The notes beneath the pieces were generated by a model that searched no databases, was not told the DNA's origin, and was given only the letters and a program-made list of their open reading frames with translations. Both the position numbers and the translations under genes were made by a program. Shown in pieces: positions 1-64,000 of a stretch of DNA of 64,000 nucleotides; the first letter of the stretch is position 1; every line of letters begins with the position of its first letter. The stretch spans positions 1-64,000 of the forward strand of contig NZ_FUWJ01000005.1 in the NCBI RefSeq assembly GCF_900167455.1. The letters run 5' to 3'. The DNA comes from Enhydrobacter aerosaccus. GTDB lineage: Bacteria; Pseudomonadota; Alphaproteobacteria; Reyranellales; Reyranellaceae.

Positions 1-1190
<1,190 letters not shown>

Positions 1191-1260
1191 GGTGCCACGA
1201 CCCTCGTGATTCTTTCAGTCTTCGACAATCCGGCCTCGAAAAGTGGCCAGCCTAAAAAAC

Positions 1261-1334
<74 letters not shown>

Positions 1335-1370
1335 AACTTCGAAACAGGGCTATCGCACACTGGAGTCCGT

Positions 1371-1457
1371 TGGTGGAGGGGGAAGGATTCGAACCTTCGT
1401 AGACGCGAAGTCGGCAGATTTACAGTCTGCTGCCATTGACCGCTCGGCCACCCCTCC
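1371..1457 (-). tRNA. tRNA-Tyr (anticodon GTA)
   Basis: The complementary strand folds as an 87-base class II tRNA: acceptor GGAGGGG, anticodon loop around CTGTAAA with anticodon GTA, a long variable arm and a T arm with GGTTCGAATCC. The 3' CCA is encoded. The long variable arm plus GTA identifies bacterial tRNA-Tyr. It is the first gene of the leftward tRNA-Tyr/tRNA-Gly/tuf unit. Confidence 0.97.
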
Positions 1458-1604
1458 GAACCTGCGGCACGCAGCGCGAGATAAGCCTGTTCGGCCCGCC
1501 GTAACGGGCGGGCGTTGCTCGCAAATCCAATGAGTTACGTCAAGGGCCAATTCCTTCTTCTCGCTCCATTTGCCCCGTTTTCTCTGTCGCCATAAAAGTC
1601 GCCT
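1458..1604. promoter_or_regulatory. Divergent leader region between tRNA-Tyr/tuf and rlmB
   Basis: This 147-bp gap must hold the promoter of the leftward tRNA/tuf unit and probably that of rlmB. On the minus strand a TTGACG hexamer (complement of 1538-1543) resembles a -35 element, but I do not see a convincing -10 at the right spacing. An inverted repeat, GCCCGCC at 1494-1500 against GGCGGGC at 1507-1513 with a 6-base loop, lies just upstream of the tRNA 5' end. The boundaries are seen directly; the promoter role is inferred. Confidence 0.4.
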
Positions 1605-2375
1605 ATGCGCCACCGTCCTCCGCGTCCCCCTCGGCCAGCCCGCGCTGGCCGTCAGCCAACCTGGCTCTACGGACGCCATCCTGTCCTGGCGGCTCTCGCC
1701 AATCCGGATCGCAGGGTCGAAAAAATACTGGCAACCAAGGATATAGCCGATCGCCATGCGGCTGAGTTCGGCAATCGCGTCCAAGTCGTAACACGGGAGG
1801 AACTGGCGCAGCGGCTGCCGCCGGGCGCCGTGCACCAGGGCATGGCGGCGCTTGTCGCCCCGCTGGAAGAAGCTGCACTCGAGGATATCCTGGCGCGCTG
1901 CGGGGAGGACGCGCTCGTCCTCGTCCTCGACCAGGTGACCGATCCCCACAATGTCGGAGCCGTCCTACGATCAGCGGCTGCCTTCGGCGTCGCCGGTCTG
2001 GTCGTCACTGAAAGAAACGCCCCCGCCGACACCGGCGTATTGGCAAAGTCGGCCTCGGGCGCCCTCGAACTGGTGCCACTCGTGCGCGCCGTCAATCTGG
2101 CCCGCACGCTCGACCAGCTCAAGGAGGCAGGCTTCTGGCTATACGGCCTCGACGAGCGCGGCGACACGCCGATTGGAACGGTCGACCTCCGCGGACGGGT
2201 CGGCATCGTCCTCGGCGCCGAGGGCGAAGGATTACGGCGCCTCACTGCTGAGAAGTGCGACCGGCTGGTGACGATCCCGACCACGGCTGCCCTTGCGGCC
2301 CTCAATGTCTCCAATGCTGCAGCGGTGGCGGCCTATGAATGGGCCTGTCGACGTCAAGGGCTCCATCGCCCATGA
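1605..2375 (+). CDS. rlmB: TrmH/SpoU-family 23S rRNA (guanosine-2'-O)-methyltransferase
   Basis: This 256-residue protein is a SPOUT 2'-O-methyltransferase of the RlmB type, which uses SAM to methylate the ribose of G2251 (E. coli numbering) in the 23S rRNA P loop. After a Pro/Arg-rich N-terminus the substrate-binding domain starts with LYGRHPVLAAL (residues 21-31). SPOUT motif 1 is NVGAVLR at 116-122, motif 2 is GIVLGAEGEGL at 200-210, and motif 3 is around LNVSNAAAV at 233-241, together forming the trefoil knot. The length is normal for RlmB. It sits between tRNA genes and diverges from the tRNA-tuf unit. TrmH-type tRNA Gm18 methylase is a less likely alternative, because the N-terminal domain is RlmB-like. 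Confidence 0.9.
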   Translation: MRHRPPRPPRPARAGRQPTWLYGRHPVLAALANPDRRVEKILATKDIADRHAAEFGNRVQVVTREELAQRLPPGAVHQGMAALVAPLEEAALEDILARCGEDALVLVLDQVTDPHNVGAVLRSAAAFGVAGLVVTERNAPADTGVLAKSASGALELVPLVRAVNLARTLDQLKEAGFWLYGLDERGDTPIGTVDLRGRVGIVLGAEGEGLRRLTAEKCDRLVTIPTTAALAALNVSNAAAVAAYEWACRRQGLHRP

Positions 2376-2412
2376 CTTCGCGTGTGAACGCTGGTAGGAG
2401 GAGGCGCGGAAC

Positions 2413-2487
2413 GCCGGGTTAGCACAGCGGTAGTGCAGCGGTTTTGTAAACCGAAGGTCGGGGGTTCAAATCCCTCACCCGGCACCA
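2413..2487 (+). tRNA. tRNA-Thr (anticodon TGT)
   Basis: This 75-base plus-strand cloverleaf starts GCCGGGTTAGC, has anticodon loop TTTGTAA with anticodon TGT, a T arm with GGTTCAAATCC and an encoded 3' CCA at 2485-2487. The last 13 bases overlap the stop-codon end of the opposite-strand glycosyltransferase gene. In E. coli a tRNA-Thr(UGU) heads the tRNA-tufB operon; here the isoacceptor is nearby but on the other strand beyond rlmB. Confidence 0.97.
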
Positions 2488-3272
2488 GCCTTTTTGGCAG
2501 GCGCTCGGGACAACCGGCGATCGAGCAGTTCCAACGCCAGCAGGACCTCGGCAAAAAGTCGCTGGAAGGCATAGAACCAACCGGCAATGCCGTCGAGTAT
2601 CGCGCCCTTGGCGATCAGCACGTAGAAAAAGACGAGAATGGGCGCGGGCCATCCCATCCTTCGGATTTTTTCGACCATGGTCAGCCGGTCGCTTGGCGAT
2701 TCGATCAGATGAACCGCCTCCCGCTGCGCATACTTCAGTTGTGACCCCAACCATCGCGTCAAGGGCTTGCGGTCGTCGTGATAGATCGGCGCCCTGAGGT
2801 CGGATACCTCGCCGGAAATCCTCACCCGGTGGCCGTGGCCCTCGTTCTCGTAATGTCCGCGGCTCACGCGATAGAGCACCACGCGCGGCGGATAGAGCGA
2901 TCCCCGCAAGGATCGACCATAGATGCGGTAGGTGAATCGGGCGCGAAAGCCACCATGGGCGTCTGATGGCCACAGGGTCTGGAGCTCCGCAACCAGTGGC
3001 TCGCTGAGCTCGTAGTCGGCGTCGAGCGACAGGACCCATTCGCTGGTGATCTTCGATAAGCCGAAATTGCACTGCTCGGCGAAGCTGTCGAACGGTCGGT
3101 AGTAGACTTCGATTCGCGAATCCTTCTTGAGGATATCCAGCGTTCCGTCCGTACTGCCGCTGTCGACCACGACGATACGGTGCGCCCACCCGAGCGGCGC
3201 CAGGGTGCGCTCGATGTTCTCGATCTCATTGTAGGTGATGAGAAGCGGCGTGACGTTGTCGATGAATTCCAT
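2475..3272 (-). CDS. Family 2 glycosyltransferase, membrane-anchored
   Basis: The 265-residue product has a GT-A fold typical of GT2 enzymes that add sugars to lipid-linked or LPS-core glycans at the inner membrane. Seen in the sequence: N-terminal LLITYNEIENI (10-20), nucleotide-binding DSGSTDG (37-43) and the metal-binding LDAD (83-86). A hydrophobic stretch around residues 207-250 probably anchors it. The closest families I recognise are the WaaE/KdtX-like LPS core glucosyltransferases. The start was taken at MEFIDNVTPL because the frame upstream of it lies inside galE and the conserved domain begins right after. It follows galE by 8 bp, suggesting the same transcript; the sugar donor cannot be read from sequence. 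Confidence 0.85.
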   Translation of the reverse strand: MEFIDNVTPLLITYNEIENIERTLAPLGWAHRIVVVDSGSTDGTLDILKKDSRIEVYYRPFDSFAEQCNFGLSKITSEWVLSLDADYELSEPLVAELQTLWPSDAHGGFRARFTYRIYGRSLRGSLYPPRVVLYRVSRGHYENEGHGHRVRISGEVSDLRAPIYHDDRKPLTRWLGSQLKYAQREAVHLIESPSDRLTMVEKIRRMGWPAPILVFFYVLIAKGAILDGIAGWFYAFQRLFAEVLLALELLDRRLSRAPAKKAGAG

Positions 3273-3280
3273 GCCTGATC

Positions 3281-4276
3281 TTAGCCGGCTTTCGCCTCGA
3301 TTCTGCGCTCTCGATAATCGCTCATCCAGCGCCACGCCGTCTCGATCACGTTGTCGAGGCCGGATTGCGTCGGCGTCCATTGCAAGGCTGTCCTGGCGAG
3401 CGAGGCATCAGCAACCAGAACGGGGGGATCACCTGGCCGGCGACCTTCGGCGACGGCTTTGATCGGCCGTCCGGTGATCTCTCGCGCCCGTTCGATGACC
3501 TGGTTGATGCTGGCCCCTTGACCAGTGCCAAGGTTGTAGGCGCCAAACTGGCCCTTCTGGCAGACGGACAACGCCGCGACGTGAGCTGCCGCCAGATCCG
3601 CGACATGCACGTAGTCTCGAACGCAAGTGCCATCTTGCGTCTCATAGTCGGTGCCGAAGATGGAAATGTGGGACCGAACACCGGATGCCGCCTGCAGGAC
3701 AAGCGGGATGAGATGGGTTTCGGGATCGTGCTCCTCTCCCAGGTCGCCGTCTGCATCGGCTCCAGCGGCATTGAAATAGCGCAAGGCAATTGCAGCCAGA
3801 CCATGCGCGGCACAGGCGTCCCTCAGGATTTCCTCTCCCATACGCTTGGAGCGGCCATAGGGATTGATCGGATCCTGTCGGGTGCTCTCGACAATCGGAA
3901 GATGAGCCGGCACGCCATAGGTTGCGCAGCTGCTCGAGAAGACCATGGTGCCGATATCGTGCGCCCGCATCGTCTCCAGGAGCGTGATCATGCCCCCTAC
4001 ATTGCTACGGTAGTATTTCGTAGGCTCTGTATTCGACTCACCGACATAGGCTAAGGCGGCAAAGTTGATCACGGCTTCCGGGCGATGCTTGCGGATGGCG
4101 GCTGACAAGCCGGCTCCATCGTTGATATCGCCATGCTCGAGCGGCCCCCATCTCACCGCCCAGTCGTGACCGGTATGAAAACTGTCATAGACGATCGGCG
4201 TATGTCCGGCCTCGGCAAGTGCCTTGCATGTGTGCGATCCGATATACCCAGCACCACCGGCGACCAACACGCGCAT
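3281..4276 (-). CDS. galE: UDP-glucose 4-epimerase
   Basis: GalE interconverts UDP-glucose and UDP-galactose using tightly bound NAD. The 331-residue extended SDR has the Rossmann motif GGAGYIGS (7-14), the SSSC serine region (114-117) and the catalytic YGRSK (Y140, K144). Length and motifs fit GalE closely. I chose the internal ATG (MRVLVAGGAG) because GGAG lies 6 bases upstream of it, while the ATG 15 bases further upstream has poorer spacing. It lies 38 bp after the molybdenum hydroxylase large subunit and 8 bp before the glycosyltransferase, so it probably supplies UDP-galactose or a related sugar for surface glycan synthesis. Confidence 0.92.
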   Translation of the reverse strand: MRVLVAGGAGYIGSHTCKALAEAGHTPIVYDSFHTGHDWAVRWGPLEHGDINDGAGLSAAIRKHRPEAVINFAALAYVGESNTEPTKYYRSNVGGMITLLETMRAHDIGTMVFSSSCATYGVPAHLPIVESTRQDPINPYGRSKRMGEEILRDACAAHGLAAIALRYFNAAGADADGDLGEEHDPETHLIPLVLQAASGVRSHISIFGTDYETQDGTCVRDYVHVADLAAAHVAALSVCQKGQFGAYNLGTGQGASINQVIERAREITGRPIKAVAEGRRPGDPPVLVADASLARTALQWTPTQSGLDNVIETAWRWMSDYRERRIEAKAG

Positions 4277-4314
4277 ATATGACTCCGACATTTCCTGGAA
4301 TTTTACGCCATCTG

Positions 4315-6555
4315 CTACGCCAGCCGCAGCGGTAGGTTCCGCAGTCTCTTTCCGGTCGCAGCGAATATCGCATTTGCCACGGCCGGAGCGATAGGCGGCA
4401 TACCGGGCTCACCAACGCCACCGGGCTCGGCGGCACCGCTGTCGACAATGTGCACTGCCATGACGGGCGAATCGGCCAGGCGCACGACTTCGTAATCCGG
4501 AAAGTTCGCTTGCTCGACTGCACCGTCCGACAGCGTGATCTCGCCATGGAGAGCCGCCGAAAGACCGAAAATGATGCCGCTTTCCATTTGCATGCGCACG
4601 ATCTGCGGATTGACCACCAGACCACAGTCCACGGCGCAGGTGACGCGCTCGACGCGGAGCGACTGGCCCACGACCGCAACCTCCGCGACCTGCGCAACGA
4701 TCGATCCAAAGGAGGCCCGCAGCGCGATGCCGCGACCGCTGCCGGCCGGCAAGGGTGTTCCCCATTTCGCTTCGCGTGCCACGGTTTCCAGCACCTTGAG
4801 GTGGCGTGGCTTGCCAGCGAGCAGCTCTCGGCGGAAAGCCAAAGGATCCTTCTTCAGGGCGTGCGCCACCTCGTCGATGAAACTCTCATCGAAAAAAGTG
4901 CTGTGGGAATGCCCGACCGACCGCCAAAAGCCGACGGGCACGGGGCCCTGCGTGACCACGGCTTCCAGCCGATAGAAGGGAAAATCATACGGCGGATTCT
5001 CTACAGCGTTGCCCTCCGGTTGATCCGACGCCGGCAGACCAAAGGCGCGGGTCGTGAAAGCGTCGCTCGACGATTGGCCAACCTGCCGTTTCGTCACCGC
5101 AGTGAGGCGCGGTGCAGGTCCCGACATGTCGAACTCCGCTCGCCAGCGCGCGAGCGCCATCGGCCGGTAGTAATCGTGGCGGATATCTTCCTCGCGAGAC
5201 CACAGAACCTGTACCGGTCGTCCTGGCACCGCGAGGGCACATACGACGGCCTGGCGAACCAGGTCGGTCTCGAACCGCCGGCCAAATCCACCCCCGAGAA
5301 AGGTCGTGTGGACCGTGACATCGGAGGTGGAGACACCGGCCATTTGCGCGGCCGCCTTCCGGACGAGTGTCGGGGCCTGATTGGGCATCCAGATTTCGAT
5401 TCTCTGTCCGTCGGCGCGCGCCGTGCAGTTTGCCGGCTCCATCGCTGCGTGTGCCAGGTAGGGCGCACGATAGACGGCGTCGAGCGCCTGGCTCTGCATT
5501 GGTTTGGCTTCGATCCCGAGGGTTCGCCTCAGCGCGACAGATCCTGTTTCCAGGAGGCCTTGGTACTCCGCCCAGAGCGCTTTGCTGTCGAGCGTCGGGG
5601 CCGGCCCAGATTGCCATTTTATGGCGATGCCCTCGTCCAGGAATTTATTCGCCCGCCACCAGCTCGTGCCGATCGCAGCGATGCCACCCGGAACGATGAC
5701 GATCTTTTCGATGCCTTTCGGCAGCGCTCCTTTGACATCGAAGGCAATGGCGGCGCCCCCGAAAGTCGGTGCATTGCGGATCGCTGCGTAGAGTTGTCCC
5801 GGTTGGCGAACGTCGATACCGAATGTCGCCGCGCCCTGAACTTTGTCCAGTACATCGATGCGCGGCAATGGCTTGCCGAGAAGGCGGAAATCCGCGGGGT
5901 TCTTGAGGCCCGGCGCGGGCACTGGCTCCAGGTCGCCGACGAAATCCACCAGCTCGCCAAAACGGGCGACACTATCGCCGTCGCGCCGCCGGACCTCTCC
6001 TTCCGACACAGTCAATTCGTCGACGGCGATCGCCGCTTTCCGGCTTGCAGCGCGCAAAAGAAGGGCGCGTGCCACCGCCCCCGCCAGGCGCATCGGAACG
6101 AACGCGTCCCGCACGGAGGTCGAACCGCCCGTCATCGATATTCCGAGGATACCCGCGACCTTGTCCGTGGCCCAATGCGCCCCATCGACCAGTGCGCCGT
6201 GTTGCTCCGGCGAGAATGGCAGCGCATCGAGCAGGACGGTGACATTGCGATAGACGGGATCGTCCGGCGGGTCCTCGACGCGCATCTGCGTCCAGCGGGC
6301 ATCCATCTCTTCGGCGACCAGCATGGCCAACGCGGTCTGAACGCCCTGCCCCATTTCCGACCGTGGCACGGCAACGACGACCGAATCGTCTCTGCCGATC
6401 TTGACCCAACCGTTCAGACCAGCCTGGCCCGGCTTGATATTGAACAGACCGCGATGCCCGAGCCGGTCCTGCTCCTGAGCGAACCACCAGCCTGCGCCGA
6501 CAAAGCCAGCACCGACGATCCCGCCGATGATCGCCTTGCGCCGGCTGAGTTTCAC
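4315..6555 (-). CDS. Molybdenum hydroxylase large subunit (isoquinoline 1-oxidoreductase beta / aldehyde oxidase type), Tat-exported
   Basis: This 746-residue protein is the molybdopterin-cytosine-dinucleotide-binding subunit of an IorAB-like hydroxylase, which inserts water-derived oxygen into N-heterocycles or aldehydes. The N-terminus carries a twin-arginine signal (SRRKAIIGG, then a hydrophobic segment and GWWFA), so the folded enzyme is probably periplasmic. Typical family motifs are seen: [36 protein letters not shown] and, near residue 716, GVGEPG with the active-site Glu. The start overlaps the 2Fe-2S subunit by 4 bases. No FAD subunit is nearby, as expected for IorAB-type two-subunit enzymes that pass electrons to a cytochrome. 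The substrate is unknown. Confidence 0.88.
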
Positions 6556-7013
6556 GACGCCCCTCCGATGATCGCTGCCGCCCGATGCACCGCGCGGCGG
6601 ACGGCGCTGTAGGTGCCGCAGCGGCAGATATTGGTCAGCGCCTCGTCGATATCGGCGTCGGTCGGCCGTGGCTTGTCCCTAAGCAACGCGGCAGTCGCCA
6701 TGATGAAGCCCGGCTGGCAGTAACCGCATTGGGGTACCTGCTCTTCGATCCAGGCCCGCTGCACGGCGTGCAGTCGGCCGTTGCCCAGTCCTTCGATCGT
6801 TGTCACGGCCTTGCCCGCCGCCTCGCCGACCGGGAGGGAACAGGAACGCACCGCCTGGCCGTCGACATGCACGGTGCAGGCGCCGCACGCGGCGACGCCA
6901 CAACCGAACTTGGGTCCAACGATGTTCAGGTCTTCCCGCAAGACCCAAAGCAGTGGCTTGTCCGCCGGAACGTCGACGTCATGGCGCGTGCCGTTGACGA
7001 CCAACGCAATCAT
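6552..7013 (-). CDS. 2Fe-2S small subunit of IorAB-type molybdenum hydroxylase
   Basis: The 153-residue protein carries the two [2Fe-2S] clusters that move electrons from the Mo centre. The plant-ferredoxin-type cluster uses Cys38, 43, 46 and 58 ([11 protein letters not shown]...SC) and the second uses Cys96, 99, 130 and 132 (CGYC...CRC), exactly as in IorA, CoxS and XdhC-like small subunits. It has no signal peptide, so it is presumably exported bound to the Tat-tagged large subunit. Its start overlaps the carbamoyltransferase stop (ATGA) and its stop overlaps the large-subunit start, showing translational coupling. Confidence 0.93.
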
Positions 7014-8764
7014 CGCGAGATGAAGGTGTCGCCCAGAACGAGCACGTCCATCTTGGTCCGCAGGAAACAGTCGATGGCTTCCTCAGGCTTGCAGACCACC
7101 GGCTCGTTCTCGTTGAAGCTGGTGTTGAGGACGATCGGCACGCCCGAGAGCTCCCGGAACGCGGAAATCAATGCCCAATAGCGTGGATTGGCTGACCTCG
7201 TGACTGTCTGCAATCGGCCGCTCCCGTCGACATGCGTGACGGCCGGGATTTCTTTGCGCTTCTCCGACCGGATCTTGAACACCTGCATCATGAAAGGCAC
7301 GTCGTCGTCGGTCTCGAACCAGTCCTTCACCGACTCCCGCAAAATAGAGGGAGCGAAAGGCCGGAAGGACTCGCGACGTTTGATCTTGAGATTGAGGATG
7401 TCCTTCATGTCACTGCGACGCGGGTCGCCCAGGATCGAGCGATTGCCAAGCGCTCGCGGTCCCCATTCCAGGCGTCCTTGAAACCATCCAATGACCTTGC
7501 CTTCGGAAATCGCCTGCGCTGTCCGCGCACACAGTGCCGCTTCATCGTCGATCTGCTCGATCGTGCAATGTTCGGCGTCGAAGTCGGACTGGCGGGCCGC
7601 GATCGCGCCGGCGATCTGGGCGGGCGTCGCCGACGGCCCCCAATAGGCGTGATCCATCACGAAATGGCGGCGTGCCTTGTCGCCCTCGACCTTGTGCCAG
7701 GTTGCGAAGGCCGCGCCGATCGATCCCCCGGCATCGCCGCCCGCCGATTGGATGTAGACTTTCTTGAACGGCGATTGTTCGAAGATCTTGCCGTTGGCCA
7801 CGGAATTGTAGGCGCAACCGCCTGCCAGCACCACGGCGTCCGTCCCGTAGCGCTTGTGCACGGCACCCAGCAGATTGAAAAAGGCCTTCTCGTAGGTCGC
7901 CTGGGCGGAGCGGGCGATGTCGCGGTGACGGTCCTCGAGCGGCGCCGATGGATCGCGGGCTGGCCCGAGCAATCCGGTTATGCGCTCATTCCAAAGCTGT
8001 CCGCCTGATGGGATGCCGTCCTTCACCTCGTAGTTCGCCCCCTGGCCCGAAGCGTGGCGGAAATAGCGGAGATTGAGTTCGAAAGTGCCGTCGTTTTTCA
8101 GGTAAATCAGATCGCCCATCTGGTCGACAAAATGCGGCTCGCCATAGGGAGCAAGGCCCATCACCTTGTATTCGTCACCGTAATGCGGGAAGCCGATGAA
8201 CTGGGTCATGGCCTCGTAGAACACGCCCAGCGAATGGGGAAAGTACACACCCCCGTCGACGGCTAGCCTGCTGTCCTCGCCCAAGCCCCAGGCGGCGGAC
8301 GAGAAATCGCCGAATCCGTCTACCGACACCGCTACGGCTCGAGGAAATGGCGACACCAGAAACGCGGACGCCAAGTGGCAAAGATGATGCTCCACGGCGT
8401 GGACGGTGCCGCGGAATTCCTGCTCAGGCAGATGATCGCGCAGGTTGCCGGCAATGTCGGTACGTTCGCGGCGCGCCTGAAGGCGCTTCAGCACATAGCT
8501 GGGGCTTATGCCGGACGTGAGAATGAAAGCGAGCTTGCGCCAGCGGTGCGCGCGGTTGTCGGTATTGACCGCCACATGCGCCACGTCCGCCAAGGATATC
8601 CCGGCCTCGGCCAGGCAATAGCGGATCGACTCGCTCGGAAATCCGCCCCAGTGCTTGATGCGTCGAAACCGCTCTTCCTCGACGGCGGCAACCAGCTCCC
8701 CATCCTTGACCAGGCAGGCCGCAGCATCGGCGTGGTAGGCGTTCAGTCCGAGAATGTAGGTCAT
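7010..8764 (-). CDS. NodU/CmcH/TobZ-family O-carbamoyltransferase
   Basis: This 584-residue protein belongs to the family that moves a carbamoyl group from carbamoyl phosphate, via carbamoyl-adenylate, to a hydroxyl on a sugar, antibiotic or Nod factor. The Kae1-like N-terminal domain opens with [15 protein letters not shown], has the metal-binding EHHLCH motif (125-130) and DGFGD (149-153). The C-terminal domain has [18 protein letters not shown] starting near residue 432 and LNTSFN near 546. I started at MTYILG, with GGGAG upstream, rather than at an earlier in-frame codon. It is the first gene of the leftward set ending in galE and GT2, so it may decorate a surface polysaccharide. Confidence 0.9.
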
Positions 8765-9065
8765 CCCGGCTGAGTTATCTCCCGCCGTGAAAATAACGCA
8801 AGTGCGGCGCCGCGGCGGAGCCAATAAAGATCGACTCTAAGCCTCGAAGATCACTGCAATTTTTTGCGCCAACTCTGTGACCATGACAGGCACCGGGCTC
8901 CTTCGGAACGTCGGACAGCTTGACGGCCGCGCTTTGCGCGCGCAAACGGACACTCCGCGCAGAGGTTCCGGTCGTCCGGGACCCCGCGACGGCTGGCGAC
9001 TTGGTCGCAAGTCTTTGAAAATTCAGGCAATTTGCCCCTCACGCGTCGATCGAAAGGCTTTGTCT
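8765..9065. promoter_or_regulatory. Divergent intergenic region (301 bp)
   Basis: No convincing gene is present; in-frame extensions of the flanking frames lack family similarity. It separates the leftward carbamoyltransferase operon from the rightward epimerase, so promoters for both are expected. The carbamoyltransferase has a GGGAG ribosome-binding site just upstream of its ATG, and the epimerase has AAGG 8 bases before its ATG at 9066. I could not assign -35/-10 pairs with confidence. Confidence 0.4.
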
Positions 9066-10088
9066 ATGTCCAAGGATGATCTTGTGGTCGTCACCGGCGC
9101 CGGTGGATTCATCGGTGGCCATCTGGTTCGGGTGCTCCAGCAACGCGGCCACACCAAGATCCGCGCAGTCGATGTGAAGCCGCTCAACGAGTGGTATCAA
9201 AAGACCCCGGGCGTTGAGAACCAAGTCGGCGATCTGGCCCTGCTCGAGCCGTGCCGGGCCGCGGCCAAGGGCGCCCGCATGGTCTACAACCTGGCCGCCG
9301 ATATGGGCGGCATGGGCTTCATCGAAACCCACAAGGCGGAGTGCATGCTGTCGGTGCTGGTCAGCACGCACATGCTGGTCGCCGCCAAGGAAGCCGGTGT
9401 CGAGCGGTTCTTCTATTCGTCCTCCGCGTGTGTCTACAACGGCGACAAGCAGACCGACGCCAACGTCACTGCCCTCAAGGAAGAGGATGCCTATCCCGCG
9501 CTGCCGGAGGATGGTTACGGCTGGGAGAAGCTCTTCAGCGAGCGCATGGCCCGTCATTTCCGCGAGGATTACGGCATCGCCACCCGCGTCGCCCGCTATC
9601 ACAACGTCTATGGGCCGGAAGGCACCTATGACGGCGGTCGCGAGAAGGCCCCGGCCGCGATCTGCCGCAAGGTCATCCAGGCCAAGCTTTCCGGCAAGCA
9701 CGAGATCGAGATCTGGGGTGACGGCGAACAGACCCGCTCCTTCATGTATATCGATGACTGCACCGAGGGCACGATCAAGCTGGCCCAGAGCGACATCATC
9801 GAGCCGCTGAACATCGGCAGCGACGAGCTGGTCAGCATCAATCGCTTGGTCGATATCGTCGAGAACATCGCCGGCGTGAAGCTCAAGCGGCACTACAATC
9901 TCAACGCGCCCAAGGGCGTGCGCGGCCGCAACAGTGACAACACGCTGATCAAGAAGCTGATGCACTGGGCACCGTCGATCCGCCTCGAGGATGGCATGGC
10001 CAAGACCTACAAGTGGATCTACGACGAAATCGCCTCCGGCAAGGCCTCGGTGGTGAATGCTCTGCCGCGGGCCGTTGCCGCTCAGTAA
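9066..10088 (+). CDS. NAD-dependent epimerase resembling GDP-mannose 3,5-epimerase
   Basis: This 340-residue extended SDR acts on a nucleotide sugar. Seen: GAGGFIG (11-17), the unusual MGGMGFI (80-86), SSSACVY (118-124) with Cys122 following the catalytic serine, and YGWEK (Y151/K155). The MGGMGFI and SSAC.Y motifs are those I know from plant GDP-mannose 3,5-epimerase, whose cysteine takes part in epimerisation. Bacterial homologues act on GDP-mannose or on related sugars such as heptoses. The start at 9066 has an AAGG site 8 bases upstream; the conserved domain begins at once. It converges on the UXS-like gene, fitting a nucleotide-sugar role. Confidence 0.8.
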   Translation: MSKDDLVVVTGAGGFIGGHLVRVLQQRGHTKIRAVDVKPLNEWYQKTPGVENQVGDLALLEPCRAAAKGARMVYNLAADMGGMGFIETHKAECMLSVLVSTHMLVAAKEAGVERFFYSSSACVYNGDKQTDANVTALKEEDAYPALPEDGYGWEKLFSERMARHFREDYGIATRVARYHNVYGPEGTYDGGREKAPAAICRKVIQAKLSGKHEIEIWGDGEQTRSFMYIDDCTEGTIKLAQSDIIEPLNIGSDELVSINRLVDIVENIAGVKLKRHYNLNAPKGVRGRNSDNTLIKKLMHWAPSIRLEDGMAKTYKWIYDEIASGKASVVNALPRAVAAQ

Positions 10089-10102
10089 CGGCCAGATAAA
10101 GA

Positions 10103-10126
10103 GCGGGCCTGTCGGTGCAGGCCCGC
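10103..10126. terminator. Hairpin between convergent sugar genes
   Basis: A perfect 9-bp stem, GCGGGCCTG (10103-10111) with CAGGCCCGC (10118-10126) around a 6-base loop, lies between the stops of two converging genes. There is no T-tract on either side, so it is terminator-like rather than a canonical intrinsic terminator. Confidence 0.5.
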
Positions 10127-10133
10127 AGCAGCC

Positions 10134-11105
10134 CTAGCGGCCGACGCGGCTGACAGCCTTGTTGCTCTTCAGCAGACCATCGAAATAGGCGATGGTCTTC
10201 GTCAGGCCTTCATCGAGGGCCACCTTCGGTTCCCAACCAAGCTTCTCCCGCGCCAGGGTGATATCCGGGCAACGCTGCATGGGATCGTCCACCGGCAGAG
10301 GTTGAAAGATCAGCTTCGATTTGCCGTTCACGAGCTTCAGGACCTTTTCCGCGAGGTGCTTGACCGGCATTTCGACTGGATTGCCCAGATTGACCGGGCC
10401 GGTGAAGTCGTCGGCCGTATGGTCCATCAGGCGGATCCATCCCTCGATCAGGTCGTCGACATAGCAGAAGGCGCGGGTCTGCATGCCGTCGCCGTAGATG
10501 GTGATGTCCTCGCCCCTCAGCGCCTGGACGATGAAGTTCGAGACCACGCGCCCATCGTTCGGATGCATGCGGGGACCGTAGGTGTTGAAGATGCGGGCGA
10601 CCTTGATCCGCAGCTTGTGCTGGCGCCAGTAGTCGAAGAACAGGGTCTCGGCGCAACGCTTGCCTTCATCGTAGCAGGCACGCGGTCCCAACGGATTGAC
10701 GTTGCCGCGATAACTCTCGACCTGCGGATGAACGGTCGGGTCACCATAGACCTCGCTGGTCGAGGCCTGGAAGATCTTGGCACGCACGCGCTTGGCGAGC
10801 CCGAGCATATTGATGGCGCCATGCACGCTGGTCTTCGTCGTCTGCACCGGATCGTGCTGATAGTGGATGGGCGAAGCCGGACAGGCGAGATTGTAGATCT
10901 CGTCGACCTCGACATAGAGCGGAAAGGTCACGTCGTGACGCATCAGCTCGAAATGCGGGTTGTCCATACAGGCAGCGACATTGTCCTTGCTGCCGGTGAA
11001 GTAGTTGTCGACGCACAGCACGTCGTTCCCGGCCCGCAGCAGCCGTTCGCAGAGATGTGAGCCCAAAAAGCCCGCCCCGCCCGTCACCAGTATTCGCTTG
11101 CCCAT
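10134..11105 (-). CDS. UDP-glucuronate decarboxylase (UDP-xylose synthase) family protein
   Basis: The 323-residue extended SDR matches UXS enzymes, which oxidise UDP-glucuronate and decarboxylate it to UDP-xylose. Seen: GGAGFLGSH (9-17), the UXS-specific TSEVYGDP (116-123) with the Glu that assists decarboxylation, and CYDEGKR with catalytic Tyr145 and Lys149. [18 protein letters not shown] and [15 protein letters not shown] follow, both typical of the group. Length is normal. Neighbouring GalE, epimerase and glycosyltransferase genes support a role in exopolysaccharide or LPS sugars. A closely related dTDP-glucose dehydratase function is less likely given the TSEVYGDP motif. Confidence 0.88.
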
Positions 11106-11216
11106 GACACCCCAGAAGACCTTTCTCGAAGGCGAGACTAGGCGATCAAACTCTTGAAATCACTCCCAATCCGTCGCACTCCAGACGCCATAAGACAGGA
11201 TAGGGAGTAGCGCACC

Positions 11217-12776
11217 ATGGGCATGCAGATGGTCGGCCTTGCCGACATCGTGCGGACGCACGCGATTGGACAAGGCGCGGCGGTCGCTCTCGTTCATGAC
11301 GGCCGACCGACGACCTATGGCCATCTGCATCAAGCCTCAAATCGAGTGGCGCAGGGCTTGATTGCTGAAGGTATCCGGCCGCAGTCCCGGGTGGCGCACC
11401 TGGACAAGAGCAGCGATCTCTTCTTCGACCTGCTGTTCGGCGTGTCAAAAGTCGGCGCGGTCATGGTTTCGGTGAACTGGAGGTTGGCCGCACCGGAAGT
11501 GCTCCACATCGTCAATGACGCCGATGCCGAGATCCTGTTCGTCGGAGAGGAGTTCTTCCCGGTCATCGACGAGATCCGCGACCAGCTCCGCAGCGTCCGC
11601 GAGATCGTGGCCCTGTCGGGCGTCCACCCCGGATGGGAGCCCTTCGCGCGCTGGCGCGATCGCCATCCGAACATCGACCCACAACATCCAGCCAAAGCCT
11701 CCGACACTGCGGTCCAGTTCTATACGAGCGGTACGACGGGCCTCCCCAAGGGAGCCGAGCTCACCAATTCGAACTTCGCCTCCATGTTCCGATATTGGTC
11801 GCGGAGCTGGCAGCTCGAGCCCGGCAGACGCAGCATCGTCTGCCTCCCCATGTTCCATATTGGCGGAGCGGGCTGGGGAATGGCTGGTCTCTACGCCGGC
11901 GCCACGAACTATGTCGTGCGCGAATTCGTGCCGGCGCAGATCCTCGATATCATCCAGAGCCATCGCATCGAGGTAGCCCTCTTCGTTCCGGCCATGATCC
12001 TGTTTCTGCTCCAGGCACCGCAGGTTCGGGAAACCGACCTGTCGAGTCTTCAGCTCATCGTCTACGGCGCTGCGCCCATTCCGGCAGAGCTGCTCAAGCA
12101 GGCCATGGCTGTCTTCGGATGCGGTTTCCAGCAGGTCTACGGACTGACCGAAACGACTGGCGCCATCACGCTTCTGCCGACGGAAGACCATGATCCCTCC
12201 AATGCCAAGAAGCTTCTTTCCTGCGGCTATGCCCAGAAAGAAGTGGAGCTGCGCATCATCGGTGACGATGGACGCGACCTCCCGCCGGGCGAGGTCGGGG
12301 AAATCGCCGTGCGTTCGCCGCAAGTCATGGGTGGCTACTGGAAGCTGCCGGATGCCACCGCGCGCGCCGTCAAAGGCGACTGGTTCCTGACTGGCGATGC
12401 CGGTTATCTCGACGACGAGGGCTATCTCTACATCTACGACCGCGTTAAGGACATGATCGTCTCGGGCGGCGAGAACATCTATCCTGCCGAGGTCGAGAGT
12501 GCGCTGTTCGGTCACCCCGCGGTCGCAGACGTAGCCGTGATCGGCGTGCCCGATGAACGCTGGGGCGAAGCCGTCAAGGCGGTGGTGGTGACGAAACCGG
12601 GCTCGGTCGTGACGGCCGCCGAACTCATCGACTGGGCCCGATCACGCATTGCCGGCTACAAACTCCCCAAGTCCATCGACTTCATCGACGCGCTGCCGCG
12701 CAATCCGACCGGCAAGATCCTCAAGCGGGAGCTGCGTAAGGCTTACTGGAGTGACAGGACGCGGCAGGTCAATTGA
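11217..12776 (+). CDS. Acyl-CoA synthetase (AMP-binding, class I adenylate-forming)
   Basis: The 519-residue enzyme activates a carboxylic acid to an acyl-adenylate and then to acyl-CoA. The P-loop motif YTSGTTGLPKG is at 169-179, followed by YGLTETTG, the GDAGYLDDEGYLYIYDRVKD hinge region and GGENIYPAEVES. PTGKILKRELR near the C-terminus contains the catalytic Lys of the A10 motif. It resembles medium- and long-chain fatty-acid or 3-methylmercaptopropionate CoA ligases; the exact acid is not readable. The start is supported by AGGGAG about 8 bases upstream. It stands alone between a divergent UXS gene and a convergent secreted-protein gene. Confidence 0.85.
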   Translation: MGMQMVGLADIVRTHAIGQGAAVALVHDGRPTTYGHLHQASNRVAQGLIAEGIRPQSRVAHLDKSSDLFFDLLFGVSKVGAVMVSVNWRLAAPEVLHIVNDADAEILFVGEEFFPVIDEIRDQLRSVREIVALSGVHPGWEPFARWRDRHPNIDPQHPAKASDTAVQFYTSGTTGLPKGAELTNSNFASMFRYWSRSWQLEPGRRSIVCLPMFHIGGAGWGMAGLYAGATNYVVREFVPAQILDIIQSHRIEVALFVPAMILFLLQAPQVRETDLSSLQLIVYGAAPIPAELLKQAMAVFGCGFQQVYGLTETTGAITLLPTEDHDPSNAKKLLSCGYAQKEVELRIIGDDGRDLPPGEVGEIAVRSPQVMGGYWKLPDATARAVKGDWFLTGDAGYLDDEGYLYIYDRVKDMIVSGGENIYPAEVESALFGHPAVADVAVIGVPDERWGEAVKAVVVTKPGSVVTAAELIDWARSRIAGYKLPKSIDFIDALPRNPTGKILKRELRKAYWSDRTRQVN

Positions 12777-12786
12777 GATCCGCAAG

Positions 12787-12810
12787 CGGCGGCTTCATCC
12801 GAAGCCGCCG
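12787..12810. terminator. Hairpin between convergent genes
   Basis: A perfect 10-bp stem, CGGCGGCTTC (12787-12796) and GAAGCCGCCG (12801-12810) with a 4-base loop, lies just after the acyl-CoA synthetase stop and before the stop of the opposite secreted-protein gene. Only a weak T-containing stretch follows; it probably ends transcription from both sides. Confidence 0.6.
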
Positions 12811-12830
12811 ACTTCTATCATTCAACCAGG

Positions 12831-13763
12831 CTATCGCCGTCCGCCGAAGCTATGGCCGGCACCGTAGTTGCCGCCGTTATAGCCGCCGCTGGTGTAGGAC
12901 CGGTTGGCGGCATAACCGGCGCCGTTGTAGGTCGCTCCGTTATAGCCCGCGCCGTTATAGCTGACGGTTCGAGGCTGGCCGCTGTTCCAGCCGTGTTGCG
13001 TCGAGGCCGTGGGCGCCGGGGCGCCGGTAGCGGGAGCCCCGCCATTATGCTGCCAGCCGCCGCCAGCCTGGCCGTACCCGTTGCTGCCAGGCGTGTTCCC
13101 CTGGTAGCCCGAGCCGGTGCCGTGCTGCCATCCGCCCTGACCGGGATTGCCGTTCCAGGAATGCTGTGAACCCGGCGTGGGCTGTCCGGGCTGACCGCCA
13201 TTCCAGCCATGCTGACTGTTCTGGTCCCAACCGTAGTGATTGCCGTTCCAATTGTGGTCACGGCCCCAATCCCGGCCATCCGCCTGACGACGATCCCAGC
13301 CGTCGCGGTCGCGGTTCCAGTCGCGCCGATCGGCATCGTGTCGATCCCACCCCTCGCGACCTCGATCGCCGTCGCGCCCGCGCCAGGCATCGCGATCATG
13401 CCCGCCGCCATCGCGCCCCCAACCGTCACGACCACCGGAAGCCGTCCTGTCGTTGTGGGTGTCGCGGTAGATCTCGCGGCCCTCATGGTTGGTCATGCCG
13501 TCGATACGCTGACGCTCCTGCGGAGAGACATGGCCGTCCGCCTCGGCATAGGACTGGGCTCGGTTGATGCTACGTTGGCCCTGCTCCAGACGGGCTGTCT
13601 CGCCCGGTGTAAGTTGTCCGTTGCTGACACCGTGGCTAATCCATTGCTGCTGCTCGGCTTGGCGCTGATCGATGCCGTACATCGATTGCGCATACGCACC
13701 GCCACCAACGAGCAGACTGCCCGCCGTCAGCGCCGCGTAAGGCATGTGGCGAAGTTTCGACAT
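12831..13763 (-). CDS. Secreted Gly/Asn/Trp-rich low-complexity protein
   Basis: I do not recognise a family for this 310-residue protein. A Sec signal peptide ends at GGAYAQ (about residue 26). A helical-looking region (27-90) with QLTPGETARLEQGQ and HVSPQERQRIDGM follows; these resemble the short repeats of small secreted proteins with LT.GE..RLE motifs. From about residue 100 it becomes low complexity: first Asp/Arg/Trp-rich (repeats of DGWDR and RDWGRD), then Asn/Gly/Trp/Gln-rich, and finally Tyr-Asn-Gly-Ala-Gly repeats to the C-terminus ending SFGGRR. Such tails are common in cell-surface or periplasmic adhesive and RNA/metal-binding proteins, but no function can be claimed. Confidence 0.75.
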   Translation of the reverse strand: MSKLRHMPYAALTAGSLLVGGGAYAQSMYGIDQRQAEQQQWISHGVSNGQLTPGETARLEQGQRSINRAQSYAEADGHVSPQERQRIDGMTNHEGREIYRDTHNDRTASGGRDGWGRDGGGHDRDAWRGRDGDRGREGWDRHDADRRDWNRDRDGWDRRQADGRDWGRDHNWNGNHYGWDQNSQHGWNGGQPGQPTPGSQHSWNGNPGQGGWQHGTGSGYQGNTPGSNGYGQAGGGWQHNGGAPATGAPAPTASTQHGWNSGQPRTVSYNGAGYNGATYNGAGYAANRSYTSGGYNGGNYGAGHSFGGRR

Positions 13764-13908
13764 GAGGTCCTCTGGGCGTGTTTCGGCGGCACCGAGGTGC
13801 CACCTTAAGAATCGCTACGCCGACCTCCCTACAAACATCCCTCGAAAATGTGATGGGAGATGTTAGAAAAGCCGTCTCCTAAGGAAACGCCACAGAGAAG
13901 TCACAGCG

Positions 13909-14973
13909 ATGTCCCAGTTGCCGCCGAACCTTACACCAGTGCGCGAAGCGCATCTGTTCGATGAGGCCCGCCTGGCCGAATATATGACCGACAACGTCGA
14001 GGGCTTCCGTGGTCCGATTCGGGTTCTCCAATTCGAAGGCGGCCAAAGCAATCCGACGTTCCATCTGACGGACGGCAGCGAGCGGATGTACGTGCTGCGC
14101 AAGAAGCCCCCCGGAAAGCTTCTGCCCTCGGCTCACCAGGTCGATCGCGAATACCGCGTTATCAAGGCGCTCTCGGACCACACCGACGTGCCGGTGCCGA
14201 AGCCTTACGCGCTTTGCCAGGACGACAGCGTGATCGGGACTGCGTTCTACATCATGGAGTTCCTGCCGGGGCGCATCTTCGCCGACGTGAAGATGGCGGA
14301 TGTCTCGCCAGCCGATCGCGGAAAGATCTTCGACTCGATGAACGACGTGCTGGCTCGCATCCACAACGTCGACTACCGCGCGGTCGGCTTGGGCGATTAT
14401 GGCCGCGAAGGCCAGTATATCCCGCGCCAGATCGCCCGCTGGTCAAGCCAGTATGACCTCTCCCAAACGGAGCACATCGAGTCGATGGAGCTCCTGAAGA
14501 AATGGCTGCCGGCGAATATTCCCCCGGGTGACGAGACGCGCATCAATCACGGCGACTACCGGCTCGGCAACACGATCGTCCATCCGACCGAACCGCGCAT
14601 CATCGCGGTGCTCGATTGGGAATTGAGCACGCTTGGCCATCCGTTGGCCGATCTCGGCTACAACTGCATGATGTATCATTTCGGCGAAGGCTTCGGCGCC
14701 TCCGGCGGCTACGCTGGCATGGATCTGAAAGCGTTCGGCATTCCGAGCGAGCAGGAATACCTTGCCGCCTATGCCCGTCGCACCGGTCGGGCAGGCATCG
14801 ACCATTGGGATTTCTACCTGGCCTTCTCCCTGTTCCGTCTCGCGGCGATCGTGCAGGGCGTTTACAAGCGCGGGCTGGACGGCAATGCGTCCTCGACGAC
14901 GGCCACGAAGTACGGCAACCGCGCCAAGGCAATGGCCGATCTCGGCTGGTCGATGGTGAAGGCGCGCGCCTGA
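13909..14973 (+). CDS. APH-fold phosphotransferase (ACAD10/11 N-domain-like)
   Basis: The 354-residue protein has an aminoglycoside-phosphotransferase kinase fold. Seen: a nucleotide-loop region EGGQSNPTF (43-51), YVLRKKPPG (61-69) with the ATP-binding Lys, the Brenner motif HGDYRLGN (214-221) carrying catalytic Asp216 and Asn221, and VLDWELSTLG with the metal-binding Asp236. This subgroup is related to the kinase domain of mitochondrial ACAD10/11, which phosphorylates 4-hydroxyacyl-CoA, and its genes commonly sit near acyl-CoA dehydrogenases or ligases. The acyl-CoA ligase 1.1 kb away fits. Antibiotic resistance is unlikely. Confidence 0.85.
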   Translation: MSQLPPNLTPVREAHLFDEARLAEYMTDNVEGFRGPIRVLQFEGGQSNPTFHLTDGSERMYVLRKKPPGKLLPSAHQVDREYRVIKALSDHTDVPVPKPYALCQDDSVIGTAFYIMEFLPGRIFADVKMADVSPADRGKIFDSMNDVLARIHNVDYRAVGLGDYGREGQYIPRQIARWSSQYDLSQTEHIESMELLKKWLPANIPPGDETRINHGDYRLGNTIVHPTEPRIIAVLDWELSTLGHPLADLGYNCMMYHFGEGFGASGGYAGMDLKAFGIPSEQEYLAAYARRTGRAGIDHWDFYLAFSLFRLAAIVQGVYKRGLDGNASSTTATKYGNRAKAMADLGWSMVKARA

Positions 14974-14991
14974 CGGGGCGCGCGAAAGATC

Positions 14992-15726
14992 TCAGGATTC
15001 GTCGGCGAGCGGCACCATTGAGGTGTCATTGCCAACCGGGCAATTGGCGCTGTCTATCACCATGTTCGCGGGGTTGCGATATTTGTCGATATCGTAATAG
15101 GTCGACTCGGTCGGCGCTTTCGGCGGCGGCGTCCGCAACGTCCAAGCCACCAGTCTCTTGATCACGCTGCCGAGCGCCTGGTCGAAGGCCTCGACGATTT
15201 TCGGCACCTTGTCGGCACGGGCCCGCACACAACGCTCGAAAGTGGCCTCGCCGATGATCTGGCGCTCCGGCATCTGCACGAGCTTTGCAACGATGCGCAC
15301 ATGGACGATCGGCGTGCCGCCATAGAAGTACATCGCCTCGAAGTTCCGCAGATCCGGCTGCAGGACGTAATTGGCCCGCAATCCGATCGACTCACGGGCT
15401 ACAGCCAGGATCTTTCGCGTGTTCTCGAAGGAGTCGACGATGCGGGTCTGGACCATCAGCGGCGCCCGGTCCGTCCAGGCCGTCTTGGCATAGTAGTCGA
15501 AGGACGTCGGCGATTGGGCGAGCGCGATGCGCCCGGTGTTGAGGTTGGCCGCGGCGGCCGGTACCTCCACTGCCAGCTGCCAGCGGACGGACGGCAAATC
15601 CGGATCGAATGTGCTCTTCGGAGTGACCTGATACAGATCCGTGGGCTCTTCAGCAGCCTGGATCAGCTGGCAACCGGAAAGCAGCATGGCGGCTGCTATC
15701 GCCACCATGGCCCAACGCAAGTTCAT
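14992..15726 (-). CDS. Mce/Mla-associated auxiliary lipoprotein (ABC-type transport auxiliary, PqiC-like)
   Basis: This 244-residue protein starts with a lipoprotein signal ending in LLSGC (lipid anchor at Cys19). The rest has the layout of the ABC-type transport auxiliary lipoprotein family (PqiC/LptE-like): LYQVTPKSTF, RWQLAVEVPAA, the mid-domain SFDYYAKTAWTDRAPLMVQ and an OM-associated fold. In alphaproteobacteria such lipoproteins are the fourth component of Mce transporters and sit at the outer membrane. The ATG overlaps the MlaD stop (ATGA), so it is the last gene of a four-gene coupled operon. Confidence 0.85.
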   Translation of the reverse strand: MNLRWAMVAIAAAMLLSGCQLIQAAEEPTDLYQVTPKSTFDPDLPSVRWQLAVEVPAAAANLNTGRIALAQSPTSFDYYAKTAWTDRAPLMVQTRIVDSFENTRKILAVARESIGLRANYVLQPDLRNFEAMYFYGGTPIVHVRIVAKLVQMPERQIIGEATFERCVRARADKVPKIVEAFDQALGSVIKRLVAWTLRTPPPKAPTESTYYDIDKYRNPANMVIDSANCPVGNDTSMVPLADES

Positions 15727-16757
15727 TTCGGCGTGTATCCCTGCTTGCCGCTGAATACGAATCCGGCAGGATCGCGCTCCAGCTTGGTGGCGATGACGTT
15801 GAGGTTGGCCGTCAGCTCGCGCAGCTCACGGATTGCCAGCGAGAGTTCCGTCAATCCAGTCTCGGAGAATTGCTGTATCGGGCCGCGGCTTCCTGCCAGC
15901 AGCTTGTTTACCTGATTCGCCGCGCCGTTGATGTTGGCGAGTGCGACCTTGGCCTCGCTGATGGTCTTCGCCAGTTCACCGCGCTCCTTGCCCGCCAGCG
16001 CCTTGCGGGTCGCCTCGTCCTGGGGGCCGAGCTCCATGGCCATGAGGCCAAGCGTATCGGACAATCGATCAAGCTTGGTAAAGGTGTTGCGGAACTCCGC
16101 GATTGCGACCGGCAACTCGGACAATGTCGACTGGATCGCAGGATCCTGCTTGGCGATGCCACCGGTCACGGTCGAAATATTCCGCATGGTATCGCTGAAG
16201 GCGGTGAGGTTGTCCTCGCTCAGGAGCTCGTTCAACCGATCCACGGTCACACTCGCCTTGGACAGGAGTTCCTGCGCGGTAGTCGAGGTGGCTTGAAGGA
16301 AGGAGGCACCTTCGCGGATCTCGGGATACGGCTTTTCGCCGAGCTTCTTCTTCGGCTTGATCTCGTCCGATTCGAGACGCCCCACGATCTGGATGTAGGC
16401 GGCGCCGGCGATGAACGGCTTCTCGAAGACTGCGTAGGACCGTTCACGGATATCGATGTGGGAATCGACCGCGACCGTGACTTCGATCTTCTCGCTGAGA
16501 CGCTCCCGCCCGGTGCTGCGCTGAACGTCGCGCCGCGATGTCAGCTCGATGTCCTGCACACGACCAACCCGGAGGCCGCGATAATAGACCGGTGAATCGA
16601 TGGTCAGGCCCTGGACATCACCCGAAAAGAGAATGACGTAGTAGGCATAGGAGGTCTGGTCGCCCTCCCGCAATTTCCAGATCACGAAGCCGACCAGCGA
16701 CGCGACGAACAGGATCATCGCCGCGCCGATCAACACATAAGGCGATTTATTTTCCAT
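15723..16757 (-). CDS. MlaD/Mce-domain substrate-binding protein
   Basis: The 344-residue inner-membrane-anchored protein has an N-terminal transmembrane helix (about residues 8-27) followed by an MCE domain: VILFSGDVQGL, SPVYYRGLRVGRVQDIEL, and AYIQIVGRLESDE. The C-terminal half is a predicted helical region (VTVDRLNELLSEDNL to the end) like the coiled needle of PqiB/Mce proteins. It binds or channels lipids across the periplasm. The start MENKSPYVL overlaps the ATPase gene by 11 bp. Longer than E. coli MlaD (about 180 residues), it belongs to the four-component Mce group. Confidence 0.92.
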   Translation of the reverse strand: MENKSPYVLIGAAMILFVASLVGFVIWKLREGDQTSYAYYVILFSGDVQGLTIDSPVYYRGLRVGRVQDIELTSRRDVQRSTGRERLSEKIEVTVAVDSHIDIRERSYAVFEKPFIAGAAYIQIVGRLESDEIKPKKKLGEKPYPEIREGASFLQATSTTAQELLSKASVTVDRLNELLSEDNLTAFSDTMRNISTVTGGIAKQDPAIQSTLSELPVAIAEFRNTFTKLDRLSDTLGLMAMELGPQDEATRKALAGKERGELAKTISEAKVALANINGAANQVNKLLAGSRGPIQQFSETGLTELSLAIRELRELTANLNVIATKLERDPAGFVFSGKQGYTPK

Positions 16758-17568
16758 CGGACGACGCTTTGTCCTTCTGCCGGGCTGCCGCCCGTCCGCG
16801 CGGTCCATGGAAATATTCCCGGACCCAGGGATGATCGTAGGCCAGCAATTCGTCCATCGTACCCGCTACCACGCGCTTGTCGAGAAGGACCGCGACCCGG
16901 TCGCAAATGGCATTCAGGCTGTCAAGATCGTGGGTAACCATCAACACTGTGAGGCCGAGGCTCTGCTGCAGGCTCCTGACCAGTTCGTCATAGTGGGAGG
17001 CACCGATCGGATCGAGGCCGGCGGTCGGCTCATCGAGAAAGAGGAGTTCCGGATCGAGCGCGAGTGCGCGGGCAAGGCTGGCCCTTTTCCGCATGCCACC
17101 GGAAAGTTCGGATGGCTTCTTCTCGCCAGTATCAGCCGGCAGACCAACGAGGGCGATCTTGAGCGCGGCAATGCAGCGCATGGCCTCCTCATCGAGACCG
17201 GCATGCTCGCGAATGGGAACCATGATGTTCTCGGCCACGGTAAGAGACGAAAACAAGGCACCGTCCTGGAACTGGACTCCCGTATGCGCATGAAAATCAT
17301 GCTCGGCCTTGCCGTGCAGGCCACGGCGATCGACTCCCAGAACCTCGATCCGGCCATGGCGGGCCGGATTCAGGCCGATGATTGTGCGAAGCAGAACCGA
17401 TTTGCCGGAGCCCGATCCGCCGACCAGCCCGACGACCTCGCCCCGGAACATGTCGAAGTCGAGTTTGTCGTGGATGACATGATCGCCAAACTGCGTGCGC
17501 ACGTCGCGCAGCCTGACGATCACCTCCCGTCCGTTACGATGGTCGACAAGTTGTCCACCGTCGGCCAT
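16747..17568 (-). CDS. Mla/Mce-type ABC transporter ATPase (MlaF-like)
   Basis: The 273-residue ATPase energises the lipid transporter. Walker A is GGSGSGKS (50-57), the Q-loop is VQFQDGALFSSL, the signature is LSGGMRKRASLARAL, Walker B is LLFLDEPTAGLDP and the H-loop is VTHDLDS. LSGGMRKR with a following Arg-Ala is typical of MlaF/MkL. The start ATG shares one base with the stop of the permease gene (TGATG), and the in-frame codons further upstream lie inside that gene. Confidence 0.94.
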   Translation of the reverse strand: MADGGQLVDHRNGREVIVRLRDVRTQFGDHVIHDKLDFDMFRGEVVGLVGGSGSGKSVLLRTIIGLNPARHGRIEVLGVDRRGLHGKAEHDFHAHTGVQFQDGALFSSLTVAENIMVPIREHAGLDEEAMRCIAALKIALVGLPADTGEKKPSELSGGMRKRASLARALALDPELLFLDEPTAGLDPIGASHYDELVRSLQQSLGLTVLMVTHDLDSLNAICDRVAVLLDKRVVAGTMDELLAYDHPWVREYFHGPRGRAAARQKDKASSDGK

Positions 17569-18692
17569 CACACGCCTGCCAGCAGGAAGATGATGGAAAA
17601 GATCGCGTCCAGAACGATGACGCAGAAGATGGATTCGACCACGGACCGCGTCGTCAACAGCCCCACGCTCTCCGCGCTGCCGCGCACCTGCAGGCCTTCG
17701 AAACAGCCGATCGCCGCGATGATCATGCCGAAGACGGGCGCCTTGATGATACCAGTATAGAAGCTCCAGATTCCCACTGTGTCGCGCAAACGCGCGAAGA
17801 ACTGCACGAAGGTGAAATCGAGATAGATCGTGCAGGCGACGGCACCGCCCAGCAGTCCGGCCATATCGCCCCAGAACACCAGCAGCGGCATGGAGATCAC
17901 CAGGGCAAAGATGCGCGGCAATACCAGCCACTCGATGGGATTGAGGCCGATCGTGCGCATGGCATCGATCTCCTGATTGACCTGCATCGTTCCCAGTTGG
18001 GCGGTAAAGGCACTGCCGGAACGGCCGGCGACAATGATTGCCGTGAGCAGGACGCCCAGTTCCCGGAATATGCCGATTCCGACCGCTTCGACCGTGAAGG
18101 TCTCGGCCCCGAACTGCCGCAGCTGCTGAACGCCCTGATAGGCTATGACGACACCGATCAGGAAGCACAGCACCGCAACAATCGCGAGCGCCTTGATCCA
18201 CACCTCGTACATCTGTCCCACCACCGCGGTGGGCCGAAATCGCCTGGGCTGCATGAAGGCCCCGGCCAGCACGACCAGCGTCTCGCCGAAGAACGCGCAC
18301 AGCGCGATGATCTGATGGTAGAGGTCGACCAGGCTATGGCCGACCTCGCCAAGCCAGTGCGTCAGCCAGTTGACCTTTGGCTCCGGCGGCGTCGCCACCA
18401 TGTTGGTCTGCACGACACGGAACAGATCGGCCTGGCCCTGTTCCCGGGTCCGAAATTCGATATCCTTCTCGTTACCGGCAAGCTGCAGCAGTTCCAGGAC
18501 ACCGGCTGTATCCAGACGCTCGACGTGGGTGAGATCGATCAAACGGGGTTTGCGGGTCGATCCGGCCGGGGATGCCTGCCTCCGTCTCCGCCGGAGCGTG
18601 CGAATGCTGAACACGGTCCAGGTGCCGGATGCTTCGAGGACCGGCGTGCCGTCACGGTCGACGTAGCGAAAAGTGGGATGGGCGCCAGCCAT
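17568..18692 (-). CDS. MlaE-type ABC permease with N-terminal STAS domain
   Basis: This 374-residue protein fuses an N-terminal STAS-like domain (about 1-105; LIDLTHVERLDTAGVLELLQLAG is the anti-sigma-antagonist-like core) to an MlaE permease. The permease part includes EVWIKALAIVAVLCFLIGV, the coupling region FRELGVLLTAIIVAGRSGSAF, the family hallmark EIDAMRTIGLNPIEWLV, and several membrane helices. In E. coli the STAS function is a separate protein, MlaB; here it is fused. It is the first gene of the operon. Divergent PPK2 lies 100 bp upstream. Confidence 0.93.
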   Translation of the reverse strand: MAGAHPTFRYVDRDGTPVLEASGTWTVFSIRTLRRRRRQASPAGSTRKPRLIDLTHVERLDTAGVLELLQLAGNEKDIEFRTREQGQADLFRVVQTNMVATPPEPKVNWLTHWLGEVGHSLVDLYHQIIALCAFFGETLVVLAGAFMQPRRFRPTAVVGQMYEVWIKALAIVAVLCFLIGVVIAYQGVQQLRQFGAETFTVEAVGIGIFRELGVLLTAIIVAGRSGSAFTAQLGTMQVNQEIDAMRTIGLNPIEWLVLPRIFALVISMPLLVFWGDMAGLLGGAVACTIYLDFTFVQFFARLRDTVGIWSFYTGIIKAPVFGMIIAAIGCFEGLQVRGSAESVGLLTTRSVVESIFCVIVLDAIFSIIFLLAGV

Positions 18693-18792
18693 TGGAGACA
18701 GGATTTGTCACGACACACGGTTGCGCTGTCAATCGGCATACGCGAATTGCGCCGCCGCCGATGCACTGGCACCATCCGGCCCGGAGGCGCAG

Positions 18793-19614
18793 ATGGGCAA
18801 ATGGCCGATCCTCGACCGGCTGGAGATGAACGAGCATCCGGTCGACGAGGAAACCTACGAACGAAAGCTCAAGAAACTCCAGAACAGGCTCCTCGACCTC
18901 CAGGTCCACCACATGCGGACGGGTGGGCGGGTCATCATCGGCATCGACGGTTGGGATGCGGCCGGCAAGGGAGGAGCGATCCAGCGGCTGATTTTCGGCC
19001 TGGAGCCGCGTTCGACCCATGTCTGGCGCATCGGGGCGCCGACTCCCACCGAGCAGGGACGCCACTATCTTTGGCGCTTCTGGGAAAGGCTCCCGGCCCC
19101 TGGCAACTGGTCGATCTTCGACCGTACCTGGTATGGTCGTGTGCTGGTCGAACGCATTGAGGGCCTTTGCGATCCGGCCGCCTGGAAACGCGCCTACCGC
19201 GAGATCAACGAATTCGAACGCCAACTCACTGACGATGGCGTGCGTATCGTCAAGCTCCTCTTTCATGTCAGCGAGGAGGAACAGAAACACCGCATGATCG
19301 AGCGGCTCGACAAACCCCATAAGAGACACAAGTTGGGTGTCGAGGATTTCCGCAACATCGCCAAACGCAAGCAGTATCTGGAAGCTTACAAGGACATGCT
19401 CGACAAGACCGATACGGATTACGCACCGTGGCATGTCATCGCCAGCGACAACAAGCGGCAGGCGCGGCTCGCCTGTCTCGCGATCGTGGCCGACGCTATC
19501 GGGCAAGGCGTGAAGATCACGGAGAACACGCTCGATCCCCGCATCGCCGAGGCGGCTTACAAACTCTGGGGCTGGAAGCCCGCCGACAAGAGGAAGGCTC
19601 GGGACAGGAAGTGA
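18793..19614 (+). CDS. Polyphosphate kinase 2 family protein
   Basis: The 273-residue P-loop kinase uses polyphosphate to phosphorylate nucleotides (or the reverse). The Walker A region is IDGWDAAGKGG (51-61) and the lid/Walker B region is IFDRTWYGRVLVERIEG (from 108), with the PPK2-typical HVWRIGAPTPTE and HYLWRFW between them. Basic C-terminal helices (KPHKRHKL) match the family. The start MGKWPILDRL was chosen as the first codon compatible with the family. Its stop overlaps the MFS start (GTGA), so the two are coupled. Class (I, II or III) and nucleotide preference are not clear from motifs alone. Confidence 0.9.
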   Translation: MGKWPILDRLEMNEHPVDEETYERKLKKLQNRLLDLQVHHMRTGGRVIIGIDGWDAAGKGGAIQRLIFGLEPRSTHVWRIGAPTPTEQGRHYLWRFWERLPAPGNWSIFDRTWYGRVLVERIEGLCDPAAWKRAYREINEFERQLTDDGVRIVKLLFHVSEEEQKHRMIERLDKPHKRHKLGVEDFRNIAKRKQYLEAYKDMLDKTDTDYAPWHVIASDNKRQARLACLAIVADAIGQGVKITENTLDPRIAEAAYKLWGWKPADKRKARDRK

Positions 19615-20849
19615 CCCGAACCCGCATTTTCGCCGGCTGGTGGGTCGTGGCCGGCGCCTTCCTCTGCATGTCGACTGGATTCGCGATCGTCTATTCGTTC
19701 GCCGCTTTTTTCAGTTCGCTTGAAGCAGAATTCGGGGCACAGCGCGGCGAGACCTCATTGGTCTTCTCGATTTCGGCCTTTCTTTACTTCTTCCTGGGTT
19801 TGCCGGCCGGCTTGATCGGCGATCGAGTTGGACCGAGGCCCGTTGTCATTGGAGGGCTGCTGGTCGTCGCGCTGGGGCTCGTGGCCGCGGCCGGGGCACA
19901 CTCGCTGTGGCAGGTTTATCTCGGCTACGGGCTTGGCGTTGGCGTCGGAGTCGGCTTTTCCTACGTGCCGAGCGTGGCAGCCGTCCAGCGCTGGTTCGTC
20001 CGCCGCCGCGGCACGGCGAGCGGCATCGCCGTGGCCGGCATCGGCGTCGGCACCCTGATCGGCGCGCCACTGGCACACGAATTGATCGCGTTCATCGGCT
20101 GGCGTCAGACTTATCTCGTCCTCGCCGGTATAACGGCCGTCGGCGCCATCGTCTCCGGCCTTCTGGTGCGGCCCGATCCGCATCTCTACGACCTCGCTCC
20201 CGATGGCGATCCGCCGACGGCGGGAATGAGACATAGGCCAGCGGGGGGCATCGTCTTGTCTGATGCCGCCCGCACCGGCCCGTTCTGGGCGGTCTATGCC
20301 AGTGCGCTCCTGATGTCGTTTGGCCTGTTCGTTCCGTTCGTCCATCTCGTGCCTTACGCTCGAGACCTTGGCTTGAGCACGGGGTTCGGTGTCATCCTGA
20401 TCACCTTGCTGGGCGTCGGCAGCACCGTCGGCCGGTTCCTGTTCGCCGCGATCACGCCCTGGCTCGGACGTCGGCTTTCCTTTGCCACGATGCTGTTGGG
20501 CGCGGGATCGATGTCCATCTTCTGGTCGTTCTCCACGAACGCATCAATGCTGGTGATTTTCTCGCTCCTTTTCGGCGCCTTTTATGGCGGGTTCGTCGCC
20601 ATTGCGCCGTCGCTGGCCGCGGACTATTTCGGCGGTCGCTCCTTGGGAGCGATCATCGGCGCCCTCTACAGCGGCGTGGGTATTGGCGCCCTCTTCGGCT
20701 CGCCTGCTGCCGGTTATGCCTATGATTTTTTCGGCTCTTACAAAGGCGCGATCCTGGGCGGCGCCTTTCTCTGCTTCATCGCCTTTGCCATCATGCTGAT
20801 GGCGCCGGAACCGGCGAAGTGGCTGGCCAAACGCGAATCGTCGGCCTGA
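19611..20849 (+). CDS. MFS transporter (monocarboxylate/oxalate-formate-antiporter-like)
   Basis: The 412-residue protein has 12 predicted membrane helices. It begins at a GTG that overlaps the PPK2 stop; the first helix is GWWVVAGAFLCMSTGFAIVY, and the MFS loop 2-3 motif appears as GLIGDRVGPRPVVIGG. WWVVAGAF..... at the N-terminus and GPRP in loop 2-3 are typical of the OFA/MCT-like branch, which moves organic anions. The last 59 bases overlap the 3' end of rlmJ on the opposite strand. Substrate unknown; coupling to PPK2 is unusual. Confidence 0.82.
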   Translation: MTRTRIFAGWWVVAGAFLCMSTGFAIVYSFAAFFSSLEAEFGAQRGETSLVFSISAFLYFFLGLPAGLIGDRVGPRPVVIGGLLVVALGLVAAAGAHSLWQVYLGYGLGVGVGVGFSYVPSVAAVQRWFVRRRGTASGIAVAGIGVGTLIGAPLAHELIAFIGWRQTYLVLAGITAVGAIVSGLLVRPDPHLYDLAPDGDPPTAGMRHRPAGGIVLSDAARTGPFWAVYASALLMSFGLFVPFVHLVPYARDLGLSTGFGVILITLLGVGSTVGRFLFAAITPWLGRRLSFATMLLGAGSMSIFWSFSTNASMLVIFSLLFGAFYGGFVAIAPSLAADYFGGRSLGAIIGALYSGVGIGALFGSPAAGYAYDFFGSYKGAILGGAFLCFIAFAIMLMAPEPAKWLAKRESSA

Positions 20850-21657
20850 CGTCCGGTCCGAGGTGAGAAGCAATCCAGGGCAAAGCCTCCCGCATCGCCT
20901 CTTCGAACTTCCACGGCGGATTGACGACGGCCAGTCCGCATGCCGACAGCTTTCCCGACTCGATCGTAGGCCCGAGGTTCAGTTCGAGCGTAACCAACTT
21001 GAGATCGGTGAGCCCAGCGATGAAGTCCTTCGCGGCGTCATCCTTGATCGGATACCAGATCGCATAACAGCCCGTCGCGAAGCGCCGCAGCCCCTGTCGA
21101 AGCCCGCGAAGCAGGCGCTCGAATTCATCCGGCACTTCGAACGGTGGATCGATCAGAACCAGTCCCCGCCGCTCCGGCGGTGGCAATAGGGCCTTCAAGG
21201 CGTGATAGCCATCGGCCTGGCGAATCTCGACGGCACGATCACCGGCGAACTCGCGCTTCAACGCCAAGCCATCCTGGGGATGGAGTTCACAAGCGACAAG
21301 ACGATCGCCTGGCTGCAAAGCCGCCCGGATCAGCCGCGGCGAACCGGGATAGTGCCGGAGGCGAGGGCCGGACGACCCGAACTTTCGATCATAGGCCGAG
21401 ACCGCAGCCAGATAGCGCGCGACCGCAGCCGGCATTCCGGCCCGGGCTGCCGTCTCGAGGCGAAGGACGCCCAGTTCGGCTTCGCCGGTACGCGTCGCGA
21501 AGCCGTCGCTCAGATCGTAGCCCCCCGCGCCGGCATGCGTGTCGAGCACAAAGAGCTTCTTGCCCTTGGCCGTGAGAAGCCGAACGAGTTCGACCAGCGC
21601 GACGTGCTTCAAGACATCGGCGAAGTTTCCGGCGTGATAGCCGTGGCGATAGTTCAT
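20791..21657 (-). CDS. rlmJ: 23S rRNA (adenine2030-N6)-methyltransferase
   Basis: RlmJ methylates N6 of A2030 (E. coli numbering) in 23S rRNA. The 288-residue protein begins with the family signature MNYRHGYHAGNFADVLKH; the SAM region has LFVLDTHAGAGGYDL (35-49) and the catalytic motif is DPPF (170-173). The length matches E. coli RlmJ (about 280). Its ATG overlaps the stop of the upstream gene (ATGA), and its last 59 bases overlap the end of the MFS gene on the other strand. Confidence 0.95.
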   Translation of the reverse strand: MNYRHGYHAGNFADVLKHVALVELVRLLTAKGKKLFVLDTHAGAGGYDLSDGFATRTGEAELGVLRLETAARAGMPAAVARYLAAVSAYDRKFGSSGPRLRHYPGSPRLIRAALQPGDRLVACELHPQDGLALKREFAGDRAVEIRQADGYHALKALLPPPERRGLVLIDPPFEVPDEFERLLRGLRQGLRRFATGCYAIWYPIKDDAAKDFIAGLTDLKLVTLELNLGPTIESGKLSACGLAVVNPPWKFEEAMREALPWIASHLGPDVRPTIRVWPATSPVPAPSA

Positions 21658-22328
21658 CGGGCCGCCATGGCGACAGTGTTGCAGGCGCCGAAGGGCCTGT
21701 CCTTGAGAAGACCGGCCGCCACCAGGGCAGCGCGATCGGGCGGGCAGAACTCCGCAGCCTTGTCATCGAGCTCCTGCAAGGTCCGTGGGAATTTCATGAT
21801 GCAGCCATCCGTCCTCAACCCTGCCAATACGGCGATCGATTTCAGCATCAGCTTGTAGAGCCGATCGCCGGTAACATCGGAAACCCGTTTGCGCGACAAA
21901 CCGGCATCACGCGGCATCAAGCGGATGATCGACACGACACCGACGCCCGTTCCGTCCAGGAAGGTATTGGAGAAGACGTAATTCAAGCCGGTCGCCTTCA
22001 GGTCGTAGGGCAAGATCAGATATCGAAAGGCATTGCCACGATCCGCCGCCGTGGCCTGGTCGAAGGCGGGACCGACGGTCTCTACTCGGAGCTGGCTGGG
22101 AGTGGCGAGATCTGCCTGTGTGAAACGCATGTCGATCTCCGCCGCACGCACCTTGGGAACGAGTACGCGGCCGAGTTCGCAGACGAGTCCTTCGACGAAG
22201 TCCGCGTTCGTTACGGCCGAATGGACGTAGATCACGATTTCGTCAGGCGCGACCAACGTTTGGGCGAAGCCGCATCGCGCGGAAAGAATGATGCCGGCGG
22301 CCAGCAGAAAGGCGAACGAACGACGCAT
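21654..22328 (-). CDS. Secreted, archaemetzincin-like protein lacking the zinc site
   Basis: The 224-residue protein has a Sec signal peptide (about 1-23, ending GFAQ). Its C-terminal part, RLYKLMLKSIAVLAGL (156-171) then CIM (176-178) and LQELDDKAAEFC (184-195), lines up with the archaemetzincin catalytic region, in which HExxHxxGL is followed by CxM and, about 16-17 residues later, CPxC. Here the HExxH positions read KSIAV and the final CPxC reads CPPD, so the zinc ligands are gone. It is therefore either a non-catalytic relative or a chance resemblance. It is translationally coupled to rlmJ. No function is claimed. Confidence 0.65.
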   Translation of the reverse strand: MRRSFAFLLAAGIILSARCGFAQTLVAPDEIVIYVHSAVTNADFVEGLVCELGRVLVPKVRAAEIDMRFTQADLATPSQLRVETVGPAFDQATAADRGNAFRYLILPYDLKATGLNYVFSNTFLDGTGVGVVSIIRLMPRDAGLSRKRVSDVTGDRLYKLMLKSIAVLAGLRTDGCIMKFPRTLQELDDKAAEFCPPDRAALVAAGLLKDRPFGACNTVAMAAR

Positions 22329-22428
22329 GTCCCGGCCAGTTTAGCCGCAGCGCCCCATGTCTGTCAGATTCAGATGGTTGCGGGGCATGGATCGTGCTTC
22401 AAACCGGAGCGAAAGAAGGGGGACCGTC

Positions 22429-23367
22429 ATGGCCACGCACGAGCTTCATTCCTCGCCCGAGACCTGCCACTGGGGCTATTTCGACAGCCAGCTCAAGCCG
22501 TCGCTCAGCCTCAAGTCCGGCGATATCGCCACCATTCATTGCGTTTCCGGTGCCGCGGAGATCCTGCCGCAACCGCCGATGAACGTGCTGCCGGAACATC
22601 GCGAGATCCTAGGCAAGCTGAAGCCGCATCTGGGGCGCCATATCCTGACGGGCCCGGTTCACGTCGAAGGTGCCGAGCGCGGCGATGTCCTGGCCGTCGA
22701 GGTACTCGACATTAAATTCCGCACCAATTGGGGCTGGAACGTGCAGCGGCCGTTGATGGGGACACTGCCCGAAGATTTCCAGTTCTACCGTCTCACGCAC
22801 ATTCCGATCGATTCGAACCGCGGCGTCTGCACCATGCCCTGGGGCACCGAGATCGAGCTCAAGCCCTTCTTTGGCATCATGGGCGTCGCCCCGCCGCCGG
22901 AATGGGGCCAGTGCAGTTCGGTCGAGCCGCGCGCCTTTGGCGGCAACATCGACAACAAGCACTTCAATGTCGGGACGACAGTCTACTTCCCGGTCTTCGC
23001 ACCTGGAGCCCTCTTCTCGACCGGGGATGGTCATGGTGTGCAAGGCGACGGCGAGGTCAATCTCACCGCCCTCGAGACCAGCTTGAGCGGTACCTTCCGC
23101 TTCACCGTCCGCAAGGACATGAAGCTCAATAATCCGCGCGCGGAAACGGCCACGCACTGGATCACGCACGGCTTCGACACCGATCTCGACGACGCCGCCA
23201 AGGAAGCGCTGCGCGACATGATCCGCCTGATCACGGCCAAGACGGGCCTGAAGCCCGAGGACGCCTACATGCTCTGCAGCCTGAAGGGCGACCTGCACAT
23301 CACCCAGACCGTCGACGGCAACAAGGGCGTGCACTGCATGATGGAGAAGGCGCTCATCGGCGGATGA
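22429..23367 (+). CDS. Acetamidase/formamidase family amidohydrolase
   Basis: The 312-residue cytoplasmic protein belongs to the FmdA/AmdA family, which hydrolyses formamide, acetamide or similar short amides to ammonia and the acid. Seen: WGYFDSQLKPSLSLKSGD at the N-terminus, HILTGPVHVEGAERGDVLAVE, the region IPIDSNRG, the conserved GVAPPPEWGQCSSVEPRAFGGNIDNK and FSTGDGHGVQGDGEV with metal-binding Asp/His/Glu. A GAAGGGGGA ribosome-binding site precedes the ATG at 22429. The absence of a linked urea/amide ABC transporter leaves the substrate open. Confidence 0.9.
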   Translation: MATHELHSSPETCHWGYFDSQLKPSLSLKSGDIATIHCVSGAAEILPQPPMNVLPEHREILGKLKPHLGRHILTGPVHVEGAERGDVLAVEVLDIKFRTNWGWNVQRPLMGTLPEDFQFYRLTHIPIDSNRGVCTMPWGTEIELKPFFGIMGVAPPPEWGQCSSVEPRAFGGNIDNKHFNVGTTVYFPVFAPGALFSTGDGHGVQGDGEVNLTALETSLSGTFRFTVRKDMKLNNPRAETATHWITHGFDTDLDDAAKEALRDMIRLITAKTGLKPEDAYMLCSLKGDLHITQTVDGNKGVHCMMEKALIGG

Positions 23368-23460
23368 TCAGACCGACCGCCGTCGCTTGAAATATCCCGC
23401 ATTCTGCCAATGATGGACCTGCCGCCCCATATTGCGGCGGCAGTTAACGGGAGGCAGTCG

Positions 23461-23838
23461 ATGAAGACAGTTCAGGCGATGGTCGCGGAAGCGAATGCTG
23501 CCGTGCCGGCAATCAGTCCGGACGAGGCGAAGGGGCTGATCGGTCGTTCGGATGTGGTGTTTCTCGATGTTCGCGAGCCCGGAGAAGTGGCGGCATCCGG
23601 CAAGGTTCCCGGCGCTCTTGCCATTCCCCGGGGCCTGGTCGAGTTCCGCGCCGACCCAGCCTCTCCGTTGCACGATGCCGCGTTCGATCGCGCCAAGAGA
23701 ATTGTCACTTATTGCGCCTCCGGCGGTCGCGCTGCTCTTGTCGGCAAGACCCTGAAGGACATGGGGTACGCCAACGTCCGCAATCTCGGTGGCTTCAAGG
23801 CCTGGGTCGACGCCGGCGGTCAGGTCGAGAAGGCCTGA
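23461..23838 (+). CDS. Rhodanese-like domain protein
   Basis: This 125-residue single-domain rhodanese has VVFLDVREPGEV (32-43) and the active-site loop YCASGGRAAL with Cys85 as the persulfide-carrying residue, followed by GYANVRNLGGFKAWVDAGG. Such proteins transfer sulfane sulfur or act in sulfide or cyanide handling. I placed the start at 23461, 7 bases after GGGAGG, instead of the ATG at 23410. It is about 90 bp downstream of the amidase gene and may be co-transcribed. Confidence 0.9.
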   Translation: MKTVQAMVAEANAAVPAISPDEAKGLIGRSDVVFLDVREPGEVAASGKVPGALAIPRGLVEFRADPASPLHDAAFDRAKRIVTYCASGGRAALVGKTLKDMGYANVRNLGGFKAWVDAGGQVEKA

Positions 23839-23850
23839 CTGTCGCATTTC

Positions 23851-25068
23851 TCAAGCCGGCTGGAGCGATGGCCGGGAGCGGGAGGGCAGCGGCGGGAAGG
23901 TCAAGGCAATCGCCGCCGCCCCCAGACCGATCCCGAAGGATCCGATATAGAGCCAACCGTAGCTGCCGTAGCTGTCATAGATCCAGCCGCCCACGGCAGG
24001 CCCCAGCGCCATTCCCAGGCTTGAAATCATGGCCGCTGCGCCAAACACGGTGCCCATGATGCGCATGGGAAAATATTCGCGCGCAATCACGGCATAGAGC
24101 GGCATCACTCCGCCGTAGGCCATCCCGAAGACGACGGCGACGGTATAGAACTCATCGAGCTGGCGGGTGAAGAAGTAGCCGCCCGCCGCCAGGGCCTGGA
24201 TCAGAAGTCCCGCGACCACGACCGGCTTCGCGCCAAACCTGTCGCCCGCCAATCCGAACACGATGCGACCGACAAGGCCGGCAAGACCTTCGGCACTGTA
24301 GATCGTCACCGCCGCCATCGGCGCCAGACCGCAGGCAATGGCATAGCTCACGGTGTGGAAGATCGGCCCGGAGTGAGTGGCGCAGCAGCAGAAGAAGGTC
24401 AGCGCCAGAACGATGAACTGAGGCGAGCGCAACGCTTGCCGGACCGTCATGTCGGATTTGCCGGAGCCTGCTGCACCGGCTTGCATTGCCCCCTCTCCCG
24501 AAAGCGAGGGTGGCCGCCGCACGAGCATCGCGGTAGGCACGAGGAGCAGCCAGGCGAAGACGCCGATCACGATCTGTGCCGTGCGCCAGTCATAGGCCGA
24601 GATGAGCCAGCGCGCGAAGGGCGAGATCGTCATCGGTGCGACGCCCATCCCGGCCGACACGAGCGACACCGCGAGGCTGCGATGCTTCTCGAACCAGCCG
24701 GTGACCGTGGCAATCATCGGCGCAAAGATGGCGCCAGCGGCCGCCCCGACAATGATGCCATAGACCAGTTGGAACTCGAGCAGGCTGGTCGCACGGCTGG
24801 CTATCACCAGTCCGAGCCCCAGCAGCACCGCTCCCGACAGCACAACGATGCGCGGTCCGAAACGATCGGTGAGAGCGCCCCATCCGAATGCGGCAACACC
24901 CATGGTCAGGAAATCGAGCGTCATCGCGCTCGATACGCCAGTGCGTGACCACCCTGTCGCTTCCGTCATCGGCTGCAGGAACACCGCCAGCGAGAACAAG
25001 GCGCCGATAGCGACGCACCCCATCAGCGCGCCCGCGCCGACAACTACCCAGCCATAGGAGAACCTCAT
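23851..25068 (-). CDS. MFS transporter (OFA/MCT-like)
   Basis: The 405-residue protein has 12 predicted membrane helices. The N-terminus FSYGWVVVGAGALMG and the loop GALTDRFGPRIVVLSG are typical of the oxalate/formate antiporter and monocarboxylate-like MFS branch; GDRFGAKPVVVAG is the matching loop in the second half. AAGSGKS between residues 198 and 204 is a linker, not a nucleotide site. It has its own promoter region with a strong palindrome at 25102-25121, and an AAGGAG ribosome-binding site. Substrate unknown, likely an organic anion. Confidence 0.85.
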   Translation of the reverse strand: MRFSYGWVVVGAGALMGCVAIGALFSLAVFLQPMTEATGWSRTGVSSAMTLDFLTMGVAAFGWGALTDRFGPRIVVLSGAVLLGLGLVIASRATSLLEFQLVYGIIVGAAAGAIFAPMIATVTGWFEKHRSLAVSLVSAGMGVAPMTISPFARWLISAYDWRTAQIVIGVFAWLLLVPTAMLVRRPPSLSGEGAMQAGAAGSGKSDMTVRQALRSPQFIVLALTFFCCCATHSGPIFHTVSYAIACGLAPMAAVTIYSAEGLAGLVGRIVFGLAGDRFGAKPVVVAGLLIQALAAGGYFFTRQLDEFYTVAVVFGMAYGGVMPLYAVIAREYFPMRIMGTVFGAAAMISSLGMALGPAVGGWIYDSYGSYGWLYIGSFGIGLGAAAIALTFPPLPSRSRPSLQPA

Positions 25069-25101
25069 GCGTCATCTCCTTCAATCTCCTTGCAGGTGAT
25101 A

Positions 25102-25121
25102 AGTTAACCTGTCGGTTAACT
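25102..25121. promoter_or_regulatory. Perfect 8-4-8 palindrome, TetR-type operator upstream of MFS gene
   Basis: AGTTAACC (25102-25109), TGTC, then GGTTAACT (25114-25121) form a perfect dyad about 35-55 bp upstream of the MFS start codon, where a repressor would block transcription. The TTAACCGACnGGTTAA core on the minus strand is like operators of TetR-family repressors. No TetR gene is in the window, so the regulator must be elsewhere. Confidence 0.65.
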
Positions 25122-25213
25122 ATATGGCAAGCCTGTCTGCAGGGCGGGCGCACCTTGCCGCAACCGCGGAGGTCCTTGGCCGTTGAGGTAACCGAGCTTC
25201 ACAGGAGACACCG

Positions 25214-25375
25214 ATGAGAAAAACCGCCGCTATGGCTTTGATTATCTGTGGCTTCGCGGCTGCCTGTACCGTCCGCTCCGAACGGACTGTCGTCGAACAT
25301 CCGCAGCCGGCACCGACTGCCGTCGTCGCAACGCCTCCTCCGCCGCCACCGACCGTGGTCGTTCCGGCCGACTAG
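25214..25375 (+). CDS. Small proline-rich lipoprotein
   Basis: A 53-residue frame begins MRKTAAMALIICGFAAAC, a lipoprotein signal with lipobox AAAC and lipid anchor at Cys18. The mature part is about 35 residues, Val/Pro/Thr-rich and ending in a run of six prolines and TVVVPAD. An AGGAGA site lies 4-9 bases before the ATG. No family is recognised; similar tiny Pro-rich lipoproteins occur widely in alphaproteobacteria. Confidence 0.75.
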   Translation: MRKTAAMALIICGFAAACTVRSERTVVEHPQPAPTAVVATPPPPPPTVVVPAD

Positions 25376-25415
25376 CAAGGCTGGTTAGGTCGAAATCCGC
25401 ATTACAGGCAAAAGG

Positions 25416-25850
25416 TCACGGCGCCGGCTCTACCTTGAGTTCGGTGCCGTTGATCCCGACGACACGAACCCTGGATCCGGCCGCCATGTCGGGGCCGACG
25501 ACGATCCAGCTTCCATCGGCCAAGGTGGCGCGGCCTCGACCGCCGAGAATCGGCTGATCGAGGAAGAAGGTTTTCCCGATGAGGGCCGCGCCGCGCGCAT
25601 TGATATGGGGCTCGTCAGAACGGCCCTGAAGTCGCCGCAGCGACCGCCGCAGGAGGACTGCCGAAGCAACCGACAGCACGGCAAAAACGAAGAGTTGCAG
25701 TTCGAGGCCGGCGCCCGACGCAACAAGAAGCAGCAGACCGGCGCCGCCGGCACCAATGGCCAGGAAGAGAAAGACCACGCCCGGCAGCAACATCTCGAAC
25801 ACGAGAAGCACGGCCGCCAAGGCCCACCAATACCAGAATTCGATCGTCAT
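25416..25850 (-). CDS. NfeD-family membrane protein
   Basis: The 144-residue protein has three closely spaced membrane helices (about 5-70: FWYWWALAAVLLVFEMLLPG, then VFLFLAIGAGGAGLLLLV, then LFVFAVLSVASAVLL) and a C-terminal OB-fold domain (GKTFFLDQPILGGRGRATLADGSW...). This is the short NfeD type, which partners SPFH proteins in membrane microdomains. It follows the slipin gene by 6 bp, the canonical pairing. Confidence 0.92.
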   Translation of the reverse strand: MTIEFWYWWALAAVLLVFEMLLPGVVFLFLAIGAGGAGLLLLVASGAGLELQLFVFAVLSVASAVLLRRSLRRLQGRSDEPHINARGAALIGKTFFLDQPILGGRGRATLADGSWIVVGPDMAAGSRVRVVGINGTELKVEPAP

Positions 25851-25856
25851 GGTCGC

Positions 25857-26816
25857 TCAGCCGGAGGGCGGCACCGAGCCGCGGGGGCGGGCCGCACTCT
25901 CGGCCGCCCTCGCTTGGGCTTCCTTGGCCAGTTCGGCAATACCGGCAAGGGAAGCCATCACGCCCGCCGCCTCGACCGGCAGAAAGAACATCTTGGCATT
26001 GTTGGATGCACCCATCTTGGCCAGTGCCTCGACGTACTTGGTGCCGAGGAAATAGTTGATCGCCTGGGCGCCATTGCCGGCAATGGCCTGCGCCACCGAT
26101 GCAGTGGCCTTCGCCTCGGCCTCGGCCAGACGTTCCCGCGCTTCGGCCTCGCGGAAGGCCGCTTCCCGCCGACCTTCGGCGATCAGGATGGCCGACTGCT
26201 TCTCGCCCTGAGCCCGCTGGATGCTCGATTCGCGCACGCCCTCGGCTTCGAGGATCGCGGCGCGCTTTTCGCGCTCGGCTTTCATCTGGCGGCCCATGGC
26301 CACTACGATGTCGTCGGGCGGCGCGATATCCTTGAGCTCGATCCGCAGCACCTTGATGCCCCAGGGATTGGTCGCCTGATCGATGACCGCGAGCAGTGTG
26401 TTGTTGATCTCGTTGCGCTTGGACAGGACCTCGTCGAGCGCCATGTTACCCATCACGCTCCTGATGTTGGTCAACGCCAAATTGGTGATGGCAAGATGGA
26501 GGTTCTGGACCTCGTACGCTGCACGTGCGGCGTCAATGACCTGGTAGAACGCGACCGCATCGACCTGCACCGTGGCATTGTCCTTGGTGATGACCTTCTG
26601 GGCCGGAATGTCGAGGACATTCTCCTGCATGTTCATCTTGCGGCCCACCGTATCGATGAACGGCACGATGAGATGCAGGCCGGGCGGCAGGGTCCGCGTG
26701 TACCGGCCGAAGCGTTCGATCGTCCAGTTGGTGCCCTGGCCCACCGTCTTCACGCCGGCAAAGACCAGCACAACCGCCACGACGACAAACGCCACGACGA
26801 AGATCAAAGCGCCCAT
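25857..26816 (-). CDS. SPFH/band 7 protein (slipin/QmcA-like)
   Basis: The 319-residue protein has an N-terminal membrane anchor (FVVAFVVVAVVLVFAGV), then a band 7 domain: GQGTNWTIERFGRYTRTLPPG, DIPAQKVITKDNATVQVDAV, and ALDEVLSKRNEINN. A long helical, coiled-coil-prone region (RQMKAEREKRAAILEAEGVRE to about residue 250) follows, rich in Ala/Glu as in all SPFH scaffolds. It probably oligomerises at the inner membrane and modulates proteases such as FtsH or lipid domains. First gene of a pair with nfeD. Confidence 0.92.
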   Translation of the reverse strand: MGALIFVVAFVVVAVVLVFAGVKTVGQGTNWTIERFGRYTRTLPPGLHLIVPFIDTVGRKMNMQENVLDIPAQKVITKDNATVQVDAVAFYQVIDAARAAYEVQNLHLAITNLALTNIRSVMGNMALDEVLSKRNEINNTLLAVIDQATNPWGIKVLRIELKDIAPPDDIVVAMGRQMKAEREKRAAILEAEGVRESSIQRAQGEKQSAILIAEGRREAAFREAEARERLAEAEAKATASVAQAIAGNGAQAINYFLGTKYVEALAKMGASNNAKMFFLPVEAAGVMASLAGIAELAKEAQARAAESAARPRGSVPPSG

Positions 26817-26889
26817 GCCCGCCCTCCTGCTGGCGGGACCCTAGCCTAGCTGCCAGCCGCGAGCCATGGCGGTCGTGTCGGGCGATCGG

Positions 26890-27684
26890 TTATTCGGCGG
26901 CGAGCCGGAAGGCGGCCTCGATCGGCTCTTCGGCCGACATATCGTTGGCGGCGATAGGCTTGGCGCCCCGCTGATCGGTGGCAAGCCACCGGTCGAGGAA
27001 GCCGTTGATCCAGCGATCGAGCGGCGGGTCGTACAGGGGATGCATGGAGAGATGCACACCCCTCTGCTGTGCCCCCGGCATCTTCAACCGCTCGGCGGCG
27101 CTCAGCGTCCAGATTCGCTTCATCTCCAGCGTCACTTCCGGATGGAACTGAAAGCCGAAGGCATTCGGACCATGACGAAACGCCTGGACGGGATACCGGT
27201 CGTTGGTCGCCAGAACCTCACAGCACGCCGGCAATGTCATGCCCTCGCGGTGCCATTGATAGACCTTCATCGGCGCGCGGAACCATGCGCGGCCGGTCTC
27301 GGTCGGATGGATATCGACATAACCGATCTCGACCAGGCCTTGCGGATGTGGCGCCACGCGGCCGCCGGCCGCCCGCGTCAGGAGCTGGGCCCCGAGACAT
27401 AGGCCGAGAAAGGGCACACCTGCCTCGACGACTTTGGGGATCCACTCGAGTTCGCACTTGATACCGGCCAGGGTGCCGCAGTCGTTGGCCGACATCGGTC
27501 CGCCGAAGATCACCACGCCGGCATAATCCGACATGTCTTCCGGCAGCCGGCAGCCGAGATTTGGGCAGAGGCGATGGAGTTCGTAGCCGCGCTTCTCGAG
27601 GAGGGCGCCGACCCGACCGGGCCGGGAATGTTCCCGATGGACCACGATGGCAATCTTTTTGGGCTTGTCAGCCGGTACCGTCAT
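26890..27684 (-). CDS. Class I glutamine amidotransferase-like protein
   Basis: The 264-residue protein has the class I triad: Cys96 in GLCLGAQLL, His181 and Glu183 in FGFQFHPEV. GGPMSAND near residue 61 is the oxyanion strand. The family includes GMP-synthase-like GATases that act alone (YfeJ-like) or hydrolyse gamma-glutamyl compounds. The start MTVPADKPKKI was used because residues upstream are not family-like. The C-terminal tail of about 70 residues (after LEMKRIW) is longer than in minimal GATases. It is divergent from the isomerase gene; the real substrate is not evident. Confidence 0.85.
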   Translation of the reverse strand: MTVPADKPKKIAIVVHREHSRPGRVGALLEKRGYELHRLCPNLGCRLPEDMSDYAGVVIFGGPMSANDCGTLAGIKCELEWIPKVVEAGVPFLGLCLGAQLLTRAAGGRVAPHPQGLVEIGYVDIHPTETGRAWFRAPMKVYQWHREGMTLPACCEVLATNDRYPVQAFRHGPNAFGFQFHPEVTLEMKRIWTLSAAERLKMPGAQQRGVHLSMHPLYDPPLDRWINGFLDRWLATDQRGAKPIAANDMSAEEPIEAAFRLAAE

Positions 27685-27746
27685 GGATTTGAAAAGTACG
27701 CTCGGCTTGTGGCAACGACAAGGCCAACCAGCGGCAAAGGGACGAA

Positions 27747-29650
<1,904 letters not shown>

Positions 29651-29747
29651 CGGGGACTTTTCCCCCTGTGCGGTATTTGCGTTTGAAACGGCCTGCTAAC
29701 TGTTGTACCCGCTGACCCGTTCCGGCCAATGTGTTGGGAGTGTGTGG

Positions 29748-30308
29748 ATGATCAGCAAGGTTAAGCAGGTGGCAGTTCTGGTAGCAGGCGGCCTGGCGCT
29801 GGGCGCCTGCACGCTTGGGGGCGCGGATACCGCCGCTCCGGCGAAAAAGCCGCCGGCTCCGGACTATCAGGCGGCCAGCACGGCTCCGCCGCCCGCCAGC
29901 AAGGGCCTGCAGGCCATTTGCTACACCGATGCGGATCTCGCGATTGTTCGTGCGCGCATGCTCCAGCAGGAGCTCGTGGTGGCAACGCTGCAGTGCCAGA
30001 ACCCGAATGGCACGCGCGCCTTCGACTCGCTGTACGGAAACTTCGTCAACAAGTTCAGCGCCGATTTGAGTAACAATGCCCGATCACTTACGGACGTTTC
30101 GCGGCGCAAGCGCTTCAACGTCGACGTGCTGGTCACCGAGTTCTCCAACCGCATGGCGCAGCGCGCGCCGGTGGACAAGGAATTCTGCTCGCGCAGCCTG
30201 CGCGCCCTGGAATGGTCGCTCGACCCGAAGGTGAAGACCCTGAGCGACGCGCCGCCGCCGTATGATCTCGGCCCGGAGATGAATATCCATCCCTGCCCGG
30301 CGAAGTGA
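29748..30308 (+). CDS. Putative lipoprotein of unknown function
   Basis: The 186-residue protein begins MISKVKQVAVLVAGGLALGAC, a lipoprotein signal with lipobox LGAC. The mature protein is Ala/Pro-rich at first (residues 20-55), then a helical domain with ICYTDADLAIVRARMLQQELVVATLQC, NFVNKFSADLSNNARSL and two further Cys pairs. I do not recognise a named family. The start at 29748 was chosen because it gives a clean signal peptide; the upstream ATG does not. An intrinsic terminator follows the stop. Confidence 0.75.
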   Translation: MISKVKQVAVLVAGGLALGACTLGGADTAAPAKKPPAPDYQAASTAPPPASKGLQAICYTDADLAIVRARMLQQELVVATLQCQNPNGTRAFDSLYGNFVNKFSADLSNNARSLTDVSRRKRFNVDVLVTEFSNRMAQRAPVDKEFCSRSLRALEWSLDPKVKTLSDAPPPYDLGPEMNIHPCPAK

Positions 30309-30327
30309 TTACAGACTTCCCAGTCGA

Positions 30328-30354
30328 AAGGCGGTCCTGACGGGCCGCCTTTTT
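30328..30354 (+). terminator. Rho-independent terminator
   Basis: AGGCGGTCC (30328-30336 region) pairs with GGGCCGCCT (to 30350), with a short TGAC-type loop and one G-T wobble, followed by TTTTT. It lies 20 bp after the lipoprotein stop. Confidence 0.85.
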
Positions 30355-30382
30355 CGCTTCCGGTTACGACGAGGCCATACCC

Positions 30383-31354
30383 TCAGATATGCTGCACGGA
30401 CGGCCGTGGCCCCTCACCCCGGTCATCGCCGTGCTGCCGGGCAGCTGCGCGCTGGAGGACGGACCGGTAGCCGCGCTGGACTTCCATCTGCTCGCGCCAG
30501 CCAGCCGCGACCATGGCGCGATGCGCCTGCGGCAGCCGCCAACACGGCACGAACATGAAGAGATGATGTTCGAGGTGATAGTTCACCCAGTAGGGCGCGA
30601 TGAACAGGCGCTCCAGCGGATTGATCAGCGTCGTTCGGGTATTGCGCAAGGGATCGTCGTTGTCGGGCACGACCGCATGCTCGGCGATGTTCCGGATGCG
30701 GCTGACGAGCTGGTACCAGGTCGCCAACGGCAACAGCCAGAGCACGGGATAGAGCCACCAGTATCCGGCCAGGGACAGCCCACCGAGCAGCAGCAGGTTG
30801 ACGACGAAGGGCCCGCGTTCGGCCCGCCATAGATTGGCGAGCCTCCGGGCTGTCGACAGCTCGCGGTTGCCCAAGGCGCGTCGGATCTGCTCGCCGCGAC
30901 GCTGATAGGCGGTCTGACCCGACAGATCGCGGACGATCTTGCGTCGCAGGCTCTGTCCGCTGATGGGAAATGGCGCAGATAGGCCAAGGTCGGGATCGTC
31001 GGCCTGCTGGGTGAAGCGATGATGCTTCAGGTGGTAGGGCCGATAAAGATCGAGGCTGGTGAAGACGGGAAAGGCACAGAGCCGCGAACCGACCCAATCA
31101 TTCATACGGCGATTGGCGAACAGCAGCCCGTGCGCCGCATCGTGCATGAGGATCGCAAGACCAAGCTGACGGCAGCCAATCACCATCACGGCCAGCAAGA
31201 AGGTAAAAGGACTGGGCCACCAAGCGAACAGCGCCATGCTGCCCAGGATCAAAGCCCAGGCGTGCAGGACCAGAAGCGCCCCCATGACGTTCGACTTGGC
31301 GCGCAGACGCTGCACCACGTCCAGCGCAAGAAGCTCGCTGACCTTGATCGGCAC
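30383..31354 (-). CDS. Membrane fatty acid desaturase/hydroxylase family protein
   Basis: The 323-residue membrane protein has the three histidine boxes that bind the di-iron centre: HDAAH, HLKHH and HLEHH. Hydrophobic helices surround them (ALILGSMALFAWWPSPFTFLLAV, LLLLGGLSLAGYWWLYPVLWLL). It introduces a double bond or a hydroxyl into an acyl chain or carotenoid-like lipid. I set the start at the GTG at 31354, because AGGAGG lies 11 bases upstream; the longest frame starts at a TTG at 31408, only 28 bp from a divergent start, with no such site. Confidence 0.88.
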   Translation of the reverse strand: MPIKVSELLALDVVQRLRAKSNVMGALLVLHAWALILGSMALFAWWPSPFTFLLAVMVIGCRQLGLAILMHDAAHGLLFANRRMNDWVGSRLCAFPVFTSLDLYRPYHLKHHRFTQQADDPDLGLSAPFPISGQSLRRKIVRDLSGQTAYQRRGEQIRRALGNRELSTARRLANLWRAERGPFVVNLLLLGGLSLAGYWWLYPVLWLLPLATWYQLVSRIRNIAEHAVVPDNDDPLRNTRTTLINPLERLFIAPYWVNYHLEHHLFMFVPCWRLPQAHRAMVAAGWREQMEVQRGYRSVLQRAAARQHGDDRGEGPRPSVQHI

Positions 31355-31436
31355 TGACTGTGTTTCCTCCTGACCGAGGAGCGTGAGGGCAGCAATCAGG
31401 GCTGTCAACGCAACGCCGCTTCGCTAAGCTTGCCGC

Positions 31437-32336
31437 ATGGATTCCCTGATCGTCCGCACGGACCAGCTCGACATTGCCTGCGAGGCCCATGGGCCCGCAG
31501 AGGGCCTGCCCGTAATTCTGCTGCATGGCTTCCCGTATGATCCCCGTTGTTTCGATCAGGTTGCGCCGCCCCTCGCCGCCGACGGTTGTCGCGTTATCGT
31601 CCCCTACCTGCGTGGCTACGGCCCGACGCGCTTCCTCTCATCCGGCACGCCACGCTCCGGCGAGCAGGCAGCGCTGGGCCACGACCTGCTGCAGCTCATG
31701 AACAAGCTCGACATCAAGCGAGCGACCTTGATGGGCTACGACTGGGGCGGCCGCGCCGCCTGCATCGTCGCAGCCCTGTGGCCCGATCGGGTACGAGCTC
31801 TGGTGACCTGCACCGGCTACAACATCCAAGACATTGCCGCGTCGTCGAAGCCGGCCTCGGCGGCGCACGAGCACCGCCTCTGGTACCAGTACTACTTCCA
31901 TACCGAACGCGGCCGCGCCGGCCTGACTGAAAATCGCCGCGACATCTGCAAGCTTCTTTGGCAGCTGTGGTCGCCGAACTGGCGGTTCGACGAGGCCACT
32001 TTCGAGCGAAGCGCGTTGTCATTCGACAATCCCGACTTCGTCGACGTCGTGATCCAGTCTTACCGCCACCGCTATGGCTATGCGCCTGGCGATCCGGCCG
32101 TGGCCGATATCGAGACAAGGCTCGCGCAACAGCCTCCCATCCAGGTTCCGACGATCAACCTCCATGGCGAGGCCGATGGTGTGGGACCGGTCCCGCGGAC
32201 CGACCATCATGCGCCGAGGTTCACAGGCGGCTACGAGCGCCGCCTGCTTCCCGACATCGGCCATAACGTCCCGCAGGAAGCGCCGGCGGATACGGTGGCG
32301 GCCGTCCGCGATCTGCTGAAGAGGACCCAGCCTTGA
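31437..32336 (+). CDS. Alpha/beta hydrolase (epoxide hydrolase/haloalkane dehalogenase type)
   Basis: The 299-residue hydrolase has the oxyanion motif HGFPYDP (30-36) and a nucleophile elbow GYDWGGRAA with Asp102, not Ser. Asp followed by Trp-Gly-Gly is the signature of the epoxide hydrolase/haloalkane dehalogenase group, which forms a covalent ester. LPDIGHNVPQEAP near the C-terminus supplies the catalytic His. It is coupled to the next gene, whose TTG start overlaps its stop. Confidence 0.87.
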   Translation: MDSLIVRTDQLDIACEAHGPAEGLPVILLHGFPYDPRCFDQVAPPLAADGCRVIVPYLRGYGPTRFLSSGTPRSGEQAALGHDLLQLMNKLDIKRATLMGYDWGGRAACIVAALWPDRVRALVTCTGYNIQDIAASSKPASAAHEHRLWYQYYFHTERGRAGLTENRRDICKLLWQLWSPNWRFDEATFERSALSFDNPDFVDVVIQSYRHRYGYAPGDPAVADIETRLAQQPPIQVPTINLHGEADGVGPVPRTDHHAPRFTGGYERRLLPDIGHNVPQEAPADTVAAVRDLLKRTQP

Positions 32337-32944
32337 ACCTCGTTGTGGTGGGCGCCACCGGCGCCATTGGCAGCCGGATCGTGGAGGAAGCGCTGCAGCG
32401 CGGCCACCAGGTTACGGCCACGACGCGCACCCCCTCGAGGCTTCCGGCTCGCGCCGGGATGACTGTCGAGGCCATGGACATCGGCGATGTCGGCCACGCG
32501 GCGAAGGTCTTCGCAGGACATGACGCCGCCATCGTCTCGGTCAAATGGAACGAGAACGACATCGGCGCGGTACTCGAGGCGATCCGCCGGTCGGGGATAA
32601 AGCGCTGCCTGTTCGTGATCGGAGCCGGCAGCCTGCTGCGCAAGGATGGCCGTACGCATTTCGAGCACATGGCCGAGAAAGGCATCCAGCCGCCGACATC
32701 GAAGCCAGCCGCCTTGGCCTTCGACGTCATCCGCAAGGCCGACGACCTCGACTGGACGGCGATCTCGCCGGCTGCGTCGATCCAGCCCGGCGAACGGACA
32801 GGCCAATTCAGGCTGGGCCTCGACCATCTGATCGAGGATGACAAGGGAGAGAGCCGTATCAGCCGCGAGGATTTCGCGATCGCCATTCTCGACGAGATTG
32901 AAAATCCGCGTCACATCCGCAAGCGCTTCACCGCCGCCTACTAG
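32333..32944 (+). CDS. NAD(P)-binding SDR-like oxidoreductase (NmrA-type)
   Basis: The 203-residue protein starts with NLVVVGATGAIGSRI, a GxxGxxG NAD(P) motif (residues 7-13). TRTPSRLP, a conserved NADP-loop, follows. It lacks the YxxxK catalytic pair, as expected for atypical SDRs of the NAD(P)-dependent epimerase/NmrA group that may be sensors or reductases. The start is a TTG with AGAGGA 8 bases upstream, overlapping the hydrolase stop (TTGA). Function unknown. Confidence 0.82.
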   Translation: MNLVVVGATGAIGSRIVEEALQRGHQVTATTRTPSRLPARAGMTVEAMDIGDVGHAAKVFAGHDAAIVSVKWNENDIGAVLEAIRRSGIKRCLFVIGAGSLLRKDGRTHFEHMAEKGIQPPTSKPAALAFDVIRKADDLDWTAISPAASIQPGERTGQFRLGLDHLIEDDKGESRISREDFAIAILDEIENPRHIRKRFTAAY

Positions 32945-33022
32945 TCCGGAATTCACAGCCGCGCGAGCGACGGAGGGATCGGGCCGAGGCCGAATCTCTC
33001 CAGCCACTTGCCGCCTTCCGCC

Positions 33023-34180
33023 CTATTCCAGCGTCTCCAGCAGCCGCGAGCAGAGATAGGTCCGTGGCACCAGGGACGAATAGTAGATCTGCTCGTTGGC
33101 GGCGTGCGCGCCCTTGCCGTCGGCGCCCAGCCCGTCGAGCGTCGGGATCCCCAGCGCGGCGGTGAAGTTGCCGTCGCTGCCGCCGCCGGTGAGCGGCACA
33201 TCGTTCAGTTCCTTGCCGATCTCGCGGTAGATCGCCTGCGCCTTGCCGAACAGGTCGGTGATGCCCGCATCCTTCTGGTAGGGCGGCCGGTTCATGCCGC
33301 CCTCCACAATGAGTTCAACATCCTTGCCGATCGGTTCGAGGTTGAGGAACCAGTGCGTCATCTCTTCCGCCAGTTCCGGGCTGGGCACGCGCAGATCGAC
33401 GTCGGCGGTGCATTCGGCCGACACGACGTTCACGCCCGTACCGCCCTTCACCAGCCCGACGTTGCAGGTGATGCCGCGCGCGTAATCCGTCTTGGCTTCG
33501 ATGCGCAGGATCTGGCGCGCCATCTCGAGGATCGCACTGCGTCCGTCCTCGTGACGGACGCCGGCATGGCTCGCTCGGCCCTTCACGGTTAGCGTGAAGC
33601 GTCCAACGCCCTTGCGCGACGTCACGACCTTGTCGCCGTCGCGTCCCGGCTCCATCACCAGCGCGTATTTGTGACCGCGCGCTGCTTCCTCGATGCGGGT
33701 GCGCGAGGTCGGGCTGCCGACCTCCTCCTCGGGGATGAACAGGAACGTCACCGGCAGCCTAGTCTTCTTGCCCTGCCGCACCAAGTGCCGCAGCGCGTAG
33801 TAGGCGATGTAGCCGCCCGCCTTCATGTCGTAGATGCCGGGCCCGTAGATGCTGTCGCCCTCACGCCGGATTTTCAGCTCCTTCTCGATCATGCCGATGG
33901 GATGAACGGTGTCGAGATGAGCCACGACCAGGATGCCCTTGCCATCACCCTGACTCCATTCCGTCGGGGTCCGGCATTCGAGAATGTCGCCGAAGCCGTC
34001 GATGCCGGGCGTCCGGTCGATCTTCAGTCCCAGATCGCGGAACTGGCCTTCCACATGGTCGACGACCTTGTTGACCGCCTTGCCGTCATGGCTGGGGCTC
34101 TCGATCGAAACCCATTCGACGATCCCGCCCAGGATCTCGTCGGCATCGATTTTCGGTTCGTTCTTGCGGCTGTCGGTCAT
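33023..34180 (-). CDS. M20-family metallopeptidase (carboxypeptidase G2/ArgE-like)
   Basis: The 385-residue zinc peptidase/amidase has AHLDTVHP (His88, Asp90), YGPGIYDMKAG (Asp118 bridging), and PEEEVGS (Glu151/152 as base and ligand), the M20 signature; the dimerisation domain includes GRASHAGVRHEDGRSA. It probably removes a C-terminal or acyl-linked amino acid. No signal peptide is seen, so it is cytoplasmic. Closest to carboxypeptidase G2 in motif spacing. It is about 70 bp upstream of the SDR gene in reverse orientation to nothing obvious; substrate unknown. Confidence 0.9.
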   Translation of the reverse strand: MTDSRKNEPKIDADEILGGIVEWVSIESPSHDGKAVNKVVDHVEGQFRDLGLKIDRTPGIDGFGDILECRTPTEWSQGDGKGILVVAHLDTVHPIGMIEKELKIRREGDSIYGPGIYDMKAGGYIAYYALRHLVRQGKKTRLPVTFLFIPEEEVGSPTSRTRIEEAARGHKYALVMEPGRDGDKVVTSRKGVGRFTLTVKGRASHAGVRHEDGRSAILEMARQILRIEAKTDYARGITCNVGLVKGGTGVNVVSAECTADVDLRVPSPELAEEMTHWFLNLEPIGKDVELIVEGGMNRPPYQKDAGITDLFGKAQAIYREIGKELNDVPLTGGGSDGNFTAALGIPTLDGLGADGKGAHAANEQIYYSSLVPRTYLCSRLLETLE

Positions 34181-34250
34181 CGATAGGTACTCCCAAAACG
34201 ACTCCGGGAAGCGGCGTGGCGACCGCCTCCCGGTTTGACTGTTGCTCCGA

Positions 34251-35174
34251 TCAGATCGGATCCCAGGTGAAATACTCGGGCGAGCGCTTGAGGTCGGTGA
34301 AGAACGGCTTCATCGACGGCACTGCCTGCTCGGCAATCGCTTCCAGCGTCCAGCCCTCGGAATTGTGCACGGAGCGCACCGGGCGGTTGGCGTTGAACAG
34401 CATGATCTCGTTCATGCGCACGCCGAAGATCTGCGAGGTGATGCCGGCCTCGTGCGCCGCATCCGACAGCAGGAACACCGCCATCGGCGCGACCTTGGCC
34501 GGCGTCATCCGCTTCGAGCGTTCGAGGCGCGCCTTCTGCGCATCGGTATCGGCGGGAATGGTGCCGATCATGCGCGTCCAGGCGAAGGGTGAGATGCAGT
34601 TGGAGCGCACATTGAACGCCGCCATGTCGAGCGCGATCGAGCGCGACAGGCCGATGATGCCCATCTTGGCTGCCGAATAATTGGCCTGCCCGAAGTTGCC
34701 GACCAGACCGGAGGTCGAGGTGAAGTGCACGAAGGCACCCGACTTCTGCTCCTTGAAATGGTTGGCGGCGGCGCGGCTCACATTGAATGCACCGTTGAGA
34801 TGCACGTCGATCACCATCTTCCAGTCCATGTGGCTCATGCGATGGAAGATGCGGTCACGCAGGATGCCCGCATTGTTGATCACGCCATCGATCTTGCCGA
34901 AGTTCTCGACTGCCGTCTTGATCATGCGCTCGGCGCCGGCCGGATCGGTGACACTGTCCGCATTGGGCACGGCCTTGCCGCCGGCCGCGGCGATCTCGTC
35001 ACAAACCTTCTGCGCCGGCGTGGCGCTGCCCGAGCCTTCGCCATCGACGGCGCCGCCCAGATCGTTGACCACGACGCTGGCACCCTCTTTGGCCGCCAGC
35101 AGTGCCATCTCACGGCCAATGCCGCCGCCGGCGCCGGTGATCAGTACGACCTTGTCCTTCAGCATGTTGGGCAT
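34251..35174 (-). CDS. SDR oxidoreductase, peroxisomal-MFE-like 3-hydroxyacyl-CoA dehydrogenase type
   Basis: The 307-residue SDR has GAGGGIG (14-20), NNAG at 100-103, Ser153, Tyr166 and Lys170. The long loop GGAVDGEGSGSATPAQ (40-55) is a hallmark of the dehydrogenase domain of peroxisomal multifunctional enzyme 2 (HSD17B4), which oxidises 3-hydroxyacyl-CoAs. I took the ATG at 35174 as start, with AGGGAG about 8 bases upstream; a GTG at 35198 overlapping the MFS stop is the alternative. With the nearby acyl-CoA dehydrogenase and thioesterases it fits acyl-CoA metabolism. Confidence 0.87.
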   Translation of the reverse strand: MPNMLKDKVVLITGAGGGIGREMALLAAKEGASVVVNDLGGAVDGEGSGSATPAQKVCDEIAAAGGKAVPNADSVTDPAGAERMIKTAVENFGKIDGVINNAGILRDRIFHRMSHMDWKMVIDVHLNGAFNVSRAAANHFKEQKSGAFVHFTSTSGLVGNFGQANYSAAKMGIIGLSRSIALDMAAFNVRSNCISPFAWTRMIGTIPADTDAQKARLERSKRMTPAKVAPMAVFLLSDAAHEAGITSQIFGVRMNEIMLFNANRPVRSVHNSEGWTLEAIAEQAVPSMKPFFTDLKRSPEYFTWDPI

Positions 35175-35194
35175 TCTCTTCTCCCTATGTTCGT

Positions 35195-36409
35195 TCACGG
35201 ATCCACATTGGCGACCGGCGATCTACGGCGCAACAAGCGCGCGCTCAATACGGTCGCGACGGCAAACGGCATCAGCCCGATCACGAGTGGCATCGCCACG
35301 TACCGACTGCCGAGCGAGGTCAGCAGGGCGACCACGATGGTGCCCAGCGCGCCCATGCCCATCTGGGCAAGTCCGACCCATGAAGAAGCTGTACCGGCGA
35401 GCTTGGGATAGAGCCCAACGGCACCGGCGCTGCTGTTGGGCGAGATCATGCCAGAGCCGAAACTCAGAACCATGTAGGGGCCCGTGATCGCCCACCATTC
35501 GAGGATGCCGGACAGGGACAGGATGGCCATCACGGCCAGGGCCGCTATGTGGAACCAGCCGGCCCAGGCCAGAAGGCGTTCGGAGGACACACGCCCGACG
35601 AGCCGGTTGTTGGCAAAGTTGCCCGACGCATAGCCCGCAACATTCAGCAGCACGATCAGGCCGAACTCGCGGGGCGAAAAACCGAGACGGTCCTGCAGGA
35701 TGAAGGGCGCTCCCGCCAACATGCCGAAATTGATGGCGAAGGCGAAGCCCAGGGTCAGCACATATCCCAGGAACCGTGGGTCCCGCAGCATGGTGCCCGA
35801 GCCGCCGAGCAATCTACCGAGAGCGATACTGTCGCTCCTGAACTTGTTGGTCTCACCAAGCCCGACAGCGACGACGACCAGCAGGATGGCGCTGAAGCCT
35901 CCGACCACCCAGAAGGTCGCGTACCAGCCGAACGCCTCGCCCAGGAACCCACCCAGGCTGGGCGAGATGGTCGGCGCGATGTTCATGCCGAGCGCGATCC
36001 AGCTCATGATCAGCGGCATTTCCTGGAAGGTGTAGGCATCGCGCGTCAGCGCCCGGCCAAGCACCGTTCCCGAGGCAGCGCCAAGCCCCTGCAGCAACCG
36101 CAGACCGATCAGCCCGCCGATGGTCGGCGCGAGCGAGCAGCCGAAGGTCGTGACCGTGAAGAACAGCAGGCCGCCCATGAGGACGGGTCGCCGGCCATAG
36201 CGATCGCTCAACGGACCGTAGAACAGCTGGCCCACGGCAAAGCCCAGCATGAAGGTCGTGAGTGTGAGTTTCACACTCTCGGGCGACGCCTGCAGGTCGT
36301 GGCCAACCGCCGGCATGACCGGTGAATAGATGCTCATGGTAAGCGGGCCGAAACTGCCAAGCGCAACCAGAAGGGCCGCATAAGCGGCCGAGCGCGGAAC
36401 AATCCTCAA
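35195..36409 (-). CDS. MFS multidrug transporter (Bcr/CflA type)
   Basis: The 404-residue protein has 12 predicted helices. LLVALGSFGPLTMSIYSPVMPAV and GQLFYGPLSDRYGRRPVLMGG (motif A of drug:H+ antiporters) place it in the Bcr/CflA (DHA1) branch. It starts at a TTG overlapping the upstream stop (TTGA), with GGAGG about 10 bases upstream; earlier in-frame codons lie inside the transglutaminase-like gene. Likely exports a drug or metabolite. Confidence 0.84.
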   Translation of the reverse strand: MRIVPRSAAYAALLVALGSFGPLTMSIYSPVMPAVGHDLQASPESVKLTLTTFMLGFAVGQLFYGPLSDRYGRRPVLMGGLLFFTVTTFGCSLAPTIGGLIGLRLLQGLGAASGTVLGRALTRDAYTFQEMPLIMSWIALGMNIAPTISPSLGGFLGEAFGWYATFWVVGGFSAILLVVVAVGLGETNKFRSDSIALGRLLGGSGTMLRDPRFLGYVLTLGFAFAINFGMLAGAPFILQDRLGFSPREFGLIVLLNVAGYASGNFANNRLVGRVSSERLLAWAGWFHIAALAVMAILSLSGILEWWAITGPYMVLSFGSGMISPNSSAGAVGLYPKLAGTASSWVGLAQMGMGALGTIVVALLTSLGSRYVAMPLVIGLMPFAVATVLSARLLRRRSPVANVDP

Positions 36410-37134
36410 GAGCGCGCGGCCTCCGCTGCACCCTCGGCGCCGAAGTCGCCGCCGAGCGCCATCTCTTCCTGCTGCCGCGCCATCCGCGGATAGTAATGCC
36501 GGAAGGCGCCCCTGATCTCGTCGAACGGAATATCGGCGAACACGCCGCGATAGGCGAGATATTCCATATGCCGCCGCCCGCTCAGGTCGAAAGGATGATA
36601 GATCGAGTCCGACGCGGCATCCCAATCGAGCGGCTTCAATCCGAATCGGTCCGTCAGTTCCTTATTGAAGGCCGGCGTCGCCTTCACCCACCGCCCCTCG
36701 AGCCACACATCGGTGTAGCCGTGGTAATAGAACACGTCGCTTCCCATCAACTCGGCCAGCCTCTTGGTCGTCATATGGTTGCGCACATCGGCGTAGCCGA
36801 CGCGCGCCGGAATGCCCGAAGCGCGGCACAGTGCGGCCATCAACCCGGCCTTGTTGACGCAATATCCGTGCCCTGCCGCCAGCGTCGTGCTGGCGCGATA
36901 GGCCTCGCGCTTCATCGGCGTGTTGTAGGGGTCGTAGCGCACGCCGTCGCGCACCGCGTAATAGAGTCGTAACGCCTTGTCGCGATCGCTGCCCGCGCCG
37001 GCGATCTCCGTCGCGTACGAGACGATCTGGGGGTGGCCGGAATCAATCAGGTCGCCCGGCCGCCGATAGGCCTCGAACGCGACGCCATCCCGCACGACAC
37101 TATCGTGCTCGCCCCTCAGGGAATCGTAGTCCAT
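36406..37134 (-). CDS. Transglutaminase-like cysteine protease-fold protein
   Basis: The 242-residue protein contains a transglutaminase-like core: the Cys motif AAGHGYCVNKAGLMAAL (Cys92), the His motif FYYHGYTDVWLEGRWVK (His138), and PARVGYADV between them. Such bacterial proteins hydrolyse or transfer amide bonds. No signal peptide is seen. It is the first gene of the leftward unit (this, MFS, SDR), each overlapping or nearly overlapping the next. Confidence 0.85.
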   Translation of the reverse strand: MDYDSLRGEHDSVVRDGVAFEAYRRPGDLIDSGHPQIVSYATEIAGAGSDRDKALRLYYAVRDGVRYDPYNTPMKREAYRASTTLAAGHGYCVNKAGLMAALCRASGIPARVGYADVRNHMTTKRLAELMGSDVFYYHGYTDVWLEGRWVKATPAFNKELTDRFGLKPLDWDAASDSIYHPFDLSGRRHMEYLAYRGVFADIPFDEIRGAFRHYYPRMARQQEEMALGGDFGAEGAAEAARS

Positions 37135-37263
37135 CGCCTGTGTTTACTTGAAGGAAACACAAAGTCCATGCACCTCGACATGCAAGCCACCCATGCGCAC
37201 GGTACTCATCCCGCATCGCGGCCACGGGCGGCGGTACGATCGTCCGTACCGGCCGCAGGGTCG

Positions 37264-37354
37264 ACGGGCCGCCGCGCGATGGGCCGCCACGCGATGGGCC
37301 GCCGCGTCGGAGGGCCGCCGTCACTGGGTTGCCGTCACTGGGCCGCCATCACAG
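37264..37354. repeat. Degenerate GGGCCGCC tandem repeat
   Basis: Short imperfect units follow one another: GCGATGGGCCGCCRC twice (15 bp), then GGGCCGCCGTCACT-like 14-bp units three times with small changes, ending near the thioesterase stop codon. It lies in the gap between the transglutaminase-like and thioesterase genes, with no gene inside. Confidence 0.6.
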
Positions 37355-37810
37355 GGCCGACGGCTCGTCCTCCGAGGTGACGAGGAAATGCGCCTGCGCC
37401 GTCGCCACCGGCTTGGAGCGATCGTCCTGCCAGGCCTCGGCGAAGACATTGACCATGCGCCGGCCCTGTTTGGTCACCTTGGCCGAGGCGATGACATCGA
37501 GCGGACGGGCGGAGCGCAGATAGTCGACGGTGATGTTGACGATCTTCGGCACCGTCTCGGCTTCCGTCTCCCACAGGAGATGGAAGATCGCCGCCATCTC
37601 GAGCAGCGCCCCCAGTGTCCCGCCATGGATGGCCGGCAGGAACGTGTTGCCGATAAGCGCCTCGTGATAGCGCATGCGAGTGAGCAGTTCCCCGGTGCCG
37701 CTCTCCGGGGCGATCTGCATCCAGCGTGCGTAGGGGATCGCGTCGGCAAGCTGGCTGACGTCGCGATGCTTGCGCGCTTCGGCCAGGCGCTTCATCAGGC
37801 CGCGGCTCAT
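37349..37810 (-). CDS. PaaI-type hotdog thioesterase
   Basis: The 153-residue hotdog-fold protein has AIHGGTLGALLEMAAIFHL, where GGTL.ALLE is the catalytic-helix motif of PaaI thioesterases, and VPKIVNITVDYLRSA for the next strand. It cleaves acyl-CoA thioesters. The start ATG overlaps the stop of a second thioesterase gene (ATGA); the longer frame upstream is inside that gene. Confidence 0.85.
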   Translation of the reverse strand: MSRGLMKRLAEARKHRDVSQLADAIPYARWMQIAPESGTGELLTRMRYHEALIGNTFLPAIHGGTLGALLEMAAIFHLLWETEAETVPKIVNITVDYLRSARPLDVIASAKVTKQGRRMVNVFAEAWQDDRSKPVATAQAHFLVTSEDEPSAL

Positions 37811-38310
37811 TTCGCCGTCTCCTTGCCCAGTACTTCCTTGGCGATCGCCTGGGCGCGTGTGACCTTGCCCTTGGTGCCCAGCATGAAGGTGCCGGCCGCT
37901 GCCGCCACCGGATCCTTGGGATCGCCCTGGTGGGCGAAGGCTCGCGTGAACGCCACCGACCGCGTGATGCGATAGCATTCCGCTTCGGCAATCACCGGCT
38001 TGCCCGGCACGGCGGGCTTTGCGTAGTCGATGCGAAGATCGAGCGTGGCGAACGGCATCGGCTCCTTCAGCATGGTCGCGACCGCCATGCCGCAGCAGCC
38101 GTCGAGCATCGCCGTCAGCGGCCCACCGGCCAGAACCCCGGTCTCCGGATTGCCGACAAGTTCCTCGCGCCAGTCGAGTTGCATCGACGCCAGCCCCCGC
38201 GCCACCGCGAGGACTTTGAGGCCCAGCGCCTTGTTATGCGGAATGGCGTCGGAAAACAGGGTCTGGAAGAGCGCGATGCGCTCGTCGGGGGTCGTGAGTG
38301 ACTTGGGCAT
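37807..38310 (-). CDS. PaaI-type hotdog thioesterase (paralogue)
   Basis: The 167-residue protein also has a hotdog fold: GVLAGGPLTAMLDGCCGMAV (substrate helix with Asp) and ATLDLRIDYAKPAVPGK. It precedes its shorter paralogue with a 4-base overlap, so the two are coupled and may form a heteromer. Thioester substrate is unknown; a nearby acyl-CoA dehydrogenase and SDR suggest acyl-CoA turnover. Confidence 0.86.
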   Translation of the reverse strand: MPKSLTTPDERIALFQTLFSDAIPHNKALGLKVLAVARGLASMQLDWREELVGNPETGVLAGGPLTAMLDGCCGMAVATMLKEPMPFATLDLRIDYAKPAVPGKPVIAEAECYRITRSVAFTRAFAHQGDPKDPVAAAAGTFMLGTKGKVTRAQAIAKEVLGKETAK

Positions 38311-38540
38311 ACGCTACTCCTATCGTCATCCGGACCACGGAAATCAATATCCTCGGTCGGACCGGCATGACACCGACGATGTGACGCACATTGCGTGCCG
38401 CGGCAGAGACCGGGCGTGCACTCATCAAAGCCCGCAGGTTACTCCGCGCCAAATCGAGACTTGCACCGCGCCCCTCATCAGGAAGTCGTGTCGTGACAGG
38501 GCAGCTACCCCTCCGTGCGAACCATGTTGGCCTGTCCCCT

Positions 38541-38643
38541 CCTCACCCTGAGGAACAGCGCGAAGCGATGTGTCTCGAAGGGTGGATTCAAACACCGCCC
38601 TCGCGCCATCCTTCGAGACGCGCTTCGCGCTCCTCAGGATGAG
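38541..38643. repeat. Imperfect inverted repeat, REP-like
   Basis: The arm at 38541-38585 (CTCACCCTGAGGAACAGCGC...) is the reverse complement, with a few changes, of the arm at 38607-38643 (CATCCTTCGAGACGCGCTTC...). Both carry CCTGAGGA and TCTCGAAGG cores. Such palindromes recur in intergenic regions of soil alphaproteobacteria. The 390-bp gap around it shows no gene. Confidence 0.75.
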
Positions 38644-38700
38644 ATGAAGAAGGCGAACCAAGCCGCGTCTCGCGCGGGACGTGGCCCAGGACCACCCCGC

Positions 38701-39870
38701 CTATAGCCCCATCTGCCGGGCGGCGAGGTCCTTCATGATCTCGACCGAGCCGCCGCCGATCGACATCACCTTGGTCTCGCGATAGATTCGTTCGACCTTC
38801 GCGCCGCGCAAATAGCCGGCGCCGCCGAAAATCTGCATTGCCTCGTTGGCGCAGAATTCCATCGTCGAGGTGGCGAGGTTCTTAAGCATGCAGATCTCCG
38901 CCACTGGTTTCTCGCCCTGCCCGACGCGCCAGGCCAAGAGGTCGAGCGTCGACTTCACCGCATTGATGCGCATGGCCATGTCGACCAGACGATGGCGCAC
39001 CACCTGGTTGGCGATCAGCGGCTTGCCAAAGGTATGGCGCTCGCGCGCATAGGCGATCGACTCATCGAGGCACAGCTTGGCATAGCCGTAGGCGCCTGCC
39101 GACATGCCCAACCGCTCCTGGTTGAAGTTGAGCATGATGCCGATGAAGCCCTTGTTCTCCGGACCGATCAGGTTGTCGACCGGCACGCGAACATCGTCGA
39201 AGAAGAGCTGTGCGGTATCGGACGCCCACCAGCCCATCTTCTTGAGCTTGGTGCGCGAAAAGCCCGGGCGCTCGCGCTCGATCAGCAGCAGCGACACGCC
39301 AGCCGCTCCCGGCCCGCCGGTCCGGACCGCGACGGTGAAGTAGTCCGCCCGCACGCCGGACGTGATGAACATCTTGGAGCCGTTGACGACGTAATGATCG
39401 CCCTCGCGCCGCGCCGTGGTCTTGAGGTTGGCGACGTCGGAGCCGCCACTCGGCTCGGTGATAGCAAGCGCACTGATCTTCTCGCCCAACAGGAGCTCCG
39501 GCAACAGTTTGCGCTTCATCCATTCCGGGCCCAGGGCGGCAATCGGTGGCGCGCCAATGGTGTGACTGTTCAGGCTGGCATTGAGGCCGCCGCTGCCGTG
39601 CCGGGCCATCTCCTCGGCCTTGATGATCCCGAAGAAGGGATCGGTTGGCACGCCGCCATATTCCTCCGGGAAGCCGAGCTGCATCAGGCCGGCGGCAGAT
39701 GCTTTCCTGTAGAGTTCGCGCGGGAACTCCTCGGCCTCGTCCCACTGATCCACGTACGGCATGATCTCGCGATCGACGAAGCGACGCACGGTGGCGCGGA
39801 AGGCTTCGTGCTCCGCTGTGTAAAATGGCGAGTGCGGCGGCGCCGACACGATCGGCTCGACAAACGACAT
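38701..39870 (-). CDS. Acyl-CoA dehydrogenase
   Basis: The 389-residue flavoenzyme has the N-terminal helical domain, GFPEEYGGV, ITEPSGGSDVANL (FAD-binding signature), RERHTFGKPLIANQ and MQIFGGAGYLRGAKVERIYRETK with the catalytic Glu365 in the position used by most chain-length families. It oxidises an acyl-CoA to enoyl-CoA, passing electrons to ETF. The start MSFVEPIVS is followed at once by the family domain; the long upstream frame is not family-like. Downstream gap holds the REP-like repeat. Confidence 0.92.
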   Translation of the reverse strand: MSFVEPIVSAPPHSPFYTAEHEAFRATVRRFVDREIMPYVDQWDEAEEFPRELYRKASAAGLMQLGFPEEYGGVPTDPFFGIIKAEEMARHGSGGLNASLNSHTIGAPPIAALGPEWMKRKLLPELLLGEKISALAITEPSGGSDVANLKTTARREGDHYVVNGSKMFITSGVRADYFTVAVRTGGPGAAGVSLLLIERERPGFSRTKLKKMGWWASDTAQLFFDDVRVPVDNLIGPENKGFIGIMLNFNQERLGMSAGAYGYAKLCLDESIAYARERHTFGKPLIANQVVRHRLVDMAMRINAVKSTLDLLAWRVGQGEKPVAEICMLKNLATSTMEFCANEAMQIFGGAGYLRGAKVERIYRETKVMSIGGGSVEIMKDLAARQMGL

Positions 39871-40035
39871 CGATTTTCCTTCCTGCGCTCCGACAATCGC
39901 AAACACTACCGACGCCTTGCTGAAAATCCATTGACTTGGCGATGAACGGCCCGTCTTAATGAGCACGCCGCGCGCACGATCGGCAAAAGAACTCAGACGG
40001 CGCGCGACCCCGGAACAACCGGAGTCAGGGAAGGA

Positions 40036-40911
40036 ATGCTCGATTTCATCCAGCAGTTGGTGAGCGGGATTGCGCTGGGCTGCGTCTATGGGCTGATCGC
40101 CCTCGGCTTCGTCCTCATCTACAAGGCGACAGAGGTCGTCAATTTCGCCCAGGGCGACCTGATGATGCTGGGCGGCTTCTTCGTCTTCACCTTCATCGCC
40201 CTTCTCGGACTGAACTACTGGCTGGGCTTCCTTCTCGCCGTCGCCGCCATGGCCCTGTTCGGCATGGGGGCCGAGCGGCTGCTGGTGCGGCCGATCCTGG
40301 GCTATCCGCAATTCTCGATCGTCATGGCGACCATCGGGTTGGGCTATTTCCTGCGCTCGGTCGCCGGCATGATCTGGGGCACCGACGACCTCAAGATCGA
40401 GACCCCCTTCTCCACCGGAGTGCTCAAGATCGGCGATCTGGTTCTCGCCTACGACAAGCTGTCGGTCATCGTCGCCACGGTGATCCTGTGCGGCGTGCTC
40501 TACCTCTTCTTCAACCACACTCGCCTGGGCACGGCGATGCGAGCGACCTCGGAGAACATGCTGGCCGCCTACTACATGGGCATTCCCGTGAAGCGGGTGG
40601 TGTCGATGATCTGGGCCATCAGCGCCGCAGTCGCCGCCTGCGCCGGCGTGCTGCTGGCGCCGATCACCTTCATCCATTCGAATGTCGGCCTGGCGCTGGG
40701 GCTCAAGGCGTTTCCGGCGGCGGTGCTGGGCGGCTTCGGCTCGATCCCCGGTGCCCTGGTCGGTGGGCTCATCATCGGCGTGATCGAGACGCTCGCCGGC
40801 TTCTATCTCCCCCAAGGCTGGAAAGACGTGACCCCTTACATCGTGCTGCTCGCCGTGCTGCTGATCCGGCCCCAGGGTCTGCTCGGGCCCCGCATCCGCA
40901 AGAAGGTCTGA
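40036..40911 (+). CDS. livH: Branched-chain amino acid-type ABC permease LivH
   Basis: The 291-residue permease has eight predicted helices; GIALGCVYGLIALGFVLIYKATEVVNFAQGDLMMLGG near the start is a hallmark of LivH (split here: VNFAQGDLMMLGGFF). GNAFPAAVLGGFGSIPGALVGG is the ABC-interaction region. AGGGAAGGA precedes the ATG. First gene of a rightward run LivH-LivM-LivG-LivF-ACS-SBP-SBP. The true substrate may be an aromatic or aliphatic acid rather than an amino acid. Confidence 0.93.
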   Translation: MLDFIQQLVSGIALGCVYGLIALGFVLIYKATEVVNFAQGDLMMLGGFFVFTFIALLGLNYWLGFLLAVAAMALFGMGAERLLVRPILGYPQFSIVMATIGLGYFLRSVAGMIWGTDDLKIETPFSTGVLKIGDLVLAYDKLSVIVATVILCGVLYLFFNHTRLGTAMRATSENMLAAYYMGIPVKRVVSMIWAISAAVAACAGVLLAPITFIHSNVGLALGLKAFPAAVLGGFGSIPGALVGGLIIGVIETLAGFYLPQGWKDVTPYIVLLAVLLIRPQGLLGPRIRKKV

Positions 40912-40915
40912 GCAC

Positions 40916-42063
40916 ATGCGGTTCATCTTCAAGACCGATTACGACCAGGACATCCGCATCCTCAAGCACGCCGGCTACTGGTGGTCGTACGGGCTGCTGC
41001 TCGCGGCGCTGATTGCCGTCCCATTCGTGCTCGACACCTATCTGCAGAGCCAGATCGTCTTCGTCTTCATCTATGCCATCGTCGGCGTCGCCCTGATGAT
41101 CCTGACCGGCTTCACCGGCCAGGCCTCGCTGGGCCACGCCGCCTTCCTCGCCATCGGCGCCTATACCGCCGCCTTCCTGCAGAAGAACGGCGTTCCCTTC
41201 ATCGTCTACTTCCCGCTCGCCGCCATCATCGCCGGCGCCGTCGGGGCGCTGGTCGGCTTCCCGGCGCTCAGGCTGCAGGGCATCTACCTGGTGATCGCCA
41301 CCATCGCCTTCGCCTTCATTGTCGAGGAGGTGATGGCGCGCTGGGAGTATGTGACCAACGGCAACGAGGGCATGCGGGTGAAGACGGCCGAGCTGTTCGG
41401 CATGCCGCTGCCGCGCGACGATCCGCAATTTTACTATCTCTGCCTTGCGGTGCTCGTGCTGGTCATCCTGATGACCCTGAACCTGCTGCGCTCGCCGACC
41501 GGCCGCGCCTTCATCGCCATCCGGGACAGCGAGACGGCGAGCCGCAGCATGGGCATCGATCTCGCCAGCTACAAGGTGAAGTCCTTCGCCATCAGCGCCG
41601 CCATCACCGGCCTGGCCGGCGTGCTGTTCGCGCACAAGATGACCTTCATCTCGCCCGAGATGTTCACCCTGCAGCTCTCGATCGAGTTCATCATGGTGAT
41701 CATCATCGGCGGCGCTTTCGGCCTGCACGGCGCGGTATTCGGCGCCATCTTCATCGTCATGGTCGATCCGTTCCTGACCTGGCTGAAGGATGACGTTCCC
41801 GGCATGCTGGCGGCGCTCGGAACCACCCTGGGCGCCACGGCGGAAACGGCGTCCGGGATCCAGGATGTCGCCTCGCGAGTCGGCTCCGCGGCGGGCCTCA
41901 AGGGGGCGATCTACGGCCTGATCATCATGCTGTTCATCCTGTTCGAGCCCTACGGCCTCTATGGCCGCTGGCTCAAGGTGAAGCTCTTCTTCGAACTCTT
42001 CCCCCTCTACAAGAAGGCGACATTCAAGCGGCAGAAGACCTACGTGAAGTCGGAGCGCAACCG

Positions 42064-42067
<4 letters not shown>
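40916..42067 (+). CDS. livM: Branched-chain amino acid-type ABC permease LivM
   Basis: The 383-residue second permease has LTGFTGQASLGHAAFLAIGAY, RLQGIYLVIATIAFAFIVEE and the SETASRSMGIDLASYKVKSFAISA loop, all LivM hallmarks. An insert of about 40 residues (TWLKDDVPGMLAALGTT...) before the last helix and a basic C-terminal tail are longer than in E. coli LivM. It starts 5 bp after livH and its stop overlaps livG (ATGA). Confidence 0.92.
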
Positions 42068-42822
<755 letters not shown>

Positions 42823-42828
42823 GGTCCC

Positions 42829-43605
42829 ATGAGCGCAGACACCATCCTCCGCGTCAGCAACATCGAGAGCTACTACGGCCCGATCATGGCCATCCGCGGG
42901 GTCAGCCTCGCGGTGGAGCGCGGCCGCATCGTCACCGTGCTGGGCGCCAACGGCGCCGGCAAGACGACCATCCTCAAGACAATCTCCGGCGTGCTCGATC
43001 CGCAGAAGGGTACGGTCGAGTTCGAGGGCAAGCCCATCCAGCGCATGGATGCGGACAAGATCGTGCGGCTCGGCCTCAGTCACGTGCCCGAAGGGCGCGA
43101 GGTGTTTCCATTCCTGTCGGTGCGCGAGAACCTGCAGATGGGCGCCTTCCTGCGCCACGACCGGGACGGCGTGGCGCACGACCTCGAACGCGTGTTCGGC
43201 TATTTCCCCCGCCTGCGGGAGCGCATCGACCAGCCCGCCGGCTCGCTGTCGGGTGGCGAGCAGCAGATGCTGGCCATCAGCCGCGCGCTGATGAACCGCC
43301 CCAAGCTCCTGCTGCTCGACGAGCCGTCGCTCGGCCTGTCGCCGCTGCTGGTGAAGGAAATCTTCGCCATCATCCGCCGCGTCAATGCCGAGCAGGGCGT
43401 GTCGATCCTGCTGGTGGAGCAGAATGCCCGCATGGCGCTGGAGACGGCCCATTACGGTTACGTGCTCGAGGTTGGCCGCGTGGTGATGGACGATACCTGC
43501 GAGCGCCTCATGGACAGCAAGGACATCCAGGAATTCTACCTCGGCGCCAAGGAAGAGAGCGCCCGCGGCGAGCGCCGCTGGAAGCGCAAAAAGACGTGGC
43601 GATGA
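42829..43605 (+). CDS. livF: ABC transporter ATPase LivF
   Basis: The 258-residue ATPase has Walker A GANGAGKT (39-46), signature LSGGEQQMLAISRAL, Walker B LLLLDEPSLGLSP and the H-loop (VEQNARMAL, with Gln in place of His, as normal for LivF). LGLSHVPEGREVF is also LivF-specific. A basic C-terminal extension (EERRWKRKKTWR) is longer than usual. 6 bp after livG. Confidence 0.94.
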   Translation: MSADTILRVSNIESYYGPIMAIRGVSLAVERGRIVTVLGANGAGKTTILKTISGVLDPQKGTVEFEGKPIQRMDADKIVRLGLSHVPEGREVFPFLSVRENLQMGAFLRHDRDGVAHDLERVFGYFPRLRERIDQPAGSLSGGEQQMLAISRALMNRPKLLLLDEPSLGLSPLLVKEIFAIIRRVNAEQGVSILLVEQNARMALETAHYGYVLEVGRVVMDDTCERLMDSKDIQEFYLGAKEESARGERRWKRKKTWR

Positions 43606-43624
43606 GAGGACGATCGGAGGACCC

Positions 43625-45469
43625 ATGGCGCGACTGGCGACGCTGACGGTAGCGGAGACCCTGCCCAAGAGCTTCGTCCTCTCCTGCAAGACGCGCGGCG
43701 ACAGGCCGGCCATGCGCGAGAAGCTGTACGGCATCTGGAACGCGATCTCCTGGAACGACTGGCTCGAACGATCCCGGGCAATCACCTACGCGCTGCATGC
43801 CATCGGTCTTCGGCCCGGCGACGTCGCCTCGGTGCTGGCCAACACAGTACCGGAGTGGAACTACGCCGACTTCGGCATCCTCTGTGCCGGCGGCGTCTCG
43901 TCGGGCATCTATCCCACCGACTCGGCCAAGCAGGTCGAATACCTGATCAACGATTCGCGCACCGTGGTGCTGTTCGTCGAGGACGACGAACAGCTCGACA
44001 AGGCGCTCGAAGTGCGCGACCGCTGCCCTACCTTGCGCCAGATCGTCGTGTTCGACATGGAAGGACTGTCGACCTTCCGCGATCCCATGGTCGTATCGCT
44101 GCAAGCCTTCATGGACCGGGGCCGCGAATACGCCAAGGGCCGGGAGGGGCTGTTCGAGGAACTGGTCGACAGCCGCGGCCCGGACGATCTCGCCATCCTC
44201 GTCTACACTTCCGGCACAACCGGTCCGCCCAAGGGCGCGATGCACAGCCATCGCAACGTCGTCTACCAGATGAAGAACTGCATGCATCCGGAGCTGTCGT
44301 TGTCCTGGTACGAGGGCGACGAGCGACTGGCGTTCCTGCCGCTCTGCCATGTCGCGGAGCGGGTCGCCGGCAGCTACTACTCGATCGCCACCGGCTGCTG
44401 CAGCAATTTCGCCGAAAGCCCGGAGACGGTGCCGGACAATATCCGCGAGGTGCAGCCGACCCTGTTCGGCGCCGTGCCGCGTGTATGGGAGAAGTTCTAT
44501 TCCGGCATCACGCTGGCCCTGAAGGATGCAACGCCGTTCCAGCAATGGGCCTATCGTCGGGCCATCCAGGCCGGCTTCGCTGTCGCCGAGGCTCGCATCG
44601 AGGGCCGTTCGCCCAGCGCCTCGCAGAAGCTCGCCTTCCAGGCCGCCTACTGGCTGGTGCTGCGCAACATCCGCAAGATGATCGGGCTCGACCGCTGCCG
44701 ATGGCTGTTCACCGGCGCAGCGCCGATCGCGCCGGAGCTGATCCGTTGGTACTTGGCGCTCGGCCTCAACATGTACGAGGTCTACGGCCAGACCGAGAAT
44801 TGCGGCCTGGCGACGGCCATGCCCGCCGACGGCATCAAGCTCGGCACCGTCGGCAAGTCGGTGCCCTACGGCGAGGTGAAGATCTCGCCGTTGGGCGAGA
44901 TCCTGATCAAGGGCGACTTCGTCTTCATGGGCTACCTCAACCAGCCGGAGAAGACCGCGGAGACCGTCGATCCGCAGGGCTGGCTTCACACCGGCGATGT
45001 CGGCCTGATCGACAACGAAGGTTACGTGAAGATCACCGACCGGATGAAGGACATCATCATCACGGCGGGCGGCAAGAACATCACCCCGTCGGAGATCGAG
45101 AACCAGCTCAAGTTCTCGCCCTATATCAGCGATGCGGTCGTGATCGGCGACCGTCGGCCCTACCTGACCTGCCTGGTGATGATCGACCGCGAGACGGTCG
45201 AGAAATATGCCCAGGACCGCAACGTGCCGTTCACCAACTACGCCAGCCTGTGCCGCGCCAAGGAAGTGCAGGACCTGATCTGGTCGGAGATCGAGCGGGT
45301 CAATGCCAACTTCGCCCGCGTCGAGACCGTCAAGCGCTTCTACCTGATCGAGCAACAGCTCACGCCCGAGGATGAGGAGCTGACACCGACCATGAAGCTC
45401 AAACGCAGCTTCGTGAACGCCAAGTACAAGGCCGAGATCGATGCCATGTACCGCGCCCAGGCCGCGTGA
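43625..45469 (+). CDS. Long-chain acyl-CoA synthetase (AMP-binding, FadD15-like)
   Basis: The 614-residue enzyme is an adenylate-forming ligase. The P-loop is YTSGTTGPPKG (194-204). It also has VYGQTENCG, TGDVGLIDNEGYVKITDRMKD and GGKNITPSEIEN, with KLKRSFV near the C-terminus carrying the catalytic Lys region. The length and the RMKDIIITAGGKNITP motif match bacterial long-chain and 'FadD15'-type ligases. It starts 19 bp after livF, so the transporter and the ligase are probably co-transcribed: uptake followed by CoA activation. Acid unknown. Confidence 0.88.
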   Translation: MARLATLTVAETLPKSFVLSCKTRGDRPAMREKLYGIWNAISWNDWLERSRAITYALHAIGLRPGDVASVLANTVPEWNYADFGILCAGGVSSGIYPTDSAKQVEYLINDSRTVVLFVEDDEQLDKALEVRDRCPTLRQIVVFDMEGLSTFRDPMVVSLQAFMDRGREYAKGREGLFEELVDSRGPDDLAILVYTSGTTGPPKGAMHSHRNVVYQMKNCMHPELSLSWYEGDERLAFLPLCHVAERVAGSYYSIATGCCSNFAESPETVPDNIREVQPTLFGAVPRVWEKFYSGITLALKDATPFQQWAYRRAIQAGFAVAEARIEGRSPSASQKLAFQAAYWLVLRNIRKMIGLDRCRWLFTGAAPIAPELIRWYLALGLNMYEVYGQTENCGLATAMPADGIKLGTVGKSVPYGEVKISPLGEILIKGDFVFMGYLNQPEKTAETVDPQGWLHTGDVGLIDNEGYVKITDRMKDIIITAGGKNITPSEIENQLKFSPYISDAVVIGDRRPYLTCLVMIDRETVEKYAQDRNVPFTNYASLCRAKEVQDLIWSEIERVNANFARVETVKRFYLIEQQLTPEDEELTPTMKLKRSFVNAKYKAEIDAMYRAQAA

Positions 45470-45499
45470 CGGCTGTGCCATAAACCAAGGAGGAAACAG

Positions 45500-46705
45500 T
45501 TGCGTAACCCGTTCAGTATCGCGTCGTCGCTGTCCGCTGCCGCGCTCGCCCTCGTCGCCCTGCCCGCGCTCGCCGACGAACCCAAGGTCACCAATCAGGG
45601 CGTCACGCCGACCGAGATCGTGCTCGGCACCCACCAGGATCTCAGCGGCCCGATCAAGTCGTGGGGCGTGCCGGTCACCAACGGCATGAAGCTCGCCGTC
45701 GAGGAGATCAATGCCGCCGGCGGCATCAACGGCCGCAAGATCAAGCTGATCGTCGAGGACTCGGGCTACGATCCCAAGCGGGCGGTGCTTGCCTCCCAGA
45801 AGCTGGTCGAGAAGGACAAGATCTTCGCCATGCTGGCGCCGATGGGCTCGCCGACCGTGCTGGCCGCGCAGGACATCCTGCTCGACGCCGGCGTGCCGCA
45901 GCTCTTTCCCGTGACCTCGGCGGCCTTCACCTACCAGATGGATCCGAAGAAGCCGCAGGAGCGGCTGAAATTCAACAACGTGCCGCCTTACACCGAGAGC
46001 GTGCGAGCCGGCGCCCGCTACCTGATGCAGGACAAGGGCCTCAAGAAGCCCTGCATCATGTACCAGGATGACGAGTTCGGTAAGAACGTGCTCGATGGCT
46101 TCAACCAGGCGGTGGCCGACGTGAAGCTTACCCCCGCCGCGGTGACGAGCTACAAGCGCGGCGCTTCCGACTTTTCCTCCCAGGTCGCCAAGATGAAGGC
46201 CGACGGCTGCGACTTCGTCGTGCTGGGAACGATCGTGCGCGAGACGGTCGGTGCCATGTCCGAGGCCAAGAAGATCGGCTTCGCACCCATCTTCTTCGGC
46301 AGCACGGCCGCCAACGTCGTCGAGGTACCGGAACTCGGCAAGGAGGTTGCCGAGGGATTCTATGCCGTGGGCGGCATGGAGATCCCCTATCGCGACACCG
46401 CTACCGGCAAGGCGAAGGATTGGGCCGAGGCCTACTACAAGACCTACAAGATGGAGCCCAATACCCAGTCGGCCCTGGGCTATGACGAGGTCATGATGTT
46501 CGCCCACTATGCCAAGCTCGCCGGCAAGGATCTCACCGGCGCGAAGTTCCTGGCCGCCATGGAGTCGGGCGACGTGTTCAAGGACATCTTCGGCATGCCA
46601 CCGGCGAAGTTCTCCAAGACCGATCACCTCTCCGCCAACGTCTACCTGCTGCAGCAGGTCAAGAACGGCCGCTGGGTCGTCCTGAAGAGCGACCTGAAGA
46701 ACTGA
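45500..46705 (+). CDS. Periplasmic substrate-binding protein of Liv-type ABC transporter (copy 1)
   Basis: The 401-residue protein has a signal peptide (to about residue 25, ending ALAD) and a type I periplasmic binding fold: EIVLGTHQDLSGPIKSWGVPV, NGMKLAVEEINAAGGINGRKI and KRGASDFSSQVAKMKADGCD. It begins at a TTG with AAGGAGG 7 bases upstream. It is a clear paralogue of the next protein. Liv-type acid or amino acid binding is inferred from the operon. Confidence 0.9.
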   Translation: MRNPFSIASSLSAAALALVALPALADEPKVTNQGVTPTEIVLGTHQDLSGPIKSWGVPVTNGMKLAVEEINAAGGINGRKIKLIVEDSGYDPKRAVLASQKLVEKDKIFAMLAPMGSPTVLAAQDILLDAGVPQLFPVTSAAFTYQMDPKKPQERLKFNNVPPYTESVRAGARYLMQDKGLKKPCIMYQDDEFGKNVLDGFNQAVADVKLTPAAVTSYKRGASDFSSQVAKMKADGCDFVVLGTIVRETVGAMSEAKKIGFAPIFFGSTAANVVEVPELGKEVAEGFYAVGGMEIPYRDTATGKAKDWAEAYYKTYKMEPNTQSALGYDEVMMFAHYAKLAGKDLTGAKFLAAMESGDVFKDIFGMPPAKFSKTDHLSANVYLLQQVKNGRWVVLKSDLKN

Positions 46706-46727
46706 CCGGCCGATATCGGTATCGATG

Positions 46728-46757
46728 GCCCGGCGGAGAAATTCGCCGGGCTTTTTA
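46728..46757 (+). terminator. Rho-independent terminator after binding protein 1
   Basis: GCCCGGCG (46728-46735), an 8-base loop, then CGCCGGGC (46744-46751) and TTTTT. It may separate expression of the two binding-protein genes. Confidence 0.88.
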
Positions 46758-46891
46758 TTGCAGCGCACCCTCCGTTTGCCCATTTCCTTCCGCTGTGAAG
46801 AAGCGATAATCGCCGCAAGCCGCAAAGCGGCACCGTCGGCCCCGCGCCGACCGGCGGAAACAGAAGGCGCGACAGTGGAGGAAACAACATC

Positions 46892-48091
46892 ATGAAGGAC
46901 AAGGCACTCGCGGCCGCCTGTTGGCTCGCCTGCGTCGCGGCAGCGGCACCCACCTTCGCGCAGGAGGTCAAGGTGACCGACCAGGGGATCCTGCCGAACG
47001 AGATTGTGCTCGGCACGCACCAGGATCTCAGCGGCCCGATCAAGACCTGGGGCGTTCCGGTCTCCAACGGCATGAAGCTCGCGGTCGAGGAGATCAACGC
47101 GCAGGGCGGCATCAATGGCCGCAAGCTGCGGCTGGTCATCGAGGACAGCGCCTACGACCCCAAGAAGGCGGTGCTCGCGACCCAGAAGCTCGTCGAGAAG
47201 GACAAGGTGTTCGCGGTGGTCGGCGGCATGGGCTCGGCACCCGTCATCGCCTCGCAGGACATTCTTTTCGATGCCGGCGTGTTCCAGCTCTTTCCCCTGA
47301 CGGCGGCCGAGTTCACCTACAAGATGGATCCGAAGAAGCCGCAGGAACGGCTGAAGTTCAGCAACCTGCTGCCCTATGTCGAGAGCACGCGAGCGGCGCT
47401 GAAGTACATGGTCAACTTCAAGCACCCGCAGAAGCCTTGCCTGATGTATCAGGACGACGAATACGGCAAGAACGTCTATGAGGGCTTCACCAGCCAGCTC
47501 GAGGCGGAACACCTGAAGCCGGCCTCGATCACCACCTACAAGCGCGGCGCCTCCGACTTCAGCGCCCAAGTGGCCAAGATGAAGTCCGACGGCTGCGACC
47601 TGGTCGTGCTGGGCACCATCCTGCGCGAGACGATCGGCGCCATGACCGAGGCCAAGAAGCTCGGCTGGACCGTCACCTTCCTCGGTGCCACCCCGACCAA
47701 CATTCCCGACACCATCAGTCTCGGCAAGGATACGGTCGAAGGACTCTACGCCGCCGGCGCCTTCGAGACGCCCTACGCCGACACCGCCAAAGGCAAGGTC
47801 AAGGACTGGGTCGAGGCCTACAAGAAGATGTTCGGCACCGACGCCAACACGCAGTCGGTGATCGGCTACAATAGCATCATGACCTTCGCCCACTTCGCCA
47901 AGCTCGCGGGCAAGGATCTCACCGGCCAGAAGATGCTGGCCGCCTTCGAGTCGGGCGATCCGTTCAACGACATCTTCAATTCGCCGCCGTCGAAGTTCTC
48001 CAAGACCAACCATCTCGCCAATACCATCACCCAGGTTCAGCAGGTCCAGAACGGCCGCTGGGTGGTGATCAAGGAAGGGTTGAGCTTCTAG
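46892..48091 (+). CDS. Periplasmic substrate-binding protein of Liv-type ABC transporter (copy 2)
   Basis: The 399-residue protein has a signal peptide ending in TFAQ and the same type I binding fold as copy 1: EIVLGTHQDLSGPIKTWGVPV, AVEEINAQGGINGRKL, MDPKKPQERLKFSN, KRGASDFSAQVAKMKSDGCDLVVLGTI. Identity to copy 1 is high over the whole length, so a tandem duplication is likely, with some divergence in the ligand cleft. Its GGAGGAAACA leader is nearly the same as that of copy 1. Confidence 0.9.
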   Translation: MKDKALAAACWLACVAAAAPTFAQEVKVTDQGILPNEIVLGTHQDLSGPIKTWGVPVSNGMKLAVEEINAQGGINGRKLRLVIEDSAYDPKKAVLATQKLVEKDKVFAVVGGMGSAPVIASQDILFDAGVFQLFPLTAAEFTYKMDPKKPQERLKFSNLLPYVESTRAALKYMVNFKHPQKPCLMYQDDEYGKNVYEGFTSQLEAEHLKPASITTYKRGASDFSAQVAKMKSDGCDLVVLGTILRETIGAMTEAKKLGWTVTFLGATPTNIPDTISLGKDTVEGLYAAGAFETPYADTAKGKVKDWVEAYKKMFGTDANTQSVIGYNSIMTFAHFAKLAGKDLTGQKMLAAFESGDPFNDIFNSPPSKFSKTNHLANTITQVQQVQNGRWVVIKEGLSF

Positions 48092-48117
48092 CAGCAGGTA
48101 AGACTGCAAAAAGAGAG

Positions 48118-48145
48118 AACCCGGGCAGCAATGTCCGGGTTTTTC
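48118..48145 (+). terminator. Rho-independent terminator after binding protein 2
   Basis: AACCCGG (48118-48124), a 10-base loop, CCGGGTT (48135-48141) and a T-tract. It overlaps the longest possible frame of the next SDR, which supports a later start for that gene. Confidence 0.82.
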
Positions 48146-48184
48146 TTTGGCTATGGCCGCGCTCCGGCTATGGTCGCCGCCGAG

Positions 48185-48970
48185 ATGAGCGAACTTTCCG
48201 ACCGGGTGGCGATCGTCACCGGCGGCGCCTCCGGAATCGGCGCCGCGACCGCGAAGCTGCTGCAGGCAGCCGGTGCCACGGTGATCGTGGCCGACATCAA
48301 CGAGGCCAAGGACGGCGCCGGCCGCTTCGTGGCTCACGACGTCACCTCCGAGTCCTCCTGGCAGGCGCTGTTCACGGACGTCCTCGACCGCGAGGGCCGG
48401 CTGGACATCATGGTGAACAATGCCGGCATCAGCGGCAGCCCGGGCAATGTCGAAACGACGACTGTCGAGGAATGGCAGCGTATCCAGGCCATCAACTCCG
48501 ACGGCGTGTTCCTGGGCTGCAGACATGCCGTGGAGGCCATGAAGCGCACCGGATCACGCAAGCCGGCCGTGAAGGGGTCGATCGTCAACATCTCCTCTAT
48601 CGCTGGCCTGATCGGCTCGGCCGGACCGATCGCCTACACCGCCAGCAAAGGAGCGGTACGGCTGCTGACGAAGAGCGTGGCGCTCTACTGCGCCGAAAAG
48701 GGCTACGACATCCGCTGCAATTCGGTGCATCCCGGCGGTGTCGACACGGCGATCTTCAATCCGCTGTGGCAGACGGTCGGCCACGAGCAGGGCAAGGCTT
48801 TCATCGGCGCCCGTCATCCGATCGGCCGCATGGCCGAGCCGACGGAGCTGGGTGAGGTCGTGCTGTTCCTGGCCTCCGATCGGTCGAGCTTCGTCACCGG
48901 CGCCGAGTTCGTGGCCGATGGCGGCATCACCGCCGGCCTGATGAGGAGGGCTGCCCTTGGCGCGTCTTGA
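48185..48970 (+). CDS. SDR-family oxidoreductase (copy 1 of a tandem pair)
   Basis: The 261-residue classical SDR has GGASGIG (13-19), NNAGIS, the SS and YTASKGAVRLL motif with the catalytic Tyr/Lys, and NSVHPGGVDT. I took the start MSELSDRVAIV; an ATG at 48170 is possible, and an ATG at 48131 lies inside the upstream terminator. The two SDRs overlap by 14 bp and share HPG..T and ITAGL/GGLTA endings. Confidence 0.88.
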   Translation: MSELSDRVAIVTGGASGIGAATAKLLQAAGATVIVADINEAKDGAGRFVAHDVTSESSWQALFTDVLDREGRLDIMVNNAGISGSPGNVETTTVEEWQRIQAINSDGVFLGCRHAVEAMKRTGSRKPAVKGSIVNISSIAGLIGSAGPIAYTASKGAVRLLTKSVALYCAEKGYDIRCNSVHPGGVDTAIFNPLWQTVGHEQGKAFIGARHPIGRMAEPTELGEVVLFLASDRSSFVTGAEFVADGGITAGLMRRAALGAS

Positions 48971-49715
48971 GAACAAGGTGGTCCTGCTGAGCGGCGGGGC
49001 TTCGGGTATCGGCGCCGCAACGGCGCGCCTGGTCGTGAACGAAGGCGGCAAGGCCGTGCTGGCCGACCGCGACGAGACAACAGGTCGAGCCCTGGCCGCG
49101 GAACTCGGAGAGGCGGCACTCTTCACTCCTCTAGACGTGACACAGGAATCTTCCTGGCAGGCAGCCGTGACGGCCACGGTCGAGAAATTCGGCGCCCTGC
49201 ACGGGTTGTTGAACTCGGCCGGCATTGGGACGCGCACCGACATCGAGACCTGTTCGCTGGAAGACTACCGGCGCGTCAACGACGTCAACGCCCTCGGCAC
49301 CTTTCTCGGCTGCAAGGCTGCCATCGCGGCAATGAAAGAGTCGGGCGGCGGCTCCATCGTCAATATCTCGTCGGTGCTGGGCCTGCGCGGCGCCTCCTAT
49401 GCCTTGGCCTATTGCGCCAGCAAGGGAGCGGTGCGCCTGCTGACCAAGCACGTGGCCCTTCACTGCGCGCAGATGAAATACAACATCCGCTGCAACTCGG
49501 TGCACCCGGGCTACATCGAGACACCGATGATCGCGCCCCGCCTCGCTCAGGGCGATGGCAATCGCAGCGGCCGACAGGTCCTGGAGGAACTTCATCCGCT
49601 CGGCCGCCTCGGCCGGCCCGACGAGGTTGCCAACATGATCCTGTTCCTGTTGTCCGATGAGTCGAGCTTCTCCACGGGCTCGGAATTCATTTGCGACGGC
49701 GGCCTGACCGCCTAG
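48957..49715 (+). CDS. SDR-family oxidoreductase (copy 2 of a tandem pair)
   Basis: The 252-residue SDR starts at a TTG with AGGAGGG 6 bases upstream; GGASGIG, NSAGIG and YCASKGAVRLL are seen, with NSVHPGYIETPM. It overlaps copy 1 by 14 bp and the two share NSVHPG and SKGAVRLLTK. Both probably oxidise or reduce a hydroxyacyl or alcohol group. Cyclohexanol- and 3alpha-hydroxysteroid-type dehydrogenases are among the closest families by motif. Confidence 0.88.
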   Translation: MARLENKVVLLSGGASGIGAATARLVVNEGGKAVLADRDETTGRALAAELGEAALFTPLDVTQESSWQAAVTATVEKFGALHGLLNSAGIGTRTDIETCSLEDYRRVNDVNALGTFLGCKAAIAAMKESGGGSIVNISSVLGLRGASYALAYCASKGAVRLLTKHVALHCAQMKYNIRCNSVHPGYIETPMIAPRLAQGDGNRSGRQVLEELHPLGRLGRPDEVANMILFLLSDESSFSTGSEFICDGGLTA

Positions 49716-50119
49716 CGTTCCCGTTAAATAAACGGAAATTAAACGGGACGAGGGGCGCAGGTCTGCTGCTTGCCTTGCCGTGCAGGACCTAGGATTCCGG
49801 CACGCGCACCCGTCGGCCAAGCCGCCGCTCTCGTCGTCCGATGTTCTCCGGCGCGAGTCCTTGTCGCCGCCGCATGCGTTCCCGAATTCCCGAAATCGAT
49901 CAATCTCAAGGACTTGCGGCCAGTTTCGGGAATTCTGGAATGCAGGGACGCCCGGGACGGAAGGGTGCGGCGACAATCTCATTGCGATAATATTGCGTAT
50001 ATCGCAACATCAGTCAAGATCCTGAGCCTGTTCGACGGGTACACGCACATAGGCCGCCGCTCGTTATCGTGCCATTGTCCGACGCGACGGGGCGTACGGG
50101 GACACGGGGAGACGGGGGA
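49716..50119. other. 404-bp intergenic region with three inverted repeats
   Basis: No gene is supported. Inverted repeats are TCCCGTT/AACGGGA (49719-49748), the perfect 12-bp pair GAATTCCCGAAA (49884-49895) with TTTCGGGAATTC (49924-49935), and TTGCGATA (49982-49989) with TATCGCAA (50000-50007). The last could be an operator for the Tat-exported binding-protein gene that starts at 50120. Confidence 0.6.
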
Positions 50120-51109
50120 ATGGTAGCAGGCGTCGGACGACGGCATTTCATTTCTGCGCTCGGCGGAACGGCGCTCGCCCTGCCCCTCACAGCCCAAGCA
50201 CAGCAACCCGCCAAACCGGCCCGAATCGGCTTTCTCTATCCCGGTGTGAGCGCAGTCGCAGTGTCGCGGATAAAGGCGCTGCGCCTGGGCCTGGAGGCCA
50301 TGGGTTACGGCATCGACCAAGTGGAGATCATCGACCATTCGTCACAAGGCGACCCGGGCAAGCTTCCCGGACTTGCGGCGGACCTGGTCGCTCGCAAGGT
50401 CGACGTCATCGTTCCGATCAGCCCGGCCGGCGTGCGGACCGCGAAATCCGCCACCACGACCATCCCGATCGTCGCCAACGATCTCGAAAGCGATCCGGTC
50501 GCCAGCGGCTTCGTCGCCAGCCTTGCCCGTCCCGGCGGCAACATCACCGGGGTCTTTTCCGATTTCCCGGACTTCGGCACCAAGTGGCTCGAGATCCTCA
50601 AGGAAGCGCTGCCCAACCTGACCAAGGTGGTGGTGATGCGCGATCCGGCAACAGCCCCGACGCAGTTGGATGCCGTTACGGCGGCGGCACGCCTGCTCCG
50701 GGTCAGGCTGGACGTTGTCGACGTGCGCGCCATCGCCGAACTTCGACACGCTTTCGAGATTGCCGCCGGCCACAAGCCGGACGCCGTCATCGTGCTTGCC
50801 TCGCCGCTGTTCGGGACCGAGCCGAAGCTGATAGCCGATCTTGCGCTCGACCATCGCCTTCCGACCGTCACGCTGTTCTCGGAGATCGCACGCGCCGGCG
50901 GGCTACTCTCCTATGGTCCCGATCTGCTCGAGACCTTCCGGCAGACCGGCACCATGGCAGGCAAGGTTCTGCGCGGCCAGAAGCCGGCCGACCTTCCGGT
51001 GGAGCGGCCGACGAAATTCGAGATGATCGTCAACCAGCGTACGGCCAAGGCACTCGGCATCACCCTTCCCAATGCCGTCCTGCTGCATGCCGACGAGGTG
51101 ATCGAGTAA
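50120..51109 (+). CDS. Tat-exported ABC substrate-binding protein (TrpX/YtgA-like family)
   Basis: The 329-residue protein begins MVAGVGRRHFISALGG, a Tat signal, followed by TAQAQQPAKPARIGFLYPG. Its fold is that of the ABC-type uncharacterised binding proteins (PF04392, TrpX-like): VDVIVPISPAGVRTAKSATTTIPIV, GSGFVASLARPGGNITG and NAVLLHADEVIE. The start has GGGGGA upstream. No permease or ATPase gene adjoins it, which is frequent for this family in alphaproteobacteria. Confidence 0.86.
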   Translation: MVAGVGRRHFISALGGTALALPLTAQAQQPAKPARIGFLYPGVSAVAVSRIKALRLGLEAMGYGIDQVEIIDHSSQGDPGKLPGLAADLVARKVDVIVPISPAGVRTAKSATTTIPIVANDLESDPVASGFVASLARPGGNITGVFSDFPDFGTKWLEILKEALPNLTKVVVMRDPATAPTQLDAVTAAARLLRVRLDVVDVRAIAELRHAFEIAAGHKPDAVIVLASPLFGTEPKLIADLALDHRLPTVTLFSEIARAGGLLSYGPDLLETFRQTGTMAGKVLRGQKPADLPVERPTKFEMIVNQRTAKALGITLPNAVLLHADEVIE

Positions 51110-51178
51110 GGGCCAGCCGGTCGCCTTGGCGGTCTCCGACCGCCAAGGAACAACCGCCGCGGCAACCCGCGGTCTGGA

Positions 51179-51427
51179 TCAGCGGCTCGGCAGAGCGACC
51201 TTGCCGTCCTTCAGCGCCTGTTCGAGGACCGGGATCGATCCCTTGGGATCGGTCGCGCACTTCGACATCGCTTCCGGGACCGCGGCCGCCGGCGTGGTGT
51301 TGGGCGCAATCGACGCGCGATAGGCCTGGCTGAGCTTGTTGCAATAGTCGACATCGCTCGACTGGGCGAAGGCACTCGGGGAAAGCAACGCAGCAGTGCC
51401 AACTACAATCAGGATACGTCGGAACAT
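51179..51427 (-). CDS. Small secreted protein of unknown function
   Basis: The 82-residue protein has a signal peptide (MFRRILIVVGTAALLSPSAFA, cut before QSS) and a short mature domain with two cysteines (CNKLSQAY and SKCATDP) that could form a disulfide. No family is recognised. It lies alone between the binding protein and the hydrolase. Confidence 0.7.
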   Translation of the reverse strand: MFRRILIVVGTAALLSPSAFAQSSDVDYCNKLSQAYRASIAPNTTPAAAVPEAMSKCATDPKGSIPVLEQALKDGKVALPSR

Positions 51428-51554
51428 GTCTCGTCTCCTCCCTTATGGATCTTGCAAAAGGGAGTGTACGCAGATGCCCGTTCGGATCAAGCACGCTACC
51501 TGCAATTTAGTCCAACTCCAGCAGAAGCCGGGCCGAGGGCTTGGTGGTTCTTGG

Positions 51555-52436
51555 CTACCTCATGCCGGTGATCGAGGCGCTGACGGCGCGCGGATCGCGC
51601 TTGGGCCACCGACCCGCCTCGACCTGGCCGATGAAGTCGCCGACGATGCGGTTGAACTGATCGGGGTCCTCGAGATTGATGGTGTGGCCGCAGTTCGGCA
51701 TCACCGACAGCGCCGCACTTGGGATCTCGCGCTTCATCAGCAATGCCGGCGCCAGACAGGGCCAGTCCTCGTCCCCGGTCAGGATCAGCGTCGGCACGGT
51801 CAGGCCGCGCATCGGCCCGATCAGATCGTAGAGCGAGGGCCTCTGGCCCTGGCAGCCGATCTGCGTATTCGCCGATCCCAACGCCGAGTGCTCGCCCAGC
51901 GCCTTCTTGAATTCGGCGAAGCCGCGCGGATCCTTGTTCTCGAACTGCACCCGCGTCGGCCCATAGGCGTACTTCTCGGCAAAGGCCGGCATCCCCTCCG
52001 TCAGCAACGCCTTTGCCACCACCTCGACCTCGGCCTTGAAGCGCGCCTGCTGGTCCTTCTCGGCGCCGTAGCCGACGCCGGCCACGACCAGCGAGCGGGC
52101 TCGCGTTGGATGCCGGAAGCCGAAATGGAGGCTGGCGAAGCCGCCCATCGACAGGCCGACCACATGCGCCTTGTCGATCTTGAGATGATCCAGGACCGCG
52201 AGGATGTCATCTGTCGCACGGTTCTGCGAATAGCTCTCCGGCTTCTCGGGTACGTCCGAGGGCGGATAGCCGCGCGCCCCGTAGGTGATGCAGCGATAGC
52301 GCTGGCCGAAATGGCGCATCTGCATTTCCCACGAACGATGATCGGCGGCGAATTCATGGACGAAGATGATGGGCGCGCCTGTCCCCACCTCTTCGTAATA
52401 GAGCTTCACGCCATCATCCGTCGTTGCGTACGGCAT
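51555..52436 (-). CDS. Alpha/beta hydrolase (3-oxoadipate enol-lactonase-like)
   Basis: The 293-residue hydrolase has IIFVHEF (oxyanion), GLSMGGFASL with nucleophile Ser96, LTGDEDWPCLAP and NCGHTINLEDP with the catalytic His. The N-terminus MPYATTDDGVKLYYEEVGTG is typical of this esterase/enol-lactonase group. It lies 22 bp after the ABC ATPase and so may process an imported ester or lactone. Confidence 0.86.
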   Translation of the reverse strand: MPYATTDDGVKLYYEEVGTGAPIIFVHEFAADHRSWEMQMRHFGQRYRCITYGARGYPPSDVPEKPESYSQNRATDDILAVLDHLKIDKAHVVGLSMGGFASLHFGFRHPTRARSLVVAGVGYGAEKDQQARFKAEVEVVAKALLTEGMPAFAEKYAYGPTRVQFENKDPRGFAEFKKALGEHSALGSANTQIGCQGQRPSLYDLIGPMRGLTVPTLILTGDEDWPCLAPALLMKREIPSAALSVMPNCGHTINLEDPDQFNRIVGDFIGQVEAGRWPKRDPRAVSASITGMR

Positions 52437-52458
52437 CGTTTCCCCCGGACCGGTTGCT

Positions 52459-53220
52459 TCAGTCGAAATCGCGCTCGGCGCCGATCAGTCCGCGCAGTTC
52501 GCGCGCCAGCGCCGTGAACTCGGCCGATTGTTGCGTCCTCGGGCGGGGCAGGTCCACCCTGACGTCGGCCGCGATCTTGCCCGGCCGCGGCGTGAAGACG
52601 AGGATGCGGTCAGCCAGCAGCAGCGCCTCGTCGATCGAGTGGGTGACGAACAGCACCGTCGTGCGCTGCTTCTCCCAGATCTGGAGCAGTTCGTCTTGCA
52701 ACCGTCCGCGGGTCTGGGCATCGAGCGCGCCGAACGGCTCGTCCATCAGCAGCGCCTTGGGATTGGTCGTCAGCGCACGGGCGATGCCGACGCGCTGCCG
52801 CATACCTCCCGACAGCTCGTGCGGATAGCGATCGCCGAAGCCGGTCAGGCCGGTCATCTCGATGAAGCCGCGTGCCCGCTCGCGCCGTTCGCCGGCGGCC
52901 ACGCCCCGCGCCTTCATGTTGAACTCGACGTTCTTCTGCACCGTCATCCAGGGGAAGAGCCCATGATCCTGGAAGACGATGGCAGCGTCGGGTGACGGCC
53001 CGTCCAGCTCACGGCCGGCAACGGCGATCTGTCCCGAGCTCGGCCTTTCGAGTCCAGCCAGCAATTGCAGCAGGGTGGACTTGCCGCAGCCCGAACGTCC
53101 GAGCAGGCAGACAAAACTGCCTTCGTCGCACAGGAAGTTGATGCCGCGCAGGGCTTCCACCTGGCCGGTCTTGCCCGGGTAGATCTTCCCGACATTCACG
53201 CATTCGATGAATCGGTTCAT
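52459..53220 (-). CDS. ABC transporter ATPase (nitrate/sulfonate/taurine type)
   Basis: The 253-residue ATPase has Walker A GRSGCGKS (41-48), the Q-loop VFQDHGLFPWMTV, signature LSGGMRQRVGIARAL and Walker B ALLMDEPFGALD. These match TauB/SsuB/NrtD. The ATG overlaps the permease stop (ATGA). Confidence 0.92.
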   Translation of the reverse strand: MNRFIECVNVGKIYPGKTGQVEALRGINFLCDEGSFVCLLGRSGCGKSTLLQLLAGLERPSSGQIAVAGRELDGPSPDAAIVFQDHGLFPWMTVQKNVEFNMKARGVAAGERRERARGFIEMTGLTGFGDRYPHELSGGMRQRVGIARALTTNPKALLMDEPFGALDAQTRGRLQDELLQIWEKQRTTVLFVTHSIDEALLLADRILVFTPRPGKIAADVRVDLPRPRTQQSAEFTALARELRGLIGAERDFD

Positions 53221-53978
53221 TCGTTGGTGGCCGTCAGGCCCTCCTGCCAGCGGCAAGCACGACTGCGCGCCAGGCGCACCAGTTGATCGGCCAGCAGGCC
53301 GATGGCACCGATCACGATGATGCCGGCGAAGATGAGATCGGACCGGAAGGTAAGCTGGGCATTGAGGATCATGTAGCCTAGCCCCGACTTGACGGCGATC
53401 ATCTCGGCCGTGACCACGGTCAGCCAGCCGGCTCCGACCGCGAGCCGCAGGCCCGTGAAGATGGCCGGCAGCGAGGCCGGAAGGATGATGTCCTTCATCA
53501 CCAGGAACTCGCCGGCTCGCGCCGCCCGCGCCACCTTGATCAGCGTCCGCTCGATGCCGCGCACGCCGAAGATGGTGTTGATCAAGAGCGGCCACAGGCC
53601 GGACAGGAAGATCAACGCGATCGCCGGCTTGTCCCCGATACCGAGGAACAGGATCGCCAGCGGGATCAGGGAAATCGGCGGCACCGACCGGAAGATCTGG
53701 ATCGACCAGTCCGTCAGCATGTCGAGCAGGCGGTAGCGGCCGATCATGAGACCGAGCGGGACCGCGACCAGGAACGACAGGCCGATGCCGACGAGCACGC
53801 GGCCGACGCTGGACAAGGCATGGTCCAGCACCGTCGCGGTATCGTTGACGAACACCAGCGCCACCTTCTCCGGCGACGGCAGCAGGACCGGGGGATACAC
53901 CTTCAACTGAACGGCGACTTCCCAGGCGATGAGAAGCAGCGCCAGGGGCATGAGCCCCAGCGCACGACGCAACTGCAT
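53217..53978 (-). CDS. ABC transporter permease (nitrate/sulfonate/taurine type)
   Basis: The 253-residue permease has about six helices and the EAA loop region AARAGEFLVMKDIILPASLPAIFTGLRLAVGAGW, as in TauC/SsuC. Its start shares one base with the binding-protein stop (TGATG). The long upstream frame lies within the binding-protein gene. Confidence 0.92.
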   Translation of the reverse strand: MQLRRALGLMPLALLLIAWEVAVQLKVYPPVLLPSPEKVALVFVNDTATVLDHALSSVGRVLVGIGLSFLVAVPLGLMIGRYRLLDMLTDWSIQIFRSVPPISLIPLAILFLGIGDKPAIALIFLSGLWPLLINTIFGVRGIERTLIKVARAARAGEFLVMKDIILPASLPAIFTGLRLAVGAGWLTVVTAEMIAVKSGLGYMILNAQLTFRSDLIFAGIIVIGAIGLLADQLVRLARSRACRWQEGLTATNE

Positions 53979-54907
53979 CAGACGTAGCCGAGGTTGAGGA
54001 AGCTGCCCCAGTCGGGCTCCTTGTCGAGCATCTTGTCGTCGACCATCATTTTGGCCAGCGCCTTCAGGCCGTTGACGAACGGGGCACCCGACTCGGCGCT
54101 GAAGAACAGGTTCTTGGTCGAAAGCTCGGCCACCTCCTTGGTCATCTTGAACTGCTTGATCGTCGTCTCGATGGCGATCGAGGGATCCGACGCCATCTTC
54201 TGCGTCGCCTTCACATGCGCCTGAACCATCTTCTTGGTCAGGTCGGGGTCGGCCTTGGTGAATTTCTCCGAGGCGACGAAGCCGAGGTTGGTCTTGCCCA
54301 TCGGGGAATCGTACGGCACCCACAGCCGCTTGCCCCAGCCGTTGATCTCGGCCAGCGCGGCATAGGGCTCGAAACAGCAGATCGCGGCGACGTCCCCGCG
54401 CATCAAGGGCACCGGCTGGTCCTGGTTGTCCATGAAGGCGAGGTCGACCTTGCCGAAGACCCCTTCTTGCTTGAGCTTCCAGTTGAGCGAGACGAGACCG
54501 ATCGAACCGTTCTGCACCGCGATCTTCTTGCCGACCAGATCCTTGAAGCTCGAGATCGAGGGTTGGGCCAACACCATCCAGCCGCCGTCGCAGCCATTGG
54601 CCAGGACCTGCATCGGGAAGCCCTTGGTGGCGACCTGCATGGTGGCTGAGAGTCCGCCATTGCCGATATCGACGTCGCCCGAGGCGACAGCCTGCATGCG
54701 CTGCACCAGCGACGGGAACATCACCAGTTCGAGATCGATGCCCTCCGGCTTCAGGAGGTCCGGCATCAGGAAGGCGGCATTGGTCGTGGTGGTGAAGGCA
54801 GTCCCCATCTTCACCTTGCGCAGATTCTGCCCAAGCGAACTGCGCGAAACGATGGCGGGTGCCGCCAAAGAAGCAGCGGCGGCGACGATCAAACGGCGGC
54901 GTAACAT
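53978..54907 (-). CDS. ABC substrate-binding protein (NMT1/TauA-like)
   Basis: The 309-residue protein has an Arg-rich signal (MLRRRLIVAAAASLAAPAIV, Tat- or Sec-like) and an NMT1-like periplasmic binding fold: GTAFTTTTNAAFLMPDLLKPEGIDLE, QNGSIGLVSLNWKLKQ and CCFEPYAAL. It is the first gene of the leftward SBP-permease-ATPase-hydrolase set, with GGGGAG about 9 bases upstream of the start. Ligand unknown: sulfonates, thiamine precursors and aromatic acids are all known for this family. Confidence 0.88.
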   Translation of the reverse strand: MLRRRLIVAAAASLAAPAIVSRSSLGQNLRKVKMGTAFTTTTNAAFLMPDLLKPEGIDLELVMFPSLVQRMQAVASGDVDIGNGGLSATMQVATKGFPMQVLANGCDGGWMVLAQPSISSFKDLVGKKIAVQNGSIGLVSLNWKLKQEGVFGKVDLAFMDNQDQPVPLMRGDVAAICCFEPYAALAEINGWGKRLWVPYDSPMGKTNLGFVASEKFTKADPDLTKKMVQAHVKATQKMASDPSIAIETTIKQFKMTKEVAELSTKNLFFSAESGAPFVNGLKALAKMMVDDKMLDKEPDWGSFLNLGYV

Positions 54908-55024
54908 GCGATGTATCTCCCCAGGAGGCTCGGCGTTGATTGAATGCAAGGCGCGCGCCAATCCCTAGAAAGCTTCATGCGCACCGCCTGCCGAATTGGG
55001 CACGGTGGTGCTAGGGTGGGTTTC

Positions 55025-55774
55025 ATGAGCGAGATCGGTACCGGACTGCAAAACGCCACAGGCATTCGCAACGCGCTGGCCCGCGCCGGCTATGCCTTCG
55101 TCGAGGCCTCGGACATGCGCGCCGCGCTGGGGCGCTTTGGCACCTTGGCCGACTGGGCGGCCTTCGCCGACAGCTGGAACGACCTCGGCCTCGACACCTA
55201 CATGGGCGATGGCGGCCGCTATCGTCGGCGCCGCTTCGGGGTCTTCGCGGCCCCGCGCCAAGGCCAGATCGTCCGCGCACCCCACCAGCCTCATTACCAG
55301 AGCGTCAACTACAATACGCTGAATGGCGGCATCGAGCGCTGGTTCGAACCCATCAAGCCCGAGATCAGCGAAGGCCCGAGCTTCCGCACCGTCCTCGAGT
55401 ACGCCCGCGCGCTATTCAGCCGCCTCGTCCCCGAAACGGCGGAATGGCATGTCGAGACCCATCAGTTCCGCATCGAGGCCCGCACCGGGGAACACGGCAA
55501 GCCGACGCCCGAGGGCATGCACCGCGACGGCGTCGACTACGTGATGGTGCTGCTGGTCGCCCGCCGCAATATCATGAGCGGCACGACGACGATCCACGAT
55601 CTCGACAAGCGCACGCTCGGCAGCTTCACCCTTACCGATCCGCTCGATGCGGCGCTGGTCGACGATTCGCGCTGCTATCACGGCGTGACGCCGGTGGTGC
55701 CGGAGAATCCAGCCCAGCCGGCCTATCGCGATGTGCTGGTGGTGACCTTCAGGAAGAAGACTGCCGCTTCCTGA
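55025..55774 (+). CDS. 2-oxoglutarate/Fe(II) dioxygenase of the amino-acid hydroxylase type (PF10014)
   Basis: The 249-residue protein resembles the 2OG-Fe dioxygenase family that includes L-isoleucine 4-hydroxylase from Bacillus thuringiensis. The metal triad is H166 and D168 (GMHRDGVDY) and H219 (CYHGVTPV), and the spacing of 53 residues between the first and last His equals that recalled for the Bacillus enzyme (H159, D161, H212). MVLLVARRNIMSGTTTIHD follows the first ligand as in the family. It diverges from the NMT1-like ABC set. The start MSEIGTGLQ at 55025 was chosen because the upstream frame lies in the promoter gap. The substrate, probably a free amino acid, is unknown. Confidence 0.82.
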   Translation: MSEIGTGLQNATGIRNALARAGYAFVEASDMRAALGRFGTLADWAAFADSWNDLGLDTYMGDGGRYRRRRFGVFAAPRQGQIVRAPHQPHYQSVNYNTLNGGIERWFEPIKPEISEGPSFRTVLEYARALFSRLVPETAEWHVETHQFRIEARTGEHGKPTPEGMHRDGVDYVMVLLVARRNIMSGTTTIHDLDKRTLGSFTLTDPLDAALVDDSRCYHGVTPVVPENPAQPAYRDVLVVTFRKKTAAS

Positions 55775-55793
55775 CCGATCTCGCCGTCCAACC

Positions 55794-56591
55794 TCAGTTG
55801 GGCTTCGCGCTCGCATAGATCGAGCGGAGGTCTTCCGGCGAAACGTCCCGCGCCGGCTTGTCCACGACGATGCGGCCCGCCTGCATGCCGATGATCCGGT
55901 CGGCCATCTTCAAGGCATGGTCGACATGATGCAGGCTGCAGAGCACCGTGATCCCATAGTCGCGGGCGACGCGCCCGAGGACCTGCATCACCAGCAAGGC
56001 CGATTCCGGATCCAGGCTGGCGATCGGTTCGTCGGCAATGATGGCATGACTCTGTTGCGCCAGGGCCCGGGCAATGGCGACACGCTGCTGCTGGCCGCCC
56101 GAAAGCCCGTCCACCCGTCGATAGGCAAAGTCGAGCATGCCGACAGCGTCGAGGCAGCCCAACGCAAGCTGACGATCGGCTTTGGAGAAGGATCGGCAGG
56201 TAACGCGCCATAACGGTGCGCTGGCGAGGCGTCCGGTGAGGACATTGTCCAGGGCCGACAGACGCTTGATGAGGTTGAACTGCTGAAAGACGAAGCCGAT
56301 GCGGGAGCGGAGCTGCGCCAGCCCTCTCCGATCCAGCGTGTTTACGCAGAGGCCTTCATAGTGGACCGTTCCCGCGGAAAGTTCGGTAAGCCGCGTGATG
56401 CAGCGGAACAGCGTCGATTTCCCCGATCCGCTTGGCCCGAGGACGACCGCGAACTCCCCCTTGCCGACGTCGAAGGAAACCTGACGGAGGATTTGCGTAC
56501 CGCCGTAGGATTTGCCGACATCGCGAAGGCTCAGGACGATGTCGCGGTCGACGGCGAGCGACGCCGAAGGCGCAAGAGCGTGGTCAAACAC
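55794..56591 (-). CDS. phnC: PhnC-type phosphonate ABC transporter ATPase
   Basis: The 265-residue ATPase has Walker A GPSGSGKS (52-59), the PhnC-typical FNLIKRLSALDNVLTGRL after the Q-loop VFQQ, signature LSGGQQQRVAIARAL and Walker B IIADEPIASLDP. FQQFNLIKRLS.LDNVL is diagnostic of PhnC/HtxD/PtxA. I took the GTG at 56591, since GGGGAGA lies about 6 bases upstream; an ATG at 56606 is the alternative. It overlaps phnE by 8 bp. In this operon it would energise uptake of a phosphonate or phosphite/hypophosphite-like anion. Confidence 0.9.
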   Translation of the reverse strand: MFDHALAPSASLAVDRDIVLSLRDVGKSYGGTQILRQVSFDVGKGEFAVVLGPSGSGKSTLFRCITRLTELSAGTVHYEGLCVNTLDRRGLAQLRSRIGFVFQQFNLIKRLSALDNVLTGRLASAPLWRVTCRSFSKADRQLALGCLDAVGMLDFAYRRVDGLSGGQQQRVAIARALAQQSHAIIADEPIASLDPESALLVMQVLGRVARDYGITVLCSLHHVDHALKMADRIIGMQAGRIVVDKPARDVSPEDLRSIYASAKPN

Positions 56592-57453
56592 GACCGATCT
56601 CCCCATCGCCGACGCGCAATGGCGCGGGCCGCGCATTGCTGGCTCGATCCTGAAGGATGCGACGCCGCAGGAAGTCGCTGATCACGTCGATTGCGCCAAC
56701 CATCAGAAGGATGATCGCCAGGACCGTCACCATCTTCGGGAAGTCGAGCAGGTCGATGGTGTTCTTGAGTGTCTGCCCGATACCGCCGGCGCCGACGATT
56801 CCCAGCACAGTCGATGTGCGGACGCTGAACTCCCACATGTAGAGCGCAACGGCGATGAAGTTCGGCATGATGTCCGGCAGCAAGGCGTAGCGCAGGACCT
56901 TGAGGCGGCTGGCGCCGCTGAGGGCAGCGGCCTCCAGCGGGCCTCGATCCGCGGGTTCGATGACATCGGCCAGCATCTTTCCGATCGCGCCCGTCATGTG
57001 AAAGGCGATGGCCAGCACGCCGGTGAACGGACCGAACCCGATCGCCGCTGTGAAGATGAGCGCGAACACCAGCGTTTCTGTCCCGCGGCTCAGGTTAAGG
57101 ATGCCGCGAGCGATCTGATAGACGATGGGGTGCGGCGAGATATTGCGGGCCGCGAGTAGCGACAGCGGCACAGCCGCAACCAGTGCAAAGAGCGTTCCGA
57201 TCGTCGCCATCGCCAGGGTTTCGAATGCGGCCGCCAGCACTTCCGGAAGGTCGCGCGTGTCGGGCGGCAGCATCTGGCCGAGCCAGCCGGCAACCCGCGG
57301 CATTCCCTGCGCGAGCTTGCCGAAATCGACGTGGGATTCCCGCCAGAAAACGACGAGAACCGCCACGCAGCAAACGAGCAAGGTGTTCCGGGTGAGACTG
57401 GAACGATCCAGCAGCCGTACAGCCGGTTCCTCATAGCGCCTTGGAGAGATCAT
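56584..57453 (-). CDS. phnE: PhnE-type phosphonate ABC transporter permease
   Basis: The 289-residue permease has about six helices and the PhnE core: PEVLAAAFETLAMATIGTLFALVAAVPLSLLAARNIS, RGTETLVFALIFTAAIGFGPF and EAAALSGASRLKVLRYALLPDIMP (the EAA loop). TSTVLGIVGAGGIGQTL near the end is also PhnE-specific. A GTG three bases upstream of the ATG at 57453 is an alternative start. It lies between the binding protein and ATPase genes of the same transcript. Confidence 0.91.
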   Translation of the reverse strand: MISPRRYEEPAVRLLDRSSLTRNTLLVCCVAVLVVFWRESHVDFGKLAQGMPRVAGWLGQMLPPDTRDLPEVLAAAFETLAMATIGTLFALVAAVPLSLLAARNISPHPIVYQIARGILNLSRGTETLVFALIFTAAIGFGPFTGVLAIAFHMTGAIGKMLADVIEPADRGPLEAAALSGASRLKVLRYALLPDIMPNFIAVALYMWEFSVRTSTVLGIVGAGGIGQTLKNTIDLLDFPKMVTVLAIILLMVGAIDVISDFLRRRILQDRASNARPAPLRVGDGEIGRV

Positions 57454-57512
57454 CACGCCCCTGTTCGCCTGGTCCTCTTGCGCGCAACAGCGCGACCTTC
57501 GATCGTCAGATC

Positions 57513-59259
<1,747 letters not shown>

Positions 59260-59382
59260 TTGATCTTTCTCCTCGTTCTTCGTCTTTTGTTATCATTCAT
59301 TGATTTCAATTATGTTATGTAATTATCCGCTGAACTAAACAGTCGAGGCGCGATCGGGCGCCTGGAAGGGAGCAGGTCAGCA
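59260..59382. promoter_or_regulatory. AT-rich divergent promoter region with LysR-type palindrome
   Basis: This 123-bp gap is far more AT-rich than its surroundings. It contains AATTA (59308-59312), 7 bases, then TAATT (59320-59324), a T-N11-A-type dyad as used by LysR regulators, between the htxA-like operon and the lysR gene. No Pho-box-like CTGTCAT repeats were seen. Autoregulation plus control of the operon is the expected arrangement. Confidence 0.6.
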
Positions 59383-60273
59383 ATGTTGGACGAAGAGCTG
59401 CTTAATCTGACGCAGGTGCGCGCGTTCCTTGCGGTCGTCGACCAGGGCGGCTTTAGAGAGGCGGCCGCAGCCCTGGGATGCGCGCAGCCGACCGTTTCCC
59501 AGTTGGTGAGGAAGCTCGAAGAAGCGCTCGGTGACCTCCTGATTGTCCGGGGGCATGCGCAATGCCTGCCGACGAAATCCGGGAGTCAGTTCCTGCCCTT
59601 CGCAAGAGCCCTTCTTCGTGTCGATCGCCGCGGGCGTGCGGCAGTCAAGGCGGGCCAGCTCGTGGTCGGAGCGAGCAGCAATATCGGCATCTACCTTCTG
59701 CCGGTATTGATGAAGAAGTTGAGCGACGCCTGCGGACAACCTATCGAATTGAAGATCGGCTCCAATCCCGAAATCGCCGACCAGCTTGAATCAGGCGAAA
59801 TCGACGTCGGCCTGATGGAATGGTGGGACGAGCGCCCCGGCTTCGAAGCCACGCCGTGGAATCGCCAATCGCTCGTCGTCATCGTCCCGAGGACTCACCC
59901 ATGGGCCAGGCGCAAGATGGTGTCGATCGAGGAATTGGTGGGAAAGCCGTTGGTCGGCGGGGAGCCGGGCAGCGGCACAGGAACCCTGCTCAGGAAGGCA
60001 CTGGGCGCGTCTTCCTCCCAGCTCAGGACGACCTACCAGCTCGGCAGCACCGACGCCGTGAAGGCTGCCGTCAAGGCAGGCCTGGGCATCTCATTGGTGA
60101 TGGAAAGCTCTGTGCGCGAGGAAGTGCGGCACCGGAGCCTCGTCGCACTGGAGCTCGAGGATGTCGATCTGGCAAAGGAGCTTCAATCGATCATTCCGGC
60201 CAACCTGCCCAGTTCGTCGCCGTCGCGCGCCTTCGTTTCGGCCCTGGGCGAGCTGTCGAAAGGCGCGCTGTGA
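59383..60273 (+). CDS. LysR-family transcriptional regulator
   Basis: The 296-residue protein has an N-terminal winged helix-turn-helix (about 8-65; GGFREAAAALGCAQPTVSQLVRKLEEALG) and a C-terminal effector-binding domain (GQLVVGASSNIGIYLLPVLMKKL, WARRKMVSIEELVGKPLVGGEPGSGTG). The GSGTGTLLRKAL motif and effector fold are of the CysB/CbbR-like class. It is transcribed divergently from the dioxygenase-transporter operon and is likely its regulator. A LysR gene (ptxE) is also part of the known phosphite locus. Confidence 0.92.
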   Translation: MLDEELLNLTQVRAFLAVVDQGGFREAAAALGCAQPTVSQLVRKLEEALGDLLIVRGHAQCLPTKSGSQFLPFARALLRVDRRGRAAVKAGQLVVGASSNIGIYLLPVLMKKLSDACGQPIELKIGSNPEIADQLESGEIDVGLMEWWDERPGFEATPWNRQSLVVIVPRTHPWARRKMVSIEELVGKPLVGGEPGSGTGTLLRKALGASSSQLRTTYQLGSTDAVKAAVKAGLGISLVMESSVREEVRHRSLVALELEDVDLAKELQSIIPANLPSSSPSRAFVSALGELSKGAL

Positions 60274-60324
60274 GGGCGCGTCCGCGCATCGCATGGGCGG
60301 ACATGATCATCCCCGAGAAATGAA

Positions 60325-60348
60325 AGACGGCGCCTTCAGGCGCCGTCT
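60325..60348. terminator. Bidirectional hairpin terminator
   Basis: AGACGGCGCC (60325-60334), loop TTCA, GGCGCCGTCT (60339-60348), a perfect 10-bp stem, lies between the convergent lysR and ctaD genes. CTCTCCTTCTCC follows on the plus strand and AAA precedes it, so it can act in both directions. Confidence 0.75.
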
Positions 60349-60373
60349 CTCCTTCTCCGAGACGCCGGGGGCC

Positions 60374-61999
60374 TCAGTGGCCCGGCGTGGCCGCGATATG
60401 GGGCGGCTCTTCGAAGGTATGGAACGGCGGCGGCGACGACACCGTCCATTCCAGCGTCGTGGCGCCCTCGCCCCAGTAGTTGGCTCCGACCTTGCGGCCG
60501 TACAGCAACGTCCCGAACACGACGAAGATCAGCCAGAAGATCGCGCCGGTGAAGGTAATGAAGGCACCGATCGACGCGATGAAGTTCCAGTGCCACATCG
60601 CATCGGGATAATCGACGTAGTGGCGGGGCATGCCGCTCAGCCCCAGGAAGTGCATCGGGAAGAACGTCAGGTTCACGCCGATGAACGTCACCGTGAAGTG
60701 AAGGTAGCCTGCCCATTCGGGATACTGGCGGCCGCTCATCTTGCCGATCCAGTAATAGAAGCCCGCGAACATGCCGAACACAGCCCCCAGCGACAGCGTG
60801 TAGTGGAAGTGCGCGATCACGTAGTAGGTGTTGTGCATGGCGTAGTCGACGCCGGCATTGGCCAGCACCACGCCCGTCACGCCGCCGACCGTGAACAGGA
60901 AGATGAATCCCAGGGCCCACAGCATCGGCACCTCGAGACGGATCGAGCCGCCCCACATGGTGGCGATCCAGGAGAAGATCTTCACGCCCGTCGGCACCGC
61001 GATCACCATCGTCGCCGCCACGAAGTAAGCGCGCGTGTCGACGTCCATGCCGACCGTATACATATGGTGCGCCCACACCACGAAGCCGACCACGCCGATC
61101 GCCACCATCGCGTAGGCCATGCCGAGATAGCCGAAGATCGGCTTGCGGGCGAAGGTCGAGACGATGTGGCTGATGATGCCGAAGGCCGGCAGGATCATGA
61201 TGTACACTTCGGGATGACCGAAGAACCAGAACAGGTGCAGGAACAGCGTCGGGTCACCACCGCCGGCCGGATCGAAGAAGTGCGTGCCGAAGTTGCGATC
61301 CGTCAGCAGCATGGTGATAGCACCGGCCAGGACCGGCACCGCCAGCAGCAGCAGGAACGCCGTCACCAGCACCGACCAGGCGAACAGCGGCATGCGATGC
61401 AGGGTCATCCCCGGCGCGCGCATGTTGAAGATGGTGGTGATGAAGTTGATGGCGCCCAGGATCGAGGACGCGCCAGCCAGATGCAGCGAGAAGATCGCCA
61501 GGTCCATGCCCGCGCCCTGCTGGATCGTCAGCGGCGGATAGGCGGTCCAGCCGGTGCCGACACCGCCGCCGATAAGAGCCGACATCACGAGCAGGATCAG
61601 CGCCGGCGGCAGCAGCCAGAAGCTGATGTTGTTCATGCGCGGGAAGGCCATGTCGGGCGCGCCGATCATGAGCGGCACGAACCAGTTGCCGAAGCCGCCG
61701 ATCAGCGCCGGCATGACGACGAAGAACACCATGATCAGGCCGTGCGCCGTGACGATCGTATTCCACAGATGCCCGTCAGGCGTCCCGTCCGCCGCGTTGA
61801 AGAACTGCACGCCGGGATTCAGCAATTCGAGCCGCATCCACATCGAGAAGCCGGCACCGACGAAGGATACGGCGATGGCGAACACGAGGTACATCGTGCC
61901 GATGTCCTTGTGGTTCGTGCTGTACAGCCAGCGCTTGATGCCGGTCGGTGTGTGATTGTCAGCGTGATGGCTGTGAACGGCGGCGCCGTGGCTGGCCAT
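60374..61999 (-). CDS. ctaD: Cytochrome c oxidase subunit I (aa3-type)
   Basis: The 541-residue catalytic subunit has 12 predicted helices. Heme and CuB ligands are seen: [10 protein letters not shown] (His86 for low-spin heme a), [16 protein letters not shown] (the CuB His-Tyr pair), [18 protein letters not shown] and [16 protein letters not shown]. The N-terminal tail is His-rich. The start [15 protein letters not shown] has the typical domain at once. No ctaC, ctaB, ctaG or ctaE genes adjoin it. Confidence 0.97.
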
Positions 62000-62277
62000 G
62001 GATTTGTTCTCCCCAATGAAGCTGTCCCGGTTTTCCCGGATGGGCCCGAAAAGCCACGACATCTTCGAAGAGGTGAGACGATCTCAGCCTCAAGGCGCAG
62101 GAATCGCAGGCGCTCACGAGCCTGCGCCAGCGATAACCTCACTCACTGAGGGGAATCAACGAAGCTCGCGATCAGCGCCCGCATCGCGAGATTTTCGTGA
62201 TGGTCATTATCACTATCGTTGCAAGTGATTCCGAAGCGCGCGATCGCCGTCGCCCCGACGATCGGCGCCCATCGCGG
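62000..62277. promoter_or_regulatory. Intergenic region upstream of ctaD with a Fur-like box
   Basis: The 278-bp gap holds no gene. At 62199-62217 the plus strand reads GATGGTCATTATCACTATC, whose reverse complement matches the 19-bp E. coli Fur consensus at about 15 of 19 positions by eye. A short hairpin CCTCA/TGAGG lies near 62137-62151. The box is about 200 bp upstream of ctaD and could instead be a chance match. Confidence 0.4.
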
Positions 62278-63048
62278 TCAGCTGCCGATGGTCACGCCGG
62301 CATCGGCAACGATCGTCTGGCCAGTGATGAAGGCGCCGGCCTTGCCGGCCAGCATGACCGCGATGCCACCGATATCGTCAGGCTCGCCGATGCGCCGCAA
62401 CGGCGCCGTGGCCAGGCGCTTGTTGAGATACTCGGGATTGTCCCACAGCGCCTTGGCGAAGTCGGTCTTCACCAGGCCGGGCGCGATCGTGTTGATGCGA
62501 ATGTTGTCCGGCCCGAGTTCGGTCGCGAGGTTGCGCGCGAGCTGCATGTCGGCGGCCTTCGAGATGCCGTAGGCACCGATCACCGGCGTGCCGCGCAGGC
62601 CGCCAATCGACGAGACGATGATGATCGAGCCATCCTTCTTGGCGCGCATGTCCGGCAGGCACGCGGTGATCAGCCAGATGTTGCTGAGGATGTTGTTCTG
62701 CATGATCTTCATGAAGGCATCATCCGGCATCTTCTCGGTCGGCCCGTAATACGGGTTCGAGGCCGCGTTGCACACGAGGACATCGACCGGGCCGAGCTGC
62801 TTGCGCGTCTCGGCGATCAGGTTCTGGCACTGCGCCTTGTCGGAGATGTTGCAAGGAATGACGGTCGCATGCCCTCCGGCCTTGCGGATCTCGGCGGCGG
62901 CTTCCTCGCAGGCTGGCGCCTTGCGGCTCGACACCACGACCTTGGCACCTTGCAGCGCGAGATGCAGCGCGATCGACTTGCCGATGCCCTTGCTCGACCC
63001 GGTGACGACGGCGACCTTTCCTGTCAGGTCGAAAAGCGGCGATGCCAT
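62278..63048 (-). CDS. SDR-family oxidoreductase
   Basis: The 256-residue classical SDR has TGSSKGIGKSIA (16-27), CNAASNPYYG (93-102), SSIGG with Ser147, Tyr160 and Lys164 in YGISK. It probably acts on an acyl or alcohol substrate; CNAASNP rather than NNAG is seen in the dehydrogenase/reductase DHRS4-like subgroup. GGAGG precedes the ATG at 63048 by 6 bases. Confidence 0.9.
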   Translation of the reverse strand: MASPLFDLTGKVAVVTGSSKGIGKSIALHLALQGAKVVVSSRKAPACEEAAAEIRKAGGHATVIPCNISDKAQCQNLIAETRKQLGPVDVLVCNAASNPYYGPTEKMPDDAFMKIMQNNILSNIWLITACLPDMRAKKDGSIIIVSSIGGLRGTPVIGAYGISKAADMQLARNLATELGPDNIRINTIAPGLVKTDFAKALWDNPEYLNKRLATAPLRRIGEPDDIGGIAVMLAGKAGAFITGQTIVADAGVTIGS

Positions 63049-63161
63049 GCGATATCCTCCAAGCTCGTTTGCAACTGTGTGGCACAAACAACAGAAGCAA
63101 CCAATGGCGCATTTATTGCAGTATCTTCGGCAATAGATCGGAGCGAATTGGGGGTTCCGCG

Positions 63162-64000
63162 ATGCAGCAAGAGATGACCAGTTCCACGCTCTCCGTGGCC
63201 GGGGTGACCCCCACCATGATCGGCGGAGAGATTCCGCTGATCGATGTTTCGAACTTCCTCGCCGACAAGTCTGGCGCCGCCGAACTGGCAGCCGCGCAGC
63301 TCCGCTATGCCTTCGAGAAGGTCGGCTTTTACTATCTCGCAGGCCACGGCATCTCGCAGTCGCTGATCGACCGGACCTACGACGAGGCAGCCCGCTTCCA
63401 TGCCCAGCCGATGGAAGAGAAGCTCGCGGTCAAGGTGGACGAACATACGATCGGCTACATGCCGATCCAGGACAAGGCGCCGCCCAACGCGCTAGCGCAG
63501 AACAAGAAGCCGAGCCAGAACGAGGCCTACTTCCTGCGGCGCGAGCGCACCCGCGACGATCCCGACGTCGTATCGAACCGCCGCTTCCACGCCCTGAACA
63601 AGTGGCCCGGGAATCTGCCGGGCTTTCGCGAGAACGTGCTGGAATACATGCGGACGCTCGAGGCGCTGTGCCAGAAGCTGGTCAAGCTCTACGCGCTGGC
63701 ACTCGACCTGCCGGAGACGTTCTTCGACTCGTCCTTTGCCAAGCCGCACATGATCCTGCGCATGTCACGCTATCCGCAGATCGATGCCGGTGACGACACG
63801 GTTGCCAGCCTGGTCCCCCATACGGATTCGGGCTTCATGACGTTGCTGCCGCCCAACAAGGTGCAGGGGCTGTCGATCCTGCTGCCCGATGGGAGATGGA
63901 TGGACGCCCCCTATGTCGAGGGCGCTTACGTCGTCAATGGCGGCGACATCCTGCATCGCTGGAGCAACGAGCGCTTCCTGTCGACGCCTCACCGGGTTCG
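63162..64000 (+). CDS. Isopenicillin-N-synthase-like 2OG/Fe(II) oxygenase (C-terminus beyond window)
   Basis: This frame is open to the end of the window, with 279 codons seen. The N-terminal non-haem dioxygenase domain (IPLIDVSNFLA, FEKVGFYYLAGHGI) and the catalytic domain with His220, Asp222 (VPHTDSGFMTLL) and His277 (STPHRV) identify the IPNS/flavonol-synthase-like family. The conserved Arg of RxS that binds 2OG should follow after the end. It diverges from the SDR gene. Substrate unknown. Confidence 0.9.
   Translation, partial: MQQEMTSSTLSVAGVTPTMIGGEIPLIDVSNFLADKSGAAELAAAQLRYAFEKVGFYYLAGHGISQSLIDRTYDEAARFHAQPMEEKLAVKVDEHTIGYMPIQDKAPPNALAQNKKPSQNEAYFLRRERTRDDPDVVSNRRFHALNKWPGNLPGFRENVLEYMRTLEALCQKLVKLYALALDLPETFFDSSFAKPHMILRMSRYPQIDAGDDTVASLVPHTDSGFMTLLPPNKVQGLSILLPDGRWMDAPYVEGAYVVNGGDILHRWSNERFLSTPHRV

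Follow-up and report, generated by a model that had tools for sequence, protein, structure and literature searches.

The window, a stretch of 64,000 nucleotides from Enhydrobacter aerosaccus, carries on its reverse strand a gene for a protein of 224 amino acids, which lies between rlmJ and a divergently oriented gene of the acetamidase/formamidase family:

21654-22328, reverse strand: pseudo-archaemetzincin gene, 224 aa, ATG start (open reading frame; NCBIfam NF033823, E 5.5e-10; eight aligned members)
20791-21657, reverse strand: rlmJ, rRNA methyltransferase gene, downstream and overlapping (Pfam PF04378, E 3.6e-73)
21654-21657, reverse strand: four-base ATGA overlap between the pseudo-archaemetzincin stop codon and the rlmJ start codon, at 8 of 8 loci
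22429-23367, forward strand: divergent upstream gene of the acetamidase/formamidase family (Pfam PF03069, E 9.6e-33), at all 34 loci examined

The family analysed here comprises eight members, the window's own included. The initial annotation described the gene as coupled to rlmJ, in agreement with the retention of the ATGA overlap at all eight loci; the most likely reason for this arrangement is a common message and a common level of translation, and the arrangement is not by itself a sign of a shared pathway. No internal stop codon was found in any of the eight copies.

The motifs on which the initial annotation based an archaemetzincin relationship are present in the open reading frame: RLYKLMLKSIAVLAGL at residues 156-171, CIM at residues 176-178 and LQELDDKAAEFCPP at residues 184-197. 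The NCBIfam archaemetzincin model NF033823 matched residues 96-196 with an E value of 5.5e-10 and 39.4 bits (curated cut-off, 145 bits), and the Pfam M54 model (PF07998) matched residues 155-196 with an E value of 0.002 and 18.6 bits (gathering score, 24.4 bits); both scores are thus below the thresholds of the models. All eight members, the window protein included, matched NF033823 (best E 1.5e-12) and, at E up to 1, Pfam M54 (best E 3.8e-5). When a profile of the eight members was compared with the PDB sequences, four archaemetzincin-family chains were obtained (E 8.4e-11, 9.5e-11, 4e-8 and 6.7e-6), and the sole further match at E up to 10 had an E value of 1.8; the window protein alone recovered the same four chains (E 2.9e-5 to 0.0036). 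The HMM-HMM comparison that had been proposed as a check was performed with hhalign against an alignment of canonical archaemetzincins (three solved archaemetzincin stretches and one Bacteroidota archaemetzincin) and gave a probability of 96.6 and an E value of 5.7e-10. Together, these comparisons upheld the proposed relationship: judging from the alignments, the window protein is related to archaemetzincins by descent, with sequence homology over the metzincin domain.

The family aligns with the M54 archaemetzincins (PDB 3zvs, 4axq, 2x7m and 3lmc; NF033823, PF07998) from the DL..GLNFVFG region through the active-site helix and the CxM motif to ELDxK..C. It differs from them in falling below the curated cut-offs, in lacking HExxH, the third His and two of the four finger cysteines, and in having an export-type N-terminus and two further invariant cysteines. 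The corresponding features of the window gene are the following:

22263-22328, reverse strand: predicted Sec-type signal peptide, approximately residues 1-22 (MRRSFAFLLAAGIILSARCGFA), with probable cleavage before Q23 (hydrophobicity script)
22179-22181, reverse strand: codon of invariant C50, outside the archaemetzincin motif, 8 of 8 members
21969-22007, reverse strand: residues 108-120 (YDLKATGLNYVFS), aligned with the archaemetzincin DL..GLNFVFG region (HMMER, hhalign)
21816-21863, reverse strand: former active-site helix, residues 156-171, with HExxHxxG changed to K163-S164-x-x-V167-x-x-G170
21735-21803, reverse strand: residues 176-198, with the CxM Met-turn, ELDxK, C195 and D198; of the four zinc-finger cysteines, two are retained and the last is an invariant Asp
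21681-21683, reverse strand: codon of invariant C216, outside the archaemetzincin motif, 8 of 8 members

In the former active-site helix, R156 to L171 aligned with the canonical sequence RVVKEAVHEIGHVLGL. In place of HExxHxxG, the window protein has KSxxVxxG and the member that diverges most has RYxxQxxG. The first His is replaced by K in seven members and by R in one, the catalytic Glu by S in seven and by Y in one, and the second His by V, F, L, I or Q, while T, S or A is found three positions past the motif Gly; G170 and L171 are invariant. None of the His or Glu residues of the HExxHxxGxxH motif is present in any of the eight members. Between GL and CxM, the loop falls short of that in the compared solved archaemetzincins by two or three residues (member L008 has one residue more than the other members), and in all eight it lacks both the third His and the first finger Cys. 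Among the zinc-finger cysteines of the HC..CxM..CxxC pattern, the second and third (C176 and C195) are invariant and the other two are gone in 8/8 members, the last being D198 in all of them; the Met-turn Met is present in seven. The replacement of H, E, H and the last Cys, originally noticed in a single sequence, therefore holds for the entire family. As read from the alignment, the entire catalytic zinc site, together with the catalytic Glu, is lost, and the protein would be expected to lack cleavage activity.

The N-terminus of each of the eight members contains a hydrophobic stretch, with a top 11-residue Kyte-Doolittle mean of 2.03 to 2.92 by the hydrophobicity script. A small-x-small pattern followed by Q was found after this stretch in seven members by the script's pattern, which missed the LGAQ of the remaining one (L007). 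Beyond the N-terminus, the highest 19-residue hydropathy mean was 0.99 to 1.45. None of the 23 positions of the signal part is invariant. Each mature part contains four cysteines and no others; they are C50, C176, C195 and C216 in the numbering of the window protein and are invariant in the eight members. The signal-type N-terminal pattern and the conserved, even set of cysteines support the secretion claimed in the initial annotation, and the protein is probably exported. It would then be carried by Sec to the periplasm and contain two disulfides: C176 and C195 may form one that replaces the zinc finger, and C50 may pair with C216. In AfAmzA the counterparts of C176 and C195 are ligands of one and the same zinc, and several other metzincins are reported to have two disulfides where AfAmzA has the zinc finger (PMC3427221).

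The gene was found in seven of the 61 genomes of the genus sample, the same seven being recovered by protein search among 101 relatives. The eighth member (L001) belongs to a metagenome-assembled genome titled 'Rhodospirillales bacterium'; this locus and a later match in genome G845 were counted once, because they have an exact 100-base stretch in common. Carriers amount to 8/75 genomes of the taxonomic family and 8/76 of the order, all in one genus. Identity of the other members to the window protein ranges from 39 to 63 per cent, and 48 of the 201 mature positions are invariant across the eight. Among the 28 pairs of members, the three that were unsaturated (dS below 0.4) had dN/dS values of 0.29, 0.26 and 0.23; the remaining 25 pairs, with dS of 0.95 or more, gave less reliable values of 0.11 to 0.55. 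The low ratios in the closest pairs indicate that the gene is not decaying and, on the evidence of these substitution rates, it is held by purifying selection.

The genes rlmJ and that of the formamidase family were compared at 34 loci (30 of 59 rlmJ places, plus L001, L003, L005 and L008). They lie side by side with the pseudo-archaemetzincin gene between them in eight cases and without it in 26, the distance between their aligned starts being 671-763 bases with the gene and 2-315 bases without it. The 315-base gap (L039, genome G010), viewed by eye, showed no obvious gene relic. Carriers fell into three groups in a tree of the neighbour genes, a rough tree since the rlmJ of G054 is split over contigs and other loci have partial genes. 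The conflict between this tree and that of the eight gene copies was marginal (AU p 0.047) and too weak to claim transfer; the distribution is compatible both with one old insertion and several later losses and with the segment having been exchanged within the genus.

A search for relatives that still have HExxH had also been suggested, and none was found in this family in the genus, family and order searches, in which eight of the 76 order genomes carry the gene. In 337 genomes of the class, profile A1 gave three matches, of which one was the window gene and the other two, weak fragments interrupted by stops (E about 0.007), were taken as chance. In 337 genomes of the class NF033823 had matches in four, the window's own included; the other three matches (L019-L021) covered 29-40 model positions around an HExxHxxG motif. 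In 398 genomes of the phylum it had matches in 12, again including the window's own, none over the cut-off. An open frame with HExxHxxG is present in twelve loci from these searches (L019-L024, L026-L030 and L032) and absent from L025 and L031. The twelve resemble other metzincins or zinc proteases, and no intermediates between them and the family were found. When named genome contigs were scanned with the window protein by means of six short patterns, a method that detects close relatives only, one relative, L001, was recovered. No match was obtained on plasmids and no relative on viral contigs; a plasmid search with a canonical archaemetzincin stretch gave one Bacteroidota match.

Several other proteins were also encountered. 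Seven of the HExxHxxGxxH proteins (L022-L024, L026-L028 and L032) have a common MYAxPYN stretch; their NF033823 match is confined to the zinc helix, and they are perhaps matrixin-like. L031 (genome G498) is a 347-aa frame with, by eye, a lipoprotein-like N-terminus (LTSCTTS) and HELGH...GCVM...C near its C-terminus, possibly an exported archaemetzincin-like protein retaining HExxH. The Bacteroidota match, at positions 628-1632 of L063 on a 602-kb plasmid of Bernardetia, is an archaemetzincin with intact HEIGH and an N-terminus that by eye is also lipoprotein-like (FVACTPK), and it adjoins a glucosaminidase-domain gene.

L025 and L064-L068 (genomes G559, G760, G822, G768 and G761) represent a second family of archaemetzincin-like proteins that lack the catalytic Glu. 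L064-L068 were found in 5 of 81 genomes of another Pseudomonadota family, and their motif is RSLGHLNGL in three, RSLGHLSGL in L067 and HMLGHLLGLDH in L068. They resemble the window family in the missing catalytic Glu and in matching NF033823 (5/5, best E 2.1e-7), and are unlike it in having, by eye, a long hydrophobic C-terminal part. By hhalign their probability was 73.0 to the window family and 22.9, a weaker link, to canonical archaemetzincins; Pfam M54 matched one of the five at 0.26 and Pfam Matrixin one at 0.0065.

AlphaFold models of the window protein and of L001 were of low confidence (mean pLDDT 53.9 and 43.1). Foldseek and VIA-align searches with the first, low-confidence model showed no archaemetzincin among the 50 matches that each listed; since the model was poor, this outcome is uninformative either way. 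The better model, itself of low confidence, contains helices and strands compatible with the N-terminal domain of AfAmzA as described in PMC3427221.

The initial annotation presented a pseudo-protease of the archaemetzincin family as a novelty, and to this extent it has to be corrected: CarG of Myxococcus xanthus and the proteins of NCBIfam NF033824 are precedents. According to PMC8156234 and PMC3427221, CarG is a non-proteolytic archaemetzincin that coordinates two zinc atoms through HQxxHxxExxHC...; its catalytic E is replaced by Q, and it acts, bound to CarD, as a transcription factor (PMC8156234). CarG is also translationally coupled to its neighbour carD (PMC8156234), a likeness to the window gene with its rlmJ overlap; the window family differs in having no zinc ligands and in overlapping rlmJ, not carD. 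In human AMZ1, part of whose zinc site is reported to be lost, only the third His is replaced (PMC3427221), whereas in the window family all ligands are. Neither archaemetzincin nor M54 appears in the main text of a review of inactive metallopeptidases (PMC11266112), and no exported or zinc-free archaemetzincin was found described in the literature searched, which covered few subscription papers. We read the exported, zinc-ligand-free form as what appears to be new; its function is considered below.

The NF033824 model (Myxo_non_zincin, 'non-proteolytic archaemetzincin-like protein') matched one of the eight members, with an E value of 0.0067, and did not match the window protein at E up to 10. 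From its name, NF033824 presumably includes CarG.

A chance match of motifs, with no archaemetzincin kinship, could account for scores far below the NF033823 cut-off and below the M54 gathering score, and for the lack of archaemetzincins in the fold matches listed with the poor model. It is a very improbable explanation, considering E values of 1.4e-9 to 3.9e-12 across seven genomes, a match that in one member covers model positions 12-165 of 170, and the fact that archaemetzincins alone head the PDB search, beside the hhalign result. Equally slight is the chance that the gene is the decaying relic of a protease, retained merely for the rlmJ start at its end. Its patchy presence in the order would suit a relic; the dN/dS values of the closest pairs, the invariant cysteines and motifs, the uninterrupted frames and the 26 loci at which rlmJ does without it largely refute this reading.

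Conservation was compared across segments of the protein. The region of residues 108-120 would contain the edge strand, which has a substrate-binding role (PMC3427221); D109, L110, Y117, V118 and F119 are invariant here, as are S133, R136 and L137 further on. The mean majority frequency was 0.76 for the edge-strand segment, 0.84 for the former active-site helix and 0.90 for helix alphaA (residues 42-55), the most conserved segment tested, with 7 of 14 positions invariant. The edge-strand segment is therefore no more conserved than the former helix, and the cleft is not singled out by the pattern of conservation. H36, D43, D66, D198, C176 and C195 are invariant in the eight members.

We give about an even chance to an exported pseudopeptidase of archaemetzincin descent, which would use the old cleft to bind, and not cleave, a peptide or partner protein and might act as a scaffold, sensor or inhibitor; binding along the old cleft appears the most likely mode, since the edge-strand region is kept. 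The conservation pattern counts against this reading, as does the lack of the gene in most of the genus (26 of the 34 loci). The most serious competitor is a CarG-like partner or regulator that acts through a surface outside the cleft, the cleft itself being irrelevant. The conservation peak in helix alphaA, higher than in the cleft segments tested, makes this a proposal to be reckoned with, and CarG is a precedent for a non-proteolytic archaemetzincin serving as a protein partner (PMC8156234). CarG is described there as a zinc-binding protein with a role in transcription that is invariably accompanied by CarD, whereas no partner gene is evident here, the rlmJ and formamidase-family pair also occurring at the 26 loci without the gene; overall, we consider this proposal rather unlikely. 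A new enzyme, with an active site made of H36 and D43, of the K163-S164 pair or of a metal site at C176, C195 and D198, would explain why all these residues but K163 and S164 are, like D66, invariant in 8/8 members. Disulfides and structure explain the invariant Cys and Asp equally well, and the Pfam and NCBIfam searches, taken to an E value of 10, found outside the archaemetzincin models only one of a short-chain dehydrogenase, at E 0.08. A Ser-Lys dyad at K163-S164 was rejected, as these residues are R and Y in the most divergent member. A new enzyme is accordingly an improbable candidate.

The pseudopeptidase reading can be put in a more specific form, which we propose tentatively and hold slightly less probable than the general one: a periplasmic, metal-free, disulfide-stabilised binding protein in which the zinc finger has given way to a disulfide and the cleft to a groove that binds a peptide or a partner. 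It would be the first exported, zinc-free member of the family.

The function of archaemetzincins is largely open: PMC3427221 reports no activity of AfAmzA on the many substrates tried, and PMC4681839 reports activity of AMZ-tk. The window family retains the domain's sequence frame under selection while having dropped its metal sites, and so separates the role of the fold from that of the zinc. The window protein is small, predicted to be soluble and directly testable. If the proposed reading is true, the family would stand with CarG and, by a weaker link, L064-L068 as one of three separate conversions of an archaemetzincin into a non-enzyme.
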